A stretch of 64,000 nucleotides of DNA, taken from the NCBI RefSeq assembly GCF_017094485.1, contig NZ_CP064786.1, positions 2,170,001-2,234,000 of the forward strand, in the 5' to 3' direction. The translations under genes were made by a program, and so were the position numbers. Shown in pieces: positions 1 through 64,000 of this stretch (the first letter of the stretch is position 1; every line of letters begins with the position of its first letter). The notes under the pieces were generated by a model, which was given only the letters and a program-made list of their open reading frames with translations, did not search any database and was not told the DNA's origin. Source of the stretch: Natranaeroarchaeum sulfidigenes (lineage in GTDB: Archaea; Halobacteriota; Halobacteria; Halobacteriales; Natronoarchaeaceae).

Positions 1-710
1 AGCAATTTCTCGACGTTCTCCTCGGGGGCGACGTCGATCTTGTTCGCCGCGACGATGATCGGCTTCGTGCGCTCGCGGACGTCCCGCGCCAGCGCTTCGC
101 GATGGTCGTCAGTCCAGTCCGCCGGGTTCTCGGGGTACTCGACCTCACGCAGACTCGCCGCGACCTCCGCCTCGGTTGCGCCAAAGCCGGTGAGCATCTC
201 GGCGAGGGCTTCGTCGATGTCAAAGCCGGGCGACCGGGACTGGCGCTCGACAGTCTCCCAGTTGCGGTCGACGATACTCGCCAGCCAGAGGTCCATCTCC
301 TCCTCGATAAAGTCGATGTCCTCGATCGGATCGTGGCTGCCCGTCTCGACCGGTTCGCCCTTCGCGTTCGTCCCGCCCGAGGCATCGACGACGTTGATGA
401 TCGCGTCGGCGTTCGTCAGTTCGTCCAGAAACTGATTGCCGAGGCCTTTCCCCTCGTGTGCGCCCGGAACGAGCCCAGCGACGTCAAGCAGTTCGATTGG
501 GACGTAGCGCTTCCCGTCGTGACAGTTCTTCATCCCACAGCGCTCCTCGCGAGTGAGACAGGGACACTCGGTGCGTGCGTGTGTGACGCCCCGGTTCGCG
601 TCGATGGTCGTAAAGGGGTAGTTTGCGACGTCGACGTCCGCCCGCGTCGCTGCGGTGTAGAACGTTGACTTGCCGGCGTTTGGCTTCCCGGCAAGCGCGA
701 TCGAGATCAT
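1..710 (-). CDS. ychF: YchF/Obg-family GTP-binding protein, 5-prime part only
   Basis: The start codon is at 708-710 and the frame runs off the left edge of the window without a stop, so only about 236 N-terminal residues are seen. A G1 P-loop (GKPNAGKST) lies at residues 8-16. A cysteine-rich insertion follows (CPC, then C and C before HDGKRY). DVAGLVPGAHEGKG is the G3 region, and NKID (G4) is near the cut end. This arrangement fits the archaeal branch of the YchF/Obg translation-factor GTPases, which bind ribosomes. The missing part should carry the TGS domain. The next gene to the right is divergent. Confidence 0.85.
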   Translation of the reverse strand, partial: MISIALAGKPNAGKSTFYTAATRADVDVANYPFTTIDANRGVTHARTECPCLTREERCGMKNCHDGKRYVPIELLDVAGLVPGAHEGKGLGNQFLDELTNADAIINVVDASGGTNAKGEPVETGSHDPIEDIDFIEEEMDLWLASIVDRNWETVERQSRSPGFDIDEALAEMLTGFGATEAEVAASLREVEYPENPADWTDDHREALARDVRERTKPIIVAANKIDVAPEENVEKL

Positions 711-1041
711 GGAGGCTCTTCTCGGGTCGGGGAAAACTGCCTTTCGGTTCTAGCACTTCCCGTTTGGGTATTACACGTCCGTGATCCCGTATTTCGGGCC
801 ATATATGTGAAAGCCTCTGTCGCGCTGGCTAAAGTCCAAGCTGACTACTTGTCTGCTGTAACCCAGAAATCCCCCGTTCGATCCACCCACACAGCCTCGT
901 CCTCCCCAGCCTCGCCGCTTCACTGCGTTCTGCGGCGTCCCTCACGCAGTTTCGGCTGGCGGCAAGCGCCAGTCAGCGCGCGCCACCGCAACCGCCGGGT
1001 CGGTCCACAGGTTCAAGAACGATCCCGGGGCCAGACTCGTC
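711..1041. other. Intergenic stretch, no gene seen
   Basis: No convincing coding frame lies in these 331 bases between two divergent genes. A stem-loop with arms CTGGCG/CGCCAG and loop GCAAG sits at 956-972. AT-rich ATATATG near 801 could be a promoter for either side. Confidence 0.5.
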
Positions 1042-1506
1042 ATGATTCGCGTCGTGCTCGCGGTCCTGCTGACCGCTACACTGCTCGCTATCGCCGTCCC
1101 GGCGATAGACCGCGGGGGCGTTACCAACACCGAGGGGGTGCTCGACCGGGAGGCCGCCGAAATCGAGACCGCTGCCACCTCGCTCGTCGACGACGAGGAC
1201 CCGCCACCCGTCGGAGTCGACGGCGCACGGCGAAGCCTGACTCTGACGCTTCCGGGAGAGTCGTTTACGACTGCGCCGGTCGACCGGTTCGAGATTCACC
1301 GGGTAGGTGACGATCACTCGGTGGTCCGCTACACCGTCGATGGTGGTCACGTACACACAATGCACGTCGACGCGCCGATCGTCGACGCCGCCGATCCGGG
1401 GAGTGACACTATCGAACTTCGCGGGACCGGCGAGCGAAGCCTCGTACTCACGCTCACGCGCGACCGGACAGGCGGGAAGCCGGTCGTCGAACTCTCTCGA
1501 CGGTGA
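1042..1506 (+). CDS. Small membrane-anchored protein of pilus-like cluster
   Basis: A 154-residue protein starts with one hydrophobic segment (about residues 3-20, MIRVVLAVLLTATLLAIAVP) followed by an acidic, probably extracytoplasmic domain. I recognise it only as a haloarchaeal family of unknown function that usually lies beside Tad/type IV pilus-like secretion ATPase genes. Here that ATPase is not next to it: the following gene starts 47 bp later and is another anchored protein. The function is unknown, but context suggests a cell-surface or pilus assembly accessory. Confidence 0.7.
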   Translation: MIRVVLAVLLTATLLAIAVPAIDRGGVTNTEGVLDREAAEIETAATSLVDDEDPPPVGVDGARRSLTLTLPGESFTTAPVDRFEIHRVGDDHSVVRYTVDGGHVHTMHVDAPIVDAADPGSDTIELRGTGERSLVLTLTRDRTGGKPVVELSRR

Positions 1507-1552
1507 GCTCCGGGCCGACGGTTTAAGTACCAGAACGCGGCGATCTGGGGCC

Positions 1553-2062
1553 ATGGATACCGAAGCACCGGTCGATGCCTGGTATGTCTGGCTCGGCGTC
1601 GCGGCGGTCAGCATCGGACTCGCTGGACTGGCGCTTTGCCTCCCTTCGACGCCCGCGCCGGACGCTACCGCGGCGGCGAACACGATCGAGGAGACGGCAG
1701 CCAGCCCCCACGAGACGACGGGCCAGTACGACCACGATGCGACCGAGGCGCGGATCGGCGAACACCGCCTCTGGCTCCGGACCGACGGAACGGAGAGCAC
1801 GGCTCGAATCGCGTTCGGACAGATGGTCCCAGTGTGCGAAGACGAGCAACTGCGGGCCATCCTCGACGGTGAAGAGCCGCTGGCTGTCTACGACCACAAC
1901 GCCGACAGCGACGCGTGGGCAGCTTTCCACGCGGACGTTGAGGACGCGCGCGACCGGGCGGAAGATCAGAAGTGGCAACCAGCAGAGGGAACGGTACGAG
2001 TCCGGGCGATTGACTACCCTGCTCCCGGGGGTGAAGAGCGTGCCACGCTGGTCGCTGTCTGA
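1553..2062 (+). CDS. Single-span membrane protein, pilus-like cluster
   Basis: This 169-residue protein has one membrane segment (about residues 11-31, YVWLGVAAVSIGLAGLALCL) and an acidic soluble domain. The ATG at 1553 is preceded by a TTTAAGTA element near 1522 that could be its TATA box. It is the first of four genes that overlap in series (1553, 2040, 2495 and 3457), so they are very likely one transcript. The family is unknown to me, and I expect an envelope role from the shared architecture. Confidence 0.75.
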   Translation: MDTEAPVDAWYVWLGVAAVSIGLAGLALCLPSTPAPDATAAANTIEETAASPHETTGQYDHDATEARIGEHRLWLRTDGTESTARIAFGQMVPVCEDEQLRAILDGEEPLAVYDHNADSDAWAAFHADVEDARDRAEDQKWQPAEGTVRVRAIDYPAPGGEERATLVAV

Positions 2063-2498
2063 TGATCGCGGACAGGCGGAGCCGATCCCGGCGCTCGTTG
2101 CGGTCGCTGCCGTCTGCCTCGGCGTGAGCCTGTACGCGGGCTACGCCGCCGACGCCCTCCCGGGCACGAGCGACCGGGCCGTCGAGGAGACCACCCTCGA
2201 TACGGTCTGGACTGAACTCGGCGAGGATGGGCTCTACGACCCGAGCGCCGACGTGTTGGACACGCTCTCCCGCGAGACGCTGCCGGACGGCTATCACGTC
2301 CGTGTCACCATCTCGGTCGAGGACACACGGGGTGACCGGCGCGTCGTCGATCGCGTGCGGATCGATGCACACGGCGACGGCGATCCCGGTTCACCCTCGG
2401 AGGACGCCCGGACCGCGAGCCGGTCGATTCCTGTGGTCGACGAGGACCTACCGGGCGAGATCGATGTCGGCACGCTCAGCGTGGAGGTCTGGCAGTGA
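2040..2498 (+). CDS. Pilin-like small protein
   Basis: The frame begins with GTG at 2040 (alternative GTG at 2031), overlapping the previous gene by 23 bp. The N-terminus reads DDRGQAEPIP followed by a hydrophobic stretch to about residue 33, like the positively charged leader plus hydrophobic helix of archaeal type IV pilins cut by PibD. The rest (about 120 residues) is acidic and presumably surface-exposed. The pilin-like call is inference from this architecture, and the exact start is uncertain. Confidence 0.7.
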   Translation: MPRWSLSDDRGQAEPIPALVAVAAVCLGVSLYAGYAADALPGTSDRAVEETTLDTVWTELGEDGLYDPSADVLDTLSRETLPDGYHVRVTISVEDTRGDRRVVDRVRIDAHGDGDPGSPSEDARTASRSIPVVDEDLPGEIDVGTLSVEVWQ

Positions 2499-3460
2499 CC
2501 AGAAACCGGCGCGGGGTCAGTACTGTTGTCGACGTTACGCTCTGTCTGGCGCTGGTCAGCGCTGCGGTGGTGACGATCGCACTCGTAGCTGAAACGGACA
2601 CTGGTGACCCAGAACCGGATCGGGCCGAACGAACAGCCGAACTGCTGGGCGCGACGACCACCTCGGTGGAGTACTCGATGTCGCCGGTACGGGTCGACGA
2701 CGAGTTTGACGCCGATCCGATCGACACCGAGAGCGCATACGAGCGCACCGATCACGGTCCTGTCGCCGGATTGCTAGCGTCGGCCGCAGTGACGAACACA
2801 GAGATCGGCGGGGCGCAGCTCTCCCGTGGTGGCGAGGAGTACGAGGCGGGTCTCGACGGAGCCGTGTCCGAAACGACCACTGAGATCGACGGGAACGCAA
2901 ACGTCACTGCGGTCTGGGTTCCCTACGAGGGGTCTTCGATCCGCGGTGAGGCGATGGCTGGCTCGGATCCGCCCTTGGACGCCGAGGTCAGCAGCGCCAC
3001 GATGACCGTCTCCTCAGGGATCGACCAGCCGACAGAATCCGAGTTACGTGAAGCCTACGAAGAAGACTACGTTACGTTCGTCGAGGTTGTCTCGGCAGTG
3101 GTCGTCGAGGGATTCTTCCCACCCGAAGCGACACAGCTCGCGCTCGAACGTCAGGGTATCGAACGCCAACTCGCCGCGTACCGCTACGAACGGATGGTCG
3201 GGTCGCTCGACGGTATCGAGGAGTACGATATCGACGAGGAGACGGGGCGGTCGGATGCAGATGCGGTAGCGGCAAACGACGAGCTCGCGGCCGTGCTTGC
3301 CGACGAAATCGTCGCCGAGGAACTTTCGGATGCGCTCGGCGACGAGCTCGATACGTCGGCCGAGACGAATCACAGCGACGCTGAACGCGTGGCACGGGCA
3401 ACCGACGAGCTACTCTCCACGGGCGAGGTTCGGATCGTCGTCAGGACGTGGGATCCATGA
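2495..3460 (+). CDS. Pilin-like anchored acidic protein
   Basis: The GTG start at 2495 overlaps the previous stop (GTGA). The 321-residue product opens with TRNRRGVSTVVDV and a hydrophobic helix to about residue 31, again a type III/IV pilin-like leader with the likely cleavage after RRG. The long acidic remainder contains predicted amphipathic helices rich in E, D and A and no catalytic motif that I can see. It overlaps the following giant gene by ATGA. Confidence 0.75.
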   Translation: MTRNRRGVSTVVDVTLCLALVSAAVVTIALVAETDTGDPEPDRAERTAELLGATTTSVEYSMSPVRVDDEFDADPIDTESAYERTDHGPVAGLLASAAVTNTEIGGAQLSRGGEEYEAGLDGAVSETTTEIDGNANVTAVWVPYEGSSIRGEAMAGSDPPLDAEVSSATMTVSSGIDQPTESELREAYEEDYVTFVEVVSAVVVEGFFPPEATQLALERQGIERQLAAYRYERMVGSLDGIEEYDIDEETGRSDADAVAANDELAAVLADEIVAEELSDALGDELDTSAETNHSDAERVARATDELLSTGEVRIVVRTWDP

Positions 3461-6426
3461 GTGAGCGACGGTCCGTGTCGATCCGCGTCGACGAGCGCGC
3501 ACGCGTTCCCTTCGCGATGATCGGCGTCCTGTTGCTGGTCAGTAGCATCGGGGTCGTCGCCACGCTGGAAACGAGACCCGAGCCGACGGTCGACGACGAT
3601 TCAGCGGTCGCGCTCGATCGGACTGTCGCGGCGTCACAGACAGCTGTTCGGGCCGCTGCCGTCGATGCCACGGAAAACGCGGCACGATCGCCGGTGACGC
3701 AACCGGACCCGAACAGCACTGTCGGTGCAGCGATCGCAGACCGGGAGGACGACCCCCTTGATGCCTATCTTGCGCTCCTGATCTATCTGGAGACCGAACA
3801 GCGACTGGAGCATACCGGGCAGGACCTCGGCGGCGAGACGAGTACCACTGCATCGCTCCCATCGGTCGAACCGACAACCGAAAGCGTGGAGGCCGCACTC
3901 GACCGTGTCGAGATAGCGACACCGAGCGAACACGGGGTCGAGAACGGAACACTACGCGTCTCCGTCGAAGACGTCGCTTTCGAGGCGGAGCAGGGTGGAA
4001 CGACAGTTGCGGACCGCCAGGAGGATCTGACTGTGACGATCGCTTCGACACTGCACGAACTCCACGAGCACACGGCGGAGTACGAATCTCGATTGAATAC
4101 CGGTATTTTCGACGAGGGAGCGAGCTACGATGGGTTCGGCCGCCGGCTCGCGGCGCGGCTCTATCCGGTGTCCTATCTCAAGATCGCACACAAGTACCGG
4201 AACCCCGACGACTTCGAGAACGTCACGCCGAACGACCACACCGAGGTTCTGGCCAATCATGCGGCGTTCTCGGTACAGGAATCGACGTTCGGGACGACCG
4301 ACCCGCACGGCGAACGAACGATGCGCGGTGCGTGGGCGTGTATGGGTGCCGACATCGGCGAGGAGTTGCTTGACACCGACCAGAGTGCGGATGACAGCTA
4401 CGATGCCGAACAGCTCTGTGAGGATCTGGAATACGTCTACGGCGACCACGAAGGAGAGCTTCCTGATGCGCCCACGCTAACCGAGCTTGCGGAAGACGAA
4501 ATCGTCGATTCGGAGTTCACCGAGGAGACGGTCGAACTCCCGGTAGACGAGTTAGCAGATCTCGCATACTTCGACGTAGTCGGTGAGGAGTTCGACTGGG
4601 ATGAGGAGGATCCAATGACCGACGAGGCCTTCGAGGATATCGAGGAAGTTGACTCGGAGGACACGCCGGACTCCCTTGATACGTTGATTGATACCGCGAG
4701 CGGAGAGATACCGGGAGTCGTCGACTCGGTGTACAGAGCGTCGGTGCGTGCCGAGGACGAGATCGAAACGAGCGGTGATCTACCGAGTGCCGAGCCACCG
4801 GACCGTGTCGCGGAGGGGAACTGGACCGAGGTGTACGACGATCGCAAGACGATCGTCAACAGTAGCGATACGACGGTAAATAGCCGGACCCTCTGGCGTG
4901 ATGATACGACACAGAGTCGTCCGTTGTACAGCTACGAGATCACACTCACAAATGAGTACGAACAGACGCGTACATGGGAACGGAAAGTCGAGGCGGCGAA
5001 CGGAACGGATGGGAACACCACGTATGGAACAGACGGGAACGCCACGACGAACCGAACCGAATCAGTCACGAGTACGGACCGCTCGACGAAGCGGTTCGAG
5101 GTGGTAGTCGAGATCGACGGGCGACATAGCCACGGGGCGGCGGTCGACGCCGCAGGGTACGATCCGGAGATCGAATACGCGTTTCGTTCCGGCGGGTCGA
5201 CACGACCAGGTCCCGATCGTCAACGTGTCGGGAATTTCGAGGCCGTGCCTGAGAGTGCGGTCGAAGAGGTGTTCAACACGGGCGCCGACCCGGAGACAGT
5301 CGTCGATCGGCTCGAACAGCGGGTTCAACCAGATGAGGTGTTCGACAGTGAGCAACTGGTTTCGATGCTCGATTACGAGGACGACAGCTGGCTCGATGTT
5401 ACGGTAGAGCCGGACGATGACGATGCCCTCGAAGCGTGGCTGGAAGCCGAAACGGATGACGTGCGCAGAGATGTCAAAGCGGAGGTCGGCCCGCTCGAAG
5501 TCGAACGCCACGAACTGATCACGGCGGACAATAGCCCGATCAAAGGGTACGTCGACGAACTCCGCCAGGCCCAGGACGATATCGTGTTCGAGGGCGAACC
5601 GGACGGCTACGAGAACGCACCCGCGAAGGCACGGGCCGAACTGCGTCTGGCATATATCGAGAGTCTGATCGACGCAATCGAGGCAGTGGGCGATAGCCAC
5701 GAGGACCTTCGGGATGGAATAGAAGACAACATCGCTGATCAACTCGGTGAGGACGCGACCGCGGTGAACAACGTCCTCGACACGTCGCTGGGTATTGGGC
5801 AAGACGCCCTGAACGGCGATATCGAGGAGAACGCTGGCGCGCTCGATAGCTCGCCGCTGACCGAGGAGATGGGATTCGATGTTCGTGGTGCACCGACGTA
5901 CCTCTCGATCGAACCGGTCGAACGCGACGAGGTCGCTGCCGTCCGACCCGCCGGTGCGGCCCCACTCGATACAGCGGGGACGACACACGCACCGATGACG
6001 GCGCGCTACGGAAACTGGATCGGCTATCCGGGTATCCCGGTGATTCCGTTCCCGAGTTTCTGGTACGCTTCGTTCAGCGTCTGGGATGTCGAGGTGAGCG
6101 GCGAGTACGCCCGGTTCGAGGTCAGTGCGGCCGACGGTGCCCCCGATTCCCCGGCCGGGACGACGTACATCCGGGAGGACAGGAGCGTTCACCTGGAGCT
6201 TGACGGCGAGCGTACACGGATCGGAAGTGTCGAGCCGATACGGTTCGATAGCCGAACCGTGATCGTCGGCGTCGTTCCGGGTGGATCGCCCGGTGTCGGC
6301 GATACTGGTTCCTTCTTCAACTGCACGGGGGCGTGGGATAATACCGGCCCAGGCGTTGATTTTGATGAGAACGAAGGCGACTGCAACGGAACGCCAGGGA
6401 CGGATCAAGCAAGAGACGGGAAGTGA
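3457..6426 (+). CDS. Very large membrane-anchored acidic surface protein
   Basis: I chose ATG at 3457, which overlaps the preceding stop as ATGA; a GTG nine bases upstream is in frame. The product is about 989 residues. It has an N-terminal membrane segment at roughly residues 15-36 (VPFAMIGVLLLVSSIGVV) and then some 950 residues of very acidic, probably extracytoplasmic protein. That part has an N-G/S-T rich patch (NGTDGNTTYGTDG) near the middle that offers N-glycosylation sequons. Near the C-terminus is a hydrophobic patch (IPVIPFPSFWYASF). No enzyme motif is visible. As the last and largest member of the four-gene series it may be the main surface component. Confidence 0.8.
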   Translation: MSERRSVSIRVDERARVPFAMIGVLLLVSSIGVVATLETRPEPTVDDDSAVALDRTVAASQTAVRAAAVDATENAARSPVTQPDPNSTVGAAIADREDDPLDAYLALLIYLETEQRLEHTGQDLGGETSTTASLPSVEPTTESVEAALDRVEIATPSEHGVENGTLRVSVEDVAFEAEQGGTTVADRQEDLTVTIASTLHELHEHTAEYESRLNTGIFDEGASYDGFGRRLAARLYPVSYLKIAHKYRNPDDFENVTPNDHTEVLANHAAFSVQESTFGTTDPHGERTMRGAWACMGADIGEELLDTDQSADDSYDAEQLCEDLEYVYGDHEGELPDAPTLTELAEDEIVDSEFTEETVELPVDELADLAYFDVVGEEFDWDEEDPMTDEAFEDIEEVDSEDTPDSLDTLIDTASGEIPGVVDSVYRASVRAEDEIETSGDLPSAEPPDRVAEGNWTEVYDDRKTIVNSSDTTVNSRTLWRDDTTQSRPLYSYEITLTNEYEQTRTWERKVEAANGTDGNTTYGTDGNATTNRTESVTSTDRSTKRFEVVVEIDGRHSHGAAVDAAGYDPEIEYAFRSGGSTRPGPDRQRVGNFEAVPESAVEEVFNTGADPETVVDRLEQRVQPDEVFDSEQLVSMLDYEDDSWLDVTVEPDDDDALEAWLEAETDDVRRDVKAEVGPLEVERHELITADNSPIKGYVDELRQAQDDIVFEGEPDGYENAPAKARAELRLAYIESLIDAIEAVGDSHEDLRDGIEDNIADQLGEDATAVNNVLDTSLGIGQDALNGDIEENAGALDSSPLTEEMGFDVRGAPTYLSIEPVERDEVAAVRPAGAAPLDTAGTTHAPMTARYGNWIGYPGIPVIPFPSFWYASFSVWDVEVSGEYARFEVSAADGAPDSPAGTTYIREDRSVHLELDGERTRIGSVEPIRFDSRTVIVGVVPGGSPGVGDTGSFFNCTGAWDNTGPGVDFDENEGDCNGTPGTDQARDGK

Positions 6427-6439
6427 TCGCGGCGGAGTA

Positions 6440-7177
6440 TCACAGTTCGATTCCGAGCATCACTTCGTCGATGTACTCACCGTCGATCTTGTAGTGCCCC
6501 TCCCTGATCGCTTCCACTTCCCAGCCGTTGTTTTCCAGGAAGTCGATCGCTGCCTGGTTGCTCGCAGGGATACTCTGATAGACCTTTTCGTACTCGTGGG
6601 TTGCAGCCCAGTCTAGTCCACGTTTTAGCAGATGATTTCCGATCCCCTGATCGCGATACTCTTCGAGTACGCCAAGCGTTAACTCCGCTGTGTGTCGCAG
6701 CTTGGCGATTTCGGGGGCACTGAGATGGACCCAGCCGATGACCTCCTCATCGACGGTCGCGACGAAGAACATCCGCGATTCGACATCATTGTGCCGAAGC
6801 AATGCCTCGTCCCGATCGATTTCCCGGGCAACGGTTTCCGCAACGATATGAATGCCTGGCGCTGCAACGGATTTGATCAGGCCGACGATACCGGCGAGGT
6901 CTTCCTGACGTGCCGGTCTGATGGTACACTCGACACCTTCTTCGGTCACCCGTGTTTCCCCGCCCGCCCTGACAGCGACGCGCAGATCACCGTTTTCGGT
7001 CTGTGCTAACACGCCGTCGCGCCGGAGGATGGAAATGTGGTGACGGAATCCTCGACTATCCGACGGAAACAGCTCCGAGCGTACCGTCTGCGGATCGACG
7101 GTTCCGTGTCGTTCGACGAACTCGTAGATTCGCTGTCTGTCCCGATGTTCGAACGACACTGGATCGGATGAAGCCAT
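6440..7177 (-). CDS. Winged-helix/GNAT acetyltransferase fusion, copy A
   Basis: I start at ATG 7177 (MASSDPVSF); an in-frame TTG lies at 7201. Residues about 10-75 form a winged-helix domain (IYEFVERHGTVDPQTVRSEL, then RGFRHHISILRRDGVL). Residues about 85-240 are a GNAT acetyltransferase domain with the acetyl-CoA loop region EEYRDQGIGNHLLKRGL. A second, clearly homologous gene follows at 7310-8047 on the same strand. The pairing of a DNA-binding-type domain with an acetyltransferase suggests a protein or small-molecule acetylase tethered to DNA, or a regulator sensing acyl-CoA; the substrate is unknown. Confidence 0.85.
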   Translation of the reverse strand: MASSDPVSFEHRDRQRIYEFVERHGTVDPQTVRSELFPSDSRGFRHHISILRRDGVLAQTENGDLRVAVRAGGETRVTEEGVECTIRPARQEDLAGIVGLIKSVAAPGIHIVAETVAREIDRDEALLRHNDVESRMFFVATVDEEVIGWVHLSAPEIAKLRHTAELTLGVLEEYRDQGIGNHLLKRGLDWAATHEYEKVYQSIPASNQAAIDFLENNGWEVEAIREGHYKIDGEYIDEVMLGIEL

Positions 7178-7309
7178 ATCTAGAGGAGTAAGGTGTGCCA
7201 ATATTTACTACTTTTCCAAAGGCTGGTGCTCGAAACGGCTTGATCATCGGACAATCGGTTCAACAATGACAACTGCCGACTGAGTTCAGTACTTCATCAG
7301 TACCCGCTG

Positions 7310-8047
7310 TCAGATCTCGATCGCCATCATCAACTCGTCGACGTACTCGCCGTCGATCCGGTAGTGATCGCGCCGGATCGCCTCGGTCCCCCAGCCGTGC
7401 TGTTCGAGGAACTCCGCGGCAGCATCGTTGGTCGCAGGGACGCTCTGATATACCTTCTCGTACCCGTTTGAGGCCGCCCATTCGAGCCCTCGTTCCAGGA
7501 GGTGGCTGCCGAGACCGTTCCCCCGGTATTCGTCGATCACACCGACGGTAAGCTCGGCTGTGTGACTCAGTTTCTCCAGTTCGGGTGAGTGGACATGGAC
7601 CCAGCCGACGACCTCGTCGTTGACCGTTGCGACGAAGAACATCCGTGACTCCAGTTCGTTTTGCCTGAGCAACACGTCCTGATGGTCGAGCTCTTGGGCA
7701 ACCGACTCGGCGACGATATATCGTCCCTGCTGGACTACCTGCCTGATCGCGCCGACGATACCGGAGAGATCGCTCTGGTTTGCTGGCCGAACCTCGAAGC
7801 TGAACTCATCGCCGCTGAACTCCTCGGCACCGTTCACCTCGATTGCGACAGAAAGCGTCCCGTCCTCGGCCTCCTCGAGGTAGCCGTTTCGCTTGAGGAT
7901 TGCAACGTGGTGCCGAAAGCCGCCCGGGTCGTGGGGGAGCAGCTCCTTTTGGGCCTCATCTCTATCGATGCTTCCCGATCGTTCGACGTAGGAGTAGATC
8001 GCTTCTCGGTCCGAATGTTCGAACTCCAGGCGCTGTGAGCTGTGCAT
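7310..8047 (-). CDS. Winged-helix/GNAT acetyltransferase fusion, copy B
   Basis: The start is ATG 8047 (MHSSQRLEFEHSDREAIYSY). The layout matches its neighbour at 6440-7177: winged helix at about residues 8-70 and GNAT at about 80-240, with EYRGNGLGSHLLERGL as the acetyl-CoA loop. Shared stretches such as ESRMFFVATV and EKVYQS show a tandem duplication followed by divergence. The 132-bp gap between the copies holds a likely promoter for copy A (AATATTTACTA near 7200) and a GTACT-N5-AGTAC dyad at 7289-7303 just after this gene, possibly a terminator. Confidence 0.85.
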   Translation of the reverse strand: MHSSQRLEFEHSDREAIYSYVERSGSIDRDEAQKELLPHDPGGFRHHVAILKRNGYLEEAEDGTLSVAIEVNGAEEFSGDEFSFEVRPANQSDLSGIVGAIRQVVQQGRYIVAESVAQELDHQDVLLRQNELESRMFFVATVNDEVVGWVHVHSPELEKLSHTAELTVGVIDEYRGNGLGSHLLERGLEWAASNGYEKVYQSVPATNDAAAEFLEQHGWGTEAIRRDHYRIDGEYVDELMMAIEI

Positions 8048-8117
8048 GAGATTAGTTACCACGACAGACTGTATCAAAGTTGCGGTGAGACTGACGGGGA
8101 CAAAAAATCCGGTGTGG

Positions 8118-8945
8118 CTAGTCTCGCAGTTCCTGTACGCGATCGATGTTCCACGCGAAACCCTTGCCGTCCTCGTTGGGCGTCTCCAGCACGAGCGGCA
8201 CGTCCGCGAGGTCATCGTGGTTGATCAGTGTCCGCATCCCCTTCTCGCCGATCAGCCCTTCGCCGATGTGGGCGTGTTCGTCCTTGTTCGTCCCACATTC
8301 GTGCTTCGAGTCGTTCAGGTGGATGCACTTGAGGTGGTCGAGCCCGACCACGTCGTCGAATTCAGCAATCGTTTCGTTGACACCCTCTTCCGTCGAGAGA
8401 TCGTATCCCGCCGCAAAGGCATGGGCGGTATCGAGGCAGACGTCCAGTTCCTGCTCGCTCCGGTCGATCACCTCCGCGAGGTGTTCGAACTCCCCGCCGA
8501 GTTTCGTGCCACTCCCGGCGTCGCTTTCGATCAGGACGGTAACGCCCTCGGGGATATCCAGTTCATCGAGCGCGCTCGCCGCGTTGTCGAGCCCCCCGTC
8601 GACGCCCGCTCCGGTATGTGCGCCCAGATGAACGTTGACGTAGTCGATATCCAGCGCATCGGCCGCGTCGACCTCTGCCTGCATACTCTCGATCGACTTT
8701 CGCCGCAGGTCGTCTTTCGGCGTACAGAGGTTGACCAGATACGACGAGTGGATGACCCACGGCCCGTCGAGCTTTGCAGCCGTTCCCTCGCGGAACGCTG
8801 CCGCTTCGTCGTCGCCGATATCAGGGTGCTGCCAGACCTGTGGAGAGGTCGTGAAGATCTGTCCACAGTTCCCACCGACATCCAGCTCTCGTTCGACGGC
8901 GTTATCGACGCCGCCAGCTACTGAAACGTGTGCTCCTACTTGCAT
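8118..8945 (-). CDS. nfo: Deoxyribonuclease IV (AP endonuclease)
   Basis: The gene encodes 275 residues from ATG 8945 ([12 protein letters not shown]). Zinc-binding motifs of the endonuclease IV family are in order: GAHVS at the N-terminus, VHLGAHTG, a glutamate in [19 protein letters not shown], and [20 protein letters not shown] with the final E in GEG. The enzyme cuts DNA 5-prime to abasic sites in base-excision repair. Length matches the family. It is a single gene between divergent and co-directional neighbours without an evident operon. Confidence 0.93.
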
Positions 8946-9001
8946 ATCCAGATGCAGGGATCCGAGTGTCAAAGTAACTTCGAACGGCGTCGGTACTGTC
9001 G

Positions 9002-9817
9002 CTACGTCTCTTCAGGATCGACCCGGTCGTGAACCCACATATCGGAGCCATACTTCCGATCGACGAGGGCCGTCGCGTCTTCCAGCTCCGATTCCGACCA
9101 CTCACCATCGTCTGCATCTGCCCACTCACGGAGCGCGGCTTCGAGGCAATCGACTGCCGTCTCCCGCGAGATGTCGGCGTGTTCGCGGATCCCAGTAACC
9201 CGGTCGCTAAACTGTTCATGCGTGGTATCGGGGTTCGAGAAGACGCCGAGATGGCGCTCGGGCGTCAGATCAAACGAGAGCGAACCGTGCTGGATGACTG
9301 CGTCGCGCTGTCGATACTGGGCGTTGCCGCTGATCTTCTGGCCATCGACGAGAATATCGTGGGCCGGATCGATCGCCCGGAGATAGCAGGCTGGTCGATG
9401 TATTTCGGGGTACTTCCGGTCAGCAAACGCGGCGGAGACGTCCATGCGCTCGAACGCATCGAAAATCGGTTCGCAGAGGAGTTCGTACGTCTCCATCAGG
9501 TCGCCCGGTACCTCCTCGGCGGGGGCGACGATCGAGTAGGAGATGTCACCGAACGTGTCGTGGTAGATCCCTCCGCCGCCGGTCTGTCTTCGCGTCACGT
9601 CGATCCCCTCCCGGCGGCAGTAGTCCCAGTCAACTGAACCTGAATCCTGTCCATAGCCGAGTGACAGCGTCGCTGGGTCCCACGTATACACTCGGACCGT
9701 CCGTACGCCGTCTTCGACTGCTGTCCTGGCCGCGATTTCGTCGAGCGCCATTGCCATCGGGCCGGACAGGCATTGTTCCGGGATCGAACGCCACGTCCGC
9801 CCGCTGAGCTCGGTCAT
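9002..9817 (-). CDS. Lipoate-protein ligase A / octanoyltransferase family protein
   Basis: Starting at ATG 9817 ([13 protein letters not shown]) the protein has 271 residues. The BPL/LPL catalytic fold is marked by [12 protein letters not shown] (the RRxSGGG-type loop) and [12 protein letters not shown], where the lysine is the residue that contacts the lipoyl or octanoyl adenylate. It should attach lipoate or octanoate to the E2/H proteins of 2-oxoacid dehydrogenases or the glycine cleavage system. Whether it is a ligase or a transferase cannot be decided here. A longer frame upstream of 9817 is unlikely to be coding. Confidence 0.85.
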
Positions 9818-10184
9818 AGCTATTGTTGACGTGGAGCGGCCAAAATAATGTCGGCAGTCCACCACCGGTTCGCAACGGAGAGGGTGGTATCTCGGGTGTA
9901 TCCACCCCCGAGAAGAGACAGGTAATCGAAGACGCGAGCAACTCCCCCGGTAATAGCACCGTGTCGAGACGATCGTCGTGCCGGCCACGACGCTGACATC
10001 CTCTCTTGACTGCACAGTAGTTACTCATACCCGACGGTCGTTCAGTCTGACAGACTCCCACGAGCTTGGCGAAACACGGGACGAACTCGGGTTCTCGCTC
10101 GCCCAATGAGCAATTCGATCGCTTGGGTGAGTCACCACACGCGTACGAGAGTTTTTCACTTCGCGCTTGCAAACAACCTGATAG
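9818..10184. other. Intergenic stretch between divergent genes, no gene seen
   Basis: These 367 bases separate the lipoate ligase-like gene and the halocyanin gene. The frames across it lack the codon bias of their neighbours. A 13-bp palindrome AGTCTG-A-CAGACT lies at 10044-10056. Nothing else is recognised. Confidence 0.5.
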
Positions 10185-10676
10185 ATGACCCTGTGTACTC
10201 GTCGGGCGGTTCTTGCGATTGTGTCGGTGGGCGGTATAGCCGGGTTGTCGGGGTGTTCGGGCGACGAGGACGCCGAAACCGGAGAGCAGGAAAACGCCGA
10301 CGGTGAAAAGGAAGAGTCCACGGACGACGATGTGGACGACACTCGCGGGGACGGAGAACCGACCGAGTTAGATATCCCGGAGCCGGTCGACTGGACGGAC
10401 GAGTCACAGGCTACAATCGAGGTCGGGCCGGGCGGGGAGACGGTGTTCGAACCCGATGCGGTCCGGGTCGAGACCGGGACGACGCTCCGATGGATCTGGC
10501 TGGACGAGGGGCACACGGTCAGTCCCACACACCTGCCGGATGGGGGCAAATTCGAGGGGCATGAGAAGGTCGAGGAGGCTGGGTTCGAGATCGAGTTCCT
10601 CCCCGAGACGCCGGGTGAGTACCGGTACGTCTGCGAGGAACACGAGGAGATGGTCGGCTACCTCGTGGTCGAGTAG
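10185..10676 (+). CDS. Halocyanin-like blue copper lipoprotein
   Basis: The 163-residue protein has a Tat-type lipoprotein signal (CTRRAVLAIVSVGG, lipobox LSGC with Cys24), an acidic linker, and one cupredoxin domain. The type 1 copper ligands are visible: His110 (GHTV), Cys150, His153 and Met156 in YVCEEHEEMVG. The C-x2-H-x2-M loop is shorter than the C-x2-H-x4-M of plastocyanin and most halocyanins, and resembles the amicyanin spacing. It would carry electrons at the outer face of the membrane. The gene ends 2 bp from a convergent protease gene. Confidence 0.9.
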   Translation: MTLCTRRAVLAIVSVGGIAGLSGCSGDEDAETGEQENADGEKEESTDDDVDDTRGDGEPTELDIPEPVDWTDESQATIEVGPGGETVFEPDAVRVETGTTLRWIWLDEGHTVSPTHLPDGGKFEGHEKVEEAGFEIEFLPETPGEYRYVCEEHEEMVGYLVVE

Positions 10677-10677
10677 T

Positions 10678-11727
10678 TCAGTACTTTTCGAGGACGCGCT
10701 CGATCCGTTCTTCCGTCGAGGGATGCGTCCCGTAGAGTCGACGTCGGACGAACCGTCTGAGCCGGTCGAACCGTCCACGTTCCTCCCACGGTGGGGGCAA
10801 AATCGAGAGCGCGGCGGCGGAGTCGCTCTCCCTGAGATCGGCCGCCGGGCGGATATCCAGCTCGCGGTCCAGCGATTCGAGAGCGCTCGCGAGCGCGGCC
10901 GGATCGCCAGTGATCGCCACCGCGCCGTCGTCGGCTGCCCGCTCGCGACAGCGCGCAACGACGGCGACACACCACTTGCAGACCGCGAGCGCGACGAGTC
11001 CGGCGACGATCAGGACGTGGACACCGAGCTGTGCAACGATGCGCCCAGCCATCGCCGTCGCCACCGAGAGGCCGGTCATGAGTGCGGTGTCCCGGTGCTT
11101 GACGTGGGAGAGTTCGTGAGCGATGACCGCGTCGAGTTCGTCACCCTCGACCGCGTCCAGCAATCCGGTCGAGAACACGACCGTCGAGTCAGCGGTCCGA
11201 TAGCCGACGGTAACCGCGGTCGGCGTCCAACTGCGTGTTATCTCGACATCGGGCGGCGGAACGTCCGCCTGCTGGGCGAGGCGGGCAACCCGGTGTTCAA
11301 GTTCGGTGACGTCGATCACTTTCCCCGATGCGATCTCGATGGTCTCTCCGAGATCGCGCACCGTGGTCGTCTCGATGTCCCGGATCGCCGCGGTGGCTTC
11401 GAGATCGTCGACGAACGAGCGGGCGTGATCCGACACTCTCCGGCGGAGTCGGACGAGCAGGTACAGGCCGACGAGCGCGTAGCCGCCGAGGACGAGCGCG
11501 GTTGCGACGTCGATGACCGTTTCTGACGTGCCGACCGCACCGAGAACCCCCTCCACGAGGGAGAGTCCCCACGTGCCGAACGTCCAGGCGAAGAGCCCGA
11601 CGAACAGGGTGGCGACCAGCGCACCGGCGAGCAACACGGGGAGGAGCACCAGAGCGAACAGCCCGCAGGCGGCGGCCATGCGGAGCCAGAGACTGAGGTG
11701 GACGCGATCGAGCATGGAGGGTCGCAT
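10678..11727 (-). CDS. M48 family (HtpX-like) membrane zinc protease
   Basis: About 349 residues from ATG 11727 (MRPSMLDRVHL; a second ATG at 11715 is possible). Two hydrophobic spans lie near the N-terminus (residues about 17-50 and 70-95). The zinc motif VIAHELSHVKHRD is in the middle and another hydrophobic pair (ATAMAGRIVAQLGVHVLIVAG) comes after it. HExxH with membrane spans on both sides is the HtpX/Ste24 pattern for quality control of membrane proteins. Confidence 0.88.
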   Translation of the reverse strand: MRPSMLDRVHLSLWLRMAAACGLFALVLLPVLLAGALVATLFVGLFAWTFGTWGLSLVEGVLGAVGTSETVIDVATALVLGGYALVGLYLLVRLRRRVSDHARSFVDDLEATAAIRDIETTTVRDLGETIEIASGKVIDVTELEHRVARLAQQADVPPPDVEITRSWTPTAVTVGYRTADSTVVFSTGLLDAVEGDELDAVIAHELSHVKHRDTALMTGLSVATAMAGRIVAQLGVHVLIVAGLVALAVCKWCVAVVARCRERAADDGAVAITGDPAALASALESLDRELDIRPAADLRESDSAAALSILPPPWEERGRFDRLRRFVRRRLYGTHPSTEERIERVLEKY

Positions 11728-11752
11728 GTACGAAGTGATGTGTCGTTGAGAC

Positions 11753-13057
11753 TTAATCGGTTCGATGACTCGCTTCACTCAATCGAGTGATCGCCCCCGA
11801 GAGGACGTCGACGCCGATAGGCAAACTCGCCTCGTCGACGTCGAACGTCGCGGTGTGGTGGCCGCCGGGATGGTCGGTGCCGATCCCGACGTAACAGGCC
11901 TTGCCGCCGCGGTCCTGTACTGCCGTCATCAGATAGGTTGCATCCTCACTCCCGCCGAGGGCATCGTACTCCAGTATCGAGTCGACAGCCTCGACGCCCG
12001 TCGCGACCTCGGCGACGATGTCTGCGATCTCGGCGTCACTCTCCGCGCTCGGCGCGCTTGCACCTTCCTCGATGTGGCCCTCACAGCCGTGCATCGTGGC
12101 GGCCCCCTCGACAACGTCGTAGGCACGGTCGAGCATGTAATCGCGCAGGGCGGTCGTGTCCCCACGGACTTCGCCCTCGATCCGGGCCTGCTCGGCAACG
12201 ATGTTCGAGGCGGTGCCGCCCTCGATGACACCCGCATTCACTCGGGTGCCGCCCTCCTCGTGTCGCGGGATGGCATAGAGGTTCTGGACGGCGGCGGCAA
12301 GTGCCTGATTCGCGTTCTTGCCGATCTGGGGCTGTGCGCCCGCATGCGCTGATTCGCCCTCGAACTCGATTTCGAGCTGGGTGACCGCCAGGAACTCGCC
12401 GATTCCGGCGACGATCTCGCCGGTGGGATGGTTCAGCCCGATGTGGGCCGCAAGTAGGTAGTCGACGTCCTCGATGTGACGGCTCTTTGCCATCGCCGCG
12501 CCGCCGCCGATCACCTCCTCGGCTGGCTGGAAGAACAGTTTGAACGTTCCCGCAAAGTCGCTGTCAGCGATCGCTTCGAGAACGCCGACCCCGATGGTCG
12601 CGTGGGCATCGTGGCCGCAGGCGTGCATCGCGCCCGTCTCCGAACGGAAGCCCTCCGCCGCCGGATGGTGTTCGGGGTCCTCTGATTCGGGACGCGGCAG
12701 GCCGTCGATGTCGACGCGCAGCCCGATCGTTGGCCCCTCTCCGCGGTCGAGCACTGCGACCGCGCCGGTGTAGCCACCACGCATTGGCTCGATAACTGCG
12801 GGGTCGCTGCCCTCCCGCTCCGCGAGCAGTGTTCTGGCGCGCTCGAACCACTCGTCGATCTCTGCGTCCGGCGGGACTGCCAGTCGGTCCTCGCCCGAGA
12901 GGGCGTCCTCGCCGACGTGCAGTTCGTCGACGCCGATCCGCTCGACTTCCTCGATGATCCGTGCAGTCGTGTAGAACTCTCGCCACGCGGGTTCAGGCTG
13001 CCTGTGCAGGTCACGTCGAAGCGAGACGAGGTGCTCGTCTCGGCTGGTCTGACTCAT
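11753..13057 (-). CDS. M20 family amidohydrolase
   Basis: From ATG 13057 (MSQTSRDEHLVSLRRDLH) the protein has 434 residues. Family residues are clear: LRVDIDGL, the metal motif HACGHDAHAT, the catalytic pair QPAEE, and HIGLNHPTG. The C-terminal GTDHPGGHHTATFDVDE is typical of the AbgA/AbgB-like group within M20 (aminoacyl or p-aminobenzoyl-glutamate hydrolases and relatives). The substrate is not certain. A dimerisation domain with a SAHAG motif lies at about residues 220-330. Confidence 0.82.
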   Translation of the reverse strand: MSQTSRDEHLVSLRRDLHRQPEPAWREFYTTARIIEEVERIGVDELHVGEDALSGEDRLAVPPDAEIDEWFERARTLLAEREGSDPAVIEPMRGGYTGAVAVLDRGEGPTIGLRVDIDGLPRPESEDPEHHPAAEGFRSETGAMHACGHDAHATIGVGVLEAIADSDFAGTFKLFFQPAEEVIGGGAAMAKSRHIEDVDYLLAAHIGLNHPTGEIVAGIGEFLAVTQLEIEFEGESAHAGAQPQIGKNANQALAAAVQNLYAIPRHEEGGTRVNAGVIEGGTASNIVAEQARIEGEVRGDTTALRDYMLDRAYDVVEGAATMHGCEGHIEEGASAPSAESDAEIADIVAEVATGVEAVDSILEYDALGGSEDATYLMTAVQDRGGKACYVGIGTDHPGGHHTATFDVDEASLPIGVDVLSGAITRLSEASHRTD

Positions 13058-13109
13058 GCCCGTGCCTTGGGGAGCGATCACTTAACTACTACCGGCGAAA
13101 GAAACGAGT

Positions 13110-13439
13110 CTACGAACCGGAGCCGACCTGACTGATCTGCTCGACCTCGACTTCGACGTGCAACGAACTGGGGTACTCCTTGCCCGCGATCTGTCGGGCG
13201 ATCTCGTCGTGGCCGACGATCTCGATCTTGCGAGTGTAGACCGTGTAGTCCCACGAGGAGAACTCCGCACCGCCGGTCGTCCGCTTGTGCTGGGGAACGC
13301 GGAGCCGTTCGGGGGATTTCGAGTGAGGACCGTTCATTTCGACGCCTTTTCGCTCGGTCGTCGAGCGGATATCCTCGACGACGCTGTCGAGGACCGCCCG
13401 ATCGCCGCTTTGCAGGGTAAGTTTGGTGACGAAGGTCAT
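13110..13439 (-). CDS. Ribosomal protein S10-like protein
   Basis: The 109-residue product from ATG 13439 (MTFVTKLTLQSGDRAVLD) has the S10 fold pattern: a first strand, a helix with SVVEDIRSTTERKGVE, the loop NGPHSKSPERLRVPQHK, and a final VEVEVEQI strand. The canonical rps10 of haloarchaea lies elsewhere near elongation factor genes, so this is best called an S10-like paralogue of unknown role. It follows the amidohydrolase gene on the same strand at 52 bp distance. Confidence 0.75.
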   Translation of the reverse strand: MTFVTKLTLQSGDRAVLDSVVEDIRSTTERKGVEMNGPHSKSPERLRVPQHKRTTGGAEFSSWDYTVYTRKIEIVGHDEIARQIAGKEYPSSLHVEVEVEQISQVGSGS

Positions 13440-13607
13440 GGCTGGGGGTTGGCTTGTGTATGCTCGCTCCGGGGGTAAAAACCCCACTCTATCGATTTTG
13501 CGTGTGTCAGAGTCTTACTAGGGGACTCGGGGGGCGCCGGTGTCGGAACAACGCGATCGGTCGCTCGTCCGATATTCTCTTAACGGGTGCCCGTTTACCT
13601 AACGACA

Positions 13608-14042
13608 ATGACGGTCGAAGCGACGAGCGCGGGCGCGATCCTCTTTCGGGATACGCGGGGCCGCCGGGAGTATCTGCTCCTCAAAAGCCGACCCGGGGAC
13701 TGGGAGTTCCCCAAGGGCGGCGTTGAGGGGACCGAAGAGCTCCAGCAAACGGCTATCCGTGAGGTCGAAGAGGAAGCAGGTATTGCCGATTTTAGACTAC
13801 TCGATGGCTTTCGCGAGGACTACGACTACGTCTTCGAGGCCGACGGGAACACCATCCACAAGACGGTCCATCTGTTTATCGCCAAGTCGTTCGAGGCCAG
13901 TGCCGAGCTGTCTCACGAACATCGTGACCTGCAGTGGCGCGATTACGAACAGGCGATCAACACGATCACGCAGGATGGTCCCCGGGAGATCCTCGAACAG
14001 GCCCACGAGTTCCTGAACGAACGGGAAGAAGACGAGGAGTAA
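13608..14042 (+). CDS. NUDIX hydrolase, diadenosine tetraphosphatase type
   Basis: ATG 13608 gives 144 residues. The Nudix box (GGVEGTEELQQTAIREVEEEAG) spans about residues 38-59 and fits Gx5Ex7REUxEExGU. FPKGG just before the box and a C-terminal acidic helix resemble Ap4A pyrophosphatases that cleave dinucleoside polyphosphates. A short dyad AACGGG-TG-CCCGTT lies at 13582-13595, right before the start, and may be a hairpin or operator. Confidence 0.85.
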   Translation: MTVEATSAGAILFRDTRGRREYLLLKSRPGDWEFPKGGVEGTEELQQTAIREVEEEAGIADFRLLDGFREDYDYVFEADGNTIHKTVHLFIAKSFEASAELSHEHRDLQWRDYEQAINTITQDGPREILEQAHEFLNEREEDEE

Positions 14043-14105
14043 CACCCGCGCTGGGAAGGGCAGCCCACACACTGGGACGCGCGTCCCGTAGCGACGTCTC
14101 CACCC

Positions 14106-14522
14106 TCAGTTTTTCTCACTGGGCTCGAAGTCGAGACACGCCGAGTTGATGCAGTAACGCTGGCCTGTTGGTTCCGGCCCATCATCGAAGAGATGGCCGA
14201 GATGTCCCTCACAGCGCGCACAAACCACTTCCGTCCGCGTCATCCCGAGGCTTCTGTCGACCCGCGTCTCGACGTTGTCCTCGTCGACGATGTCGTAGAA
14301 GCTGGGCCAGCCACTGCCGGAGTCGTATTTGGTATCGGAGTCGAACAGCGTCAGGCCACAGCCCGCACAGGCGAACTCGCCGTCCTCTTTGACATCGAGC
14401 AGATCGCCACTGAACCGGGGCTCGGTCCCCGCTTCGCGAAGCATCTTATATTCCTCATCAGTCAGGCGCTCACGCCACTCCGCTTCAGTTTTCGGCAGGT
14501 TGTCGACGTGCTGGTCGCTCAT
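14106..14522 (-). CDS. msrB: Peptide-methionine (R)-S-oxide reductase
   Basis: The 138-residue protein from ATG 14522 matches MsrB throughout. It has CAGC and CARC zinc-binding pairs, SGSGWPSFYD, the helix RTEVVCARCEGHLGHLFDDGP, and the catalytic RYCINSACLDF with the nucleophilic Cys. It repairs oxidised methionines in proteins. The Cys in NSACL where many homologues have Ser is a minor variation. The upstream gene on the same strand (PAPS reductase-like) ends 82 bp away, so co-transcription is possible. Confidence 0.93.
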   Translation of the reverse strand: MSDQHVDNLPKTEAEWRERLTDEEYKMLREAGTEPRFSGDLLDVKEDGEFACAGCGLTLFDSDTKYDSGSGWPSFYDIVDEDNVETRVDRSLGMTRTEVVCARCEGHLGHLFDDGPEPTGQRYCINSACLDFEPSEKN

Positions 14523-14603
14523 ACCTACTGCGTGGGTCCCGGCATCAAAAGGGCTGTCGGCGCACCGGGAAAGCAATGGCTCGATGCGGTCACCTGCAAC
14601 GGC

Positions 14604-15578
14604 TTACATATAACCCAGATCGCGCAGACGAGCCATCAGATCTTCTTTGTCCTGGGCCCGCCCGGCGCGCTCGGTCGTATCTTCCAGATCCTGTAGCCAC
14701 GCGGGGTCCTCGGTTGTCTTTTCCGTGCTGATCTCGCTCCCGAGCGACCGGAACCCGGCAAAGTACTTCGGTGAGATCGGGACGTCTTCGATCCCAACGC
14801 CCTCCGGAAGGTCGTCCGCGCTCTCCGGGACGAAGCCCTCGTCCGGGAACGCCTCGACGGTGTCCGGAACGACGTAGTGCCAGAAGGTATCCCAGACCGC
14901 GCGCTCCTCGAACTGGAGGATGGGCTGGATGCGGTCGTGGGGCGGGTAAATTTCCGGATCGTGCCGCGGGCTGAAGAACGTCTCGTCGGCACGGGCTTCC
15001 TGCTCGTCCCAGCGCACGCCGGAGATGACGCCGTCGATGTCGTAGTCTTCGAGCGCGTCGTTTAGCGCGACGGTTTTGAGCAAGTGGTTGCCGACGTAGG
15101 TGTCCAGCAGGAACGGGAACGTGTCCTCCTCGTACTCCAGGATCTCCCGGACGTGGTGCTGGTTGTGCTCGGAGAGCTCACTGATTGGAATGTCGTCGCC
15201 CGGTTCGAGGCCGTGTTCCTCCACGTAGGTACCCACGTCCTCGTTGCGCGCGTAGATCACGTCGAGATCCCACTCGTTGGCCCAGCGGTCGACGAAGTCG
15301 TGGAGCTCGTCGAAGTGCTGGAAATGATCGATGAAGACCGCGGGCGGAACCTCGAGGTCGTAGCGCTCGGCGACCTCTTTGATGAAATACAGGGTGAGCG
15401 TCGAGTCCTTTCCGCCAGTCCACATGACGGCGGGGTTCTCGTACTCTTCGAGGCCGCGTCGGGTAACCTCTACTGCCTTCTCGATTTTCGCCTGTACGGT
15501 GCTGTACTCCTCGAACGTCTGGTCCGCACCGTCTTCGTAGTCGACGTCGGCGTAGTCGGGAACCTCGTTCTGACTCAT
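14604..15578 (-). CDS. PAPS reductase-family protein (PP-loop)
   Basis: The 324-residue protein has an N-terminal helical region, a PP-loop MWTGGKDSTL at about residues 51-60, FIDHFQHFDEL, and a later ISGVRWDEQEAR segment typical of CysD/CysH-like adenylyl-binding folds. It ends with an extension found in archaeal members. No ATP sulfurylase or sulfite reductase gene is nearby, so the role in sulfur assimilation is not shown. RNA or cofactor modification is an alternative. The start at 15578 lies 2 bp from a 20-bp palindrome. Confidence 0.8.
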   Translation of the reverse strand: MSQNEVPDYADVDYEDGADQTFEEYSTVQAKIEKAVEVTRRGLEEYENPAVMWTGGKDSTLTLYFIKEVAERYDLEVPPAVFIDHFQHFDELHDFVDRWANEWDLDVIYARNEDVGTYVEEHGLEPGDDIPISELSEHNQHHVREILEYEEDTFPFLLDTYVGNHLLKTVALNDALEDYDIDGVISGVRWDEQEARADETFFSPRHDPEIYPPHDRIQPILQFEERAVWDTFWHYVVPDTVEAFPDEGFVPESADDLPEGVGIEDVPISPKYFAGFRSLGSEISTEKTTEDPAWLQDLEDTTERAGRAQDKEDLMARLRDLGYM

Positions 15579-15580
15579 CG

Positions 15581-15600
15581 TGTAATTAGATATAATTACA
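15581..15600. promoter_or_regulatory. 20-bp palindrome before PAPS reductase-like gene
   Basis: TGTAATTA-GATA-TAATTACA is a perfect inverted repeat with 8-bp arms, 2 bp from the start codon of the gene at 14604-15578. It is AT-rich in a GC-rich genome. Its position suggests an operator that blocks transcription or translation start. This is inference from symmetry and place only. Confidence 0.55.
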
Positions 15601-15654
15601 GCAGGTAAAATACTCGGGGGGTACGGCAGCGTTCGCCGCCGTCACTGACGCTGT

Positions 15655-15987
15655 TCAGTGGATCTGCTCCAGGCAGTCGTGACAGTACGTTGCTGTCGAC
15701 TGGTTCGGTGCGCCACAGTGCTGACATCGTGGTGCCGAAGCGTCCATCAGCCGCTCCAGGTTCGGTTCCACGTCGCTGTCTATGACGGTATCCTTCGAGA
15801 GGATTCTGAGTAAGTCATCAGTGTCGTCGACACGAAGGTGCTCTGCATCGGTAATCTTGTTTATCAACTCGTCGTCCCGGAGGAGTTCGAGTCCCCTAAT
15901 CAGACCGAGAAACAGCAGTGTCGGCCCTACGATGACGACCGCGGTAACGGCAAGCCGCCACAGGAGCGTGAGCGTCGACGGCTCCAT
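15655..15987 (-). CDS. Membrane protein with C-terminal zinc ribbon
   Basis: The 110-residue product has one N-terminal membrane segment (about residues 8-30, LLWRLAVTAVVIVGPTLLFLG), a short acidic middle, and a C-terminal zinc ribbon CQHCGAP-x8-CHDC. This topology puts the ribbon in the cytoplasm or against the membrane. The function is unknown; haloarchaea carry many such small ribbon proteins. Confidence 0.8.
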   Translation of the reverse strand: MEPSTLTLLWRLAVTAVVIVGPTLLFLGLIRGLELLRDDELINKITDAEHLRVDDTDDLLRILSKDTVIDSDVEPNLERLMDASAPRCQHCGAPNQSTATYCHDCLEQIH

Positions 15988-16050
15988 GGAGGTCTCTAGC
16001 GAGACTACGAAAATAGGTCTATGCTAGAGTTGGTGACAGCATCGGCAGTA

Positions 16051-16617
16051 TCATCTGTCTACCTCAGCGAACTCGTCGTTCAGCCCCCACTCGGTTGCCT
16101 GTCGTTTGGCGTCCTCGCGAGCCTGCCGTTTGATCGCTTCAATTCGCTCCTCGTCGGACAGAAAGGAGACAACGGCATCTTCATTCGTACTCACATCAGC
16201 GACATCGTCGGGAAGCAGCCCGTGTTCGCGTGCACGGGACCGCGTCCGGTCCGCCAGATTGGGGGCCCCGGCGACCCGCTCGGCCGGTTCTCCAGGTCGG
16301 ACTCGAAGCTCGTCCGCGTCGTGTATTCGCTCGATTTCCTCGTCTGACAGCTCGAACACATCGACCTTGTAGGGGCCAGGAACGGCCAGATCAGCGAGTC
16401 CGTCGGCGCCACCACGGTCCGTCCCCGTATGGTACACGAGGACCGGGACGCCGTTCCGAACGGTCATGACACCCCGACCCTGGTCGTCGAGCAACAGTGT
16501 GTCCTGAGGCTCGAATACGAGATAGCCGGTCAACGAGTCGTCAAGGACGGAAGAAAATGCGGTCGCTGGGTTCGACACGACCCGCGAGCGTAGCAACCGA
16601 CCGCGTGGAACCTTCAT
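16051..16617 (-). CDS. Hypothetical protein co-transcribed with MinD-like ATPase
   Basis: I start at ATG 16617, which overlaps the stop of the upstream MinD-like gene as ATGA, giving 188 residues. The protein starts with basic KVPRGRLLRSRVV, then a beta-rich part (LTGYLVFEPQDTLLLDDQGRGVMTVRNGVPVLVYH). It ends in charged helices including SFLSDEERIEAIKRQAREDAKRQA. I do not recognise the family. The overlap implies function with the ATPase, for example as its cargo or adaptor. Confidence 0.8.
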   Translation of the reverse strand: MKVPRGRLLRSRVVSNPATAFSSVLDDSLTGYLVFEPQDTLLLDDQGRGVMTVRNGVPVLVYHTGTDRGGADGLADLAVPGPYKVDVFELSDEEIERIHDADELRVRPGEPAERVAGAPNLADRTRSRAREHGLLPDDVADVSTNEDAVVSFLSDEERIEAIKRQAREDAKRQATEWGLNDEFAEVDR

Positions 16618-17387
16618 GGTCTGTCGGGGACGACCGCGCTTTTGAAACGCTCCGCGACAGCCGCTGAATCGCCGGATTCGATCGTCAACTCCGAAGCAGC
16701 CTCGGTAAACGCGACGGCTGCGGGTGAGCTGGGTGCGTACGAGAGTAGCGGTTTCCCCGCAGCTCTCGCCTGATGCGGTGCGGAACACTCCGGCACAGTG
16801 CCGAGTACCGGTCCATCGAAGTAGCGTTCGGTCCGGTCAACGACGGTGTCCATGCGTGATTCCTCGCGTACCTTGTTGAAGAGGACGCCTCCCGTGCCTG
16901 TTCCGTACGAACTCGCGTACTCCTGGACTTTCAGCCCGTCGCTCAGCGCCGGAATGGTCGGAGCCAGCACGGGGAGCACCCGGTCGGCGAGGACGATCGG
17001 CAGCACGGCGCTTTTCGAACCAAGTGCGGCTGGCGAATCGAGCAGGAGAACGTCCGTGTTCTCGGCAAGGATTGCGACAACCTCGCGTAGTCGCTCCGGT
17101 TCGGCCGACTCGAAATCCGCCAGACTCGTCCCGCAGGGCACGACCGAAAGTCCGTGGCGATCGTAAACCGCTTTCTCGACCGGCACGTCTCGCTCGGCCA
17201 TCAGCAGGTCGTGCAGGGTGGTTTCAACGTCTTCGAGACCGGCGTGAAAGAGCAGGTTCGCCATCCCGGTATCCGCGTCGACGATGGTCACGTCGTGCTC
17301 CTCAGCCAGCGCCATGCCGAGCGCGAGCGTCGCTGTCGTCTTGCCCGTCCCACCCTTCCCGCTCGCGACGGCGAACGCCTCGACCAT
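16614..17387 (-). CDS. MinD/ParA-like P-loop ATPase
   Basis: 257 residues with the deviant Walker A SGKGGTGKTT at residues 9-18, Walker B-like DADTGMANL, LLLDSPAALG, and an NKVRE loop for the base. It belongs to the MinD/ParA positioning ATPases, which cycle between membrane, DNA or polymer. Haloarchaea have several, and which paralogue this is cannot be told. Its stop overlaps the next gene, so the two form an operon. A TATA-like AAAATATTA lies in the divergent region near 17413-17421. Confidence 0.85.
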   Translation of the reverse strand: MVEAFAVASGKGGTGKTTATLALGMALAEEHDVTIVDADTGMANLLFHAGLEDVETTLHDLLMAERDVPVEKAVYDRHGLSVVPCGTSLADFESAEPERLREVVAILAENTDVLLLDSPAALGSKSAVLPIVLADRVLPVLAPTIPALSDGLKVQEYASSYGTGTGGVLFNKVREESRMDTVVDRTERYFDGPVLGTVPECSAPHQARAAGKPLLSYAPSSPAAVAFTEAASELTIESGDSAAVAERFKSAVVPDRP

Positions 17388-17494
17388 GCGGAACTCGTTG
17401 CGCCCCTCTGGTAAAAATATTATTCATTCGATTGAGAAATATAGGTCGTCAAGGGACCGTCGCGTTCAAGTTCATTTGCAGTAATACACCGGTA

Positions 17495-18118
17495 ATGGCA
17501 GTATCGTTCGACCTCTTCGGAACGCTCGTGTCGGTCGATCGGCCGGACTCCCCAGCCGACGCTGTCGCCACAGAGCTGGCGAGCCGCGGCGTCGACGTGC
17601 CAGCGGAGTTTGTAGCTGATTACCGGGAGATCCAGATCGATGCTCCCGAGGGCGCGGAAGTTCCGCTTCCCGCACACGTCGCCGCCGCGCTCCGAAGCCG
17701 TGGCGTATCACCCACGGACAACGTCGTTCGGCGGGCAGTCGTCGCGGCGTTCGATCCGGCAGTCGAGACGCGTCCCGGAGCTGTCGACGCGGTCGCGGCC
17801 GCGGCCGAGCACGGCGCCGTCGGCGTCCTCTCGAACTGTAGCGTGCCCGAACTCGTCCCGAGAGCGTTGCTTCGGTCCGATATCGATCGGTCGGCGTTCG
17901 ATGTTATCGTATCGAGCGCCGGCTGTGGCTGGCGCAAACCAGATCCCCGTGCGTTCGAGTCGTTCGCCTCCAGGCTGGGTGTTGACGTCGGCTCGGTGAT
18001 CCACGTCGGAGATGATCCGGATACTGATGCTGGCATCGAGGCGGTCGGTGGGACCGCCATTCTGCTCGACGAGCACTCGCTCGCCGACGTCCCTGCGCTG
18101 CTCGACGAGGTGGCGTAG
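17495..18118 (+). CDS. HAD-family phosphatase of the cobalamin operon
   Basis: I start at ATG 17495 (MAVSFDLFGTLVSVDRPDS); longer upstream frames are not coding. The 207-residue protein has HAD motif I (SFDLFGTLV, with Asp6 nucleophile), motif II LSNCS, motif III Lys in RKPDPRAFE, and motif IV HVGDDPDTD. Being the first gene of a run with cbiB, cobS and cobY, it is a candidate for the alpha-ribazole-phosphate or cobalamin-phosphate phosphatase step. That is a context-based inference. Confidence 0.85.
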   Translation: MAVSFDLFGTLVSVDRPDSPADAVATELASRGVDVPAEFVADYREIQIDAPEGAEVPLPAHVAAALRSRGVSPTDNVVRRAVVAAFDPAVETRPGAVDAVAAAAEHGAVGVLSNCSVPELVPRALLRSDIDRSAFDVIVSSAGCGWRKPDPRAFESFASRLGVDVGSVIHVGDDPDTDAGIEAVGGTAILLDEHSLADVPALLDEVA

Positions 18119-18119
18119 C

Positions 18120-19034
18120 GTGGCCGTGGAGCTCACGCTCGTGGTCGTGCTCGCGGCCGTCCTCGACCGACTTGTACGTGAACTCCCGGCACGGGTCCAC
18201 CCAGTCGTCGTCTTCGGACGCCTCGTTGACCGCGCCGACAGGGAATGGTCCCGGCCACGGCTCGCTGGCGTCGCCGTGGCACTGGCGCTTCCCGTGCTCC
18301 CCACAGCCGTCGCCTTCGGCGTCGTCTCTGTGGCTGTTGCAGTTCATCCCCTGCTGGGTGTCCTCGCCGCTGGAGCCGCCCTCTTCACGACGACCAGTTT
18401 ACAGATGTTGCTAGAGGAGGCTGCAGGCGTCATCGAGGCCAGCTCGACGGATCCGGCCGCGGCCCGCGAGCGGTTGCCCGCCCTTGCCGGGCGTGATCCG
18501 GCTGACCTTTCGCCCGACCTGCTACGCAGCGCCGCGGTCGAAAGTGCCAGCGAGAACCTCGCGGATGGGCTGGTTGCGCCGCTGCTCGCCTTTGCCCTGC
18601 TCGCACCGGTCTCACTCCCACTGGGTGCCGCTGCGGCGGCGTGGCTCAAGGCCGTGAACACGCTCGATTCGATGCTCGGCTACCCCTCGAAGCCACACGG
18701 CTGGGCGAGTGCTCGACTCGACGACCTCGTGATGTGGGTTCCCGCCCGCGTGAGCGCCCTGCTGCTTTCTGCGGCGGCGCTCTCGCCCGATCCCGTATTG
18801 ACCGCGCGACGGTGGCGTGGCGAGACCGCCTCACCCAACTCCGGATGGCCCATGGCGACTGCTGCGGGCGCGCTCCAGGTCCGCCTCGAAAAGCCCGACG
18901 CCTACGTCCTCAACGAACTCGCCTCGCTGCCGACCACGGAGCAGGCCCATCGCGGCGTTGCGCTCGTCGGGCGCGCCGGGGTACTTGCGTACGCCATAGC
19001 CGCGTTGTCGGGGGTGATCGCGTGGCTGCCCTGA
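18120..19034 (+). CDS. cbiB: Adenosylcobinamide-phosphate synthase
   Basis: The GTG start at 18120 comes 1 bp after the HAD stop (another GTG at 18126 is possible), giving 304 residues. Several membrane spans are visible (LTLVVVLAAVLDRL, ALALPVLPTAVAFGVV, LLAFALLAPVSLPLGAAAAA). The family signatures ESASENLADGLVAPL and KAVNTLDSMLGYPSKPHGWASARLDDL are present. The enzyme joins the aminopropanol (phosphate) arm to adenosylcobyric acid at the membrane. Its end overlaps cobS by 13 bp. Confidence 0.93.
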   Translation: MAVELTLVVVLAAVLDRLVRELPARVHPVVVFGRLVDRADREWSRPRLAGVAVALALPVLPTAVAFGVVSVAVAVHPLLGVLAAGAALFTTTSLQMLLEEAAGVIEASSTDPAAARERLPALAGRDPADLSPDLLRSAAVESASENLADGLVAPLLAFALLAPVSLPLGAAAAAWLKAVNTLDSMLGYPSKPHGWASARLDDLVMWVPARVSALLLSAAALSPDPVLTARRWRGETASPNSGWPMATAAGALQVRLEKPDAYVLNELASLPTTEQAHRGVALVGRAGVLAYAIAALSGVIAWLP

Positions 19035-19849
19035 GCTTCGCGGCGCTACGCGGAGCCGTCGGGTTTCTCACTCGCGTTCCCATCGGCCACGACAACACTG
19101 GGTGGGAAGCGTTTACCCGCACCCCCGCAACGTTCCCCGCCGTCGGCTATCTCGTCGGCGTGCTCGGCGCGCTCGTCTTTCTGGTTCCCGCCACGCCGAC
19201 CGTCACGGCGTTTCTGTACGTCCTCGTCCTGTACGCCGTCACAGGTATAAACCACGCCGACGGCGTCGCCGATCTGGGTGACGCCGCGGTGGTCCATGGC
19301 GACGCAGAGCGACGGCGGGAGGTGCTCAAAGACGGCACGCTCGGCGTCGGCGGGACATTCGCGCTCGTCGGGCTCATTGTCGGTCTCGTCCTCGTGGCCG
19401 TTCCACTCGCGGGAGTCCCCATCGCCGTTGCGGCGAGCATCGTCATCGCTGCGGAGGTTGGAGCACGGCTGGGCACCGCTGCACTGGTCTGTGTCGGCAC
19501 CGCGCCCCACGAGGGACTCGGAAGCCAACTGACCGGCGTCAACGGCCCCCGAAGCCTCGTCGCACCCGTGCTGATCGCGCTTCCCGCTGTCGTGCTCGCT
19601 CGCCCGTCGTACGTCGCCACGGCGGCCGTCGTCGCGGCGGTCGCGGTCGCGGTCGCACTCTATCGCTGGTCGGGCCCCACGCTCGGCGGCGTCAACGGGG
19701 ACGTGCTCGGTGCGACGACCGAGCTTGGCCGGCTCGCCGGACTACTGGTTGGCGTACTCGCATGGACGCTCTGGACCGGTGACGCGACACTCGTTGGGAC
19801 GCTCCCGACAGGCGAGGTAACGGAGGTGATCGCGTGGACGCTCTCGTGA
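19022..19849 (+). CDS. cobS: Adenosylcobinamide-GDP ribazoletransferase (cobalamin synthase)
   Basis: The GTG start at 19022 (VAALSFAALRGAVGFLTR) gives 275 residues. There are multiple hydrophobic spans and the conserved acidic motif GINHADGVADLGDAAVVHGDAERRREVLKD, typical of CobS. It condenses adenosylcobinamide-GDP with alpha-ribazole (phosphate) in the membrane. It overlaps cbiB upstream and cobY downstream, so the block is translationally coupled. Confidence 0.93.
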   Translation: MAALSFAALRGAVGFLTRVPIGHDNTGWEAFTRTPATFPAVGYLVGVLGALVFLVPATPTVTAFLYVLVLYAVTGINHADGVADLGDAAVVHGDAERRREVLKDGTLGVGGTFALVGLIVGLVLVAVPLAGVPIAVAASIVIAAEVGARLGTAALVCVGTAPHEGLGSQLTGVNGPRSLVAPVLIALPAVVLARPSYVATAAVVAAVAVAVALYRWSGPTLGGVNGDVLGATTELGRLAGLLVGVLAWTLWTGDATLVGTLPTGEVTEVIAWTLS

Positions 19850-20493
19850 TGTGTGGCGGCGAGGGGACCCGCCTTGCAGCCTCGCTCAGGGGGGACGCAC
19901 CCGAAAAGCCGCTGTACCCGATCGACGGCAAGCCGATGGTCGACCGGGTGCTAGACGCGCTCGACGCCAGCGATATTGATCGAATCCACGCGGTGGTTTC
20001 GCCCGCCACACCCGAAACGCGCGAGCACATCACCGGACGTGGTCCGCTGATCGAGACACCGGTATCGCTGATCGAGACCCCTGGAGAAGGGTACGTCACA
20101 GACCTCTCGGCGGCGCTCGACGATATCGTCCAGCCTGTCCTGACCGTCGCCGCGGATCTGCCGCTGTTGACCGGCGACGTCGTTGACAGAATGCTGGACG
20201 TATACGCGATGACCGGAACCGACGACGGGTCGATGACAGTCGCGGTCCCGACCACGCGCAAAGTTCGGCTCGGCGTGTCCGCGGATACCGTGATGGAGAC
20301 GGACGCGCTGACTGCGGAGCTACTCGACGGGCGGGGTGATGCGGAGGTGAAACCGGAACGAATCGCGCCGACCGGCCTGAACGTGGTCGGCGCATCGACG
20401 CAGACTGATACGATGTACCTGACAGACGACGAGCGACTGGCGGTGAACGTGAATCGAGCGCGAGACGCACGGATCGCGGAGGCACTGGAATGA
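19834..20493 (+). CDS. cobY: Adenosylcobinamide-phosphate guanylyltransferase
   Basis: The GTG start at 19834 overlaps cobS by 16 bp; the product is 219 residues. The nucleotidyltransferase loop MCGGEGTRL lies at residues 6-14. [19 protein letters not shown] and the acidic [11 protein letters not shown] follow. This is the archaeal, non-orthologous replacement of CobU and lacks the kinase activity. It makes AdoCbi-GDP for CobS. Confidence 0.92.
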
Positions 20494-21521
20494 GGTTCGT
20501 CCTTGCGGCCGGGACGACGCGGACGGCGACCATCGAGGGAATCAGCGCTGCCGGAGCCACGCCGGAACTGATGGCGGACACCCCTGCGATCGATGCGGAG
20601 ATCCTCGTCTACGGCCAGCCCGTGTCGAGCGATCTGGTACCCGTGAGTCCGACCGGCTGTCCGACCCCCGCAGTCATCTCACGGGCCGTCCGCGAGCGGG
20701 TCGGCTTCGACGTGACGGTGATCGACGCCGGTCTCGCCGCCGAGACCGATGCGCCGACGGTTTCGGTCGGTGCCCAACCGGGCCGGGACATCCGCGAGGA
20801 GCATGCCGTCCCACGTGCCGACGCGGTGTTCCACCGCGCCCGCAAATTCGGCCGCTCGCTGCCCGATGACGAACTGTTCGTCGCCGAAACGATTCCCGGC
20901 GGGACGACGACCGCAGCAGCGGTACTTCGGGCGCTCGGCGCTGATCTGGGCGTCTCCTCGTCGCTGCCCGAGAACCCCCTCGCGCTGAAAGAGCAGGTCG
21001 TCACGACGGCGCTCGACGCGAGCGGGATCGAGCGCGGCGAGCTGGTCGACTCGCCCCTGGCGGCCATCGAGGCGGTCGGCGATCCCGTGCAAGCGACCGT
21101 CGCAGGCCTGACCGTCGGCGCGCTCGAATCAGGGAGTTCGGTGACGCTGGCTGGCGGGACACAGCTGGTCGCGACAGCGGCGCTGGTCCGGGCGTTCGGC
21201 TGCGGCGAACCCCTGTCACTCGCCACTACTCACTTCGTTGCCGCTGATCCTGCAGTGGATCTCGACGCCGCGACGGCGGCGCTCGAACTCGACGTGACGG
21301 TGACCGATCCCGGGTTCGAGCACAGTGAGCACGTCGCCATGGAGCGATACGTCGCGGGTGAAGCGAAGGAGGGCGTCGGGATGGGCGGGGCGCTGGCGCT
21401 CGCAGATCGTGCAGCGGTCGGAATGGGAGCTATCAGAGGGCAGATCGCGTCGGTGTACGATCGACTCGATCCCGACTCGACGCCGGAGAGCGAGCCTCCA
21501 GTCACTGGAGGTGACCGCTGA
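20490..21521 (+). CDS. cobT: Nicotinate-nucleotide-dimethylbenzimidazole phosphoribosyltransferase-like
   Basis: 343 residues, overlapping cobY by ATGA. Archaeal CobT-type signatures include [47 protein letters not shown] and [18 protein letters not shown]. It activates the lower-ligand base as alpha-ribazole phosphate. The substrate base in this organism is unknown. The gene lies within the tight cobalamin run, 1 bp before cobD. Confidence 0.88.
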
Positions 21522-21522
21522 G

Positions 21523-22533
21523 ATGGATCCCGATGCAGTACGGGAGGTCGACCGGGTACCCCACGGCGGGAGCGACGAGCGGGACGTGCTGGATTTCAGC
21601 GCCAACACGAACACGGAGATACCGCCGGGTGTCGAGGCGGTCTACCGCGAGGCGTTCCACGCATCGCGCCGGTATCCGAACGACGACTACCCCGTGTTTC
21701 GGGATGCTGCCGCGGCGTACGTCGGCTGCGATGCAGGGCAAGTCGTTCCCACGCCAGGGGGACTCGCGGCGATTCGGCTGGCGATCGAGACGACGGTCGA
21801 GGCCGGTGACAGCGTGCTCGTCCCGACGCCGAGCTTCGGCGAGTACGCTCGCGAGATCGAACTCCAGGGAGCCGACCCCGCGTTCGTCTCTCACGATCGA
21901 GTGCTCGACGCCGATCCAGCCGGGCACGCTCTCGCCATTGTCTGCACGCCCAACAACCCGACCGGCGAAGCCTACGATCCCGACCAGCTCAGGGCGTTTG
22001 CCGCCCGCTGTCGGGACGCCGACACCCGGTTGCTCGTCGACGAGGCGTTTCTCGGCTTTACCGACATCCCCTCGCTTGCCGGAGAGGCAGGCGTGATCGT
22101 CGCTCGCTCGCTGACGAAACTGTTCGGCCTGCCCGGTCTCAGGGCAGGCTTCGCGGTGGCCACGGGTCCGGAACTCGACGCGCTGAAGACGGCACGCCGC
22201 GCGTGGAACCTCGGTACTCCGGCGGCGTCAGTTGGCGCTCACTGTCTCCGCGCCGAGGAGTTCGTCGTGGAGACGCGCCAGCGAATCGAGGGAGAACGCG
22301 AACGCCTTCGAGAGGCACTCTCCACCCGCTACGACATCCATCCATCGGATGCCCCCTTCCTCCTGCTCGACATCGGCGACCGGGATGTCGACGATCTGCT
22401 CGCCCACGCGCGACAGCACGGCCTCGCACTCAGGGACGCCCGGACGTTTCGCGGCCTCGACTCCCACGTCAGGGTCGCCGTGAAGGATAGCGAGGCGAAC
22501 GATCGGCTACTGGAGGTGCTCGTAGATGGCTGA
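21523..22533 (+). CDS. cobD: Threonine-phosphate decarboxylase-like PLP enzyme
   Basis: From ATG 21523 the protein has 336 residues. It is a fold-type I aminotransferase-like enzyme with NNPTGEAYDP, DEAFLGF, the PLP lysine in SLTKLFGLPGLRAGF, and an arginine in DSHVRVAVK near the end. It resembles histidinol-phosphate aminotransferase, but its place between cobT and cbiZ points to CobD, which makes aminopropanol phosphate for CbiB. Confidence 0.88.
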   Translation: MDPDAVREVDRVPHGGSDERDVLDFSANTNTEIPPGVEAVYREAFHASRRYPNDDYPVFRDAAAAYVGCDAGQVVPTPGGLAAIRLAIETTVEAGDSVLVPTPSFGEYAREIELQGADPAFVSHDRVLDADPAGHALAIVCTPNNPTGEAYDPDQLRAFAARCRDADTRLLVDEAFLGFTDIPSLAGEAGVIVARSLTKLFGLPGLRAGFAVATGPELDALKTARRAWNLGTPAASVGAHCLRAEEFVVETRQRIEGERERLREALSTRYDIHPSDAPFLLLDIGDRDVDDLLAHARQHGLALRDARTFRGLDSHVRVAVKDSEANDRLLEVLVDG

Positions 22534-23293
22534 CGTACGCATCCGAGAGGAGGTGCTACAACTGATCGCTCCCGACACGTCGTGGCTCTCGGCGGGCTGG
22601 AACGGTGGGCGAATCCGGGCGGACGCCGCGTACAACTGCACGGTCCCCGAGGGCTGGGAGCGCACCGATCTGGACGAGTACATCGCGGACCGACGAGCCG
22701 ACGCGGGCTTCGAAAAAGAGGGCCCAGCGCTGCTCACGGGCGTCGAAATGCGCCACGCGCGCTGTGGGCGACTAGCGGCGGAGCGCGACACGGGGGAGAC
22801 AGACCGCGGCGGGGATAGCGTCGACGTGCTCGCGGTTGCCACTGCGGGCGTCTCGAACCCCGCCGTCCTGTGTCCCGGGGCGGACGCCGACGCGGAACAG
22901 GAGCACACACAGGACAGCGACGCCGGGCATCCCGAGCCGGGAACCGTAAACGTGCTCGTCCACGTGGATCACCCGCTCGCAGCGGGTGCGCTCGCCAATC
23001 TGATCGCTGTCGTCGCAGAGGCCAAAGCGGCCACGCTGCTGCGCGAGACCGGCTTTCCGGGGACCACAACGGATGCTGTGATCGTCGGGGCTACTGGAGG
23101 AATGGAATCCGACGAGCCGATACGGTTCACCGGTAGCGGAACACCGATCGGCGCTGCGGTCCGGGCCTGTGTGCGGGACGCCCTCCGCGCCAGTCTCACC
23201 GCCAGATACGACGAAACGTCGATTCCCGAAACGGTCGAACGCGCGGAGTACGGGGCGGTAACGACTCGCTCCGCGAACGTTTTCCGTCCCTGA
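22526..23293 (+). CDS. cbiZ: Adenosylcobinamide amidohydrolase
   Basis: The ATG at 22526 overlaps cobD by 8 bp; 255 residues. Conserved parts are LSAGWNGGRI, the TAGVSNPA motif, and the segment DAVIVGATGGMESDEPIRFTG. CbiZ cuts the aminopropanol arm from salvaged cobinamide or pseudocobalamin, giving cobyric acid that CbiB can rebuild. An acidic insertion (residues about 114-133) breaks the core. It ends the left arm of the cobalamin block and is convergent with the tungstate regulator gene. Confidence 0.9.
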   Translation: MADVRIREEVLQLIAPDTSWLSAGWNGGRIRADAAYNCTVPEGWERTDLDEYIADRRADAGFEKEGPALLTGVEMRHARCGRLAAERDTGETDRGGDSVDVLAVATAGVSNPAVLCPGADADAEQEHTQDSDAGHPEPGTVNVLVHVDHPLAAGALANLIAVVAEAKAATLLRETGFPGTTTDAVIVGATGGMESDEPIRFTGSGTPIGAAVRACVRDALRASLTARYDETSIPETVERAEYGAVTTRSANVFRP

Positions 23294-23315
23294 TCGGCGT
23301 CACGTCGGACCTGCG

Positions 23316-24026
23316 TTATTTCTGATCAGCGCCACTGTCGCCGACGATCCGCGTCGCCGTGGCCTTCCAGGTGAGCGCGACCCGACAGCCCTCTTTCAGG
23401 CCGAGTCGCTGCTCGCTGTCCGACGTGACGAGTGCGTCGAAGGCCGTCCCGTCGACGTCGATACGCACGGTTACCACCATCTCGCCACGGTCGGTCCCGA
23501 CGAGTTCGCCGGAAACACGATTCCTCGCGCTCGTCGCGTCGGGAGCCGGCTCTGCTGCGCTGTCGAGCACCGTGATCGCGTCCGCCCCGATCCGAACCTG
23601 AACCCGCTGGCCTCGCTCGGTCCCGTCGTGGAGGCATCGCAGAGTTCCCACCGGAGTCTCGACCAGCGCGAGTTCGCCGTCGACTTCCATAACGGTGCCG
23701 TCGAGCACGGTTTCGGAAACCTGCGCCGTCGCGGCGAGGGCGGCCCGCAGTCGCTCGTAGCGGTTCAGTACGTCCCACCCAGTCTCGGTAAGACTACTGC
23801 CGCCGCCGTCGCGACCGCCTCGTTGCCGCCGGACGATCGGGCCGAAGGCCACTTCGAGTATCTCGATCCGCATCAGTGCCCGCGCCCGGGAGCGGTCGAG
23901 TTCGGAGGCGGCCCCCGCGACCGATCCAGTTCGGTCGATCGCACGGAGCAACGCGGCGTCACGGCTATCGAACTCGACGTCGTCCTCGACGAGCGCTGCC
24001 TCACCCCGTCGGCGCGTGTCAGTCAC
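23316..24026 (-). CDS. ModE-like regulator with TOBE domain
   Basis: I start at GTG 24026, which overlaps the ABC ATPase gene by 8 bp, giving 236 residues. The N-terminal part is a winged helix like ModE/LysR ([35 protein letters not shown], with a [14 protein letters not shown] wing). The C-terminal half carries TOBE-like oxyanion-binding beta strands ([23 protein letters not shown]). It likely senses tungstate or molybdate and represses the transporter operon in which it lies. Confidence 0.85.
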
Positions 24027-24846
24027 CCTTCTCACCCGCCGTGTAGACGAGTTCGCCGTCGATGAACCGCCGCGCTCGGGGATCGTCGGGATCACTGAAC
24101 ACCCGTTCTGTTGGTCCGACCTCGATGAGGCTTCCATCGAGCATCACCGCCACCCGGTCGGCCAGTCGTTCCGCCTGGTGCATGTCGTGGGTCGCCACGG
24201 CGACGCCGATCCCCTGATTACGCGCCGTTCCGATCGCGTCCTCGATGACGGCGGTGTTTCGCGGGTCGAGATCCGACGTCGGCTCGTCCAGCAACAGGAC
24301 GTCAGGATCGTACGCGAGCGCCCGAGCGAACGCGACCCGCTGTGCCTCGCCGCCCGATAGGGATCTGACAGTCTGTGTTGCGACGTCCGCGAGGCCGACC
24401 GTCTCCAGCGCTTCGGTCACTGGCAGACTCGTTCCCTCGCCGAAAAGCCGGGTACCCCATTCCCGGAGCCGGGATCGCCAGTCGCGCCGGACGTGTAGCC
24501 CGTAGCTCACGTTCCGGCGGACGGTCGTGTCGAACAGGTTCGGCTCCTGGAACACCATGCCGATCCGGCGTCGCGCCGCGAGGCGCTCGCGTTCGGACCG
24601 GGACCAGACGTCCCCTCCGTTCATCCGGATTTCCCCCTCGTTGGGCGGGTAGAACGCGGCGAGCAGCTCCAGCAGCGTCGTCTTGCCGGTCCCCGAGGGG
24701 CCGATCACTGCGAGGATCTCGCCGCGTTCGAGGCCGAGCGAGATCTCATCGAGTACGCCGGTGTCGTCGAACCCGTGGCTCACGTCCGTGGCGACGATCC
24801 CATCCTCGACTCGGCGATGTGGGGTCTCGATCACTCGATCGCTCAT
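24019..24846 (-). CDS. tupC: Tungstate ABC transporter, ATP-binding protein
   Basis: 275 residues with Walker [17 protein letters not shown]-loop [11 protein letters not shown] signature [15 protein letters not shown], Walker [14 protein letters not shown] and H-loop ATHDMHQ. It overlaps the permease gene by 4 bp upstream and the regulator downstream. The partner binding protein carries the TupA-type [10 protein letters not shown] motif, so tungstate is the preferred substrate, with molybdate as an alternative. Confidence 0.88.
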
Positions 24847-25553
24847 ATCCGCCCACCCCCGAGCCGGAGCACGACAGCGTTGACCAGCAAGACGAGTACG
24901 AGCAAGATGGCGCCGAGCACGAGTGCAAGCTCGAAACGGCCCTGTCGGGCTTCAAGCTGGATCGCGGTCGTCAGCGTTCGCGTAATCGCGGTGCCGTCCG
25001 CGCCGGCGATATTTCCGCCGACGATGAGCACGGAGCCGACCTCGCTGATCGCCCGCCCGAGTCCGGCCAGCACGCCCGTGGCGATCCCGTAGCGGGCCTC
25101 CTTGATCGTGACGAGCGCGACGTCGAGGCGCGTCCCGCCGAGTGCGTAGGAGGCGTCCCGGACACCCTCGTCGACGCCCGTGACGGCGGCGAGGCTGACG
25201 CCGGTGATCACCGGCGTGGCCAGCACGAACTGTGACATGATCATCGCCTCCTTGGTGAACACGAGATCGAAGGTCCCGAGCGGCCCCTGATTCGAGACGA
25301 GAAAGAGGACGGCAAGACCGACGACGACGCTCGGCAGCCCCATCCCGGTGTTGATCAGCGCGATGGCGAGTCGTCGTCCCGGGAACTCGGCGAAGCCGAC
25401 CAGCATCGCGACGGGAAGGCTGACGAGCGTGCTCAACAGGACAGCCGTGAGGCTCACGTACAGCGAGACGTAGACGATGCTCCGAACGTAGTTGGACTCG
25501 AAGGGGAACTCGACGAGCGGGAGTGTTGCAAGCTCGACGATCGCTCCGACCAT
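24843..25553 (-). CDS. tupB: Tungstate ABC transporter, permease
   Basis: 236 residues with about five to six hydrophobic spans. The permease cytoplasmic loop [23 protein letters not shown] contains the EAA-like contact with the ATPase. The tightly spaced order binding protein, permease, ATPase, regulator (3 bp, then 4-bp and 8-bp overlaps) shows a single operon read leftward from about 26.47 kb. Confidence 0.88.
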
Positions 25554-25556
25554 CTC

Positions 25557-26465
25557 TCAGCCCTCCTCCCGCATCCAGTCTTCGGGAACGTACTGTTCGA
25601 AGTTCGGCTCCGCGGAGAGCGCGCGAGGAAAGAACAGCTGTTCGCCGTCGACGGTGTAGGACTCGATGACATCCTGGCCCGCCTGTGAGGTGAGAAAGCC
25701 GATGTACGCGAGCGCGAGATCGTATGCAACGTTGTCGTGGACTGCGGGGTTGACCGCGACGATCCCGTAGGGGTTCGCCAGCAGCTCCGGGCCGTCCTGG
25801 ATCGGCCCCTCGACGCGGATCCCGATCGAGAGTTGCGAGCGCATCGAGAGGAAGGAGCCTCGATCGGCGAGCGTGTAGCCGTCGCTCTGGTCGGTCTGCA
25901 CGAGCACCTGACCCATCCCGCTCCCGGCCTCGCGGTACCATTCTCCTCCCGGCTCCAGCCCGGCGACCTCCCAGAGTTCACGTTCTTTCGCATGCGTCCC
26001 GGAGCTGTCGCCCCGAGAAACGAAGACGCTCTCGAAGTCGGCGATCGATCGAAACGCCTCCGTGACATCACTCGTTCCGTCGATCCCTGCTGGATCGTCG
26101 TCCGGTCCGACGACGACGAAATCGTTGAACATCAGATCGCGGCGGTTGACGCCGTAGCCCTCGCGGATGAACTCGTCTTCGAGCGACCTGGCATGGACCA
26201 TGACGACATCTGCGTCGCCGCGACGTCCGGTATCGAGGGCCGCACCGGTCCCCTCGTTGACCACCGCGACCTCCGCGCCGAACCGCTCCTCGAAGGCGAG
26301 GGTGAGTTCGTCGACCAGCCCGGTGTCGTACGTGCTCGTCGTCGTCGTGAGCGTCAGCGTCTCGTCGGTGATCTCCGCATCGCCGCTATCATCAGTATCG
26401 CCACATCCTGCGATCGCCACCGCTCCCCCGACGCCCAGCGTCGCGACGAACTCTCGTCGATGCAT
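25557..26465 (-). CDS. tupA: Tungstate-binding lipoprotein
   Basis: 302 residues with a Tat lipoprotein signal ([21 protein letters not shown]). The mature part begins with [18 protein letters not shown], the oxyanion-binding TTTSTxDTGL motif known from TupA. Later pieces [13 protein letters not shown] and EAGSGMGQ are also typical. It captures tungstate outside the membrane for TupBC. A TATA-like element (AATAATTATG on the minus strand, near 26500) lies upstream. Confidence 0.9.
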
Positions 26466-26482
26466 CGTGTATGATACAACGA
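26465..26482. promoter_or_regulatory. Imperfect dyad at tupA start
   Basis: TCGTGTAT-G-ATACAACGA is symmetric except for one extra base. It overlaps the first base of the tupA start codon. It could be the operator of the ModE-like regulator encoded at the end of the same operon. The evidence is symmetry and place only. Confidence 0.3.
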
Positions 26483-26607
26483 CTATCGGCTACGTACATA
26501 ATTATTCCTTCGAGATATAACCACTTTCAGTTTCGTGAGGGGTTTTTGCGTCGTTGTGGTACCAGATATCGTATCGTGACCGACTCGTGTTCGCCCCGCA
26601 GAGTGGC

Positions 26608-27498
26608 TTACACGAGGCGTCGAACCCCGTCCGGTAGCGTGCTCTTCTCGTCCGTGAGGATTCGGTCGAGCCGCTCCAGTGACTCGATCAGTCGCGGCGT
26701 CCAGCGGTTGAAATAGGCCGCACCGTCGACGCCGTAGACGCGCCCCTGCTGGACGGCGGGAAGTTCGGCCCATCCTTCGCGGTAGGCGAGTTCGTGGAGC
26801 CGCGCTTCCGTGCGATCGACGTCGAAGCCACACGGTGCAACGACAATCACTTCGGGGCCGGCATCGAGAAACGTCTGCCAGTCGAGTTCCGACGTTCGGT
26901 CGCCCGGCTCGACGAGCAGCGGTGTGCCGCCCGCACTCTCGATCAACTCGGGGACCCAGTTGCCGGCCAGCCGTGGCGGATCCATCCACTCGAAGACGGC
27001 GACACGCGGTGATGCCGTCCGACTGGACGCGCGTTGTTCGACCGTTCTGACGCGCTCTTTGAGTTCGCCAACGAGCGATTCCGCGCGCTCCCCGCGGCCG
27101 ACCGCCCGGCCGACCCGCTTGATACACTCGTACAGATCGTCCAGCTCGTTCGCGTGTAACGCGAGCACCTCCGGGTCGACGTCCAGATCGGCGAGCGTCT
27201 CGTCGATCAGGGACTCGTCGACTGCACAGACGCCACAGACGCCCTGCGTAAGGACGAGGTCAGGCTCGACGGTACGCAACACCTCGGAGTCGATCCGGTA
27301 GACGTGACCCGACCGTGTCGATTCCTCGACCTGCTGATGTCGATCGGCGCTCGCCTCGGCGTCGACACGCGACGTATCGATCGTCGGCAGCTCCTCGACC
27401 CCTGGCGGGTAATCACACGAATGCGAGACGGCAACCGGTTCGACACCCAGCGCGTAAAGGATCTCGGTCCCCGATGGAGAGGTCGAGACGACGTTCAT
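26608..27498 (-). CDS. Cobalamin-binding protein of BtuF type, no signal peptide
   Basis: 296 residues starting MNVVSTSPSGTEILYALG. The periplasmic-binding fold of the BtuF/FhuD group is seen from residue 1 (SPSGTEILYALGV, EPDLVLTQGVCGVCAV, FEWMDPPRLAGNWVPELIESAGG, VYGVDGAAYFNRWTPRLIESLE). No signal peptide or membrane segment precedes it, so it is probably cytoplasmic. Its start overlaps the stop of the secreted cobalamin-binding gene by 4 bp, so both are made from one transcript. It may carry or buffer corrinoid inside the cell, which is inference. Confidence 0.8.
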   Translation of the reverse strand: MNVVSTSPSGTEILYALGVEPVAVSHSCDYPPGVEELPTIDTSRVDAEASADRHQQVEESTRSGHVYRIDSEVLRTVEPDLVLTQGVCGVCAVDESLIDETLADLDVDPEVLALHANELDDLYECIKRVGRAVGRGERAESLVGELKERVRTVEQRASSRTASPRVAVFEWMDPPRLAGNWVPELIESAGGTPLLVEPGDRTSELDWQTFLDAGPEVIVVAPCGFDVDRTEARLHELAYREGWAELPAVQQGRVYGVDGAAYFNRWTPRLIESLERLDRILTDEKSTLPDGVRRLV

Positions 27499-28658
27499 CG
27501 ATCGCCTCCCACCCGACCGAGCAGGGCGACAAGGGACAGCGCGAGAGCCGCGACGCCGATGCCGAACCCGGCGAGATCGTCGTCCACACTCCCGTCATCC
27601 TCGGGGTCGGCCGGATCGTCACTGGTCTGCTCGTCACCATCCTCCTGATCGTCGACGCCGTTTTGTTGGGGATCATCATCAGCCTGTGTGGCATCGTCAC
27701 CGCCCTCGTCGGACTCGCTCTCTGCCGCATCGACGGCCTCCGCGTAGGAATCCTCGTGGAACGCCTCGGCCATCTCGGTTACGGCGTAGACGACCCGTGG
27801 GCCGGGCCGGTTGAGATGGTTAATATCGATGACGATCACCTGATCGTTCTGTACGGCGGTTGTCTCCTCGTACCCCTCGCCGTCCGGAATCTCGGGGGAG
27901 TTGGTGTTCAGTACGATCCAGTCGGGATCCGTGTCTACGACCGTCTCCTCGTTGAGTGGCTGGTACTCCTCTATCCCTTCCTCGGCGGCGACGTTTGTAC
28001 CCCCCGCAGCGACGATTAGTTCGTCGATAAAGGTGTCCTGACCGGCTGTGAAGCCGAAGAAACTGTAGAGCACGTCGGGTGACTCCTCGCCCTCGATCGT
28101 GTCGGCGACAATATCGAGCTGTTCGTCCATCCAGTCGGTTGTCTCTTCGGCACCCTCGCAGTTGCCCGAGAGTTTTCCGATCGTCTCGACGTTGCTGTAG
28201 ACATCATCGAGCGACGACGCTGACTCGAACTGATACACGGTCACTCCGAGTTCACGGAGCTGTTCAACGGTCTCGTCGTCGGTGGATCCCGGCGCAAGCA
28301 CGAGGTCGGGATCGAGACCGACGACCTTCTCGGTACTGACGGTCGTCTCCTCCTCGGAGATCGACTCGATTTCGTCGGTCCCCTCCAGATTCTCGGCGTG
28401 TTTGCTCACGCCGACGACCTGCTCTTTCCCGCCGATCTCCCAGAGTGTCTGTGCAGCGCTCGGCCGCAGTGTGACGATCCGGTCGGGCTGCTCTTCGAGT
28501 GTCAGTTCGGTTCCCGTTTCGTCCTCGACAGTTATTGGGAACGTACACTCCGGCTCGGCGGAGGTCGAATCCTGGCTCATCGGCGCTCCAATAGCGCCAG
28601 CAGGGGCAACAAGACTGATCACCAGCAATGCCACGACGACGGATACGCGTAGTTGCAT
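27495..28658 (-). CDS. btuF: Secreted BtuF-like corrinoid-binding protein, CTERM-anchored
   Basis: 387 residues from ATG 28658. There is a Sec signal at residues 1-24 (LRVSVVVALLVISLVAPAGA) and a BtuF-type binding fold at about 35-295 (RIVTLRPSAAQTLWEIG, DPDLVLAPGSTDDETVEQL, NHLNRPGPRVVYAVTEMAE). A long acidic Asp/Glu/Gln linker follows, then a C-terminal hydrophobic tail (DDLAGFGIGVAALALSLVALL then basic). The tail resembles the PGF-CTERM sorting signal processed by archaeosortase, but it has AGF in place of PGF. It binds corrinoid at the surface for import. Confidence 0.88.
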   Translation of the reverse strand: MQLRVSVVVALLVISLVAPAGAIGAPMSQDSTSAEPECTFPITVEDETGTELTLEEQPDRIVTLRPSAAQTLWEIGGKEQVVGVSKHAENLEGTDEIESISEEETTVSTEKVVGLDPDLVLAPGSTDDETVEQLRELGVTVYQFESASSLDDVYSNVETIGKLSGNCEGAEETTDWMDEQLDIVADTIEGEESPDVLYSFFGFTAGQDTFIDELIVAAGGTNVAAEEGIEEYQPLNEETVVDTDPDWIVLNTNSPEIPDGEGYEETTAVQNDQVIVIDINHLNRPGPRVVYAVTEMAEAFHEDSYAEAVDAAESESDEGGDDATQADDDPQQNGVDDQEDGDEQTSDDPADPEDDGSVDDDLAGFGIGVAALALSLVALLGRVGGDR

Positions 28659-28677
28659 CACCCGAAGCGTGCTACTG

Positions 28678-28703
28678 TTGCAATAAATATTTAACTAATG
28701 CAA
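28678..28703. promoter_or_regulatory. Divergent promoter with inverted repeat between btuF and cbiE
   Basis: TTGCA and TGCAA arms flank 16 AT-rich bases that contain AAATATTTAA, a TATA box usable in both directions. The element lies 19 bp from the btuF start and 16 bp from the cbiE start. It could be one switch for corrinoid import and for cobyrinate amidation genes. Confidence 0.5.
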
Positions 28704-28719
28704 TCTTGGTTGTTTTCAG

Positions 28720-29454
28720 ATGACGAGTGACAGCGGAGTAGGCGGAGCAGCCGGATCGGTCACAGCGGTTGGTATCGGTCCGGGGAATCCGGCGTACGTG
28801 ACCGGAAACGTCAGGGACGAGCTAGCGCGGGCGGATGTCGTCGTCGGGTTCGAGACAGTCGTCGGCTACGTCGACCAGTTCGTCGGCGGTGACATCCTCA
28901 CCTGTGGATACGACGACGAGGAAGCAACGCTGGAACGCTTCGGCGAGCGCGTCGCGGCGGGCGAGCACGGCGTTGCTGCGCTGATGGGCGATCCAAACGT
29001 GTCGGGTCACCAGTTCCTCGACTCCGTCCGTGAGGCCGTCCCCGGAACGGTGACGGTCCGTCCCGGCATCTCGTCGATTCAGGTCGCCGCAAGCAGGGCG
29101 GTTGTCCCGTTCGAGGAGACGACGTTCGTCACTCTGCACCGGCGCGGCCCGCTCGATGACGAGCTGGACCGGATCGCCCGGGCGGCCGGGGATCGACATC
29201 TGCTCGTTCTTCCACGCCCGTACGACTGGATGCCCGAAGATATCGCCGCGTTCCTCTTCGACACGGCAGAATCGACGGATCGAACGAACCGAAGCGAGCT
29301 TCGGGCAACCGTCTACGAACACCTGACTCACGACGAGGAGCGATCGACGGAGACGACGCTTGGAACCCTCGCTGCCGGAAGCGGTGGGAACGGACCGGAA
29401 GACTCAGCGTTTTCGGACCTGTCGGTAGTACTCGTGCGAGGCGATCAGGTGTGA
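28720..29454 (+). CDS. cbiE: Cobalt-precorrin-7 C5-methyltransferase-like
   Basis: 244 residues. The SAM-dependent tetrapyrrole methylase fold is marked by VTAVGIGPGNPAYVT, ADVVVGFETVV, LMGDPNVSGHQFL and RPGISSIQVAASRA. The final ATVYEHLTHDEERSTETTLGTLA plus DLSVVLV matches CbiE better than CbiH or CbiL. It would methylate C5 of the corrin precursor. It is the only ring-methylation gene here and overlaps cbiA by 4 bp. Confidence 0.82.
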   Translation: MTSDSGVGGAAGSVTAVGIGPGNPAYVTGNVRDELARADVVVGFETVVGYVDQFVGGDILTCGYDDEEATLERFGERVAAGEHGVAALMGDPNVSGHQFLDSVREAVPGTVTVRPGISSIQVAASRAVVPFEETTFVTLHRRGPLDDELDRIARAAGDRHLLVLPRPYDWMPEDIAAFLFDTAESTDRTNRSELRATVYEHLTHDEERSTETTLGTLAAGSGGNGPEDSAFSDLSVVLVRGDQV

Positions 29455-30776
29455 ATGGATTCGTACTCGGCGGGACGGCCTCTGGAGTCGGCAAGACCGT
29501 CGCAACGCTCGCCACGATCCGGGCGCTCGAACGATCAGGTGAGACCGTCCAGCCGGCGAAGGCCGGGCCGGACTTCATCGACCCGAGTCATCACGAGACG
29601 GTCGCTGGCCGTCCGTCCCGGACGCTAGACTGCTGGCTGCAGGGCGAGGTCGGCGTTCGTCGGAACTACTACCGGCCGACTGAGGGTGAGGATCCGCCAA
29701 CCATTTGCGTCGTCGAGGGTGTGATGGGGCTGTACGACGGCGACGGCTCCTCCACCGCGATGGTCGCAGAGGCGCTCGATCTGCCAGTTGTGCTCGTGGT
29801 CGACGCAAAAGCGGGGATGGAAAGCGTCGCCGCCACTGCCTACGGCTTCCAGCAGTACGCAGAGCAGGCGGGCAGGGAGATCGACGTGGTCGGCGTCATC
29901 GCCCAGCGCGCCCACGGCGGTCGACACGAGGCAGGAATCCGGGACGCGCTTCCCGAGTCGATCGAGTATCTCGGTCGGATTCCGCCAAACGAGGCGCTCG
30001 AAATCCCTGATCGCCATCTCGGACTGGAACTCGGCGAGGAAGCCGCGCTCCCGGTCGAGACTCTCGACGCCGCCGCAGAACATTTGCGAGCGGATCGGCT
30101 GCGCGATATCGCACGGACGCCGCCGCGACCGGAGCCCCAGCAGAAATCCAGCGGTGCCCACACCGACGCGACGGTCGCGGTTGCACGAGGGACGGCCTTC
30201 GCGTTCGCCTACCCAGCGACCCTCGAACGGCTCCGGGAGCGCGCAGAGGTGGTGACGTTCTCGCCCGCGGCGGGCGACGACCTGCCGCCCTGTGACGGCG
30301 TCTATCTCCCCGGCGGCTACCCCGAGTTGCATGCCGAGTCGCTCGCGGCGAGTCCGGCGCTGTCGACGCTGGCCGAGCGAGCCACAGAGAGGCTTCCGAT
30401 CCTCGGCGAGTGCGGCGGCCTGATGACCCTCTGTGAGTCGCTGACGACGGCGGATGGCGAGCGCCACGAGATGGCGGGCGTCCTCCCCGCCGACGTGACG
30501 ATGCACGACCGGTATCAGGCGCTCGACCACGTCGAACTGGTGGCTCGGGGTAATACGACCACTGCCAGCAGTGGCGAGCGACTGCGTGGCCACGAGTTCC
30601 ACTACTCCAGCGCCGATGTTGCGGGCGACGCGCGCTTTGCCTTCGACGTCCGCCGTGGCGACGGCATCCACGACGAGCAGGACGGCCTGACCGAGCACAG
30701 AACCCTCGGGACGTACGCCCACGTCCACCCGGAGAGCGGGGCGTTCGACAGCTTTTGCGACACACTCGACTCATGA
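29451..30776 (+). CDS. cbiA: Cobyrinate a,c-diamide synthase
   Basis: The GTG start at 29451 overlaps cbiE; 441 residues. The N-terminal ATPase half has GTASGVGKT and KAGPDFIDPSHH. The C-terminal class I glutamine amidotransferase half has the nucleophile Cys in GECGGLMTL and a final TYAHVHP. It amidates the a and c side chains of cobyrinate. It ends with an ATGA overlap into cobA. Confidence 0.93.
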   Translation: MNGFVLGGTASGVGKTVATLATIRALERSGETVQPAKAGPDFIDPSHHETVAGRPSRTLDCWLQGEVGVRRNYYRPTEGEDPPTICVVEGVMGLYDGDGSSTAMVAEALDLPVVLVVDAKAGMESVAATAYGFQQYAEQAGREIDVVGVIAQRAHGGRHEAGIRDALPESIEYLGRIPPNEALEIPDRHLGLELGEEAALPVETLDAAAEHLRADRLRDIARTPPRPEPQQKSSGAHTDATVAVARGTAFAFAYPATLERLRERAEVVTFSPAAGDDLPPCDGVYLPGGYPELHAESLAASPALSTLAERATERLPILGECGGLMTLCESLTTADGERHEMAGVLPADVTMHDRYQALDHVELVARGNTTTASSGERLRGHEFHYSSADVAGDARFAFDVRRGDGIHDEQDGLTEHRTLGTYAHVHPESGAFDSFCDTLDS

Positions 30777-31429
30777 CAGACGATACTCATACTGACAACG
30801 ACGGAGACAGCGCGGGAGCCACGCTTGGCGGCCGGAAGCCGACCGCTCAGCCCATCGAACCGAGCGAGCCAGAGGAGTTCGGCCTGGTGCAGGCCTGGTG
30901 GGGCGACGGGAAGGGCAAGACCACCGCAGCGATGGGCATGGGACTACGCGCGGCGGGCCACGGCTACCGCGTCCACATGCTCCAGTTCATGAAAGGCGGC
31001 GCGGAGACCGTCGAGGACGTCCGCGGTGAGTACAACGCGATCGAGCACATTCCCGGCTTCACCTACGAGAACGCCGGACACTACGGCTGGCACGGCTTCG
31101 GCGCGGCGGGCGGAGATCCGGACCACGACGAACGGGCGCAGGCGGCGTTCGACCGTGCCGAGGAACTCGTCGCCGAAGGGGTCGACGGCGAGGACCTGCA
31201 CATGCTGATCCTCGACGAGATACTGTACGCGGCAGACCGGGAACTGGTCGACCCCGACGGAGTGATCGACCTGATCGAGAACTCCCCAAACGACCTCGAA
31301 CTCGTCCTGACGGGGAGCCACGAGGAGCCGACCTACCTCCTCGATCACGCGGATCTCGTCACCGAGGTCAGCAAGGTGAAACACATGATCGACGCGGGAC
31401 AGCCAGCTCGGAAGGGCACCGAGTACTGA
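30773..31429 (+). CDS. cobA: Corrinoid adenosyltransferase (CobA/BtuR type)
   Basis: From ATG 30773 the protein has 218 residues. An acidic N-terminal extension of about 35 residues precedes the core. The P-loop is [13 protein letters not shown], followed by [20 protein letters not shown] and the final [26 protein letters not shown]. It adenosylates cobalt using ATP. It overlaps cbiA by 4 bp and is followed 2 bp later by cbiP. Confidence 0.93.
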
Positions 31430-31431
31430 CG

Positions 31432-33018
31432 ATGCGCGAGGACGTCGACGCGGAGCCGGCTGCGGTGGCCGAGGATCATACGAGAAACGCCCCCGACACC
31501 CCGACCCTCCTGATCGGCGGGACGGCCAGCCACGTCGGCAAGAGCACCATCGCTGCGGGGATCTGCCGGTATCTCGCCGATCGCGGTGTCGACGTCGCGC
31601 CATACAAAGCACAGAACATGAGCAACAACGCGCGGGTCGTGCCACGATCGAGGCAGGATGAGGATAGAGACGACCCGCCGGGAAGCGGCGAAATCGGTGT
31701 CTCCCAGTACGTCCAGTCCCGTGCGGCGCGTCGGCCTCCGACCACGGATGTCAACCCCGTCCTGTTGAAACCGCGTGGCGACGGCGAGAGCCAGCTCGTG
31801 ATCGACGGCCGGGCGGTCGGCCACTACGCGGCCGGAGAGTACTACGACGAGCACTGGGATCGTGCGCGAACGGCGGCGGTCGACGCACACCGCCGGCTCG
31901 CCGACGACGCCGATCTGGTCGTCGCCGAGGGGGCGGGCGGGATGGGCGAGATCAATCTCCACCACCGGGATCTCGCGAACGTCGAGACGGCCCGGTTTGC
32001 CGATGCGACGATCCTCCTCGTCGCGGACATCGAGCGCGGCGGCGCGTTCGCCAGCCTCGTTGGGACGCTCTCGCTCCTTCCCGAGGACCTCCGCGAGCAG
32101 GTTGGCGGCGTCGTCATCACGAAGTTCCGGGGCGATCGCTCGATCCTCGAACCGGGAATCACGGAGTTCGAAGAGCGGACGGGAGTGCCGGTACTCGGCG
32201 TGGTCCCCTACGACGACCCCGGCCTGCCCGCCGAGGATAGCGTCTCGCTCCCCCCGGTTGGCGAGCACTCCCTGCGTGGTACCGGGGACGGCGTCCCGGA
32301 CGACCGCGCGGTGACGATCGCCGTCCCGCGGCTGCCACGGATCTCGAACTTCACCGACCTGGAGCCGCTCGAACGCGAGTCCGGCGTCCGGGTATCGTAC
32401 CGACCGCTCGATGCAGCCTACGGCGACGCCGACGCGCTGGTACTTCCGGGGACGAAAAACACCGTCGACGACCTGCTCGCGCTGCGGGATGCGGGCTTCG
32501 ACGAGGAAATCCGGCGTTTTGAGGGCCCGATCGTCGGGCTCTGTGGCGGCTACCAGTTACTGGGCGAGCGGATCACGAACGCGGATATCGAGGGGACGGG
32601 CGAGCGAACGACAGTCGAGGGGCTTGGTATCCTTCCCGTTGAAACCGAGTTTTCTACAGAAAAACGCCTCGAACAGGCTACCGGGGAACTCATCGGCGTC
32701 GGTCCCCTCGACGGAGCGAGCGGTCCGGTGTCAGGGTACGAGATCCACATGGGGGAAACGACGCTCACGGACGCTGTCGAGCGGCCGTTTCCCGAAGCTG
32801 GGGCGGCAACCGAGAGCGTTCTGGGAACCTATCTCCACGGACTCTTCGAGAATCAGAACGTGCGGGACGTGTTCATCGACTCGGTCTTCGACGCGGCAGG
32901 GATCGACCGGGCCGCAGACGACCCCTCCGAGCAGACCAGTTACGACCGTGCTGCAGCGTTGATCGAGGAGTTCCTCGCGCTCGACGAACTCGGCGGATTG
33001 CAGGTACCGGAAGGGTAA
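31432..33018 (+). CDS. cbiP: Cobyric acid synthase
   Basis: 528 residues. The N-terminal P-loop is [17 protein letters not shown], followed by [14 protein letters not shown]. The C-terminal amidotransferase half has LCGGYQLLG and [12 protein letters not shown], and ends with LHGLFEN. It amidates four side chains of adenosylcobyrinate diamide. It is the last gene of the right cobalamin arm. Confidence 0.93.
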
Positions 33019-33067
33019 TTAAACACCCAGCATTCGACGAGTATCGTGACAGGGAGAGGCCGCAAGC

Positions 33068-33203
33068 TTTAGTATATTGGATGGGCAGGATAGCGTGTGG
33101 TCGTTACGGTCCCGTCACACGATGCGGCCACGCTCCGTATGCTGACCGTTCCCCACGCGGTTTTGCGGGTCGTTGACCCGTGAAACCTCTCCCCCTTTCG
33201 AAC
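33068..33203 (+). ncRNA. Candidate non-coding RNA with own promoter
   Basis: Between cbiP and the aIF2-beta gene lies a strong TATA-like TTTAGTATATT at 33068-33078, which would place a transcript start near 33098. The following 80 bases hold GTGTG/CACAC arms (33095-33120). They also hold a tight hairpin CGGGTC-GTT-GACCCG at 33166-33180, followed by CCTCTCCCCCTTT. The hairpin could equally be the terminator of the cobalamin operon. No reading frame is seen. Confidence 0.3.
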
Positions 33204-33815
33204 CTAGTTCGCTAGCCGTGAGAACGCGAGCGTTCCGCTGATGTTTTTGATATAGACCTCGACCACGTCCCCTTCCTCCGCGCCGGGGACGAAGATCGTG
33301 TACTTGCCTTTTTCGGCCACACCGTCGCCTTTCCGCCCTGTTCCGGTGATCTTGACCTGGTAGGTCTTGCCCTCCTCGACGGCGGCCGTCGAGACGTTGC
33401 TGCTCGTACTGGAGCGTTTCGAGACCGGCCGGAACGCACCACAGGCGTCACAGCGAAGCATCGGCGTCCGGTCCTCGCGCACGAGTCGGGTGTCCGGCAG
33501 TCCACACTCGGTACAGGTGACGTACTCGTCGGTATACTTTGCGACCGCGGCGTCGAAGTCGCCGTCGGAGAAGCTGCCGTTGTATCGACCACGTCCTTCC
33601 TCGAAGGTTCCGCTGGTACCGAGCTCGCGCTGGACGAACCGGTGGAGGTGTTCTGGGTCCCGGGAGAGCGTGTCCGCGATGTCGGAGAGGTTCGTAAACC
33701 GCGTGAATGCACCGTCTTTCTGCGCCGTCGCGTCGGGAATCGAGAGCCGCTCGTCGCTGCCGCCGATATCGGGCGTCTCCTCGATGGCCCGATCCAGACT
33801 GTCTTCGTAATCCAT
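33204..33815 (-). CDS. Translation initiation factor aIF2 beta-like with TRAM domain
   Basis: ATG 33815 (MDYEDSLDRAIEETPD) gives 203 residues. The middle carries the aIF2-beta fold (LSRDPEHLHRFVQRELGTSG) and a C4 zinc ribbon CTEC-x17-CDAC. The C-terminal 65 residues form a TRAM domain (GKTYQVKITGTGRKGDGVAEKGKYTIFVPGA). The beta/TRAM combination is known in haloarchaea. Whether it is the main aIF2-beta or a paralogue cannot be told here. Confidence 0.85.
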   Translation of the reverse strand: MDYEDSLDRAIEETPDIGGSDERLSIPDATAQKDGAFTRFTNLSDIADTLSRDPEHLHRFVQRELGTSGTFEEGRGRYNGSFSDGDFDAAVAKYTDEYVTCTECGLPDTRLVREDRTPMLRCDACGAFRPVSKRSSTSSNVSTAAVEEGKTYQVKITGTGRKGDGVAEKGKYTIFVPGAEEGDVVEVYIKNISGTLAFSRLAN

Positions 33816-33951
33816 ACTCGAATCCAGCGTGTCGAAACGTAAAGCGCGTTCGGTACGGGGTATTCGGCCACTCGGGGCACAAGCTCCAGAGAGATACAAG
33901 GGTGGTCGAGACGTGTTCGAACCGAACGTGCTCGCGGGCATATCTCAAGGT

Positions 33952-33971
33952 TTTACTGTATGCTTAGTAAA
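33952..33971. promoter_or_regulatory. Inverted repeat before XacD-like gene
   Basis: TTTACT-N8-AGTAAA ends 10 bp before the chosen ATG at 33981. A CATATC element at 33939-33944 could be the TATA box, so the dyad would cover the transcription start. It is a good place for a repressor of sugar catabolism. Confidence 0.45.
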
Positions 33972-33980
33972 GCACGGAGC

Positions 33981-35219
33981 ATGGGTGTCAATTACGGCGA
34001 CCTGCACGATCCGAATGCGGAGTACACGATGCGCGATCTCTCTTCTGAAACGATGGGAGTGACGAATGAACGAGGCGGCGGTCGCGACGTCGAGATTACC
34101 GATATCCAGACGACGATGGTCGATGGCAACTTCCCGTGGACCCTCGTCCGAATCTACACTGACGCCGGGATCGTCGGCACCGGCGAGGCTTACTGGGGTG
34201 CTGGTACACCGGAACTGATCGAGCGGATGACCCCGTTCCTGCAGGGGGAGAACCCGCTAGATATCGATCGGCTCACGGAACATCTCACCCAGAAGATGTC
34301 CGGCGAGGGATCGATCGGCGGCGTCACAGTCACCGCCATCTCCGGCATCGAGGTCGCGCTGCACGACCTCGCAGGGAAGATTCTCGAACTCCCAGCGTAC
34401 CAGCTTTTGGGCGGCAAGTACCGCGACGAGATGCGTGTCTACTGTGACTGCCACACCGAGGAGGAGGCCGACCCGATCGCCTGTGCCGACGAAGCCGAAC
34501 GCGTCGTCGAGGAACTCGGCTACGACGCCCTGAAGTTCGATCTCGACGTCCCGTCGGGCCACGAGAAAGACCGGGCGAACCGTCACCTTCGCGAGCCCGA
34601 AATCGACCACAAGGTCAGCATCGTCGAGGCCGTCACCGAGCGCGTCGGATCGCGTGCGGACGTCGCGTTCGACTGTCACTGGACGTTCTCGGGCGGGAGC
34701 GCGAAGCGCCTCGCCAAAGCGCTCGAACCGTACGACGTCTGGTGGCTCGAAGACCCAGTCCCGCCGGAGAACCACGACGTCCAGCGCGAGGTCACGCAGT
34801 CGACTTCGACGCCGATCACCGCCGGGGAGAACGTCTACCGTAAACACGGCCAGCGCCGACTCATCGAGGAACAGGCCGTCGACATGATCGCCCCGGATAT
34901 GCCGAAGGTCGGCGGGATGCGTGAAACTGTAAAAATCGCCGACAAGGCCGACATGTACTACATGCCGGTGGCGATGCACAACGTCGCCTCGCCCGTCGCG
35001 ACGATGGCGAGCGCCCACGTCGGTGCGGCGATCCCGAACTCGCTGGCCGTCGAGTACCACTCCTACGAACTCGGCTGGTGGGAGGATCTCGTCGAGGAGG
35101 ATGTCATCGAGGACGGCTACATCGAGATTCCCGAAAAGCCGGGTCTGGGTGTCACCCTCGACATGGACGTCGTCGAGGAGAAGATGGTCGACGGGGAGGA
35201 ACTGTTCGACGAAGCGTAA
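33981..35219 (+). CDS. Enolase-superfamily sugar-acid dehydratase, XacD-like
   Basis: I start at ATG 33981 (MGVNYGDLHDPNAEYTM); an ATG at 33960 overlaps the operator-like dyad. The 412-residue protein has the mandelate racemase-type fold: GTGEAYWGAG, the KFDLD catalytic strand, and metal ligands in FDCHW, WLEDPVPPEN and AGENVYR. The His of MHNVASPVATMASAH follows. From memory it is very close to Haloferax XacD, which dehydrates xylonate/arabinonate. No other pentose-pathway gene is beside it. Confidence 0.85.
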   Translation: MGVNYGDLHDPNAEYTMRDLSSETMGVTNERGGGRDVEITDIQTTMVDGNFPWTLVRIYTDAGIVGTGEAYWGAGTPELIERMTPFLQGENPLDIDRLTEHLTQKMSGEGSIGGVTVTAISGIEVALHDLAGKILELPAYQLLGGKYRDEMRVYCDCHTEEEADPIACADEAERVVEELGYDALKFDLDVPSGHEKDRANRHLREPEIDHKVSIVEAVTERVGSRADVAFDCHWTFSGGSAKRLAKALEPYDVWWLEDPVPPENHDVQREVTQSTSTPITAGENVYRKHGQRRLIEEQAVDMIAPDMPKVGGMRETVKIADKADMYYMPVAMHNVASPVATMASAHVGAAIPNSLAVEYHSYELGWWEDLVEEDVIEDGYIEIPEKPGLGVTLDMDVVEEKMVDGEELFDEA

Positions 35220-35293
35220 GCCGAAGTCGAGATAGCCACTCTTTGACGTGCAGGGATTGGTCACGAAGCAGCAGAAACTGAGACGACTTCTTA

Positions 35294-35359
35294 ACTACAG
35301 CTTTCGAAGTGTTTCACTACAGAAAGCGAAGTAATACAGTACAAGTTTTGAAGTATTGA
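35294..35359. repeat. Three 22-bp tandem repeats before histidine kinase gene
   Basis: Units start at 35294, 35316 and 35338. ACTACAG occurs at the first two and AGTACAA at the third, and GAAGT recurs at 35306, 35328 and 35350, exactly 22 bp apart. Two helical turns between units put equal faces on one side of DNA, as in direct-repeat operators. They lie 75-140 bp before the kinase start. Confidence 0.6.
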
Positions 35360-35433
35360 TCGCAAAGGGACCTGACCGTCGAAACAGTCAGTCCGGCACC
35401 ACTCTTATACAGCCCCCACGGCAATGTGGTAGT

Positions 35434-36843
35434 ATGCCCCGGTCGCTGGATCTGTCCGGTCAATCGCTTCTCGCGTACACGCAGGACAAGGTCGCGCTCG
35501 TCGACGAGTCCGGGGAGTTCGGCTACATCAACGATGCGGCAAAACAGTTACTCGGCTACGATCCGGAGTCTCTGGTCGGCGAGGACGCGTTCGAGTATAT
35601 CCATTCCGACGATCGGAAGGCGGCACGGGCGTGTTTCGAGCGGGTCATTACGAGCGAAGACCCAACTACCGAGACTGTTCGGTATCGGTTTCGGTCGGCA
35701 GACGACTCGTGGATCTGGATGGAGAGTCGCTTCTCGAACGTCACGGACGATAGTCTGGGCGGCTACGTTGTGAGTTCTCGCGACGTTACGGCTAAGGTTC
35801 AGGCGGAGCACAAGCGCGAGACGGCCGAGAGCCGCTTACGGGAGATCGCCAACACGATCAGCGATCCTGTCTGGATGTTCTCGGAGGACTGGACGGAGCT
35901 CCTGTTCGTCTCGCCAGCCTACGAGGAGACCTACGGCCAGCCAATCGAACGGATACGAGAGGACCCACTGGCCTTCCTCGATACGATCCATCCCGACGAC
36001 GTGCCCTGTGTAGAGGATGCGATGGAGCGACTATCAGCGGGCGAATCGGTTAGCTTCGAACACCGAGTGAATCCAGAACACAATTACGACACCTACGTCT
36101 GGGTACAGGGCGAACCGGTCGTCGAGGACGGCGCGGTCCGTCGAATCGTCGGGTTCACTCGTGATATCACGGACCGTCATCGACGGGAACGACAGCTCGC
36201 CGTCATGGACAACCTGTTGCGCCACAACCTTCGGAACGATCTGTCGGTCATTCTCGGAAACGCCGATCTGATCGAGCGGGAGGGTGACGAGGAGATGGCG
36301 GGTCGTGCGAAGATCATCCGCCAGTTCGGTAACGACCTGCTTGCGAGCGCGGAGAAGCAACGAACCATCATCGACCTCCTGACAGGGATTCAGCGGCCGA
36401 AAAGGGTCGACGTTGTTGACGCCATCGAGCAGGCTGTGAGCGTCGTGTCCGCGGAGTACCCGGATGCGACCGTCCGGGTAGCTGCCCCACATGCTGCCGA
36501 GGTGCAGGGGCTGTCCGAGTTGAAAGCCGCCTTCATCGAACTACTGGAGAATGCACTGAAACACGACGTGACAGAGCACCCGGCTGTCGACGTCGAGATT
36601 AGTGTTGAGGAAGAACACGTCGTGGTTCAATTTGTCGACACCTGTCCGCCGATCCCCGACGAGGAGTACCGTGTCCTGACGGGCGAAAAAGAGATGACTG
36701 AGGTCTATCACAACACCGGGCTCGGTCTCTGGCTGGTCTACTGGGCGGTTGATCTCTCCGGCGGGCGAATCACGTTCGAGCGGACGGAGACTGGCAACGG
36801 TATCACCCTTCGACTGCCACGGCCCACCGAACGTAGTGACTGA
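35434..36843 (+). CDS. PAS-domain sensor histidine kinase
   Basis: From ATG 35434 the protein has 469 residues and no membrane segment, so it is a soluble sensor. PAS domain 1 is at about residues 8-120, PAS domain 2 at about 130-250. The H-box LLRHNLRNDLSVI has His264. HATPase boxes are FIELLENALKHD (N), PPIPDEEY and NTGLGLWLVYW (G). No response regulator is adjacent. The repeats upstream suggest regulated expression. Confidence 0.87.
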   Translation: MPRSLDLSGQSLLAYTQDKVALVDESGEFGYINDAAKQLLGYDPESLVGEDAFEYIHSDDRKAARACFERVITSEDPTTETVRYRFRSADDSWIWMESRFSNVTDDSLGGYVVSSRDVTAKVQAEHKRETAESRLREIANTISDPVWMFSEDWTELLFVSPAYEETYGQPIERIREDPLAFLDTIHPDDVPCVEDAMERLSAGESVSFEHRVNPEHNYDTYVWVQGEPVVEDGAVRRIVGFTRDITDRHRRERQLAVMDNLLRHNLRNDLSVILGNADLIEREGDEEMAGRAKIIRQFGNDLLASAEKQRTIIDLLTGIQRPKRVDVVDAIEQAVSVVSAEYPDATVRVAAPHAAEVQGLSELKAAFIELLENALKHDVTEHPAVDVEISVEEEHVVVQFVDTCPPIPDEEYRVLTGEKEMTEVYHNTGLGLWLVYWAVDLSGGRITFERTETGNGITLRLPRPTERSD

Positions 36844-36881
36844 CCCCAAGCACGGGTAGGCTTTCCGTTCACCCCACTGTG

Positions 36882-37451
36882 CTAGAGGGTCGGATCGATC
36901 TTCCCGCCGAGATAGACGAGCGACCCAACCAGCAAGACGATCCCGATCGGTAACAGCCACGTCATCGCCGTGAGCAACAGCCCGCTGGCCTGAATTCCGA
37001 GAACGATCAGTACGACCGGCGCACAGCAAGCGCTCCCCGAGAGCAGGGCGGGGATCGAAGCGAGCACGCCGGATCCCGCGCCGATCCCACAGGAACGAGG
37101 CTGTGTGATCACCAGATAGCTGAGCGCGATGTTGACACCGACCAGTGTGGCGAGACCGATACCGAGTAGCGTGTTCAGCGGCGAGAACAGCAGTCGGAAC
37201 GGCTCCAGATCGACGAATGCGATGGCCTCGAACGAGGCCGGTCCAGTCCGCGTGAGCATGTGGGTGAGCGGCTCCTCTACCGGCACGTCGATACCGACGC
37301 CGACACCGTGCCTGATCGACAGATCACCGATCGCGTACAGGTACCCGAACAGATACACCACGCTGACGGCGAGGGTGACCACCAATGAGCGCGGCCGGGT
37401 GAGTGCGGCCCGGATCGCCCCTGCGGTCATCGAGAGCCGCTGGAGAGCCAC
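36882..37451 (-). CDS. Polytopic membrane protein with Cys-Cys motif
   Basis: GTG at 37451 shares its G with the upstream TAG stop (TAGTG coupling); an ATG at 37430 is the alternative. About 189 residues with some five hydrophobic spans (SLVVTLAVSVVYLFGYLYAI, LLGIGLATLVGVNIALSYLVI, VVLIVLGIQASGLLLTAM, LLPIGIVLLVGSLVYLG) and the motif SGSACCAPVVL in a loop. The paired cysteines may bind metal or be redox active. It is coupled to the DUF3179 protein gene. Function unknown. Confidence 0.8.
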   Translation of the reverse strand: MALQRLSMTAGAIRAALTRPRSLVVTLAVSVVYLFGYLYAIGDLSIRHGVGVGIDVPVEEPLTHMLTRTGPASFEAIAFVDLEPFRLLFSPLNTLLGIGLATLVGVNIALSYLVITQPRSCGIGAGSGVLASIPALLSGSACCAPVVLIVLGIQASGLLLTAMTWLLPIGIVLLVGSLVYLGGKIDPTL

Positions 37452-38548
37452 TAGTCGTAGACCTCCGTCCCCGGGTAGATGCCGGTCCACGCGAACCACA
37501 TCGCGTCGAGTCGGAGGGACCGATCTAGCGGGAGTTCGTCGGGAGCGTGGACAGTGCCGTCCCCGCGGAGTTCGCCGTCCGTGTACTCGAAGGTCCGTTC
37601 GTCGGGGTTCTCGTAGACGTAGCCGGTATCAAGCCGTGGGTCGTAGACGCCGAGGTACGATCCGTCCCCGACGGAAAGGTCGATGAGCTCCTGCTCGCGC
37701 AGGAGCTCTTTTCGGATTGCCAGCGGGCCGTCGGGCGTTCGCGCGCAGATGAATATCGTCTTCGCCTGGTGACGATCGTCGCTCACGACTGGCGCGAACA
37801 TGGGGCCGCCGTCATCGTAGTAGCCAGTTGTCGGATTGTAACTGCCGGAGTACGGGTCGTTGCCATAATCCCGGACGTAGCCAGTGTCATCGGTGAGCAC
37901 CTGTGTCTCCGGATGGTGATCGCGCCACAGTTCCCAGGTCGTCCAGACGACCGGAAACTCCTGTAATGAACGACCATCGTGGGGACCGTCGATCGCGACT
38001 GCCGGGACCTGTGGCCACCAGCTTTCGGCCTCCCGGTCGTACATGATGAGGTTGCTGTTGACCAGTTGCCCGGAGACGCCAAACTCCGTCCCGCCGCGGT
38101 AGAACCCCTGTGCAGTCCCGGTCAGCGGACAGTAGGTGACGCTGACGGGTTCGCCGCCGATCTCCGTATTGACGATCTCGTGATAGACGAGTATCTTTCG
38201 AGGGTACGCTGCGGTCTCTCCGTTCAGCTCCACGCCGAAGACGATATCTTCGTCCGCCGGCGTCTCATCGCTTCCCGCGTCCGTGTAGACGGGCTCGTCG
38301 ATCGACGGGATACCGTCCTGTGGGACGCCCCCATTGGCTACCTCCTGACGCAGCGCGGCCGTCGAGTGAGCCATCTCGATAGGCGGCTCGGTTGTCGGGG
38401 GGTCCTCGGGTGGGTCCTCATCCCGACTGTCCGGCTCGGAAACGTCGTCCGCGGAGCCGAGGCCGCCGTCTTGCCGGTCCAGACAGCCAGCGAGGGCGGC
38501 GACCGCACCGGCGGCGAGGGCACGGCGCCGCGTAAGTTCCGGGGGCAT
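37451..38548 (-). CDS. DUF3179-family Tat lipoprotein
   Basis: I start at ATG 38548 because MPPELTRRRALAAGAVAALAGC is a complete Tat lipoprotein signal; an ATG at 38569 is in frame. 365 residues. After an acidic low-complexity linker the DUF3179 domain shows YPRKILVYHEIVN, VTYCPLTGTAQGF, VSGQLVNSNLIMYDR and ESWWPQ. The family is secreted or anchored, and its activity is not known to me. Translation is coupled to the membrane protein gene that follows. Confidence 0.85.
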   Translation of the reverse strand: MPPELTRRRALAAGAVAALAGCLDRQDGGLGSADDVSEPDSRDEDPPEDPPTTEPPIEMAHSTAALRQEVANGGVPQDGIPSIDEPVYTDAGSDETPADEDIVFGVELNGETAAYPRKILVYHEIVNTEIGGEPVSVTYCPLTGTAQGFYRGGTEFGVSGQLVNSNLIMYDREAESWWPQVPAVAIDGPHDGRSLQEFPVVWTTWELWRDHHPETQVLTDDTGYVRDYGNDPYSGSYNPTTGYYDDGGPMFAPVVSDDRHQAKTIFICARTPDGPLAIRKELLREQELIDLSVGDGSYLGVYDPRLDTGYVYENPDERTFEYTDGELRGDGTVHAPDELPLDRSLRLDAMWFAWTGIYPGTEVYD

Positions 38549-38641
38549 ACAACCCACTTTGGGAGACATCACTATCAGCAGTGCCCTCGCGTGCGTATTC
38601 AATGCACACCCGAGACCGGTGAGACGCGCCCGGACTGCCGG

Positions 38642-39258
38642 TTAGCTCTCGCTCGACTCTTCTCCCTCGGTCGCCGCGAGCGAGTCGACGTAGTCCTCGT
38701 GGGCGACCCGAATCACGTAGCTTGCTGCCATCTCGGCGCGGTCCCAGCCCTCACCAGTACAGAGCGTATCCAGCAGGGAGACGCCAGTGTGAAGGGTCGC
38801 TTCGGTTTCGTCCCGTAGCTCGACGAACAGCGCCGCTCGCTCGCCCTCGAAGTACTCGATCAACCGGGCGTGAGTCCGCAGGCTAACGAGCGACCGGCCG
38901 ACCATCCCTGTGGCGACCCGCTGAATCGTCTCCTCTCGCCCGCGGAGATACGCATGTAGCGGGCCGCCATCGGCGGGCTCGTAGCCCGGCGGGAGCTCGG
39001 TCGCAACTAGCTGGTAGTGGCGTTGCTCCTGCTGGGCGCTATCCTCGAAGGCATCGCGTGCAGCGGCGTCCTGCTCGGTCTCGGCCCACTGCTCGAACGT
39101 TCGCTGGGCGGCGTGTTCGCTGTTGGCCGCCGCTTCGAGTAGCGGGGGTGGCGTCGGGTTGCCCTCCGCGAGCGCGACGAGCAGTTCCGGCGAGTCGAGT
39201 GCGTCCAGCTTCTCGGCGTGCTCCCGTTCGAGTCGGTCTCGAAAGGCGTCGCCGTCCA
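38642..39258 (-). CDS. Ferritin/rubrerythrin-like helical protein
   Basis: From ATG 39258 (MDGDAFRDRLEREHAEKLD) 205 residues, almost all helical. EHAAQRTFEQWAETEQ and QQEQRHYQLVATEL (ExxH) look like parts of a di-iron four-helix bundle, so a rubrerythrin- or ferritin-like fold is likely, but the full ligand set is not obvious. It is divergent from the GNAT gene by 82 bp. Function tentative. Confidence 0.6.
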
Positions 39259-39340
39259 TGGGCCTCGCTATGGGACAGAATCGTTTGAACGTTCGTGTGC
39301 TGCCCCCATGGTTTTGCCAGTGGAGTGTGAGTTGCCCGAT

Positions 39341-39862
39341 ATGGCTGCTGTGACGATTCGCGATGCCGTTCCCGCCGATGTCGAGGGAATCACCCGCGTC
39401 GCCGAGCAGGGCTGGACGACCGCCTACAACGAGGTGCTCGACGACGCGACCATCGAGGCGGCGCTGGCGGAGTGGTACGACCCGTCGCTGACCCGCGAAC
39501 GTATCGCGGACGACGACGTGACGTACCTCGTCGCCGTGCAGGGCGATACTGTGGTCGGCTACGCCAGCGGCGCTGCGGTCGACGACGCGGTCGTCGGTCT
39601 CGGATCGATATACGTCCTGCCGGATCACTGGGGCGAGGGGATCGGGACCACGCTGCTCTCGGAGTTCGAGACGCGGTGGGCGACTCACGGCTACAACGTG
39701 ATCCAGCTATACGCCCTCGCGGACAACGATATCGGCCAATCGTTCTACCGGGCCCGGGGCTACGAGGCCGTCGACACTCGTGAGACGGACCTGTTCGGGG
39801 AGACAGTGACGGATCGTCAATACCGCAAGGAGTTACAGGAACGAAAGCAGCCGACTCAGTAA
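39341..39862 (+). CDS. GNAT family N-acetyltransferase
   Basis: ATG 39341 (MAAVTIRDAVPADVEGI) gives 173 residues; ATG 39308 would add 11. The GNAT core is complete: SIYVLPDHWGEGIGTTLLSEFE (acetyl-CoA pyrophosphate loop) and YALADNDIGQSFYRARGYEAVD. The substrate is unknown. Its 3-prime end overlaps that of korB by 7 bp on the opposite strand. Confidence 0.87.
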   Translation: MAAVTIRDAVPADVEGITRVAEQGWTTAYNEVLDDATIEAALAEWYDPSLTRERIADDDVTYLVAVQGDTVVGYASGAAVDDAVVGLGSIYVLPDHWGEGIGTTLLSEFETRWATHGYNVIQLYALADNDIGQSFYRARGYEAVDTRETDLFGETVTDRQYRKELQERKQPTQ

Positions 39863-40722
39863 AACTCCCGAACCAGGTCCATCGCGCCCTCGGGCGCGCC
39901 GTCGGGAATGTCGGCCTTGTTCGCCTCGACGCCGTGGCGCTCGTTGTACGGTACCGAGTTTTCGTCCTGATAGAGCACGCCCATGTACTCCTTGTCGGCG
40001 TCCGTGATCGCGTCTTTGGCCTGCTCGCGATCCGTGGGATCGTAGTCGTCGTCATCGGCGACGTCGACCAGCGAGTCGCGGAAGTAATCGTAGGTGTCGA
40101 CGTCGTTGAACGTCACGCAGGGGCTGAAGACGTTGACGAAGCCGAAGCCGTCGTGTTCGACGGCTTTCTGGACGATCTCGGCGTGACGCAGGGCGTCGGA
40201 ACTGAACGACTGGGCGATGAAGGATGCACCCGAGGCCAGCGCCAGAGCAAGGGGGTTGACCGGAGGCTGTTTCGAGCCATCCGGCGTGGTCGAGGTCTCG
40301 AAGTCCTCTCGACTCGTCGGCGAGGCCTGTCCCTTGGTCAGCCCGTAGATGCGGTTGTCCATCACGACGTAGGTCATGTCGACGTTCCGTCGGACTGCGT
40401 GGACGAAGTGACCGGCACCGATCGAGTAGCCGTCGCCGTCGCCGCCAGCGACCATCACTTCGAGGTCTGGGTTGGCGATCTTGACGCCGGTGCCGACCGG
40501 CAGTGCGCGGCCGTGGACGCCGTGCAGCGCATAGCTGTGCATGTACGTCCCGATCTTGCCGGAACAGCCGATCCCGGCGACCACGAACGTGTTGTCCGGG
40601 TCGTTGCCGGTGTTGGCCAGGGCTTTCATCATGCCGTTCATCGTGCCGAAGTCCCCACATCCGGGACACCAGGTCGGCTGCTTGTCGGATTTGAAGTCTG
40701 TGAATCGAACGTCGGAACTCAT
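39856..40722 (-). CDS. korB: 2-oxoacid:ferredoxin oxidoreductase, beta subunit
   Basis: 288 residues with the iron-sulfur ligands CPGC (residues 19-22), GIGCSGK and SPCVTFND, and the thiamine diphosphate motif GGDGDGYSIGAGHFVHAVRRNVD. With the alpha subunit it oxidises 2-oxoglutarate or pyruvate to acyl-CoA and reduces ferredoxin, replacing the NAD-linked dehydrogenases in haloarchaea. Kor rather than Por is a judgement. Overlap with korA is ATGA. Confidence 0.88.
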   Translation of the reverse strand: MSSDVRFTDFKSDKQPTWCPGCGDFGTMNGMMKALANTGNDPDNTFVVAGIGCSGKIGTYMHSYALHGVHGRALPVGTGVKIANPDLEVMVAGGDGDGYSIGAGHFVHAVRRNVDMTYVVMDNRIYGLTKGQASPTSREDFETSTTPDGSKQPPVNPLALALASGASFIAQSFSSDALRHAEIVQKAVEHDGFGFVNVFSPCVTFNDVDTYDYFRDSLVDVADDDDYDPTDREQAKDAITDADKEYMGVLYQDENSVPYNERHGVEANKADIPDGAPEGAMDLVREFY

Positions 40723-42473
40723 GCTGTCACCTCCGTATCGGCGGCGAGCGCCCCCTTGATCTCCTCGGCCAGCTCGTCGGCCTTGAATCGCACGCCAGTG
40801 TACTTGTTGATCCGCTGTACTCTCGTCAGGACGTCGTGTTCGATCAGATCGGCGAACTGCCCGGTTTTGTTACACTCGACCACGATGACGTCCTCGGCCG
40901 CTTCGACCTCCTCCGTGAGGTCCGGCCGCGGGAAGATATACGGCACCGAGAGCACGCGGACGTCGATGCCCTCGTTCTCCAGAATATCGAGCGCCTCGAC
41001 GAGCGCACCCTCGTTCGAGCCCCACGAGATGACGAGCGTCTCTGCCGCTGGGTCGCCGAACTCGCGGTAATCGAACGTCTCGCGTTCCCGTGCGGTCTCG
41101 ACTTTCCGCTGCCGTTTGTCGACCTGCTTGACGCGCATGTCTGTACTCTCGGTTCGGCGACCGAGTTCGTCGTGTTCGAGACCGGTCGACATATGCGCGC
41201 CGTCGGCCGTCCCCGGGAGCGAACGGGGGCTAATTCCGTCCTCGGTGTCGGCGTGCGCGCGGAACCGGCCCTCCTCATCGAGCCACTCGTCGACGGTTTC
41301 GTCGTCGACGACCTTGCCGCGCTCGACCTCGACCTCGTCCATGTCGAACTCCATCGGATCAAACGTCTCCTCGGTGACTGCAAGCGCGAGGTCCGAGACG
41401 AGATAGACCGGAAGCTGGTACTTTTCGGCGAGGTTGAACGCCTCAACCGTTTTGTGGAAACACTCGGAGATCGTCGTCGGCGCGACGACGAAACGCGGTA
41501 CCTCGCCGTGCCCGCCGTACAGCGTCATGTTCAGGTCGCCCTGCTCCTGTTTGGTCGGCATCCCAGTCGAGGGGCCCGACCGCATCACGTCACAGATCAC
41601 CAGCGGTGTTTCGCTGGTCGCGGCGAGGCCGAAAGTCTCGGCCATCAGGTCGATACCCGGCCCGGACGTCGCCGTCATCGACCGGGCACCAGCGCGGGCC
41701 GCCCCAAGTGCCATGTTGATCGCCGACAGCTCGTCTTCGGCCTGAATGACGTGGCCGCCATACTGCTCGATTCGGCCGATCAGATAGTGCATCACGTCCG
41801 TCGCGGGGGTAATGGGGTAGCCAGCGTAGAACCGACAGCCGGCAGCGATCGCACCCATACCGATCGCCTCGTCGCCGTTGAGCAGGACGTAGTCGTTGTC
41901 GGTCGTCTCCAGCTCGTAGTCGAACTCGCCGTAGTTCTCCCGGACGTGATCCCGCCCCAGACGAGCTGCGTCCTTGTTGTTTTCGACGATCTTCGAGCCC
42001 TTGTCGCCGAAGCGTTTTTCGAGGGACTCGTCGAGGTTCTCGATTGGGAACGAGGCGATCTCACAGGCCGCACCGAGCGCGACGGTGTTCGCCATAATTG
42101 CTCCGCCAGCGTCCTCGGCAAGCGATTTGAGGGGGACGCTCACACCGGTGATCTCGTCGGGGATCTCCGCCTCCCACGAGCGCTCGCCGTCGTAAATGAT
42201 GACGCTCTCCTCGTGGAGTTCGTCGAGGTTCTCGTCGATCGTTCGCTGTGTCAGTGCCACCAGCAGATCTAACCGGTCGACGACGCTCTGGACCTTCTCC
42301 GTCGACGTTCGAATCTTGTAGGCCGTGTATCCCCCGCGAATACGGGACGCGAAGTCCTTCGACGTAAAGACGTGACGGCCAGCGCGCGACAGCGCCTGAG
42401 CGAAGATTTTCCCGGTAGAGTCGATCCCATCACCGGCTTCTCCGCCGATCGCCCAGTTCAGATCTGATGGCAT
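40719..42473 (-). CDS. korA: 2-oxoacid:ferredoxin oxidoreductase, fused gamma-alpha subunit
   Basis: From ATG 42473 (MPSDLNWAIGGEAGDGIDS) 584 residues. The gamma domain comes first (GGEAGDGIDSTGKIFAQAL to about residue 190). The alpha pyrimidine-binding domain follows (AGYPITPATDVMHYL, TATSGPGIDLMAE, GPSTGMPTKQEQGDL) and then a C-terminal domain ending in VVECNKTGQFADLI. Both subunits are on one transcript. The promoter region of about 160 bp is shared with a divergent flavin reductase. Confidence 0.9.
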   Translation of the reverse strand: MPSDLNWAIGGEAGDGIDSTGKIFAQALSRAGRHVFTSKDFASRIRGGYTAYKIRTSTEKVQSVVDRLDLLVALTQRTIDENLDELHEESVIIYDGERSWEAEIPDEITGVSVPLKSLAEDAGGAIMANTVALGAACEIASFPIENLDESLEKRFGDKGSKIVENNKDAARLGRDHVRENYGEFDYELETTDNDYVLLNGDEAIGMGAIAAGCRFYAGYPITPATDVMHYLIGRIEQYGGHVIQAEDELSAINMALGAARAGARSMTATSGPGIDLMAETFGLAATSETPLVICDVMRSGPSTGMPTKQEQGDLNMTLYGGHGEVPRFVVAPTTISECFHKTVEAFNLAEKYQLPVYLVSDLALAVTEETFDPMEFDMDEVEVERGKVVDDETVDEWLDEEGRFRAHADTEDGISPRSLPGTADGAHMSTGLEHDELGRRTESTDMRVKQVDKRQRKVETARERETFDYREFGDPAAETLVISWGSNEGALVEALDILENEGIDVRVLSVPYIFPRPDLTEEVEAAEDVIVVECNKTGQFADLIEHDVLTRVQRINKYTGVRFKADELAEEIKGALAADTEVTA

Positions 42474-42633
42474 GTATTGAGACCCGAGTTGTCTGCGACA
42501 CGGCAAAAGCCTTCTGAAACACCTACCCAATAATTTATGTGGAATCGGTCTCTGGCCAGCTCCGTGTTGCGAGAACGGACCGCAACAATGCTTCAAACAC
42601 AACCCATTAGGACCCGAGCACCGTAGTTTACCC

Positions 42634-43266
42634 ATGGACGAGATCGAGGTCGCGGTTCGTGCAGTCACCACTGTCGGACCGGAGACGATCGCTCTGGAAC
42701 TCGAAACGCCCACCGACTTCGACGCGAAGCCCGGTCAGTTTGTCAGGCTCTACGGTACCGTCGACGGCGAGGAGATCGCTCGCTACTACACGCTCTCGTC
42801 GCCCGATGTCGAGGAGACCTTCGAGATCACCGTCGGAGTCGACCCCGAGGGGGATCTCTCACCGTGGCTGGCCGATCGAGAAGTGGGCGACACGTTGCGG
42901 ATTGAGGGGCCCTTCGGGAGTGTCGCATACGAGGACGGGGATGTCGTTGTACTCGCTGGGGGTCCTGGTGTCGGACCTGCTGTCGGGATCGCCGAGGCAG
43001 CCGTTGAGACGGGCAACGACGCAGCGATCGTGTATCAGGACGACGTACCAGCCCACGAGCAGCGTCTGGACGCGCTGGTCGAGGCCGGTGCGGACGTCAC
43101 GATCATCGGTGAGGGGACGGAGGCGTTCGCCGCTGCCGTCGCGTCGGTCGTCGACGAGGGGCAGCTGTACGTGTTCGGCTTCCAGTCGTTCGTCGAGGCG
43201 GCCCGGGACGCGGTCACCGATGCCGGGGGGGACTTCGATGCTGCAGCGGTCGAAAGTTTCGGGTGA
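42634..43266 (+). CDS. FAD/NAD(P)-binding ferredoxin reductase-type protein
   Basis: 210 residues in the ferredoxin-NADP reductase fold: FAD motif ARYYTLSSP at about residues 49-57, EGPFGSVAYED, and the pyridine-nucleotide loop LAGGPGVGPAVGIAEA. The NADP half is short. It lies divergently from korA, so it may pass electrons between ferredoxin reduced by KorAB and NAD(P); this is inference from position. There are no iron-sulfur or flavodoxin domains. Confidence 0.82.
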   Translation: MDEIEVAVRAVTTVGPETIALELETPTDFDAKPGQFVRLYGTVDGEEIARYYTLSSPDVEETFEITVGVDPEGDLSPWLADREVGDTLRIEGPFGSVAYEDGDVVVLAGGPGVGPAVGIAEAAVETGNDAAIVYQDDVPAHEQRLDALVEAGADVTIIGEGTEAFAAAVASVVDEGQLYVFGFQSFVEAARDAVTDAGGDFDAAAVESFG

Positions 43267-43287
43267 CCCCTGGACTGACCGCCCCCA

Positions 43288-43734
43288 TCACACGACAGCA
43301 GGTGGCTGACAGCCCGACTCCTCCCGACAGTCCGATAGCTTGGCCCGGATAGCGTCCCTGATATCTGATGAGTCCCCGATCCAGTGCTCACTCCCGATCA
43401 CCGTCGTCGGGACGGCCTCCCGCTGGATGTTGTGCTCGTCGATGACGTCGTTAAACAGCTCTCTGTTTTCGGCATCGTTGTACACCTCCAGCGCAACGAC
43501 ATCCGTTTCGGAGGTCGCAGCAATCTCGTCGATAAACCCCTTCTGATCGTCACAGACGGGGCAGCCGTCCCCCCAGAACCAGTACACGACCACCGCGGCA
43601 TCCGCACTTTCGGGCGAGGTTACCGCCTGCTCGGGCGTCTCGCCACCGTCTCCGAGACAGCCAGCGAGACCTGCCCCCAGACCTACCGTTCCACACAGCC
43701 GTAACACTGCTCGCCGCGATCGTAGACTGGTCAT
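43288..43734 (-). CDS. Thioredoxin-like Tat lipoprotein
   Basis: 148 residues from ATG 43734 with signal SRRAVLRLCGTVGLGAGLAGC. A thioredoxin fold follows with redox motif WGDGCPVCDDQKGF and the cis-proline region REAVPTTVIGSEHW. It is anchored outside, where it could reduce or form disulfides. The CcdA-like membrane gene next to it on the same strand is the expected electron donor. Confidence 0.85.
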   Translation of the reverse strand: MTSLRSRRAVLRLCGTVGLGAGLAGCLGDGGETPEQAVTSPESADAAVVVYWFWGDGCPVCDDQKGFIDEIAATSETDVVALEVYNDAENRELFNDVIDEHNIQREAVPTTVIGSEHWIGDSSDIRDAIRAKLSDCREESGCQPPAVV

Positions 43735-43831
43735 ACACTCGGCTTCGAACATAGCTCATAAATCGATTTCGGCGTCGACCAATCGATTCCGGATGCGACC
43801 GTCAGTCGCAGGCGTGCCCACGTCGCTATCA

Positions 43832-44728
43832 TCAACCCGATATGTCGACTACGGATCCATCGATGACGACGATTACCACTGTCAGTAGCACCGATAGGAG
43901 GACGACTGAGAGGGTCATGCTCACACTCTCCAGAATGTCAGGATAGACGAGAATGCTGCCACCGAGAAACAGCATCATGACTCCTGCAAACAGTTTGAGA
44001 ACGCGTCCACGGGATTCGCCGTATTCGACACGACGCATGGTCGTAACTGCGGCGAGAAACACCAGAAGCTCCAGGGAGAGATACGTGAGTACGTAGGTCG
44101 ACAGGAGTCCGACGTACGACACGCCACTCACGTTCGCTTCGACGACGAGGCTGGACCAGATGAGTGGGAACCCTGCTGTACAGGGCAGTTCGATCAGCGC
44201 AACGCCCCCCGCAAACAGCGCAGTGAACACGACAGTGGTTATCGTCCCGTCGCTCCGGATCAGTTCCCGCGTACGGGCGACGATCCGTGGTTTCACGCGA
44301 TCGGGAATCGTCAGCGAGACCCCCCGCCCGAACGCGATGTACTCTTTGAGGCTCACCACGGCAAACGCGAAGGCAACCGTCGCGACGACGTACCGAATAA
44401 CGTCCAGATGGGCAACGTAGTGAAACGCACTGAGCAGCCCGGCGATAAACAGTCCGTAGATCCCAGCAGTGACGAGGAGAAACGTCGTCCCGACGAGGAC
44501 TACCTTGCTCCTGCCGGAGTGGCTAACGAGACCGATCAGAACGACCAGCACCCACAGCGAGCAGGGGTTAAAACCGTCGACGAGCGCAATGAGGATCGTC
44601 GAAAGCACGACCGAGTGCTCTTCGAGATCGACCTCCCCAACTATCGGGACGTTCACGACTTCCGCGAGGATCAATCCAGTAACGATCGGATCGACTGGCA
44701 CTGTCGGAAAGGCGGGCTGTATTCCCAC
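43832..44728 (-). CDS. CcdA/DsbD-like thiol transmembrane electron carrier
   Basis: The GTG start at 44728 gives 298 residues with about six to eight hydrophobic spans. Two cysteine motifs in spans, DGFNPCSLWVL and ELPCTAGFPL, match the redox pair of CcdA/DsbD. It passes reducing equivalents from the cytoplasm to external thioredoxin-like proteins. The lipoprotein at 43288-43734 is 98 bp downstream. Confidence 0.85.
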   Translation of the reverse strand: MGIQPAFPTVPVDPIVTGLILAEVVNVPIVGEVDLEEHSVVLSTILIALVDGFNPCSLWVLVVLIGLVSHSGRSKVVLVGTTFLLVTAGIYGLFIAGLLSAFHYVAHLDVIRYVVATVAFAFAVVSLKEYIAFGRGVSLTIPDRVKPRIVARTRELIRSDGTITTVVFTALFAGGVALIELPCTAGFPLIWSSLVVEANVSGVSYVGLLSTYVLTYLSLELLVFLAAVTTMRRVEYGESRGRVLKLFAGVMMLFLGGSILVYPDILESVSMTLSVVLLSVLLTVVIVVIDGSVVDISG

Positions 44729-44821
44729 TTAGCGTTACTGGTGATTCTCCCTCGGTGAGACGCGAAGGATCGGGGCCGCCGAACCAGAACATTCAGGGCC
44801 GCGACGGCCAACTGACGGGTA

Positions 44822-46057
44822 ATGACCGACCATGCCGACTCGCCGCCGATCCGGCGGCTGGCCGACTGGGACGCCGATCTGCTCACACGGCTCGCGACCG
44901 AACACGGAACACCCCAGTACGTGATGGATCTGGATCGCGTAAAGCAAAACTACGCCCGCTTTTCGGCGGCGTTTCCCGGCGCCCACGTGATGTACGCGGC
45001 GAAAGCTCACACCGGGAGCGCCGTCCTCGAAGCCTTACTGGAGGTCGGTGCGGACATCGAGTGCGCCGCGTGGGGCGAACTCCAGCGCTCGATCGAGGCG
45101 GGCGCTGATCCGAACACGCTCCAGTACACTGCGGTCAACCCGCCGGACCACGACCTCGATTACGCCGTCGACCTCGCCGAGGACGCACCGGGGCTCACGA
45201 TTACGATCGGCGCAAGAGACACGCTCGATCGGCTGGCCGAGCGGGGCTACGACGGACGGGTCGCCATCCGGATCAATCCCGGCATCGGGACCGGCCACCA
45301 CGAGAAGGTCGCCACGGGCGCTGACGCGAAGTTCGGTATCCCCTACGAGCAGGTCCCCGAGGTCGCAGACCGCGTTCGAGAGGAGTTTGATCTTGTCGGC
45401 CTGCACGCCCACGCGGGCAGTGGTGTTCTGACCGACGGCCTCGAAGACCACTGCAAAGCCATCGAGCGCGTCGGCGAGATGGCGCGACGGGTTGGCGACG
45501 ACGAGCTGGAGTTCGTCGATGTCGGGGGGGGCTACGGCGTCCCCTATCGCGAGGAGGAACCGCCGCTCGATCTGGACGTCGCCAGCGAGATGGTCCGCGA
45601 TGCGGTCGGCGAGCTCGATGCGACGCTCAAACTCGAACCGGGCCGCTACATCGTCGCGGACGCCGGGCTGATCCTCACCACTGTAAACACGATCAAGGAA
45701 GCGCCCGATACCACAGTGGTCGGCGTCGACGCCAGCCTCGCAACGCTGGTTCGCCCGGCGATGTTCGGCTCGTATCACCCGATGTACAACGTCTCCGCGC
45801 CCGAGCGAGATCCTCACGAGGTGACCGTCGGCGGTCCCGTCTGTACCAGCGCGGACGTCTTTGCCCACGACCGACCCATCGCGCGACCCGAGCGCGACGA
45901 CGTGCTCGCCATCGGGAACGCTGGCTCCTATGGGTACGAACTCGCGAGCCAGTTCCACTCCCAGCCACGTCCGCCCGAGATCGCACTCGAAGATGGTGAG
46001 GTCCGCGTTGCTCGCCGCCGTGAGACGCTGGACGACGTGACCCGCGTCGAGCAGTAA
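44822..46057 (+). CDS. lysA: Diaminopimelate decarboxylase
   Basis: 411 residues in the PLP alanine racemase-like barrel: catalytic lysine in VMYAAKAHTGSA, HAHAGSGVLTDG, FVDVGGGYGVPY, KLEPGRYIVADAG, the active-site Cys in GGPVCTSADVF and GNAGSYGYE. It turns meso-diaminopimelate into lysine. The genes that follow are an unknown small gene and a DapE-like peptidase gene; dapA, dapB, dapD and dapF are not seen here. Confidence 0.93.
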   Translation: MTDHADSPPIRRLADWDADLLTRLATEHGTPQYVMDLDRVKQNYARFSAAFPGAHVMYAAKAHTGSAVLEALLEVGADIECAAWGELQRSIEAGADPNTLQYTAVNPPDHDLDYAVDLAEDAPGLTITIGARDTLDRLAERGYDGRVAIRINPGIGTGHHEKVATGADAKFGIPYEQVPEVADRVREEFDLVGLHAHAGSGVLTDGLEDHCKAIERVGEMARRVGDDELEFVDVGGGYGVPYREEEPPLDLDVASEMVRDAVGELDATLKLEPGRYIVADAGLILTTVNTIKEAPDTTVVGVDASLATLVRPAMFGSYHPMYNVSAPERDPHEVTVGGPVCTSADVFAHDRPIARPERDDVLAIGNAGSYGYELASQFHSQPRPPEIALEDGEVRVARRRETLDDVTRVEQ

Positions 46058-46098
46058 CGAACGCAAGCTGCTTTTGACCGCGGTGCCAACCGTGGAAC

Positions 46099-46497
46099 AT
46101 GACTGACTACCGGGCGAACTACGCGCTCTGTTCCATCAACGAGTATCTCGGCCCCGACGAGGGGAGTCTCGATCTTTCGTGGGCGACGTTCGGCGGCAAC
46201 CGGACGTCGGAATACGAGTTTTCCGTCCCAGTGGAGGACGTGACCGACGTGTACGTCGAGCTACAGGCTTACGACGTCGGAGCCTTCGGCCACGAGATCG
46301 TCCTTAACGGCGAGGCCCTCGGCGGGTTCGACATCCCACCGGGCAGCGGGTGGCAGTACTGGATGGATAGTCCCGCAGAGATGCCGCTACAGGCCGGCGA
46401 GAACACGCTGCGCATCCGCCGCGACGAGGACAGCAGGGACGCGTTCGCGATCGGGACCGTCGTCGTCAACTGGAAGGAGGTTCGGGAAAGCGAATGA
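46099..46497 (+). CDS. Small conserved-type beta protein between lysA and dapE
   Basis: 132 residues, no signal peptide. Several beta strands and the pattern FGHEIVLNGEALGGFDIPPG, then GENTLRIRRDEDSRDAFAIGTVVVNW suggest a jelly-roll or carbohydrate-binding-like sandwich. I do not recognise the family. It overlaps the DapE-like gene by 4 bp (ATGA), so it belongs to the lysine operon. Confidence 0.8.
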   Translation: MTDYRANYALCSINEYLGPDEGSLDLSWATFGGNRTSEYEFSVPVEDVTDVYVELQAYDVGAFGHEIVLNGEALGGFDIPPGSGWQYWMDSPAEMPLQAGENTLRIRRDEDSRDAFAIGTVVVNWKEVRESE

Positions 46498-47573
46498 GCT
46501 TCGACATCGAACGGTTCCACGCCGACGCAGTACAGACGCCCTCCCACGAGTCCGTCGCCGAGATGCGTGAGTTGCTTGTCGAACAGCTCCGTGTCGCGGG
46601 CCACGAGCCCGAAGTAGACGACCTTGGAAACGTCGTCGCGACGCGAGGAGCCGACGCTGGCCCACACATCGTCCTGAACACTCACATGGACACCGTCCCA
46701 CCACACCTGCCCTACGACCGGGACGGGGACATCGTCCACGGGCGCGGCGCCTGCGACGCGAAAGGCCCACTCGCAGCCCTGCTCGCCGCCTTTCTAGAGG
46801 TGAAGGTCGACGGTGGGCGACTCACGCTGGCGATTACACCGGACGAGGAGACCACGCAAACGGGCGCGAAGGCGCTGAGCGAGCGCCTCGACGCGGACGC
46901 CTACATCGTTGGCGAGCCGACGGGCCTCGACGTCTGTATCGGCGCGCGTGGCCAGTGCGAGGGTCGGATACTGATCGAGGGGGAGAGCGGACACGCCGCA
47001 GATGTCGACCGATCACGAAACCCGATCCACGCCGTTGCGACGGTACTCCGGGCACTGGAGACCTACGACGAGGCCGAGGGGCCGGACGATGATCCGGTGC
47101 TCGGCGAGCCGAAACTGACGCCCACGGTACTCGCTGGCGGCAACGCGCCGAACCGCGTGCCCGACCGGGTAACGATCACGTTCGACCGTCGGAACGTGCC
47201 ACCCGAGACCAGCGAGACGTTCGCGGCCGGGCTACAGACCCACCTCGATCACCACCTCACCGAGCCGATCACAGCCAGGGTCGAGTTGATCCGACCCGAC
47301 ACGCCGTTTCCCGATCCCTTTGTCACCGACGAGGAAGCCCCGCTCGTCGAGCGGCTTCGAGCGGCGAGTGGCGGCGAGGTCCGGGCGTTCGGCGCTGCCA
47401 CCGAGGCATCGTACTTCGCCCGCGACGCCCCGACTGTGGTGTTCGGTCCCGGCGTGCTTGCCGACGAGGACGGAGCAGTAGCACACTCCGAGCGCGAGTA
47501 CGTCTCGCTGGAGGAGGTTCACGCGGCGAGCGATGCAGTCACTGAGACGGTCGAGTCGCTTCTCGGCGAGTAA
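46494..47573 (+). CDS. dapE: M20 peptidase, likely succinyl-diaminopimelate desuccinylase
   Basis: 359 residues: metal motif NTHMDTVPPH, GRGACDAKGPLAA, catalytic glutamates in PDEETTQTGA, then GEPTGLDVCIGARGQ and the dimer domain. It could be DapE, ArgE or LysK-type; the operon with lysA makes DapE most likely. It would release diaminopimelate from the succinylated or acetylated intermediate. Confidence 0.85.
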   Translation: MSFDIERFHADAVQTPSHESVAEMRELLVEQLRVAGHEPEVDDLGNVVATRGADAGPHIVLNTHMDTVPPHLPYDRDGDIVHGRGACDAKGPLAALLAAFLEVKVDGGRLTLAITPDEETTQTGAKALSERLDADAYIVGEPTGLDVCIGARGQCEGRILIEGESGHAADVDRSRNPIHAVATVLRALETYDEAEGPDDDPVLGEPKLTPTVLAGGNAPNRVPDRVTITFDRRNVPPETSETFAAGLQTHLDHHLTEPITARVELIRPDTPFPDPFVTDEEAPLVERLRAASGGEVRAFGAATEASYFARDAPTVVFGPGVLADEDGAVAHSEREYVSLEEVHAASDAVTETVESLLGE

Positions 47574-47645
47574 GCCGACGAGAAGACTACAATCAGCGTT
47601 TGAGCCTACGGCAGTTTAACTGTGCTACCAGTTCTCGCTACGCGT

Positions 47646-48431
47646 ATGCAACGACGCAAACTACTGCTCGCGAGCGGTGCAGTGGCATCGACCGCGCTTG
47701 CCGGCTGCCTCGGCGGCTCCGATGCCGAGGAAGAACCCGGCGACGACACCGACAGCTCCGAGCGAACGATCACGGTCTCGGAATCCGGTGAGGTACATGC
47801 CGACCCCGACCTTGCAGTCTTGCAGGTCGGAGTCGAATCTACTGGTGACGACGCCGAGGCCGTCCGGGACGACCTCGCCGAGCGCGGCGACGCTCTCTAC
47901 GACGCGCTCGTGGCATACGGGATCGACGAAGAGGAGATTACGACCGATCAGTTCCGGATCCGCGACCAGATCGACCACGAGCAGATGCGCGAGGACGGCG
48001 TCGAACCGGACTCCGAGGAGGAGGTCGAACCGTACGTCTACTACGTCGGCACTCACGCCTATCGCGTCGAGGTCCACGCGGTCGACGACGCGGGGGACGT
48101 GGTCGACACGGCGGTCGACGCGGGAGCGGATACGGTCGGCCGGATCGAGTTCACGCTCTCGGAGGAAAAGCAAGAGGAGCTACGACAGGGCGCGCTAGAA
48201 GAAGCAATCGAGGACGCCGACGCGGAGGCCGAGTTCATCGCCGATCAGGTCGACGCCACGGTGGTGGAGGCGAAACACGTCGACACGTCAGGCGGCGACG
48301 TCAGCCCGGTCCACGAGGAGTACGACGTTGCGGAAGACGACGACGCCGCAGATACGGCACCCGAAACCACGCTCGAACCGGACGACGTGACGGTAAGTGC
48401 GTCCGTCGATATTAGATACGAGATGGAGTGA
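47646..48431 (+). CDS. SIMPL-domain Tat lipoprotein
   Basis: ATG 47646 gives 261 residues with signal MQRRKLLLASGAVASTALAGC. After an acidic linker comes a SIMPL/DUF541 domain (ITVSESGEVHADPDLAVLQVGVEST, DALVAYGIDEEEITTDQFRI, YRVEVHAVDDAGDVVDTAVDAGAD). The family is periplasmic or outer-face and of unclear function. An Asp/Glu-rich stretch precedes the last strand. It is followed by the convergent purB. Confidence 0.85.
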   Translation: MQRRKLLLASGAVASTALAGCLGGSDAEEEPGDDTDSSERTITVSESGEVHADPDLAVLQVGVESTGDDAEAVRDDLAERGDALYDALVAYGIDEEEITTDQFRIRDQIDHEQMREDGVEPDSEEEVEPYVYYVGTHAYRVEVHAVDDAGDVVDTAVDAGADTVGRIEFTLSEEKQEELRQGALEEAIEDADAEAEFIADQVDATVVEAKHVDTSGGDVSPVHEEYDVAEDDDAADTAPETTLEPDDVTVSASVDIRYEME

Positions 48432-48452
48432 GCAGTCCGGACGACGGCTCGC

Positions 48453-49835
48453 TTACTCGACGTCGTCGACGAGTCGATCAGCGATCCCGACGTAGGTTTC
48501 CGGCGAGAGCGCCTTCAGCTCGGCCTCGACGTCGTCGTCGATATCGAGCTCCTCGAACAGCGCGCGGAAGTCCTCGATCGTCACACGTTCGCCGCGGGTG
48601 AGGGCTTTGACCTGTTCGTAGGCGTCCTCGTGGCCCTCACGCCGCAGGATCGTCTGGACGGCCTCGCCGATGATTTCGGGCGTGTTCCGGAGCTCATCGC
48701 GCATGACCTGCTCGTTGGGGGCGACCTTGTCGAGGCCGGTCTGGAGCTTGGTGTAGCCGATCAGACAGTGGGCGAGCGCGCCGCCGATGTTGCGCTTGAC
48801 GGTCGAATCGGAGAGATCGCGCTGGAGCCGCGAAGTCGTGATGTAGTCGGCGAGAAACTGGAGATCGGAGTTCGCCTTCGAGAGGTTCCCCTCACTGTTC
48901 TCGAAGTCGATCGGGTTGACCTTGTGGGGCATCGTCGAGGAGCCGGTTTCACCCTCGGTCGTCTCCTGTCCGAGATAGCGATCGGAGATGTAGAGCCACA
49001 TGTCGTGATCCAGATCGAGGATGATGGAGTTCGCTCGGCGAAGCGCGTCGAAGAGCGTGGCGAGATCGTCACAGGGGTTGACCTGCGTCGTCGGCGAGAC
49101 GTACTCCAGATCCAGTCCGGTGACAAAGCGCTCGGCGACCCCACGCCAGTCGATATCGGGGTAGGCCGCGACGTGAGCTGCGTAGGTGCCGCTTGCCCCG
49201 CCGAGCTTTCCGGCGAGGTTCTCGGTCGCTCGCTGCACCTCCGAGATAGCGCGGCCGAGTCGGGCAGCGTAGACGGCCATCTCCTTGCCGAAGGTCGTCG
49301 GCGTCGCGGGCTGGCCGTGGGTCCGGGCCAGCATCGGGAGGTCCCGGTACTCCCGGGCGAGTTTCGTGAGATCGTTACGCGCGCTCAGCAGTTCGGGGAG
49401 CACGACCTCCTCCATCGCGTCGCGGACGAGCAGTCGGTGGGCGACGTTGTTGACGTCTTCGCTCGTCAGCCCGAAGTGGATCCACGGTGAGATGTGTGCA
49501 ATGTCCTCGGAGAGTTCGTGACGAATAAAGTACTCGACGGCTTTGACGTCGTGGTTCGTCGCGTCGAACCCGGCGTAGCCTTCGGTTTCGAGCTTCTTGA
49601 TGATGTTTGCATCTTCTTCACTGAACGTCTTATACAGCGACCGGAGCTGCTGGCGTTCTTGTGTGCCAAGCTGGAGATCGATCCCCTCTGTGTCGGCGAG
49701 CGCAATGAGATACTCGACTTCGACGCGGACGCGCGCTCGCATCAGGCCTGCTTCGCTGGCATAGGGTGACAGCGGTGCGGTGCGACCGGCGTAGCGACCG
49801 TCGAGCGGCGAGACGGCGTACAGGGATTCTGTCAT
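48453..49835 (-). CDS. purB: Adenylosuccinate lyase
   Basis: 460 residues from ATG 49835. The fumarase-superfamily signature GSSTMPHKVNPIDFE, the HFGLTSEDVNN motif and ARTHGQPATPTTFGKE are complete. It acts twice in purine synthesis, on SAICAR and adenylosuccinate. It is divergent from purNH, with a palindrome in the shared upstream region. Confidence 0.95.
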   Translation of the reverse strand: MTESLYAVSPLDGRYAGRTAPLSPYASEAGLMRARVRVEVEYLIALADTEGIDLQLGTQERQQLRSLYKTFSEEDANIIKKLETEGYAGFDATNHDVKAVEYFIRHELSEDIAHISPWIHFGLTSEDVNNVAHRLLVRDAMEEVVLPELLSARNDLTKLAREYRDLPMLARTHGQPATPTTFGKEMAVYAARLGRAISEVQRATENLAGKLGGASGTYAAHVAAYPDIDWRGVAERFVTGLDLEYVSPTTQVNPCDDLATLFDALRRANSIILDLDHDMWLYISDRYLGQETTEGETGSSTMPHKVNPIDFENSEGNLSKANSDLQFLADYITTSRLQRDLSDSTVKRNIGGALAHCLIGYTKLQTGLDKVAPNEQVMRDELRNTPEIIGEAVQTILRREGHEDAYEQVKALTRGERVTIEDFRALFEELDIDDDVEAELKALSPETYVGIADRLVDDVE

Positions 49836-49931
49836 GCGAAATGCTGGCCCGGCCGAGAGCAAAAGCGTGTCGGAACGGAGAGCCACAGATGTGAACAGAT
49901 CAGGTCTAACATCGGAGGATACAGGCGAAAT

Positions 49932-49945
49932 ATATACATGTATAT
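49932..49945. promoter_or_regulatory. Palindrome between purB and purNH
   Basis: ATATACATGTATAT is a perfect 14-bp palindrome in an AT-rich patch, 97 bp from the purB start and 59 bp from the purNH start. It may work as a bidirectional TATA region or as an operator for coordinated purine control. Confidence 0.45.
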
Positions 49946-50003
49946 GGATACTCTGGCCGGTCGTATCGCAACTACTTTTGTCGACGCGCTCGCTCTCTCA
50001 GCT

Positions 50004-51620
50004 ATGACACGGATCGCGGGCATGGCGAGCAATCGTGGCCGAAACCTCATGCACATCGCGGATATCGCGCCGGGCGGCGCGGAGTTCGCGGTCGTCCTGA
50101 CCAACGATGCCGACGCGCCGGTCGTGAAAAAAGCCGAGAAACGCGGGATTCCTACCGAAGTCGTCGAACGCGAGGACGGCGAGAGCCGGCAGGACCACGA
50201 GGCGCGCATCAACAACGCGCTGGCCGAGCACGAGTTCGATCTCGTCTGTCTCGACGGCTACATGCGGATCCTCACCGACGAGTTCCTCGACGTACAGCCG
50301 ACGACGCTGAACGTCCACCCGTCCCTGCTTCCTGCATTCCCCGGCATGGACGCGTGGGGCGACGCGCTGGATTCGGGCGTCTCCGTTTCGGGCTGTACGG
50401 TCCACGTTGTCACCGACGCGACCGACGACGAGGGCGAGGTCGTCGAGAGCGAGGTCGACGGCGGCCCGGTCGTCACCCAGGAGCCGATCCCCGTCTACGA
50501 GGGCGACGACGAGGAGACGCTTTCCGAGCGAATCCTCTATCAGGGCGAGTTTTCCGCCTACCCGCGTGCGGTGCGCTGGATCGCCGAGGGGAGCGTCGAC
50601 GTCAACCTCGACGCTGGCGAGGTCACGGTAGCCTCGGATACGGCTGAACAGCTCCCTCGGCGTCACGTCGAGACCGCCGATCGGGCGGCCGAACTCCGCT
50701 ACGGGGAGAACCCTCATCAGGACGCCGCCGTCTACGTCGACAACACCTGCGAGGAGGCCAGTATCGTCGGCGCGCCGCAGCTGAACGAGGGCGCGAAGGC
50801 GATGTCGTACAACAACTACAACGATACGGATGCCGCACTCGGCATCGTCAAGGAGTTCGACGAGCCGGCCTGCGCGATCATCAAACACACGAACCCGGCC
50901 GGCTGTGCGACCGCGGACTCCCTTGCGGAGGCCTACGAGCGCGCGCTCTCGACCGACGCGAAAAGCGCGTTCGGCGGCATCGTCGCCCTGAACCGGGTCT
51001 GTGACGTCGATACTGCCGAGCAAGTCGTCGACTCGTTCAAGGAGGTCGTCGTCGCGCCGGGCTACACCGACGACGCGCTCGACGTCCTGACCGAAAAAAA
51101 GAACCTGCGTGTCCTCGACGTCGGCGAACTCGGCGAGGGTCACGAACCGCTCACGCAGAAGGACCTCGTTGGCGGGCGACTGATCCAGCAGCGCGACGAC
51201 CAGAAACTCTCCGCCGAGGATCTGGAGATCGTCACCGAGCGCGAGCCGACCGACGAGCAGATCGACTCGATGCTGTTTGCCTGGCAGACGATCAAACACG
51301 TCAAATCGAACGCGATCCTCTTCGCCAGCGGTACCGAGACCGTCGGCGTCGGTGCGGGACAGGTCTCCCGGGTCGATGCCGTCGAGATCGCCACAATGAA
51401 AGCCGAGCGCGACGCCGAAGGCAAGTCCGCCGAGGGCGCAGTGATGGCCTCGGACGCCTTCTTCCCGTTCCCGGACGGGATCGAGAAAGCCGCAGATGCG
51501 GGTATCGAGGCCGTGATTCAGCCCGGTGGGTCAGTCAACGACGAGGACGTCATCGAGGCGGCCGACGAACACGACATCGCGATGGTGATGACCGGTCAGC
51601 GGTGTTTCCGCCACGATTGA
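50004..51620 (+). CDS. purH: Bifunctional PurN-type GAR formyltransferase / AICAR formyltransferase
   Basis: I start at ATG 50004 (MTRIAGMASNRGRNL), 538 residues. Residues about 1-200 are a GAR formyltransferase domain with LNVHPSLLPAFPGMDAW and TDATDDEGEVVE. From about 230 the AICAR transformylase domain begins (RYGENPHQDAAVYV, NNYNDTDAAL, KHTNPAGCATA). The N-terminal MGS-type IMP cyclohydrolase domain of bacterial PurH is missing; in archaea that step is done by another enzyme. The fusion is a known haloarchaeal form. Confidence 0.92.
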   Translation: MTRIAGMASNRGRNLMHIADIAPGGAEFAVVLTNDADAPVVKKAEKRGIPTEVVEREDGESRQDHEARINNALAEHEFDLVCLDGYMRILTDEFLDVQPTTLNVHPSLLPAFPGMDAWGDALDSGVSVSGCTVHVVTDATDDEGEVVESEVDGGPVVTQEPIPVYEGDDEETLSERILYQGEFSAYPRAVRWIAEGSVDVNLDAGEVTVASDTAEQLPRRHVETADRAAELRYGENPHQDAAVYVDNTCEEASIVGAPQLNEGAKAMSYNNYNDTDAALGIVKEFDEPACAIIKHTNPAGCATADSLAEAYERALSTDAKSAFGGIVALNRVCDVDTAEQVVDSFKEVVVAPGYTDDALDVLTEKKNLRVLDVGELGEGHEPLTQKDLVGGRLIQQRDDQKLSAEDLEIVTEREPTDEQIDSMLFAWQTIKHVKSNAILFASGTETVGVGAGQVSRVDAVEIATMKAERDAEGKSAEGAVMASDAFFPFPDGIEKAADAGIEAVIQPGGSVNDEDVIEAADEHDIAMVMTGQRCFRHD

Positions 51621-51687
51621 ACGGAGTGATTGAGTGCCTACGGCTCGAAAGACGACCGGAGAGAGTCTTTCGGTGTTTCCGCCACGA
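51600..51687. repeat. 17-bp direct repeat at the end of purNH
   Basis: CGGTGTTTCCGCCACGA occurs at 51600-51616, inside the last purNH codons, and again at 51671-51687 in the intergenic region, 71 bp apart. It looks like a short partial duplication of the gene end. Confidence 0.6.
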
Positions 51688-51715
51688 ATAGTTCGGAAAC
51701 TCGAAATCACCTGCC

Positions 51716-53149
51716 TCACTCCGATTCGATCGAGAGTGAATCGATTCCGGTGATCTCGAAGCGAGCGCCGCCGCTGGAACTTTCGGTTGCCACAATTTCC
51801 CAGCCGTGTGCATCGACGATCTGGTCAACGATTGCCAGCCCGAACCCGCTCCCGTGCTGTGAATCGGTGTGTCCGCGCTCGAAGATGACCTCCCCTTTGC
51901 CAGCGGGGAGTCCGACTCCGTCGTCCTCGACGTAGAATCCATCGCCGTCGTCGAGCAACCCAACCGTTACCCTCACACCCTCGCCCCCGTGGTCGGTCGC
52001 GTTCCGTAACAGGTTCTCCAGCGCCTCGCGCAGCCGTGAGGGGTCACACTCGAGCGTTGCGCTGCCCTGGATATCGAGGCGTGTTGCATCCAGAACAACG
52101 TTTCGAGCCCCCGACTGGACGAGTTCTTCGAACCCGACCTGTGATCGTTCGTCGATCGTCTCGCCTTCCTTTGCGAGCGCGAGCAGTTCGTCGATGAGCA
52201 CGGCCATCTCGGAGACTGCCTCCGACGCAATGTCGAGATACTGGCTGTCACACTCCTCACGTGCGAGGTCGATGTTCCCATCGGCAATGTTGAGGGGGTT
52301 ACGCAGATCGTGTGCGACCGTCGAGCTGAACTGCTCTAGCTGTTCGTTTTTGAGAACGAGGCTTTTCTCGTGCGATTTCTGCTCGGTGATATCGCGGGTA
52401 AATCCGGCAACATAGTCCAGGTCGCCGTTCTCGTCGAATCCCGGCCGGCATCGTGATTCGACCCACAGACGAATATCGTCGGAGTAGTTCACCCGATATT
52501 CAATCTGTAGTGGCTCTCCATCCGAAACCCGGTGCATTGCTCGCTGCACGCGGTCCCGATCGTCCTCTACCACCTGCGCGAGAAATGACTGGGGATCAGC
52601 GCGAAGCTCCTCGATCGAGTGGCCAAATGTCTCCTCGTAGGCGGAACTGGCAAACCGAAGCTCCGACCAGTCTGCCGAGAACACCCAGAGAACATCTTCG
52701 GTCGTCTCGGCGATATCCCGGAGCTGTCGATTCGTATACTCCGCCGCTCGACGTGCACGGATGTGCTCGACGTGGGTCGTGATCTTGTTGGCAAGCAAAG
52801 TAGACTGGTTGCCGATCGTCTCCTGGATGATATAATCGGTGACGCCAGCGCTGATACTCTCGCTCGCAACGGATTCGTCGCCCGTTTCGGTGAACAGTAT
52901 AAACGGGATCTCGTCGTCCTCCGCACGGACGGTCCGGAGAAAATCGAGCCCGTTTCGGTCGGGCATGTGGTAGTCGCTCAGAATGCAGTCGACGTCGTCG
53001 GTTCGAAGGATCGAAAGCCCGTCTTCGACGGATTCAGCCCTGTGGATCGTCAGATGGTCTCGTTCCCGTTCGAGACGTGTGCTGACCAGCCGAAGCAGTT
53101 CGGGGTCGTCGTTGACGTACAGAACGGAAATCGGCTCGTTCGTCGTCAC
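51716..53149 (-). CDS. Response regulator-PAS-histidine kinase
   Basis: 477 residues, soluble. A receiver domain at about 5-125 has the phosphoacceptor Asp59 (LSDYHMPD). A PAS domain follows at about 145-270. The HisKA box STVAHDLRNPLN has His280, and the HATPase part contains LENLLRNATDHGG, GLPAGKGEVIF and GSGFGLAIVDQIVDAHGW. Phosphorelay between the built-in receiver and an external kinase or regulator is likely. No partner gene is adjacent. Confidence 0.88.
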   Translation of the reverse strand: MTTNEPISVLYVNDDPELLRLVSTRLERERDHLTIHRAESVEDGLSILRTDDVDCILSDYHMPDRNGLDFLRTVRAEDDEIPFILFTETGDESVASESISAGVTDYIIQETIGNQSTLLANKITTHVEHIRARRAAEYTNRQLRDIAETTEDVLWVFSADWSELRFASSAYEETFGHSIEELRADPQSFLAQVVEDDRDRVQRAMHRVSDGEPLQIEYRVNYSDDIRLWVESRCRPGFDENGDLDYVAGFTRDITEQKSHEKSLVLKNEQLEQFSSTVAHDLRNPLNIADGNIDLAREECDSQYLDIASEAVSEMAVLIDELLALAKEGETIDERSQVGFEELVQSGARNVVLDATRLDIQGSATLECDPSRLREALENLLRNATDHGGEGVRVTVGLLDDGDGFYVEDDGVGLPAGKGEVIFERGHTDSQHGSGFGLAIVDQIVDAHGWEIVATESSSGGARFEITGIDSLSIESE

Positions 53150-53167
53150 TGTGTGGTATTTATTCTG

Positions 53168-53196
53168 CGTATAGATGAGGTTTTGGTCCGTATAGA
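53168..53196. promoter_or_regulatory. Phased direct repeat before response-regulator kinase
   Basis: CGTATAGA occurs at 53168-53175 and 53189-53196, 21 bp apart, within 50 bp of the kinase start at 53149. Two-turn spacing suggests an operator. Confidence 0.4.
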
Positions 53197-53352
53197 GGTG
53201 CGTTGGTGCCCGGAGTCAGGGAGGATAAATAACATAAACAATTATTAAGGATAAGCTCACAGTGGTAGATACGATGCTCACGTTCGTAGCAGTACGCGAC
53301 CACTCCTTCTGATCGACGTCCAGTACCCGACCGATCCGCCGCAATCCGACCA

Positions 53353-53577
53353 ATGCCAGCCAACATGCAGACGACACGACGACCAGTTAGACCGACAAGT
53401 GACGCCGCCGATCGGCACGCCACACCGGCTACAGGGACCCCCGACAGCGAGAGCGTCGTTCCCGGGGAACAGACCGGAGCAAGCGCCGATGCCCCGGCGG
53501 TGTTTGATAATACTGACGTTATACTGCCGAACCTGTTCGACCGAAACAACGCACTCGTCGCACCCGACACGGAATGA
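53353..53577 (+). CDS. Short acidic hypothetical protein
   Basis: 74 residues (MPANMQTTRRPVRPTSDAAD at the start, then Asp/Ala-rich). The bias toward G or C in third positions and the acidic C-terminal half are like neighbouring genes, but no motif or homologue is recognised. An alternative frame on the other strand (53278-53613) is less convincing. It lies alone between the kinase and the metalloprotease gene. Confidence 0.4.
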   Translation: MPANMQTTRRPVRPTSDAADRHATPATGTPDSESVVPGEQTGASADAPAVFDNTDVILPNLFDRNNALVAPDTE

Positions 53578-53680
53578 TCCAGACAACGACACGGAATGAT
53601 ATAGACACCTCACAGAGAGAGAATTCTCAGTAAACGGCCAGTATATTCATACATAATCATGCAAACCGATGAGATGAGAA

Positions 53681-54553
53681 ATGCCCCCCTTGACGGACGA
53701 TGGCGAGGAGAACTCTCGAACGAGCCGCAGGGCAGTACTTCAGTCGGTCGGTGGGGGGATCGGCGTCACAGCAGGCATCGGCGCGGGTGGGTACTTGACG
53801 GATGACCGATTCACCGACGAGGATGGGGATGGGATCCCCGATAGAAAAGAACGCTCCGATTCGTTTCACCGCAGGCTTACCGACCTGTTTGGTGAAAATC
53901 AGTTCGAGGGTCTTGATCCGGATCGACGAGATCTTCTACTCGATATCAGGTACATCGGTGAGGCGTCGATCGACGACAGAACGAAACGCACCATCGAACA
54001 GCGGTTCCGCGACCACGGTGTCTACGCGCAGTGGCTCGACTACCCGGGCCGATACGACCACGACCGGATCGAACGCGAGTACGGCTGGAACGCCAAGACG
54101 TTGCTCTGGGATCGAACTGGACTATACCGCGAAGAGGTCGAGCCGTTCGTCCGAGATGTTGCGGTGCAGGTCTTCGTCATCCCCGGTCACGAGTTCGAGA
54201 GGTACGGTGGACTGGTCTACAGCCCGTGGGCTAACCTGTTCGGTGGCGGCGTCGACGGCCACGTCAACGGCTTCAGTGTCGGTAACAGGGCGGTCGTCTG
54301 CGATCGTAACGACAAGTGGGAACAGGAACGGCTCCTCTTCCACGAGATTGCCCACCTCACACTGTGTCACGACGACGACCCCGACAACACGGGCGTGATG
54401 GGTACCAACGAGGAGATCGCGTTGACCGACGACGAATGGGACACGCTCCGAACGAACCTCGACGCGGTTCGGGATACGACCGGCTACGATATCGCCTTCC
54501 GAAGATGTCTCTGGGAAGGATGTCTCGAGGGAGTCGCCGACCGTCTCCAGTGA
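53681..54553 (+). CDS. Tat-exported putative zinc metalloprotease
   Basis: 290 residues. SRTSRRAVLQSVGGGIGVTAGI is a Tat signal without lipobox. DEDGDGIPDRKE (about residues 47-58) looks like a calcium-binding thrombospondin-3-type loop. The zinc motif HEIAH is at 221-225, followed by H230, D231 and a Met-turn-like VMG at 239-241. HExxH-x4-H/D plus Met-turn recalls metzincins or snapalysin. The rest has no match that I know. The protein should act outside the cell. Confidence 0.75.
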   Translation: MPPLTDDGEENSRTSRRAVLQSVGGGIGVTAGIGAGGYLTDDRFTDEDGDGIPDRKERSDSFHRRLTDLFGENQFEGLDPDRRDLLLDIRYIGEASIDDRTKRTIEQRFRDHGVYAQWLDYPGRYDHDRIEREYGWNAKTLLWDRTGLYREEVEPFVRDVAVQVFVIPGHEFERYGGLVYSPWANLFGGGVDGHVNGFSVGNRAVVCDRNDKWEQERLLFHEIAHLTLCHDDDPDNTGVMGTNEEIALTDDEWDTLRTNLDAVRDTTGYDIAFRRCLWEGCLEGVADRLQ

Positions 54554-54556
54554 TAC

Positions 54557-54745
54557 TTACCGGCCGGTCGAGACGTCCGTACTCCCACACTCCGGACAGC
54601 GGGTCAGCGTTCCGATCGATACCGCATCGAGTCGGTCCCACTCGTCGCTTCCAGGTGGTGCCTCGAACCCGCAGTTCCAGCAGTGCGACAGCATTGCTGG
54701 CTCCGTATTCCGGGACATATGTCGATATTCTACGGACTCGCTCAT
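54557..54745 (-). CDS. Small zinc-ribbon protein
   Basis: 62 residues with two CxxC pairs (HCWNCGFE and RCPECGSTDV) about 26 residues apart. A start at ATG 54745 or 54718 is possible. It resembles the many short haloarchaeal zinc-finger proteins that may regulate transcription or bind nucleic acid. It is convergent with the metalloprotease gene (3 bp between stops). Confidence 0.75.
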   Translation of the reverse strand: MSESVEYRHMSRNTEPAMLSHCWNCGFEAPPGSDEWDRLDAVSIGTLTRCPECGSTDVSTGR

Positions 54746-54805
54746 AACCTTCGAGGGTGTGCTATCGAACCGCTTGATTCACGAACGAGATATCCACCGC
54801 CAACG

Positions 54806-54813
54806 CTTATAGT
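54806..54813 (+). promoter_or_regulatory. TATA-like box before alpha/beta hydrolase gene
   Basis: CTTATAGT lies about 26 bp before the GTG at 54836. This spacing fits a leaderless transcript starting at the GTG and supports that start over a longer frame. Confidence 0.45.
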
Positions 54814-54835
54814 TCTCGTCGCTGAAAATACGTCC

Positions 54836-55528
54836 GTGCGCCGACAGACGTTCGACGGAAACTCCGACGACGAACTCGTGTTCGTCCTCGGCTGGGGGAA
54901 CAGAATCGATCACGAGAACGTCCAGTGGCTGATAGACGAGTTGACAGGGGAGTTTCGTGTCACGGTCTTTGAGCTTCCGGATACAATCAACAATTTCGTC
55001 GAGGAGTACGTACTTCCGATAGAGCGCTACGTCGAGACACTCGACTCGTTCCGGCTGCTGGGTCATAGCACCGGCGGCCTGATCGGGCCATATCTCGACG
55101 ACGCCGAGACCCGGACCTACCTCAGCCCATGGTGGGGGTACGCCGAGAACCACCAGGGGCCAGCACTAACGCTCGTCAGAAAACTGCCGATATCGGTACC
55201 GATCGTCCCGACAGAGGTGACCGAGAGAGACGCGATCGGTGAGCTAGCCACCGATCGACAGCTCTCCGAAGGAGCTGGACGCGCCGCTCCGTCGTTCCTC
55301 CGGGAGATACGGTATGCCCAGCGTGCGTTGCCACCGATCAGTGACGACGCCGTCGTCTTCTGCACCCTCAGTGATCGGCTGGTCAGTACCCGGGCGATCG
55401 GTGATCGGGTTCCCTCAGATCGGATCCGACTGTACGACGGCGGGCACGAGTTGTTCTCCTCACCGGACCGGGATCGACGGATCGACACGCTACTCACCGC
55501 CGTTCGTGACGGTCCGGACGCGCAGTAA
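54836..55528 (+). CDS. Alpha/beta hydrolase fold protein
   Basis: I take GTG 54836 as start (VRRQTFDGNSDDELVFVLGWG), 230 residues. The nucleophile elbow is GHSTGG, and the likely acid Asp and His are in CTLSDRLVSTRA and DGGHELF near the end, which together make a Ser-Asp-His triad. No signal peptide is present, so it is cytoplasmic. The substrate is unknown; esterase or thioesterase is plausible. Confidence 0.78.
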   Translation: MRRQTFDGNSDDELVFVLGWGNRIDHENVQWLIDELTGEFRVTVFELPDTINNFVEEYVLPIERYVETLDSFRLLGHSTGGLIGPYLDDAETRTYLSPWWGYAENHQGPALTLVRKLPISVPIVPTEVTERDAIGELATDRQLSEGAGRAAPSFLREIRYAQRALPPISDDAVVFCTLSDRLVSTRAIGDRVPSDRIRLYDGGHELFSSPDRDRRIDTLLTAVRDGPDAQ

Positions 55529-55576
55529 GACGCCGAGCCGAAACGGTGATGTCGCTCACACGGTTACGCTCTCTCA

Positions 55577-56587
55577 ATGGATTGTACCAAGTGCGACCGC
55601 GAGGCCGTGATGCATGCGGCGTACTCGGGATCGCATCTCTGCGAGGAACACTTCTGCGAGTCGGTCGAGAGCCGCGTCCGCCATCGCATCCGCGAGGACA
55701 GCCTCGTGCCGCGCTCGGCCACACCCGAGAACCCACAGCGATGGGTCATCGGCCTTTCGGGCGGGAAAGACAGCGTCGTCCTCACGCAAATCCTTGAGGA
55801 CACGTTTGCCAAGGATCCCCGTATCGAGCTGATTGCGCTGACGATCCACGAAGGGATCGAAGGGTACCGCGACAAAAGCGTCGACGCCTGTGAGGAGCTG
55901 GCAGCCGATCTCGACCTGCGCCACGAACTGGTCACATACGAGGAGGAGTTCGGCGTCCAGATGGACGATGTCGTCGAAAAAGACCCGGAGAACATGGCGG
56001 CATGTGCGTACTGCGGCGTCTTTCGGCGTGATCTCCTCTCGAAGTACGCCGACGAGTTCGACGCTGACAAACTATTGACCGGCCACAATCTCGATGACGA
56101 GGCCCAGACCGCCCTGATGAATTTCCTCGAAGGGAACGTCGAGCAGATGGCCAGTCACTTCCATGCGAGCCTCGGCGACTTCGATGATCGTAACCTACCG
56201 GACTCCGAGGACAGGTCGCTCGACTCCCGGTCGGATCAAGATGTGTTCGTACCGCGGGCGAAGCCGCTCCGGGACATTCCCGAGAAGGAAGTTGCCCTCT
56301 ACGCTCACCTCCGGAATCTACCCGCGCATATAACGGAGTGTCCACACTCCAGTGAAGCCTACCGAGGGGAGATCCAGCAGCTGCTCTACGACCTCGAAGA
56401 GAACCATCCCGGAACCCGACATTCGATCATGTCCGGCTACGAGGAACTGGCTGCGCTCGCAGCCGACAGTCACAACGACGACAGCGATGAGGCGAAGGAC
56501 ACCCAGGAGTGTGTTGAGTGTGGCGCGCCGACCACGCGCGAGCGGTGCCGGAAGTGCACGCTGGTCGATGCGGTCCAGTCGGTGTAA
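55577..56587 (+). CDS. ncsA: tRNA 2-thiolation protein NcsA (TtuA/Ncs6 family)
   Basis: 336 residues. An N-terminal zinc finger (CTKC, then CEEHF) is followed by the PP-loop LSGGKDSVVLTQI. The conserved CAYCGVFRRDLL and TGHNLDDEAQTALMNFL come next, and a second zinc motif (CVEC, CRKC) ends the protein. It thiolates U34 of tRNA with a SAMP-type sulfur carrier. In Haloferax the same gene lies next to ftsZ2, as here. Confidence 0.9.
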   Translation: MDCTKCDREAVMHAAYSGSHLCEEHFCESVESRVRHRIREDSLVPRSATPENPQRWVIGLSGGKDSVVLTQILEDTFAKDPRIELIALTIHEGIEGYRDKSVDACEELAADLDLRHELVTYEEEFGVQMDDVVEKDPENMAACAYCGVFRRDLLSKYADEFDADKLLTGHNLDDEAQTALMNFLEGNVEQMASHFHASLGDFDDRNLPDSEDRSLDSRSDQDVFVPRAKPLRDIPEKEVALYAHLRNLPAHITECPHSSEAYRGEIQQLLYDLEENHPGTRHSIMSGYEELAALAADSHNDDSDEAKDTQECVECGAPTTRERCRKCTLVDAVQSV

Positions 56588-56602
56588 TACGGGGAGCTGG
56601 TC

Positions 56603-56977
56603 TCACTCGCAATCATCGGAATCGAACATAACCTCGTCATCCCGAATCCAGATTCGTAGCACTTGATCGTCACAGCCCTGCGGAGCAAGTTCATACGTCT
56701 CCGTCTCCCCGTCAACCGTCACTTCGACATCGTACTCTGTCCCTGCCAGCGCGTTTTCCTCCCGTAGGGTCTCACCAGAGTCGAGTTCGTACTCCCGAGC
56801 GAGAGCCAACTCGTTCCCCGTGTACATACGAAAGTCGATTTCGACCGCTCCGGCTCGATGGTTCTCAATGTCATATGTGGTATGTCCCTCGTCGGCCTCC
56901 GTACAGCCAGCTATCGCTCCGAATGCGAGCCCACAACTGGCGGCCAGCAGCTGACGCCGGGAAGTGCTTATCGTCAC
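56603..56977 (-). CDS. Tat lipoprotein, unknown
   Basis: I start at GTG 56977 because the frame from there gives a full Tat lipoprotein signal (TISTSRRQLLAASCGLAFG, lipobox AIAGC). 124 residues. The mature protein is a short beta-rich domain (TTYDIENHRAGAVEIDFRMY, YDVEVTVDGETETYEL) with a late cysteine pair. The function is unknown. It is convergent with ncsA (15 bp) and follows ftsZ2. Confidence 0.8.
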   Translation of the reverse strand: MTISTSRRQLLAASCGLAFGAIAGCTEADEGHTTYDIENHRAGAVEIDFRMYTGNELALAREYELDSGETLREENALAGTEYDVEVTVDGETETYELAPQGCDDQVLRIWIRDDEVMFDSDDCE

Positions 56978-57046
56978 TGTAGGTGCCAGTTTGTGGTGGG
57001 GATAAATCAGGGTTTCCGACCCTCGCCGGTCAAAAAGAAGACGCAA

Positions 57047-58240
57047 CTACCGGATTACGTCGAGACCGTTCTGCTTCTCGACCGTGTCCTTCCCGCCGTC
57101 GCTCTGTGCACCGAAGCTGCCTTTGCTTCCCGAGTCGTCGAGGTTCTGGCTAGCGTCAAAGGATGCTTCGTTCGCTCCCTGGAGACTCTCACGGGACTTG
57201 TTGGCCTGCTTTTGCGTCGTCGGACCAAGCACTTGCGCGCTCTGGACGCCGGTCATGATCGCCATCACGCGGACCTTGCCCTTGTACTCCTCCTGGATTC
57301 GGGCACCCCAGATGACGTTCGCACTGGCTTCCAGACGCTCGGTGATGTTGTCCGCGATCCCTTCGGCCTCCTTCAGTGTGAGGTCGGGCCCACCAGTAAT
57401 GTGAACCAGCCCGCCGCTCGCGCCGCGGTAGTCGACATCGAGCAGTGGATGGTTCATCGCGTCTTTGACGACCTCCTCCGTCTTGTTCTTGTCCTGCGTC
57501 TCGCCGACGAGCATCACTGCGACGCCACCCTGATTCATGATGGTCGTCATGTCGGCGTAGTCCAGGTTAATCAGGCTCGGCTGGGTGATCGTTTCCGAGA
57601 TCCCCTTGACGGTCTCGGCGATAATCTGGTCCATCACCGAAAACGCCTTTCCGATCGGGAGGTTCGGCACGTACTCCAGCAGACGGTTGTTGTCGAGCAC
57701 GATGATCGAGTCGGCCTCGTCGCGCAGTTTCTCTAGACCTTCTTCTGCCTTGACTGTCCGTGCGCGCTCGACGTTGAACGGCGTCGAGACCATTCCGACG
57801 ACGATCGCCCCCTGTTCTTTGGCGATCTTCGAGACGACAGGTGCCGCACCGGTCCCGGTTCCGCCACCCATCCCCGCGGTGACGAACACCAGATCTGCGT
57901 TACCCAGCACTTCCTTGACCGTTCCCTGAGCCATCTCGGTAGCTCGCTCGCCCATCGAGGGGTCTCCGCCAGCACCGAGCCCGCTGGTCAGGGACTTACC
58001 GACCAGAATTTTCGTGTCGGCCTCGATCATCTTGAGGTGCTGTTTATCGGTGTTGATCGCGATGGTCTCGGCACCCTCGACGCCGATGTTGTACAGTCGG
58101 TTGACGGTGTTATTACCAGCACCTCCAGCGCCGACGATCACGATCCGGGGATCGCCGAACTCGTCATCGTCTGCCGCAGCATCCATCTCCCGTTTCTCCT
58201 CTTCGGCGTTTTCAAGCGCATCCTGAACAATATCTTGCAT
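57047..58240 (-). CDS. ftsZ2: Cell division protein FtsZ2
   Basis: 397 residues. The GTP-binding tubulin signature [24 protein letters not shown] at the N-terminus, and NLDYADMT in the T7-like loop are clear. The N-terminal [16 protein letters not shown] and its place beside ncsA and cdrS identify FtsZ2, which drives ring constriction. The C-terminal tail is Gln/Ser/Asp-rich. It starts 2 bp after the cdrS stop, so both are on one transcript. Confidence 0.93.
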
Positions 58241-58242
58241 AG

Positions 58243-58419
58243 CTACACCTTCGCCCAGGTTCGTTTACTGGAGTTCTGGGAGGTCTCCTGTTGTTCGTCG
58301 ACCATCTCCCGGACAGCGGCCCGAATCGCCTCGCTACGATTCGGGTACTGGCCGGTGTCGACCATCTGTTCGACCGCGTCGATCTGCTGTTTCGGAATTC
58401 GCAGTGTCACACGCTCCAT
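58243..58419 (-). CDS. cdrS: CdrS, short ribbon-helix-helix regulator of division
   Basis: 58 residues from ATG 58419. The RHH core is [20 protein letters not shown], then [15 protein letters not shown]. Known haloarchaeal CdrS is a short RHH protein upstream of ftsZ2 that activates division genes. Here its stop is 2 bp before ftsZ2. A TATA-like element lies at about 58566-58580, and two dyads lie in the leader (58437-58478 and 58528-58545). Confidence 0.92.
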
Positions 58420-58436
58420 ATGTTGTATTCCCCTGT

Positions 58437-58545
58437 GTAAGACGGCCGCCCTTCGTGGATACCGATCATTTGTCTTACGCCCCTCGCCACCCGACAACGC
58501 CGGATGTGAGGGGTTCCACCCCTTCGTGTAAGACAACCGTCTTAC
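58437..58545. promoter_or_regulatory. GTAAGAC/GTCTTAC dyads in cdrS-ftsZ2 promoter
   Basis: At 58528-58545 GTAAGAC-AACC-GTCTTAC is a perfect 7-bp-arm dyad near the predicted transcription start. The same half-sites occur further in at 58437-58443 (GTAAGAC) and 58472-58478 (GTCTTAC). Two spaced copies fit binding by an RHH protein such as CdrL or CdrS. Confidence 0.6.
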
Positions 58546-58634
58546 GCGACTGGAACCTCACGGGCATACATAATAAATGTAACGGCGGTTGTGACACAAA
58601 GGAGTAAACGCCGTCTTCGGTAGTGTGTGACTCT

Positions 58635-59141
58635 CTACCGAGTATCTAGCACGTCTGCAGCCGGTGTCCGACGCCCACAGCCTGGGCAGAAGGCCCAGTC
58701 CGAACGGAGCTCGTCTCCACATTCACAGAACGAACGTTTGGACGCCTTTTCCCCACAGTTCGGACAGTAAACGTGATCGTCACTCACCGTATCGCCACAC
58801 TGTGTACACGTCCTGTCGTCACGCTCGACCGACACGTCTCCTGACGACACTGTCTGACGCTCGGCAGTCGCTCGCTCGTCCTCGATAGAGACGTTTACCG
58901 TGACGTCCTGTGGCATCGATCCCTGACCCAGCCGCTCGTCCAGCCGTCGGTCGATCAACTGATCGACGCGGTCGGCGACCAGCGCGTCCAGCGAGTCCGC
59001 ATCCTGTGTCGTCCCCTCCGCCGGCTCGTGTTCCTCGATGTAGCTCCGTAGTGCCTCGCGTAACACCTCGCTTTTCGAGGCGTCGAACGACTCGATCTCC
59101 TTGACGAGGTCGTCGTCCGCCCGGAACGTAATCTTACTCAT
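58635..59141 (-). CDS. cdrL: CdrL, RHH regulator with C-terminal zinc ribbons
   Basis: 168 residues from ATG 59141. The N-terminal RHH is MSKITFRADDDLVKEIESFDA, then SEVLREALRSYIEEH. A charged middle follows, then two zinc ribbons (CTQC-x9-CPNC and CECG-x9-CPGC). CdrL lies upstream of cdrS in haloarchaea and controls it. The 215-bp gap to cdrS carries the GTAAGAC dyads. Confidence 0.92.
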   Translation of the reverse strand: MSKITFRADDDLVKEIESFDASKSEVLREALRSYIEEHEPAEGTTQDADSLDALVADRVDQLIDRRLDERLGQGSMPQDVTVNVSIEDERATAERQTVSSGDVSVERDDRTCTQCGDTVSDDHVYCPNCGEKASKRSFCECGDELRSDWAFCPGCGRRTPAADVLDTR

Positions 59142-59186
59142 TACCGCTCATCTGTCATTGTGTCGCCATCCCTTATCAACGTTCGG

Positions 59187-59201
59187 ACGTGTCTGACACG
59201 T
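59187..59201. promoter_or_regulatory. 15-bp palindrome before cdrL
   Basis: ACGTGTC-T-GACACGT is perfect around a central T. It lies 46-60 bp before the cdrL start and just upstream of a TATA-like TTGATAAGG read on the minus strand (about 59170-59178). It could be a CdrL autoregulatory site or an activator site. CTGTCAT follows it and recurs near 59150. Confidence 0.5.
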
Positions 59202-59286
59202 GTCTGTCATAGGCTGGTTCCCACTGGCACGGTGGCCGTCGATAATAACCCTTAAGTCCGACAGTGAACCAGTACTAATCGCACGC

Positions 59287-59360
59287 CCGCCCTTAGCTCA
59301 GACTGGTAGAGCAGTCGACTGTAGATCGACTTGTCCCCCGTTCAAATCGGGGAGGGCGGA
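59287..59360 (+). tRNA. tRNA-Tyr (GUA)
   Basis: The 7-bp acceptor stem CCGCCCT/AGGGCGG is complete with discriminator A. The D-arm, anticodon arm GTCGA-CTGTAGA-TCGAC with GTA at 59321-59323, and T-arm CCCCG-TTCAAAT-CGGGG are standard. CCA is not encoded and there is no intron. The TATA region (ATAATAACCCTTAAG) is near 59247-59262. The gene-poor region that begins after it may be an integrated element. Confidence 0.95.
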
Positions 59361-60504
59361 CTCGTTTTCGAGTCGAACCGGATTGACCGTACAGCGACGG
59401 TATTACCCTGTAAACCGCCCATATACGTCGAATGAGTCGAACGGGAATCCCGGTCAACTCTCCGCAGCGCGGGTTCGGTTCGGATATACTCGGGCCGAAT
59501 GGTTAAGATTTGTCACCGTCGTTACTACGCAGCGTGTGCTGGAGCCTCGGTCGTCAGACTCTGCTGTCCTCGTTACCTCGTAAGACCTCTCACAGGGGCG
59601 TCTCTCGCACCTTCGTCGCTCGGCGAGTAGTTTGGGTCCTATCGTGCCTCGCCTCTCTGCTGGCAAGCCCCAGCGACCGTCGCGGGACCTCAGACGTCGA
59701 TTACGAACTTGCCCGAATAGAACCCCCTCACTCAGTAGCCCGCTGTTGACAGTGTGATCGAAGTCTCAGTCGCCCACGCATGACCGTCCCCATCGGCGCT
59801 GTTGTCTGAACCCTCAGACGATTCCTTCCGAGTGGTTCTCTCGACTGTGGTATCCCAACCTCACCCGGAACTCCGTCTGAGGGTTCAGCGTGGGGCCCCG
59901 AGGTTCACCGATCAGTTTCATGCCAGTTGGTGACGGTGGTGCCTCCGATCCCGCCTCGCCAGAGACCCTACTCGTAACTCGTCTGCCTGAACCCTCAGCG
60001 AACTACCCCACATACCTCACCGATCTGGTCCGTCACTCTCCGGGGATCCCTCCTGATCTGTCGAGCGCAGAGTTCGGGGTTTCGGTGCCACCGGTGATAC
60101 CCTTCTCTCCCGTCACATCGATTCTCAACTCGTCTGGCCGGTCGTGGACGACTCTGCTCACACTCGAAGCGTTGGTAGATGGTATGGGCCTCGATCAACT
60201 CGATCTTCTGCTCGCGGGGACTGGAGAGGCCACTGTACCTTCAGCGTCGACCTCGGGGGAAGGGAGTCTGTGTCGTCGAGATGTCGACCTCGTCATTGTA
60301 ATCTCGTGGTCCGAGCTGGCCCTCCCCGCTCAGTCGTCCGTCAGCACCTCGCAACCGGCGCTGTCGCCCGACTCTGGGACCTTCAGTCGTCGATGAGTCC
60401 GAGGCGAAAGAGGGTGGACCCAAAACGTGGAATACCTCCTGTATGGACTCATAGAAGACGATTAGGAAAATCCTATGGACTTGGACAACGCACAATAATA
60501 CGAC
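59361..60504. other. Gene-poor stretch after tRNA-Tyr with palindromic repeats
   Basis: These 1,144 bases contain no frame with the acidic, G/C-ending codon use of neighbours. The longest (59890-60396) is Ser/Pro-rich and looks accidental. Three copies of the GTCTGA-N4-TCAGAC dyad family lie inside (59804, 59875, 59985). The stretch may be the left part of an integrated element or degraded coding DNA. Confidence 0.5.
59804..60000. repeat. Palindromic repeat cluster 1 (3 copies)
   Basis: Copies are at 59804-59819 (GTCTGA-ACCC-TCAGAC, perfect), 59875-59890 (loop GGGT, right arm TCAGCG) and 59985-60000 (GCCTGA-ACCC-TCAGCG). The second copy is the reverse orientation judged by the loop. Confidence 0.8.
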
Positions 60505-61209
60505 TCATGCTGTCGTAAGACGTCTAATCCCTCTGATTCCGTACACTATGACCAAGGCCAAAACAAATACAAAAACCACCATCACAAGTCCGGCGCTTGC
60601 GGACATGGTTGGGTCGTTGGCAGTTTCCATTATAGACACGGCCACCGCTAAAAGAAGTAGGAGGGTGTACGCCAAACCGATTAAGAAGAACGGACGACTC
60701 CATATTCTGTCCGGGGGTCCTTCTTCCCAATCGTCTCGGTGCCACGATAGGTCTACACCAGTTTTGTCATGAATCAGAGGAACAACACGGCGTCGTACCC
60801 GGGGGATAACGAGCACCCCTGCCAACATAAAAAAGAAGACCTCTCCCGTCCTCGGAACTTGAACCATGCCTGCCCAAATCAACATGATAGCAGTGAAAAT
60901 CGAAAATATCGGAAACGCTGGGTCCCATCTGCTGTCGTCTGTGCCATCTGCTGCCTCCCTTTGGTCTTTGTTCGTTATGTCCTCAGTGACTTCATCCATT
61001 TTGTTGGTATCATGATCACTCTTCTTGACCTCTTCAATATCCGATTGGATTTCATACCCACACTCCGAACAGAAATTGGGGTCCTGCTCTATTCTGACAC
61101 CGCAATTTGGACATGAATAGTCTGCTAAATTAGTTCCGCACTCGGGGCAATATTTTGCGTCTTTGGCAACTTTCGTTTTACATTTGAGACATTCTTGATT
61201 GGTTACCAT
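60505..61209 (-). CDS. AT-rich zinc-ribbon membrane protein
   Basis: I start at ATG 61209 (MVTNQECLKCKTKVAKDAKYCPECG), 234 residues. Two zinc ribbons occupy residues about 7-52 (CLKC/CPEC, CPNC/CSEC). After a hydrophilic middle there are two pairs of membrane spans (about 95-135 and 175-230). Codon use is clearly AT-richer than in the rest of the window, a sign of transfer. It is flanked by palindromic repeats on both sides. Function unknown. Confidence 0.75.
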   Translation of the reverse strand: MVTNQECLKCKTKVAKDAKYCPECGTNLADYSCPNCGVRIEQDPNFCSECGYEIQSDIEEVKKSDHDTNKMDEVTEDITNKDQREAADGTDDSRWDPAFPIFSIFTAIMLIWAGMVQVPRTGEVFFFMLAGVLVIPRVRRRVVPLIHDKTGVDLSWHRDDWEEGPPDRIWSRPFFLIGLAYTLLLLLAVAVSIMETANDPTMSASAGLVMVVFVFVLALVIVYGIRGIRRLTTA

Positions 61210-61334
61210 GTACAAACCATCTAGCCCATTATCCTTGATATTTATCCCCCTCCAGAGTTTCACGAGGCGGCCCCGCTCTCTGCGGAAAGGTCTCTTGTGA
61301 GCCCGGTTCACCGTCTCGCGTTTCGGTTCGTCCC

Positions 61335-61652
61335 GTCTGAACCCTCAGCCACTCGTCTCGTCGCACCCGTTCCCATCTCTCTGACTCGCTGGGAGGGGTC
61401 AGACGACGTTTGCTCCGTCGTTTGTCGGGGTCCACTCCCACTCCCGGTCCTTGCGGGATCGGGGTCGTGGTTCGCCCTGTCTCGACGGGTCGAAGCCCCT
61501 CCGTCTGAAGGCTCAGACGGTGAAGTACCCTGTCGTGGGTTTCTTATCTAATAAATACTCACGTCGGGTTCATCTGAACCCTCAGACGGACTCGCGGCCT
61601 CGGATGCACTGGCAACCTCGTCGACAGGGTGGTGTCGTCTGAACCTTCAGAC
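61335..61652. repeat. Palindromic repeat cluster 2 (4 copies)
   Basis: Copies: 61335-61350 (loop ACCC, right arm TCAGCC), 61503-61518 (loop AGGC, extended to CCGTCTGA/TCAGACGG), 61572-61587 (ATCTGA-ACCC-TCAGAC) and 61637-61652 (GTCTGA-ACCT-TCAGAC). The last three are 69 and 65 bp apart. Confidence 0.82.
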
Positions 61653-62077
61653 AGCTCTTCGTACTGTTAGTACCGATCTGTTTTCCCTTCATAATCCCTT
61701 TAGTACAGCTACCGTTCTACTACCGACCTACTCCACCTCACCCCCCTCGACCGCGACCGAACAGAACGTTGGCGGCGCTGACGCGCCTTGACCGCCCCGC
61801 ACCGCACGGGAAGACGGAGACGTCCCTTTGGGGGGAGGGTTCGTCCCAAAAGCCCATTACTTCGGACCTACCTAAGGAAGTGTGAGGGGCCTGACTTCCT
61901 CACCTTCCACCTTCCGACGTAGAGGGGCTTTCGTTTCCTGCACTGGGTTTCTCGACCAGACCGGAGTCGTTCCGGATTTACCGATGTCCTGTTCGTATAG
62001 CGGCCTTCAGGGGGTTCGGCTTCGCGTACTCGTCAACGAGTGTTACTAAGACCTCGGGGGCCATAAGAGTGTCGAAC
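61653..62077. other. Non-coding, possibly structured stretch
   Basis: No gene is seen. GGCGC-TGAC-GCGCC at 61774-61787 is a hairpin. A longer imperfect hairpin (GGAAGTGTGAGG paired with CCTCACCTTCC) spans about 61876-61909. TTTAGTACAG near 61700 could be a TATA box. On the minus strand the block might be a decayed transposon end or an RNA gene; neither is shown. Confidence 0.4.
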
Positions 62078-62334
62078 GTCTGATGGTTCAGACAAGTAGT
62101 CGCCATACTGAAACAGCTGGGTGGGGAATCCGTCTGAAGGTTCAGACAACCATAATCGCCCTACTGGTGCCCTCTATGCCAGTATCTAATATCACTTCGT
62201 TTGTCTGATCCCTCAGACACTGACTTACGAAAATTAGTATCTCATATATTACTGTATTCTGCCTGAGGGTTCAGACATCTCACTCGATTCTGAACTACGA
62301 GTAGATAGGTGGTCAACCGTCTGACCCCTCAGAC
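62078..62334. repeat. Palindromic repeat cluster 3 (5 copies) with AT-rich core
   Basis: Copies: 62078-62093 (loop TGGT), 62132-62147 (AGGT), 62203-62218 (TCCC), 62261-62276 (GCCTGA-GGGT-TCAGAC) and 62319-62334 (CCCC). Start-to-start distances are 54, 71, 58 and 58 bp. Between the third and fourth lies an AT-rich stretch (about 62229-62258, AAAATTAGTATCTCATATATTACTG core). The layout resembles iterons with an unwinding element. Confidence 0.82.
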
Positions 62335-62578
62335 AGCGGTGTACCTCTGTCTGTACTCCAGCGAGTATCAAGTAATCATCTCGCACTCCAGCCGCTTGGT
62401 GTCCGGCCCGCGGCGCGAGAGATTCCGGGGTCCGGTGCGAGATCGTCGAGAGGGTCCGCTACGGGCCTCGTGGAGGCGTCCACAGGAACTCCTTCGCTCG
62501 ACGAAAGGGATACATCGTCGAGCAGTCCGAGAGCCAGCAAAGTGGCGTGGCGCGGGTGCTCACCCCCCACGAGCGATC
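62335..62578. other. Intergenic stretch before small partner gene of integrase
   Basis: 244 bases between the last clustered repeat and the stop of the gene at 62579. Weak frames exist on both strands (62309-62611 plus, 62376-62570 minus), but neither has recognisable content. I see nothing further in it. Confidence 0.4.
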
Positions 62579-62956
62579 CTACACCTCGTCGGTCTCCGGC
62601 GACACGCCTGAGGGTTCAGCCGCCCGGACGTGCTCGATCTCCTCGATAGTCAGCCGGATCTCGCCGATGGCCGTACCATCTGGCCCGAGTACGGAGATGT
62701 CGAACGTTGGGGGATCACCGAGGGGAACAGCGGCTGGCCGAACCTTGTCAATGTCCTCGGCGATCCAGAAGCCCTCAGGGCTATCGTCGGGCTCGGCGAG
62801 TACACTGAAGACAGCGTCGTCGAATCGATCAGCGAACTCTGTCAGCTCGCGCCACGAGTCTGGCTCGATCTCGGGCTTTGCCTCATCGTCAGCGGATCCT
62901 CTGACCCCCGAGAGATCGGTCACTGAGGCGTCCCGTGAGTACTCAGTGCGATCCAT
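62579..62956 (-). CDS. Small acidic protein downstream of integrase
   Basis: 125 residues starting 3 bp after the integrase stop, so made from the same transcript. It is strongly acidic with charged helices and a late beta region (TFDISVLGPDGTAIGEIRLTIEEIEHVRAA). I do not recognise the family. A partner or direction factor for the recombinase is only a guess. One copy of the palindromic repeat (62606-62621) lies inside its C-terminal codons. Confidence 0.7.
   Translation of the reverse strand: MDRTEYSRDASVTDLSGVRGSADDEAKPEIEPDSWRELTEFADRFDDAVFSVLAEPDDSPEGFWIAEDIDKVRPAAVPLGDPPTFDISVLGPDGTAIGEIRLTIEEIEHVRAAEPSGVSPETDEV
62606..62621. repeat. Palindromic repeat, isolated copy inside a gene
   Basis: GCCTGA-GGGT-TCAGCC, the only copy within a predicted gene, in the last codons of the gene at 62579-62956. 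Confidence 0.7.
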
Positions 62957-62959
62957 GGG

Positions 62960-63982
62960 TTATACCCCTTCGAGGTACTCTCGCCGCTGCTCGACCTTGA
63001 CCTCCTCGGAGCGCTTATCGTAATGCTTGTCGAGGACCTCCTGACCGACATTCATCCGGTCGGAGACGACCTTCTCGGGGACGTCTTCAGAGAGGTGGTG
63101 TGTGATCGATCCCCGGCGAACCGAGTGCGGGCTCACGCTCGACGGACACCGGCTGTAAGAGCCGTAATCCACGCCTTCACACCCGTCGGGATCACGGTCA
63201 TGTGGACAGTCGTAGCCGTAGTAGCACGGCCTCGTGGCCTTGTAGACCGTCTCGCGGACCGTCGTTCCCGATAGCCGACCGTGCTGAGTCGTCAGCAGCG
63301 GCTCACGACCGTTTTCGTCGGTCATCTCCGGACGCTGACGGTCGATCCAGTCGTCCAACACTTCGCAAACGTAGGGATCGAGAGCGACCAGCCGCTCACC
63401 TTCGCTCCCGTTCTTTAGACCCGTGTCGGTCTCGGGACGATGACGGAGTTCGAGGCGTTTCTCTTCGGGATCGTAATCGTCGAGATCGAGAGCCACGATC
63501 GATCCCAGTCGGATCCCAGTATGCCAGAGCAGTTCAAGGACGACGTGGGTCCGGGAGGCGTACTCGAACCGGCGGAGGTACTCCAGCACGTTCTCGGCCT
63601 GCTCCGACCGGAGGATCTCTTCCCGCTGCTCGTCGTCGTTCGAGAGCGTTGGGAGCAGGATCTTCTCGTGGAGGCCGCTCGGGACGGCGTCGATGGTCTC
63701 ACAGAACCGTATGAATACCCGAAGGGTCTCTAACTGGGTGCGAAGGGATACGGCGTTTAGATCTCCATCCTCCTTCCGCCAGAGCCGATACTCGTGGAGC
63801 TTCCGACCCGAGAGGTCGTTCATGTCGTCGATGTCCTCTTCGTCACACCAACGGATGAAGTGGACGAGTCGATAGTGATGGGCCTGAAGCGTTCGTTCCG
63901 TCACTTCCCCTTCGCGCTCCCGGTGATACATTTCCTTTGCCGTCTCTGGATCGAGCGGTTCGAGTTCTTGGTTTCCAGTCAT
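62960..63982 (-). CDS. Tyrosine recombinase / integrase
   Basis: 340 residues. An N-terminal SAM-like DNA-binding domain covers residues about 10-105. The catalytic domain has Arg158 (HTGIRLGS), His286 and Arg289 (SPHSVRRGS) and Tyr321 (KHYDKRS). A cysteine-rich insertion (CYYGYDCPHD, then CEG and RCPSS) lies before the HxxR box. It should integrate or excise the element that carries it. The bases after the start are at the window edge, so attachment sites are not resolved. Confidence 0.9.
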   Translation of the reverse strand: MTGNQELEPLDPETAKEMYHREREGEVTERTLQAHHYRLVHFIRWCDEEDIDDMNDLSGRKLHEYRLWRKEDGDLNAVSLRTQLETLRVFIRFCETIDAVPSGLHEKILLPTLSNDDEQREEILRSEQAENVLEYLRRFEYASRTHVVLELLWHTGIRLGSIVALDLDDYDPEEKRLELRHRPETDTGLKNGSEGERLVALDPYVCEVLDDWIDRQRPEMTDENGREPLLTTQHGRLSGTTVRETVYKATRPCYYGYDCPHDRDPDGCEGVDYGSYSRCPSSVSPHSVRRGSITHHLSEDVPEKVVSDRMNVGQEVLDKHYDKRSEEVKVEQRREYLEGV

Positions 63983-64000
63983 GGTTTTGTTTGAACCCGC

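Follow-up and report, generated by a model that had tools for sequence, protein, structure and literature searches.

A palindrome-rich island in a tRNA-Tyr gene of Natranaeroarchaeum sulfidigenes, a possible satellite of haloarchaeal tailed viruses

In bacteria, satellites that parasitise tailed phages influence immunity as well as gene transfer. The satellite plasmids of archaeal fuselloviruses include pSSVx. Bacterial PICIs rely either on their own TerS or on the pac/cos site of the helper (PMC6092414). The PICMIs of marine vibrios resemble the locus reported here: they are about 6 kb long with an integrase and few genes, have no recognised packaging genes and are considered to rely entirely on the particles of a helper (PMC10803314). 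Satellites of fuselloviruses (cited in PMC11389934) are likewise archaeal elements that need a virus to spread. Mycobacteriophage stoperators and start-associated sequences are short dispersed repeats, often at gene boundaries and nearly absent from the host (PMC9283540, PMC3203893), as are the palindromes treated below. No proviruses have been identified in the Druskaviridae (PMC8651126), and the literature searched gave no account of archaeal tailed viruses with PICI-like satellites.

Here we describe an island near the end of a window of 64,000 nucleotides, the whole stretch of DNA that was analysed, together with its relatives. On the basis of sequence comparison, a probability of about 0.5 is given to the reading of the island as a reduced, PICI-like satellite which exploits tailed viruses of haloarchaea and displays the recognition sites of its helper.

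The empty site is present in a genome of the same genus, G046, and the island is therefore a 4,774-bp insertion in the tRNA-Tyr gene, with its own integrase. The attR core matching attL lies at 64113-64136, just past the end of the window (L042 8114-8137). The features are as follows.

59287..59361, plus strand: tRNA-Tyr (GTA), the integration target (ARAGORN; Rfam tRNA)
59339..59362, plus strand: attL core, the 3' end of tRNA-Tyr (direct repeat; empty site in G046)
59804..60000, no strand: left-end palindromes at 59804, 59875 and 59985 (sequence match)
59871..60001, no strand: noncoding block, 78% shared with the G075 element, two palindromes within (alignment)
60119..60352, no strand: noncoding block common to the G075 element (81% over 235 bp, without a common reading frame)
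60505..61209, minus strand: double zinc-ribbon protein with a hydrophobic C-terminal part (Pfam; composition)
61335..61350, no strand: palindrome covering the stop codon of the TerS-like remnant (sequence match, alignment)
61345..61384, minus strand: 3' remnant of a TerS-like gene (alignment to G075)
61503..62334, no strand: eight palindromes in about 1 kb of noncoding DNA, at 61503, 61572, 61637, 62078, 62132, 62203, 62261 and 62319 (sequence match, G075 comparison)
62376..62557, no strand: noncoding block, 75% common to the G075 element (alignment)
62579..62956, minus strand: 125-aa protein of unknown family, with palindrome 62606 in the 3' end of the gene
62960..63982, minus strand: tyrosine recombinase, the integrase (Pfam PF00589, PF02899)

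The double zinc-ribbon protein, encoded at a local G+C of about 0.45-0.50, is probably cargo, and the block at 60119..60352 is possibly an origin, an RNA or a cis-acting region. An Rfam search of the island region returned the tRNA only, and comparison of the island DNA with plasmid and phage records revealed no similarity. Relatives of the integrase occur in 335 of 392 genomes; three other tRNA-gene regions with related integrases (G023 L287 and L290; G097 L291) contain no palindromes. The 125-aa protein is found in 2 of the 392 genomes of the order, within the family of G075 in G075 alone, and had no match in the viral contigs searched.

The initial annotation had listed 13 copies of the palindrome GTCTGA-N4-TCAGAC, and each of them was recovered at its coordinate. 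The core CTGA-N4-TCAG occurs 14 times in the 64-kb window against 0.93 expected, a count reached in none of 100 shuffles; the 14th copy, at 63284 (CTGAGTCGTCAG) within the integrase gene, falls outside the family. A genome-wide search had also been proposed, with an even distribution as the outcome that would speak against a special family; no such evenness was found, and in the 3.04 Mb of the single contig, 13 of the 21 CTGANCCNTCAG sites fall inside the 4.8-kb island (binomial P = 7e-32). The strict form GTCTGANNNNTCAGAC is found eight times genome-wide, seven of them inside the island (reversed control, 0), and the two other strict or near-strict copies, at 1798142 and 2285671, lie within or beside ordinary host genes and look like background. 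The restriction of all 13 palindromes to one element is confirmed, and their number is real against the 0.9 expected per 64 kb. That all but one lie outside genes holds for intact genes, the exception being 62606, but copy 61335 sits on the stop codon of the remnant.

A single larger transposon had been considered as the source; the copies are indeed held by one integrated element, but not by a known transposon. Dispersed repeats of the MITE or REP type are rejected, as the copies are not spread over the host genome. Irregular spacing and inverting units rule out a CRISPR-type array. Arm-type sites of the integrase and dif-like sites are ruled out because copies lie kilobases from att and are present throughout virus contigs. 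The literature search gave no relevant exact match to the core motif.

When up to three mismatches were allowed anywhere in the palindrome, the 13 copies varied only in the centre and at the two outer ends of each arm, two bases deep. Changes number 0 of 104 at the inner eight arm positions and 10 of 52 at the outer four (Fisher P = 9e-6). The four central bases had been described as free, but the middle two are fixed as CC or GG in 13 of 13 copies (P about 3e-11), and the consensus is therefore GTCTGA-[A]CC[C/T]-TCAGAC in either orientation. The half-sites are 10 bp apart, and the CC/GG centre is retained in both orientations. For such a structure either a site for a protein dimer, its halves held at a constant 4-bp distance, or selection for a hairpin had been suggested. 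A selected hairpin, of RNA or DNA, is unsupported, there being no excess of compensatory changes in the outer stem pairs: outer arm positions change on one side only, and across 76 sites from elements and viruses 4 and 3 outer pairs are compensated, where shuffling predicts 5.6 and 2.6. The inner pairs are invariant and thus uninformative on compensation. Given invariant inner arms and uncompensated outer variation, a double-stranded DNA-binding site suits the data better than a hairpin, and with the half-site spacing and the retained centre the dimer site is favoured.

A homologous element of 14.1 kb is located at tRNA-Arg in genome G075, which belongs to another family, and is flanked by a 49-bp repeat. 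It contains palindromes (6 of the 11 sites in the whole of that genome), an integrase, a primase-polymerase (Prim-Pol), a type I restriction-modification system and a TerS-like protein. Palindromes 59875 and 59985 of the island have matching positions in this element, and a larger block, 61248-61384, is about 78-80% identical; the TerS-like remnant of the window reads RDGNGCDETSG-stop, where G075 has REIDNGCDEQSG-stop. The noncoding eight-palindrome stretch of the window occupies the place of the TerS-like and primase genes of G075. The island is without an intact TerS, primase, regulator or modification gene and, given the absence of the first two, may be dead. Two palindrome-carrying elements are known so far; the strict search over 392 genomes misses degenerate clusters and missed G075, so further elements may exist.

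The palindrome family, unknown to the initial annotation, is present in a second, larger integrated element, and it also belongs to a group of tailed viruses. Contigs of uncultured haloarchaeal tailed viruses carry it dispersed about once per kb, with 18 copies in 12.9 kb, 14 in 18.6 kb and 32 in 30.2 kb (reversed controls 0, 0 and 1). Such a density, which extends into genes, is not what a packaging signal usually shows. The closest cultured relatives of these viruses are the HVTV-1/HCTV-5 group (Druskaviridae), with 54% identity in TerL and 33% in the TerS-like protein; the TerL value is that to HVTV-1, and the viruses, represented by contigs that are fragments, may belong to the Druskaviridae. 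HVTV-1 itself differs in having no palindromes. Among 101 host CRISPR spacers there was no convincing match to the palindrome-bearing viruses.

Two proteins are common to the viruses and the G075 element. The TerS-like protein of G075 is 55% identical to one whose gene precedes terL in the palindrome-bearing viruses, and a 49-residue protein is 67% identical to its viral counterpart. The former type was found in 1 of 392 genomes and was absent from the plasmids searched; a search of viral contigs with the G075 sequence alone, able to detect only close relatives, gave no match. Its identity as a TerS, and with it a likely function in DNA packaging, is judged from its position, its HTH and weak family and fold matches (the fold search with the protein model gave weak matches only). 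In agreement with the satellite reading, a palindrome overlaps the start codon of the TerS-like gene in both L052 and L062. The recognition helix reads RQV(Y/S)RY in four palindrome-bearing genomes and differs in palindrome-free relatives, a correlation that could come from relatedness alone. Against the satellite reading, the HTHs of known TerS proteins form a ring, and the domain of SF6 shows no sequence preference in its binding (PMC4737164).

Many viral palindromes are placed at gene starts, at gene ends or between genes, and start-codon sites are conserved between viruses. Such positions would suit operators of a virus-encoded transcription regulator dispersed over the virus genome, stoperator-like or for control at gene starts; the elements would carry the sites to place their own genes under the control of the helper, or to titrate the regulator. 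This is possible but rather unlikely. The half-site spacing suits a classical HTH dimer, dispersed repressor sites are known from mycobacteriophages (PMC9283540) and start-associated repeats from cluster K phages (PMC3203893), and a PadR/ArsR-type regulator of the G075 element has one palindrome in its divergent intergenic region and another at its 3' end. However, a cognate regulator common to viruses and elements was not found, and an intact regulator gene is missing from the window island. Many copies are deep within genes, both orientations are seen, and promoters of intact genes do not adjoin the dense noncoding array of the window.

Copies are found in frame within genes, where they encode SEGSD or (A/T)EPSD linkers, and portal and capsid genes are avoided. 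Dispersed palindromic elements inserted in bacterial genes offer a comparison here: the palindrome could be a repeat, self-spreading or neutral, that arose in the virus lineage and was acquired by the elements with viral DNA and without a role there. Its confinement to one lineage and copies not common to related viruses agree with this, but decaying repeats should drift evenly, whereas the inner eight bases are invariant while the outer ones drift, and the CC/GG centre is constant. Positions are moreover common to relatives at 72-79% identity, and no repeat-spreading enzyme was identified, which makes such a repeat improbable. Least probable is a genome-wide protective or processing signal (Chi-like, modification or recombination) shielding viral and element DNA from nucleases. 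The density throughout the virus contigs and the type I system of G075 would agree with it, but no matching enzyme or partner was found, the sites differ from Chi in lying in either orientation, a modification gene is missing from the window island, and the type I target is not readable from hsdS.

Integration of the island is established by the empty site, and its kinship by the palindromes in viruses and two homologous elements, the two common proteins and the TerS-like remnant. A provirus of a tailed virus is rejected, as genes for terminase large subunit, portal and capsid are absent from both the island and the G075 element. With viral palindromes in the island and two viral proteins in its sister element, the kinship points to a possible virus parasite such as bacteria are known to have. 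For a PICI-like satellite, the 13 palindromes would be copies of the recognition site borne by the virus lineage, and a helper protein binding it would handle the element, once excised, like DNA of the virus, in the simplest case for packaging. The element of G075 encodes a viral-type TerS-like protein of its own; having lost this gene, the window island would rely on the protein of the helper and on its dense array of sites. We infer helper dependence, a candidate for the binding protein and a packaging purpose, and more broadly that the sites serve packaging or regulation. Only tentatively do we propose a class of haloarchaeal PICI-like satellites in which a self-mark palindrome common to virus and satellite, read by a TerS-type protein, selects the DNA to be packaged, the window island being a minimal form relying on dense marks.

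The elements and the virus lineage form a concrete candidate pair with a short, easily assayed recognition sequence, and the dispersed palindrome is a sequence tag by which related viruses and elements can be found in metagenomes. They also raise the question why a virus should mark its genome at such density, even inside coding genes.

Compared with PICIs and SaPIs (PMC6092414), both elements share site-specific integration by their own integrase (at tRNA-Tyr and tRNA-Arg) and, according to ORFs and family searches, the absence of virion structural genes, with one 49-aa protein in common between the G075 element and the viruses. A TerS homologue or helper recognition sites would be represented by the TerS-like gene of G075, its remnant in the window and the palindromes, a primase of their own by the Prim-Pol of G075, with no intact primase in the window island, and accessory or defence genes by those of G075. 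They differ in the archaeal host and haloarchaeal tailed virus, in dispersed palindromes instead of one pac/cos site, in having no recognised PICI regulator (stl, alpA) and, for the window element, in a size of only 4.8 kb. PICMIs differ in having alpA and a primase and in integrating beside fis, and the available part of their description reports no shared repeated motif (PMC10803314). Fusellovirus satellites differ in a spindle-shaped virus, a thermophilic host, no terminase and no integrated palindrome array. Stoperators and start-associated sequences share the dispersed boundary sites but are asymmetric, whereas the site described here is palindromic, is seen in either orientation and also lies within genes and on integrated elements.

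The 4,774-bp island that holds the 16-bp palindromes of the GTCTGA-N4-TCAGAC family is, judged from its boundaries, a single integrated element. The 3' end of the tRNA-Tyr gene (59287-59361) recurs 4,774 bp downstream at 64113-64136, slightly past the window end, and in a genome of the same genus (G046) the counterparts of the two island flanks (90% and 96% identical) adjoin each other directly, which marks an empty site. Genes within the island are:

60505-61209: zinc-ribbon gene, probably cargo
62579-62956: 125-aa protein, family unknown
62960-63982: tyrosine integrase

Three copies of the tRNA-Tyr 3' end follow the island (positions 8114, 8249 and 8375 of L042, a stretch extending past the window end; window coordinates 64113, 64248 and 64374), two of them coming after tRNA fragments that are interrupted by a GAGCGAAGCGAAC-type insert of about 60 bp. 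The homologous region in the G046 empty site suggests an array older than the island and repeated use of tRNA-Tyr as an integration target. Further integrated elements at tRNA-Tyr with related integrases (L287 in genome G023, L291 in genome G097) are free of palindromes, so the integrase family fails to account for the repeats. The island directly adjoins 57047-59141, where an FtsZ gene precedes genes for a short RHH protein and for an RHH-like, zinc-ribbon-containing protein that weakly matches CdrL_M, a layout resembling the haloarchaeal cdrS-ftsZ2/cdrL locus.

All 13 palindrome copies counted in the initial annotation lie at the coordinates given there. CTGA-N4-TCAG occurs there 14 times (0.93 expected), the remainder of the consensus not being matched at the 14th site (63284), and across the whole 3.04-Mb genome 13 of 21 CTGANCCNTCAG sites are in the island (P = 7e-32). 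In the copy search of the window, which tolerated ≤3 mismatches at any position, the eight inner arm bases proved as invariant as claimed (0/104 changes), variation being limited to the centre and to the outermost two positions per arm (10/52 changes at these outer positions). The four central bases had been taken as free, yet the middle two are CC or GG in every copy. Compensated changes at the outer pairs show no excess (76 sites in the elements and viruses). Because the inner arms are invariant, the centre is CC/GG and compensation at the outer pairs is not in excess, a predicted protein site recognised as double-stranded DNA (half-sites 10 bp apart) suits the palindrome better than a selected hairpin does; of the two readings first offered, the dimer site with a fixed 4-bp gap is thus favoured.

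IMG/VR was scanned for the exact 16-mer and for paired sites, which delivered contigs of uncultured haloarchaeal tailed viruses rich in palindromes: 18 in 12.9 kb of L052 (reversed-pattern control 0), 14 in 18.6 kb of the contig of L047 (control 0) and 32 in 30.2 kb of the contig of L062 and L069 (control 1), with about 0.2 to 0.3 expected per virus stretch analysed. L052 and L062 encode the terminase large subunit (TerL) and other tailed-virus genes, and the L052 TerL is 54% identical to that of the cultured virus HVTV-1. A more distant relative, L145 (TerL 64%), has 6 sites in 16.8 kb with centres mostly other than CC/GG; HVTV-1 (102 kb) has no palindromes, and the remaining TerL relatives examined have zero or one each. 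Viral palindromes occupy gene boundaries (both starts and ends), intergenic DNA and in-frame positions within genes. Of five palindromes that can be aligned between L052 and L062, three are conserved; one of these falls on the start codon of a helix-turn-helix (HTH) protein gene upstream of terL. In L052 the long noncoding stretch between this gene and terL holds several copies. Most intragenic copies of L052, L047, L062 and L069 are translated as SEGSD or (A/T/S)EPSD, linkers whose acidity suits haloarchaeal proteins; none was found in the virus genes presumed to encode the portal and the major capsid protein. Two CRISPR arrays near cas1 in the window's genome (L289, G000:C1:2736000-2755000; 84 and 19 repeats found) have no spacer matching the palindrome-bearing viruses.

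A larger homologous element (93178-107299, 14.1 kb, bounded by a 49-bp repeat) lies at tRNA-Arg in G075, a genome from another family. It encodes homologues of the window integrase (65%) and of the island 125-aa protein (61%), has noncoding blocks and three matching palindrome positions in common with the island, and holds 6 of the 11 CTGANCCNTCAG sites of its genome (P = 4e-12); the mismatch pattern of the palindromes here and in the viruses resembles that in the window. Further genes encode a Prim-Pol domain protein, type I restriction-modification and a PadR/ArsR-type regulator. Its 49-aa protein is 67% identical to a viral protein, and its 217-aa HTH protein, found in G075 only among 392 genomes searched, shares 55% identity with the viral protein whose gene lies upstream of terL. 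By these similarities the G075 element links the island with the viruses. The 49-50 aa protein (L052 524-673 and G075:C1:93569-93718, both minus strand) has weak matches downstream of terL in stretches L146 and L148 and is possibly head-related. A 235-bp noncoding block (window 60119-60352) is 81% identical to G075 94454-94685 with no reading frame in common; it may be a replication origin, an RNA or a packaging region.

Evidence short of proof suggests that the HTH protein resembles small terminases (TerS-like). Its HTH is N-terminal, its HVTV-1 homologue is gp108 (33%), two genes upstream of terL, and PHROG small-terminase families match it weakly. The predicted model, of low confidence, comprises HTH, long helix, strand pair and helix; its weak fold matches include 2ao9, listed as a small terminase (PMC4737164). 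The recognition helix reads RQV(Y/S)RY in palindrome-bearing genomes and RSTIEDY, VSTVSEY or EDTVKDY in palindrome-free relatives, which is consistent with the protein reading the palindrome, although relatedness alone could also give this pattern. In L145 / L295 (IMGVR_UViG_3300046050_000048) the palindrome centres are CG, AGG and CCT and the helix is RQVSRY, one residue different; site and protein may be changing together.

On the reverse strand of the window, 61384-61345 encodes RDGNGCDETSG-stop, which corresponds to the C-terminus of the TerS-like protein of G075 (REIDNGCDEQSG-stop), and palindrome 61335 covers the stop codon. The island has neither a primase gene nor the remaining TerS-like gene, which are replaced by about 1 kb bearing eight palindromes. 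Given this trace and this replacement, the island is most likely a reduced descendant of a TerS-encoding ancestor.

Both elements are most likely satellites: upon infection by a helper virus they would excise and, displaying the helper's recognition sites, would be mistaken for viral DNA. Known TerS proteins arrange their HTHs in rings, and binding by the SF6 domain shows no preference for sequence (PMC4737164); this counts against a packaging role of the palindromes, as does one site per kb, an unusual density for a packaging signal. The main rival is a dimeric regulator with the palindromes as dispersed operators.

For the satellite reading, no PICI-like (phage-inducible chromosomal island) satellite of archaeal tailed viruses was found in the open literature searched, the coverage of which is incomplete. 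Archaeal satellites cited in a 2024 review are those of fuselloviruses (PMC11389934), and a 2021 survey of archaeal tailed viruses (PMC8651126), in which the words satellite and palindrome do not occur, identified no Druskaviridae proviruses. Satellites are already known as a kind; a mark common to virus and element is unusual. Bacterial PICIs use either their own TerS or the pac/cos site of the helper (PMC6092414), and by analogy the G075 element and the window island would match the own-TerS and helper-site states, respectively.
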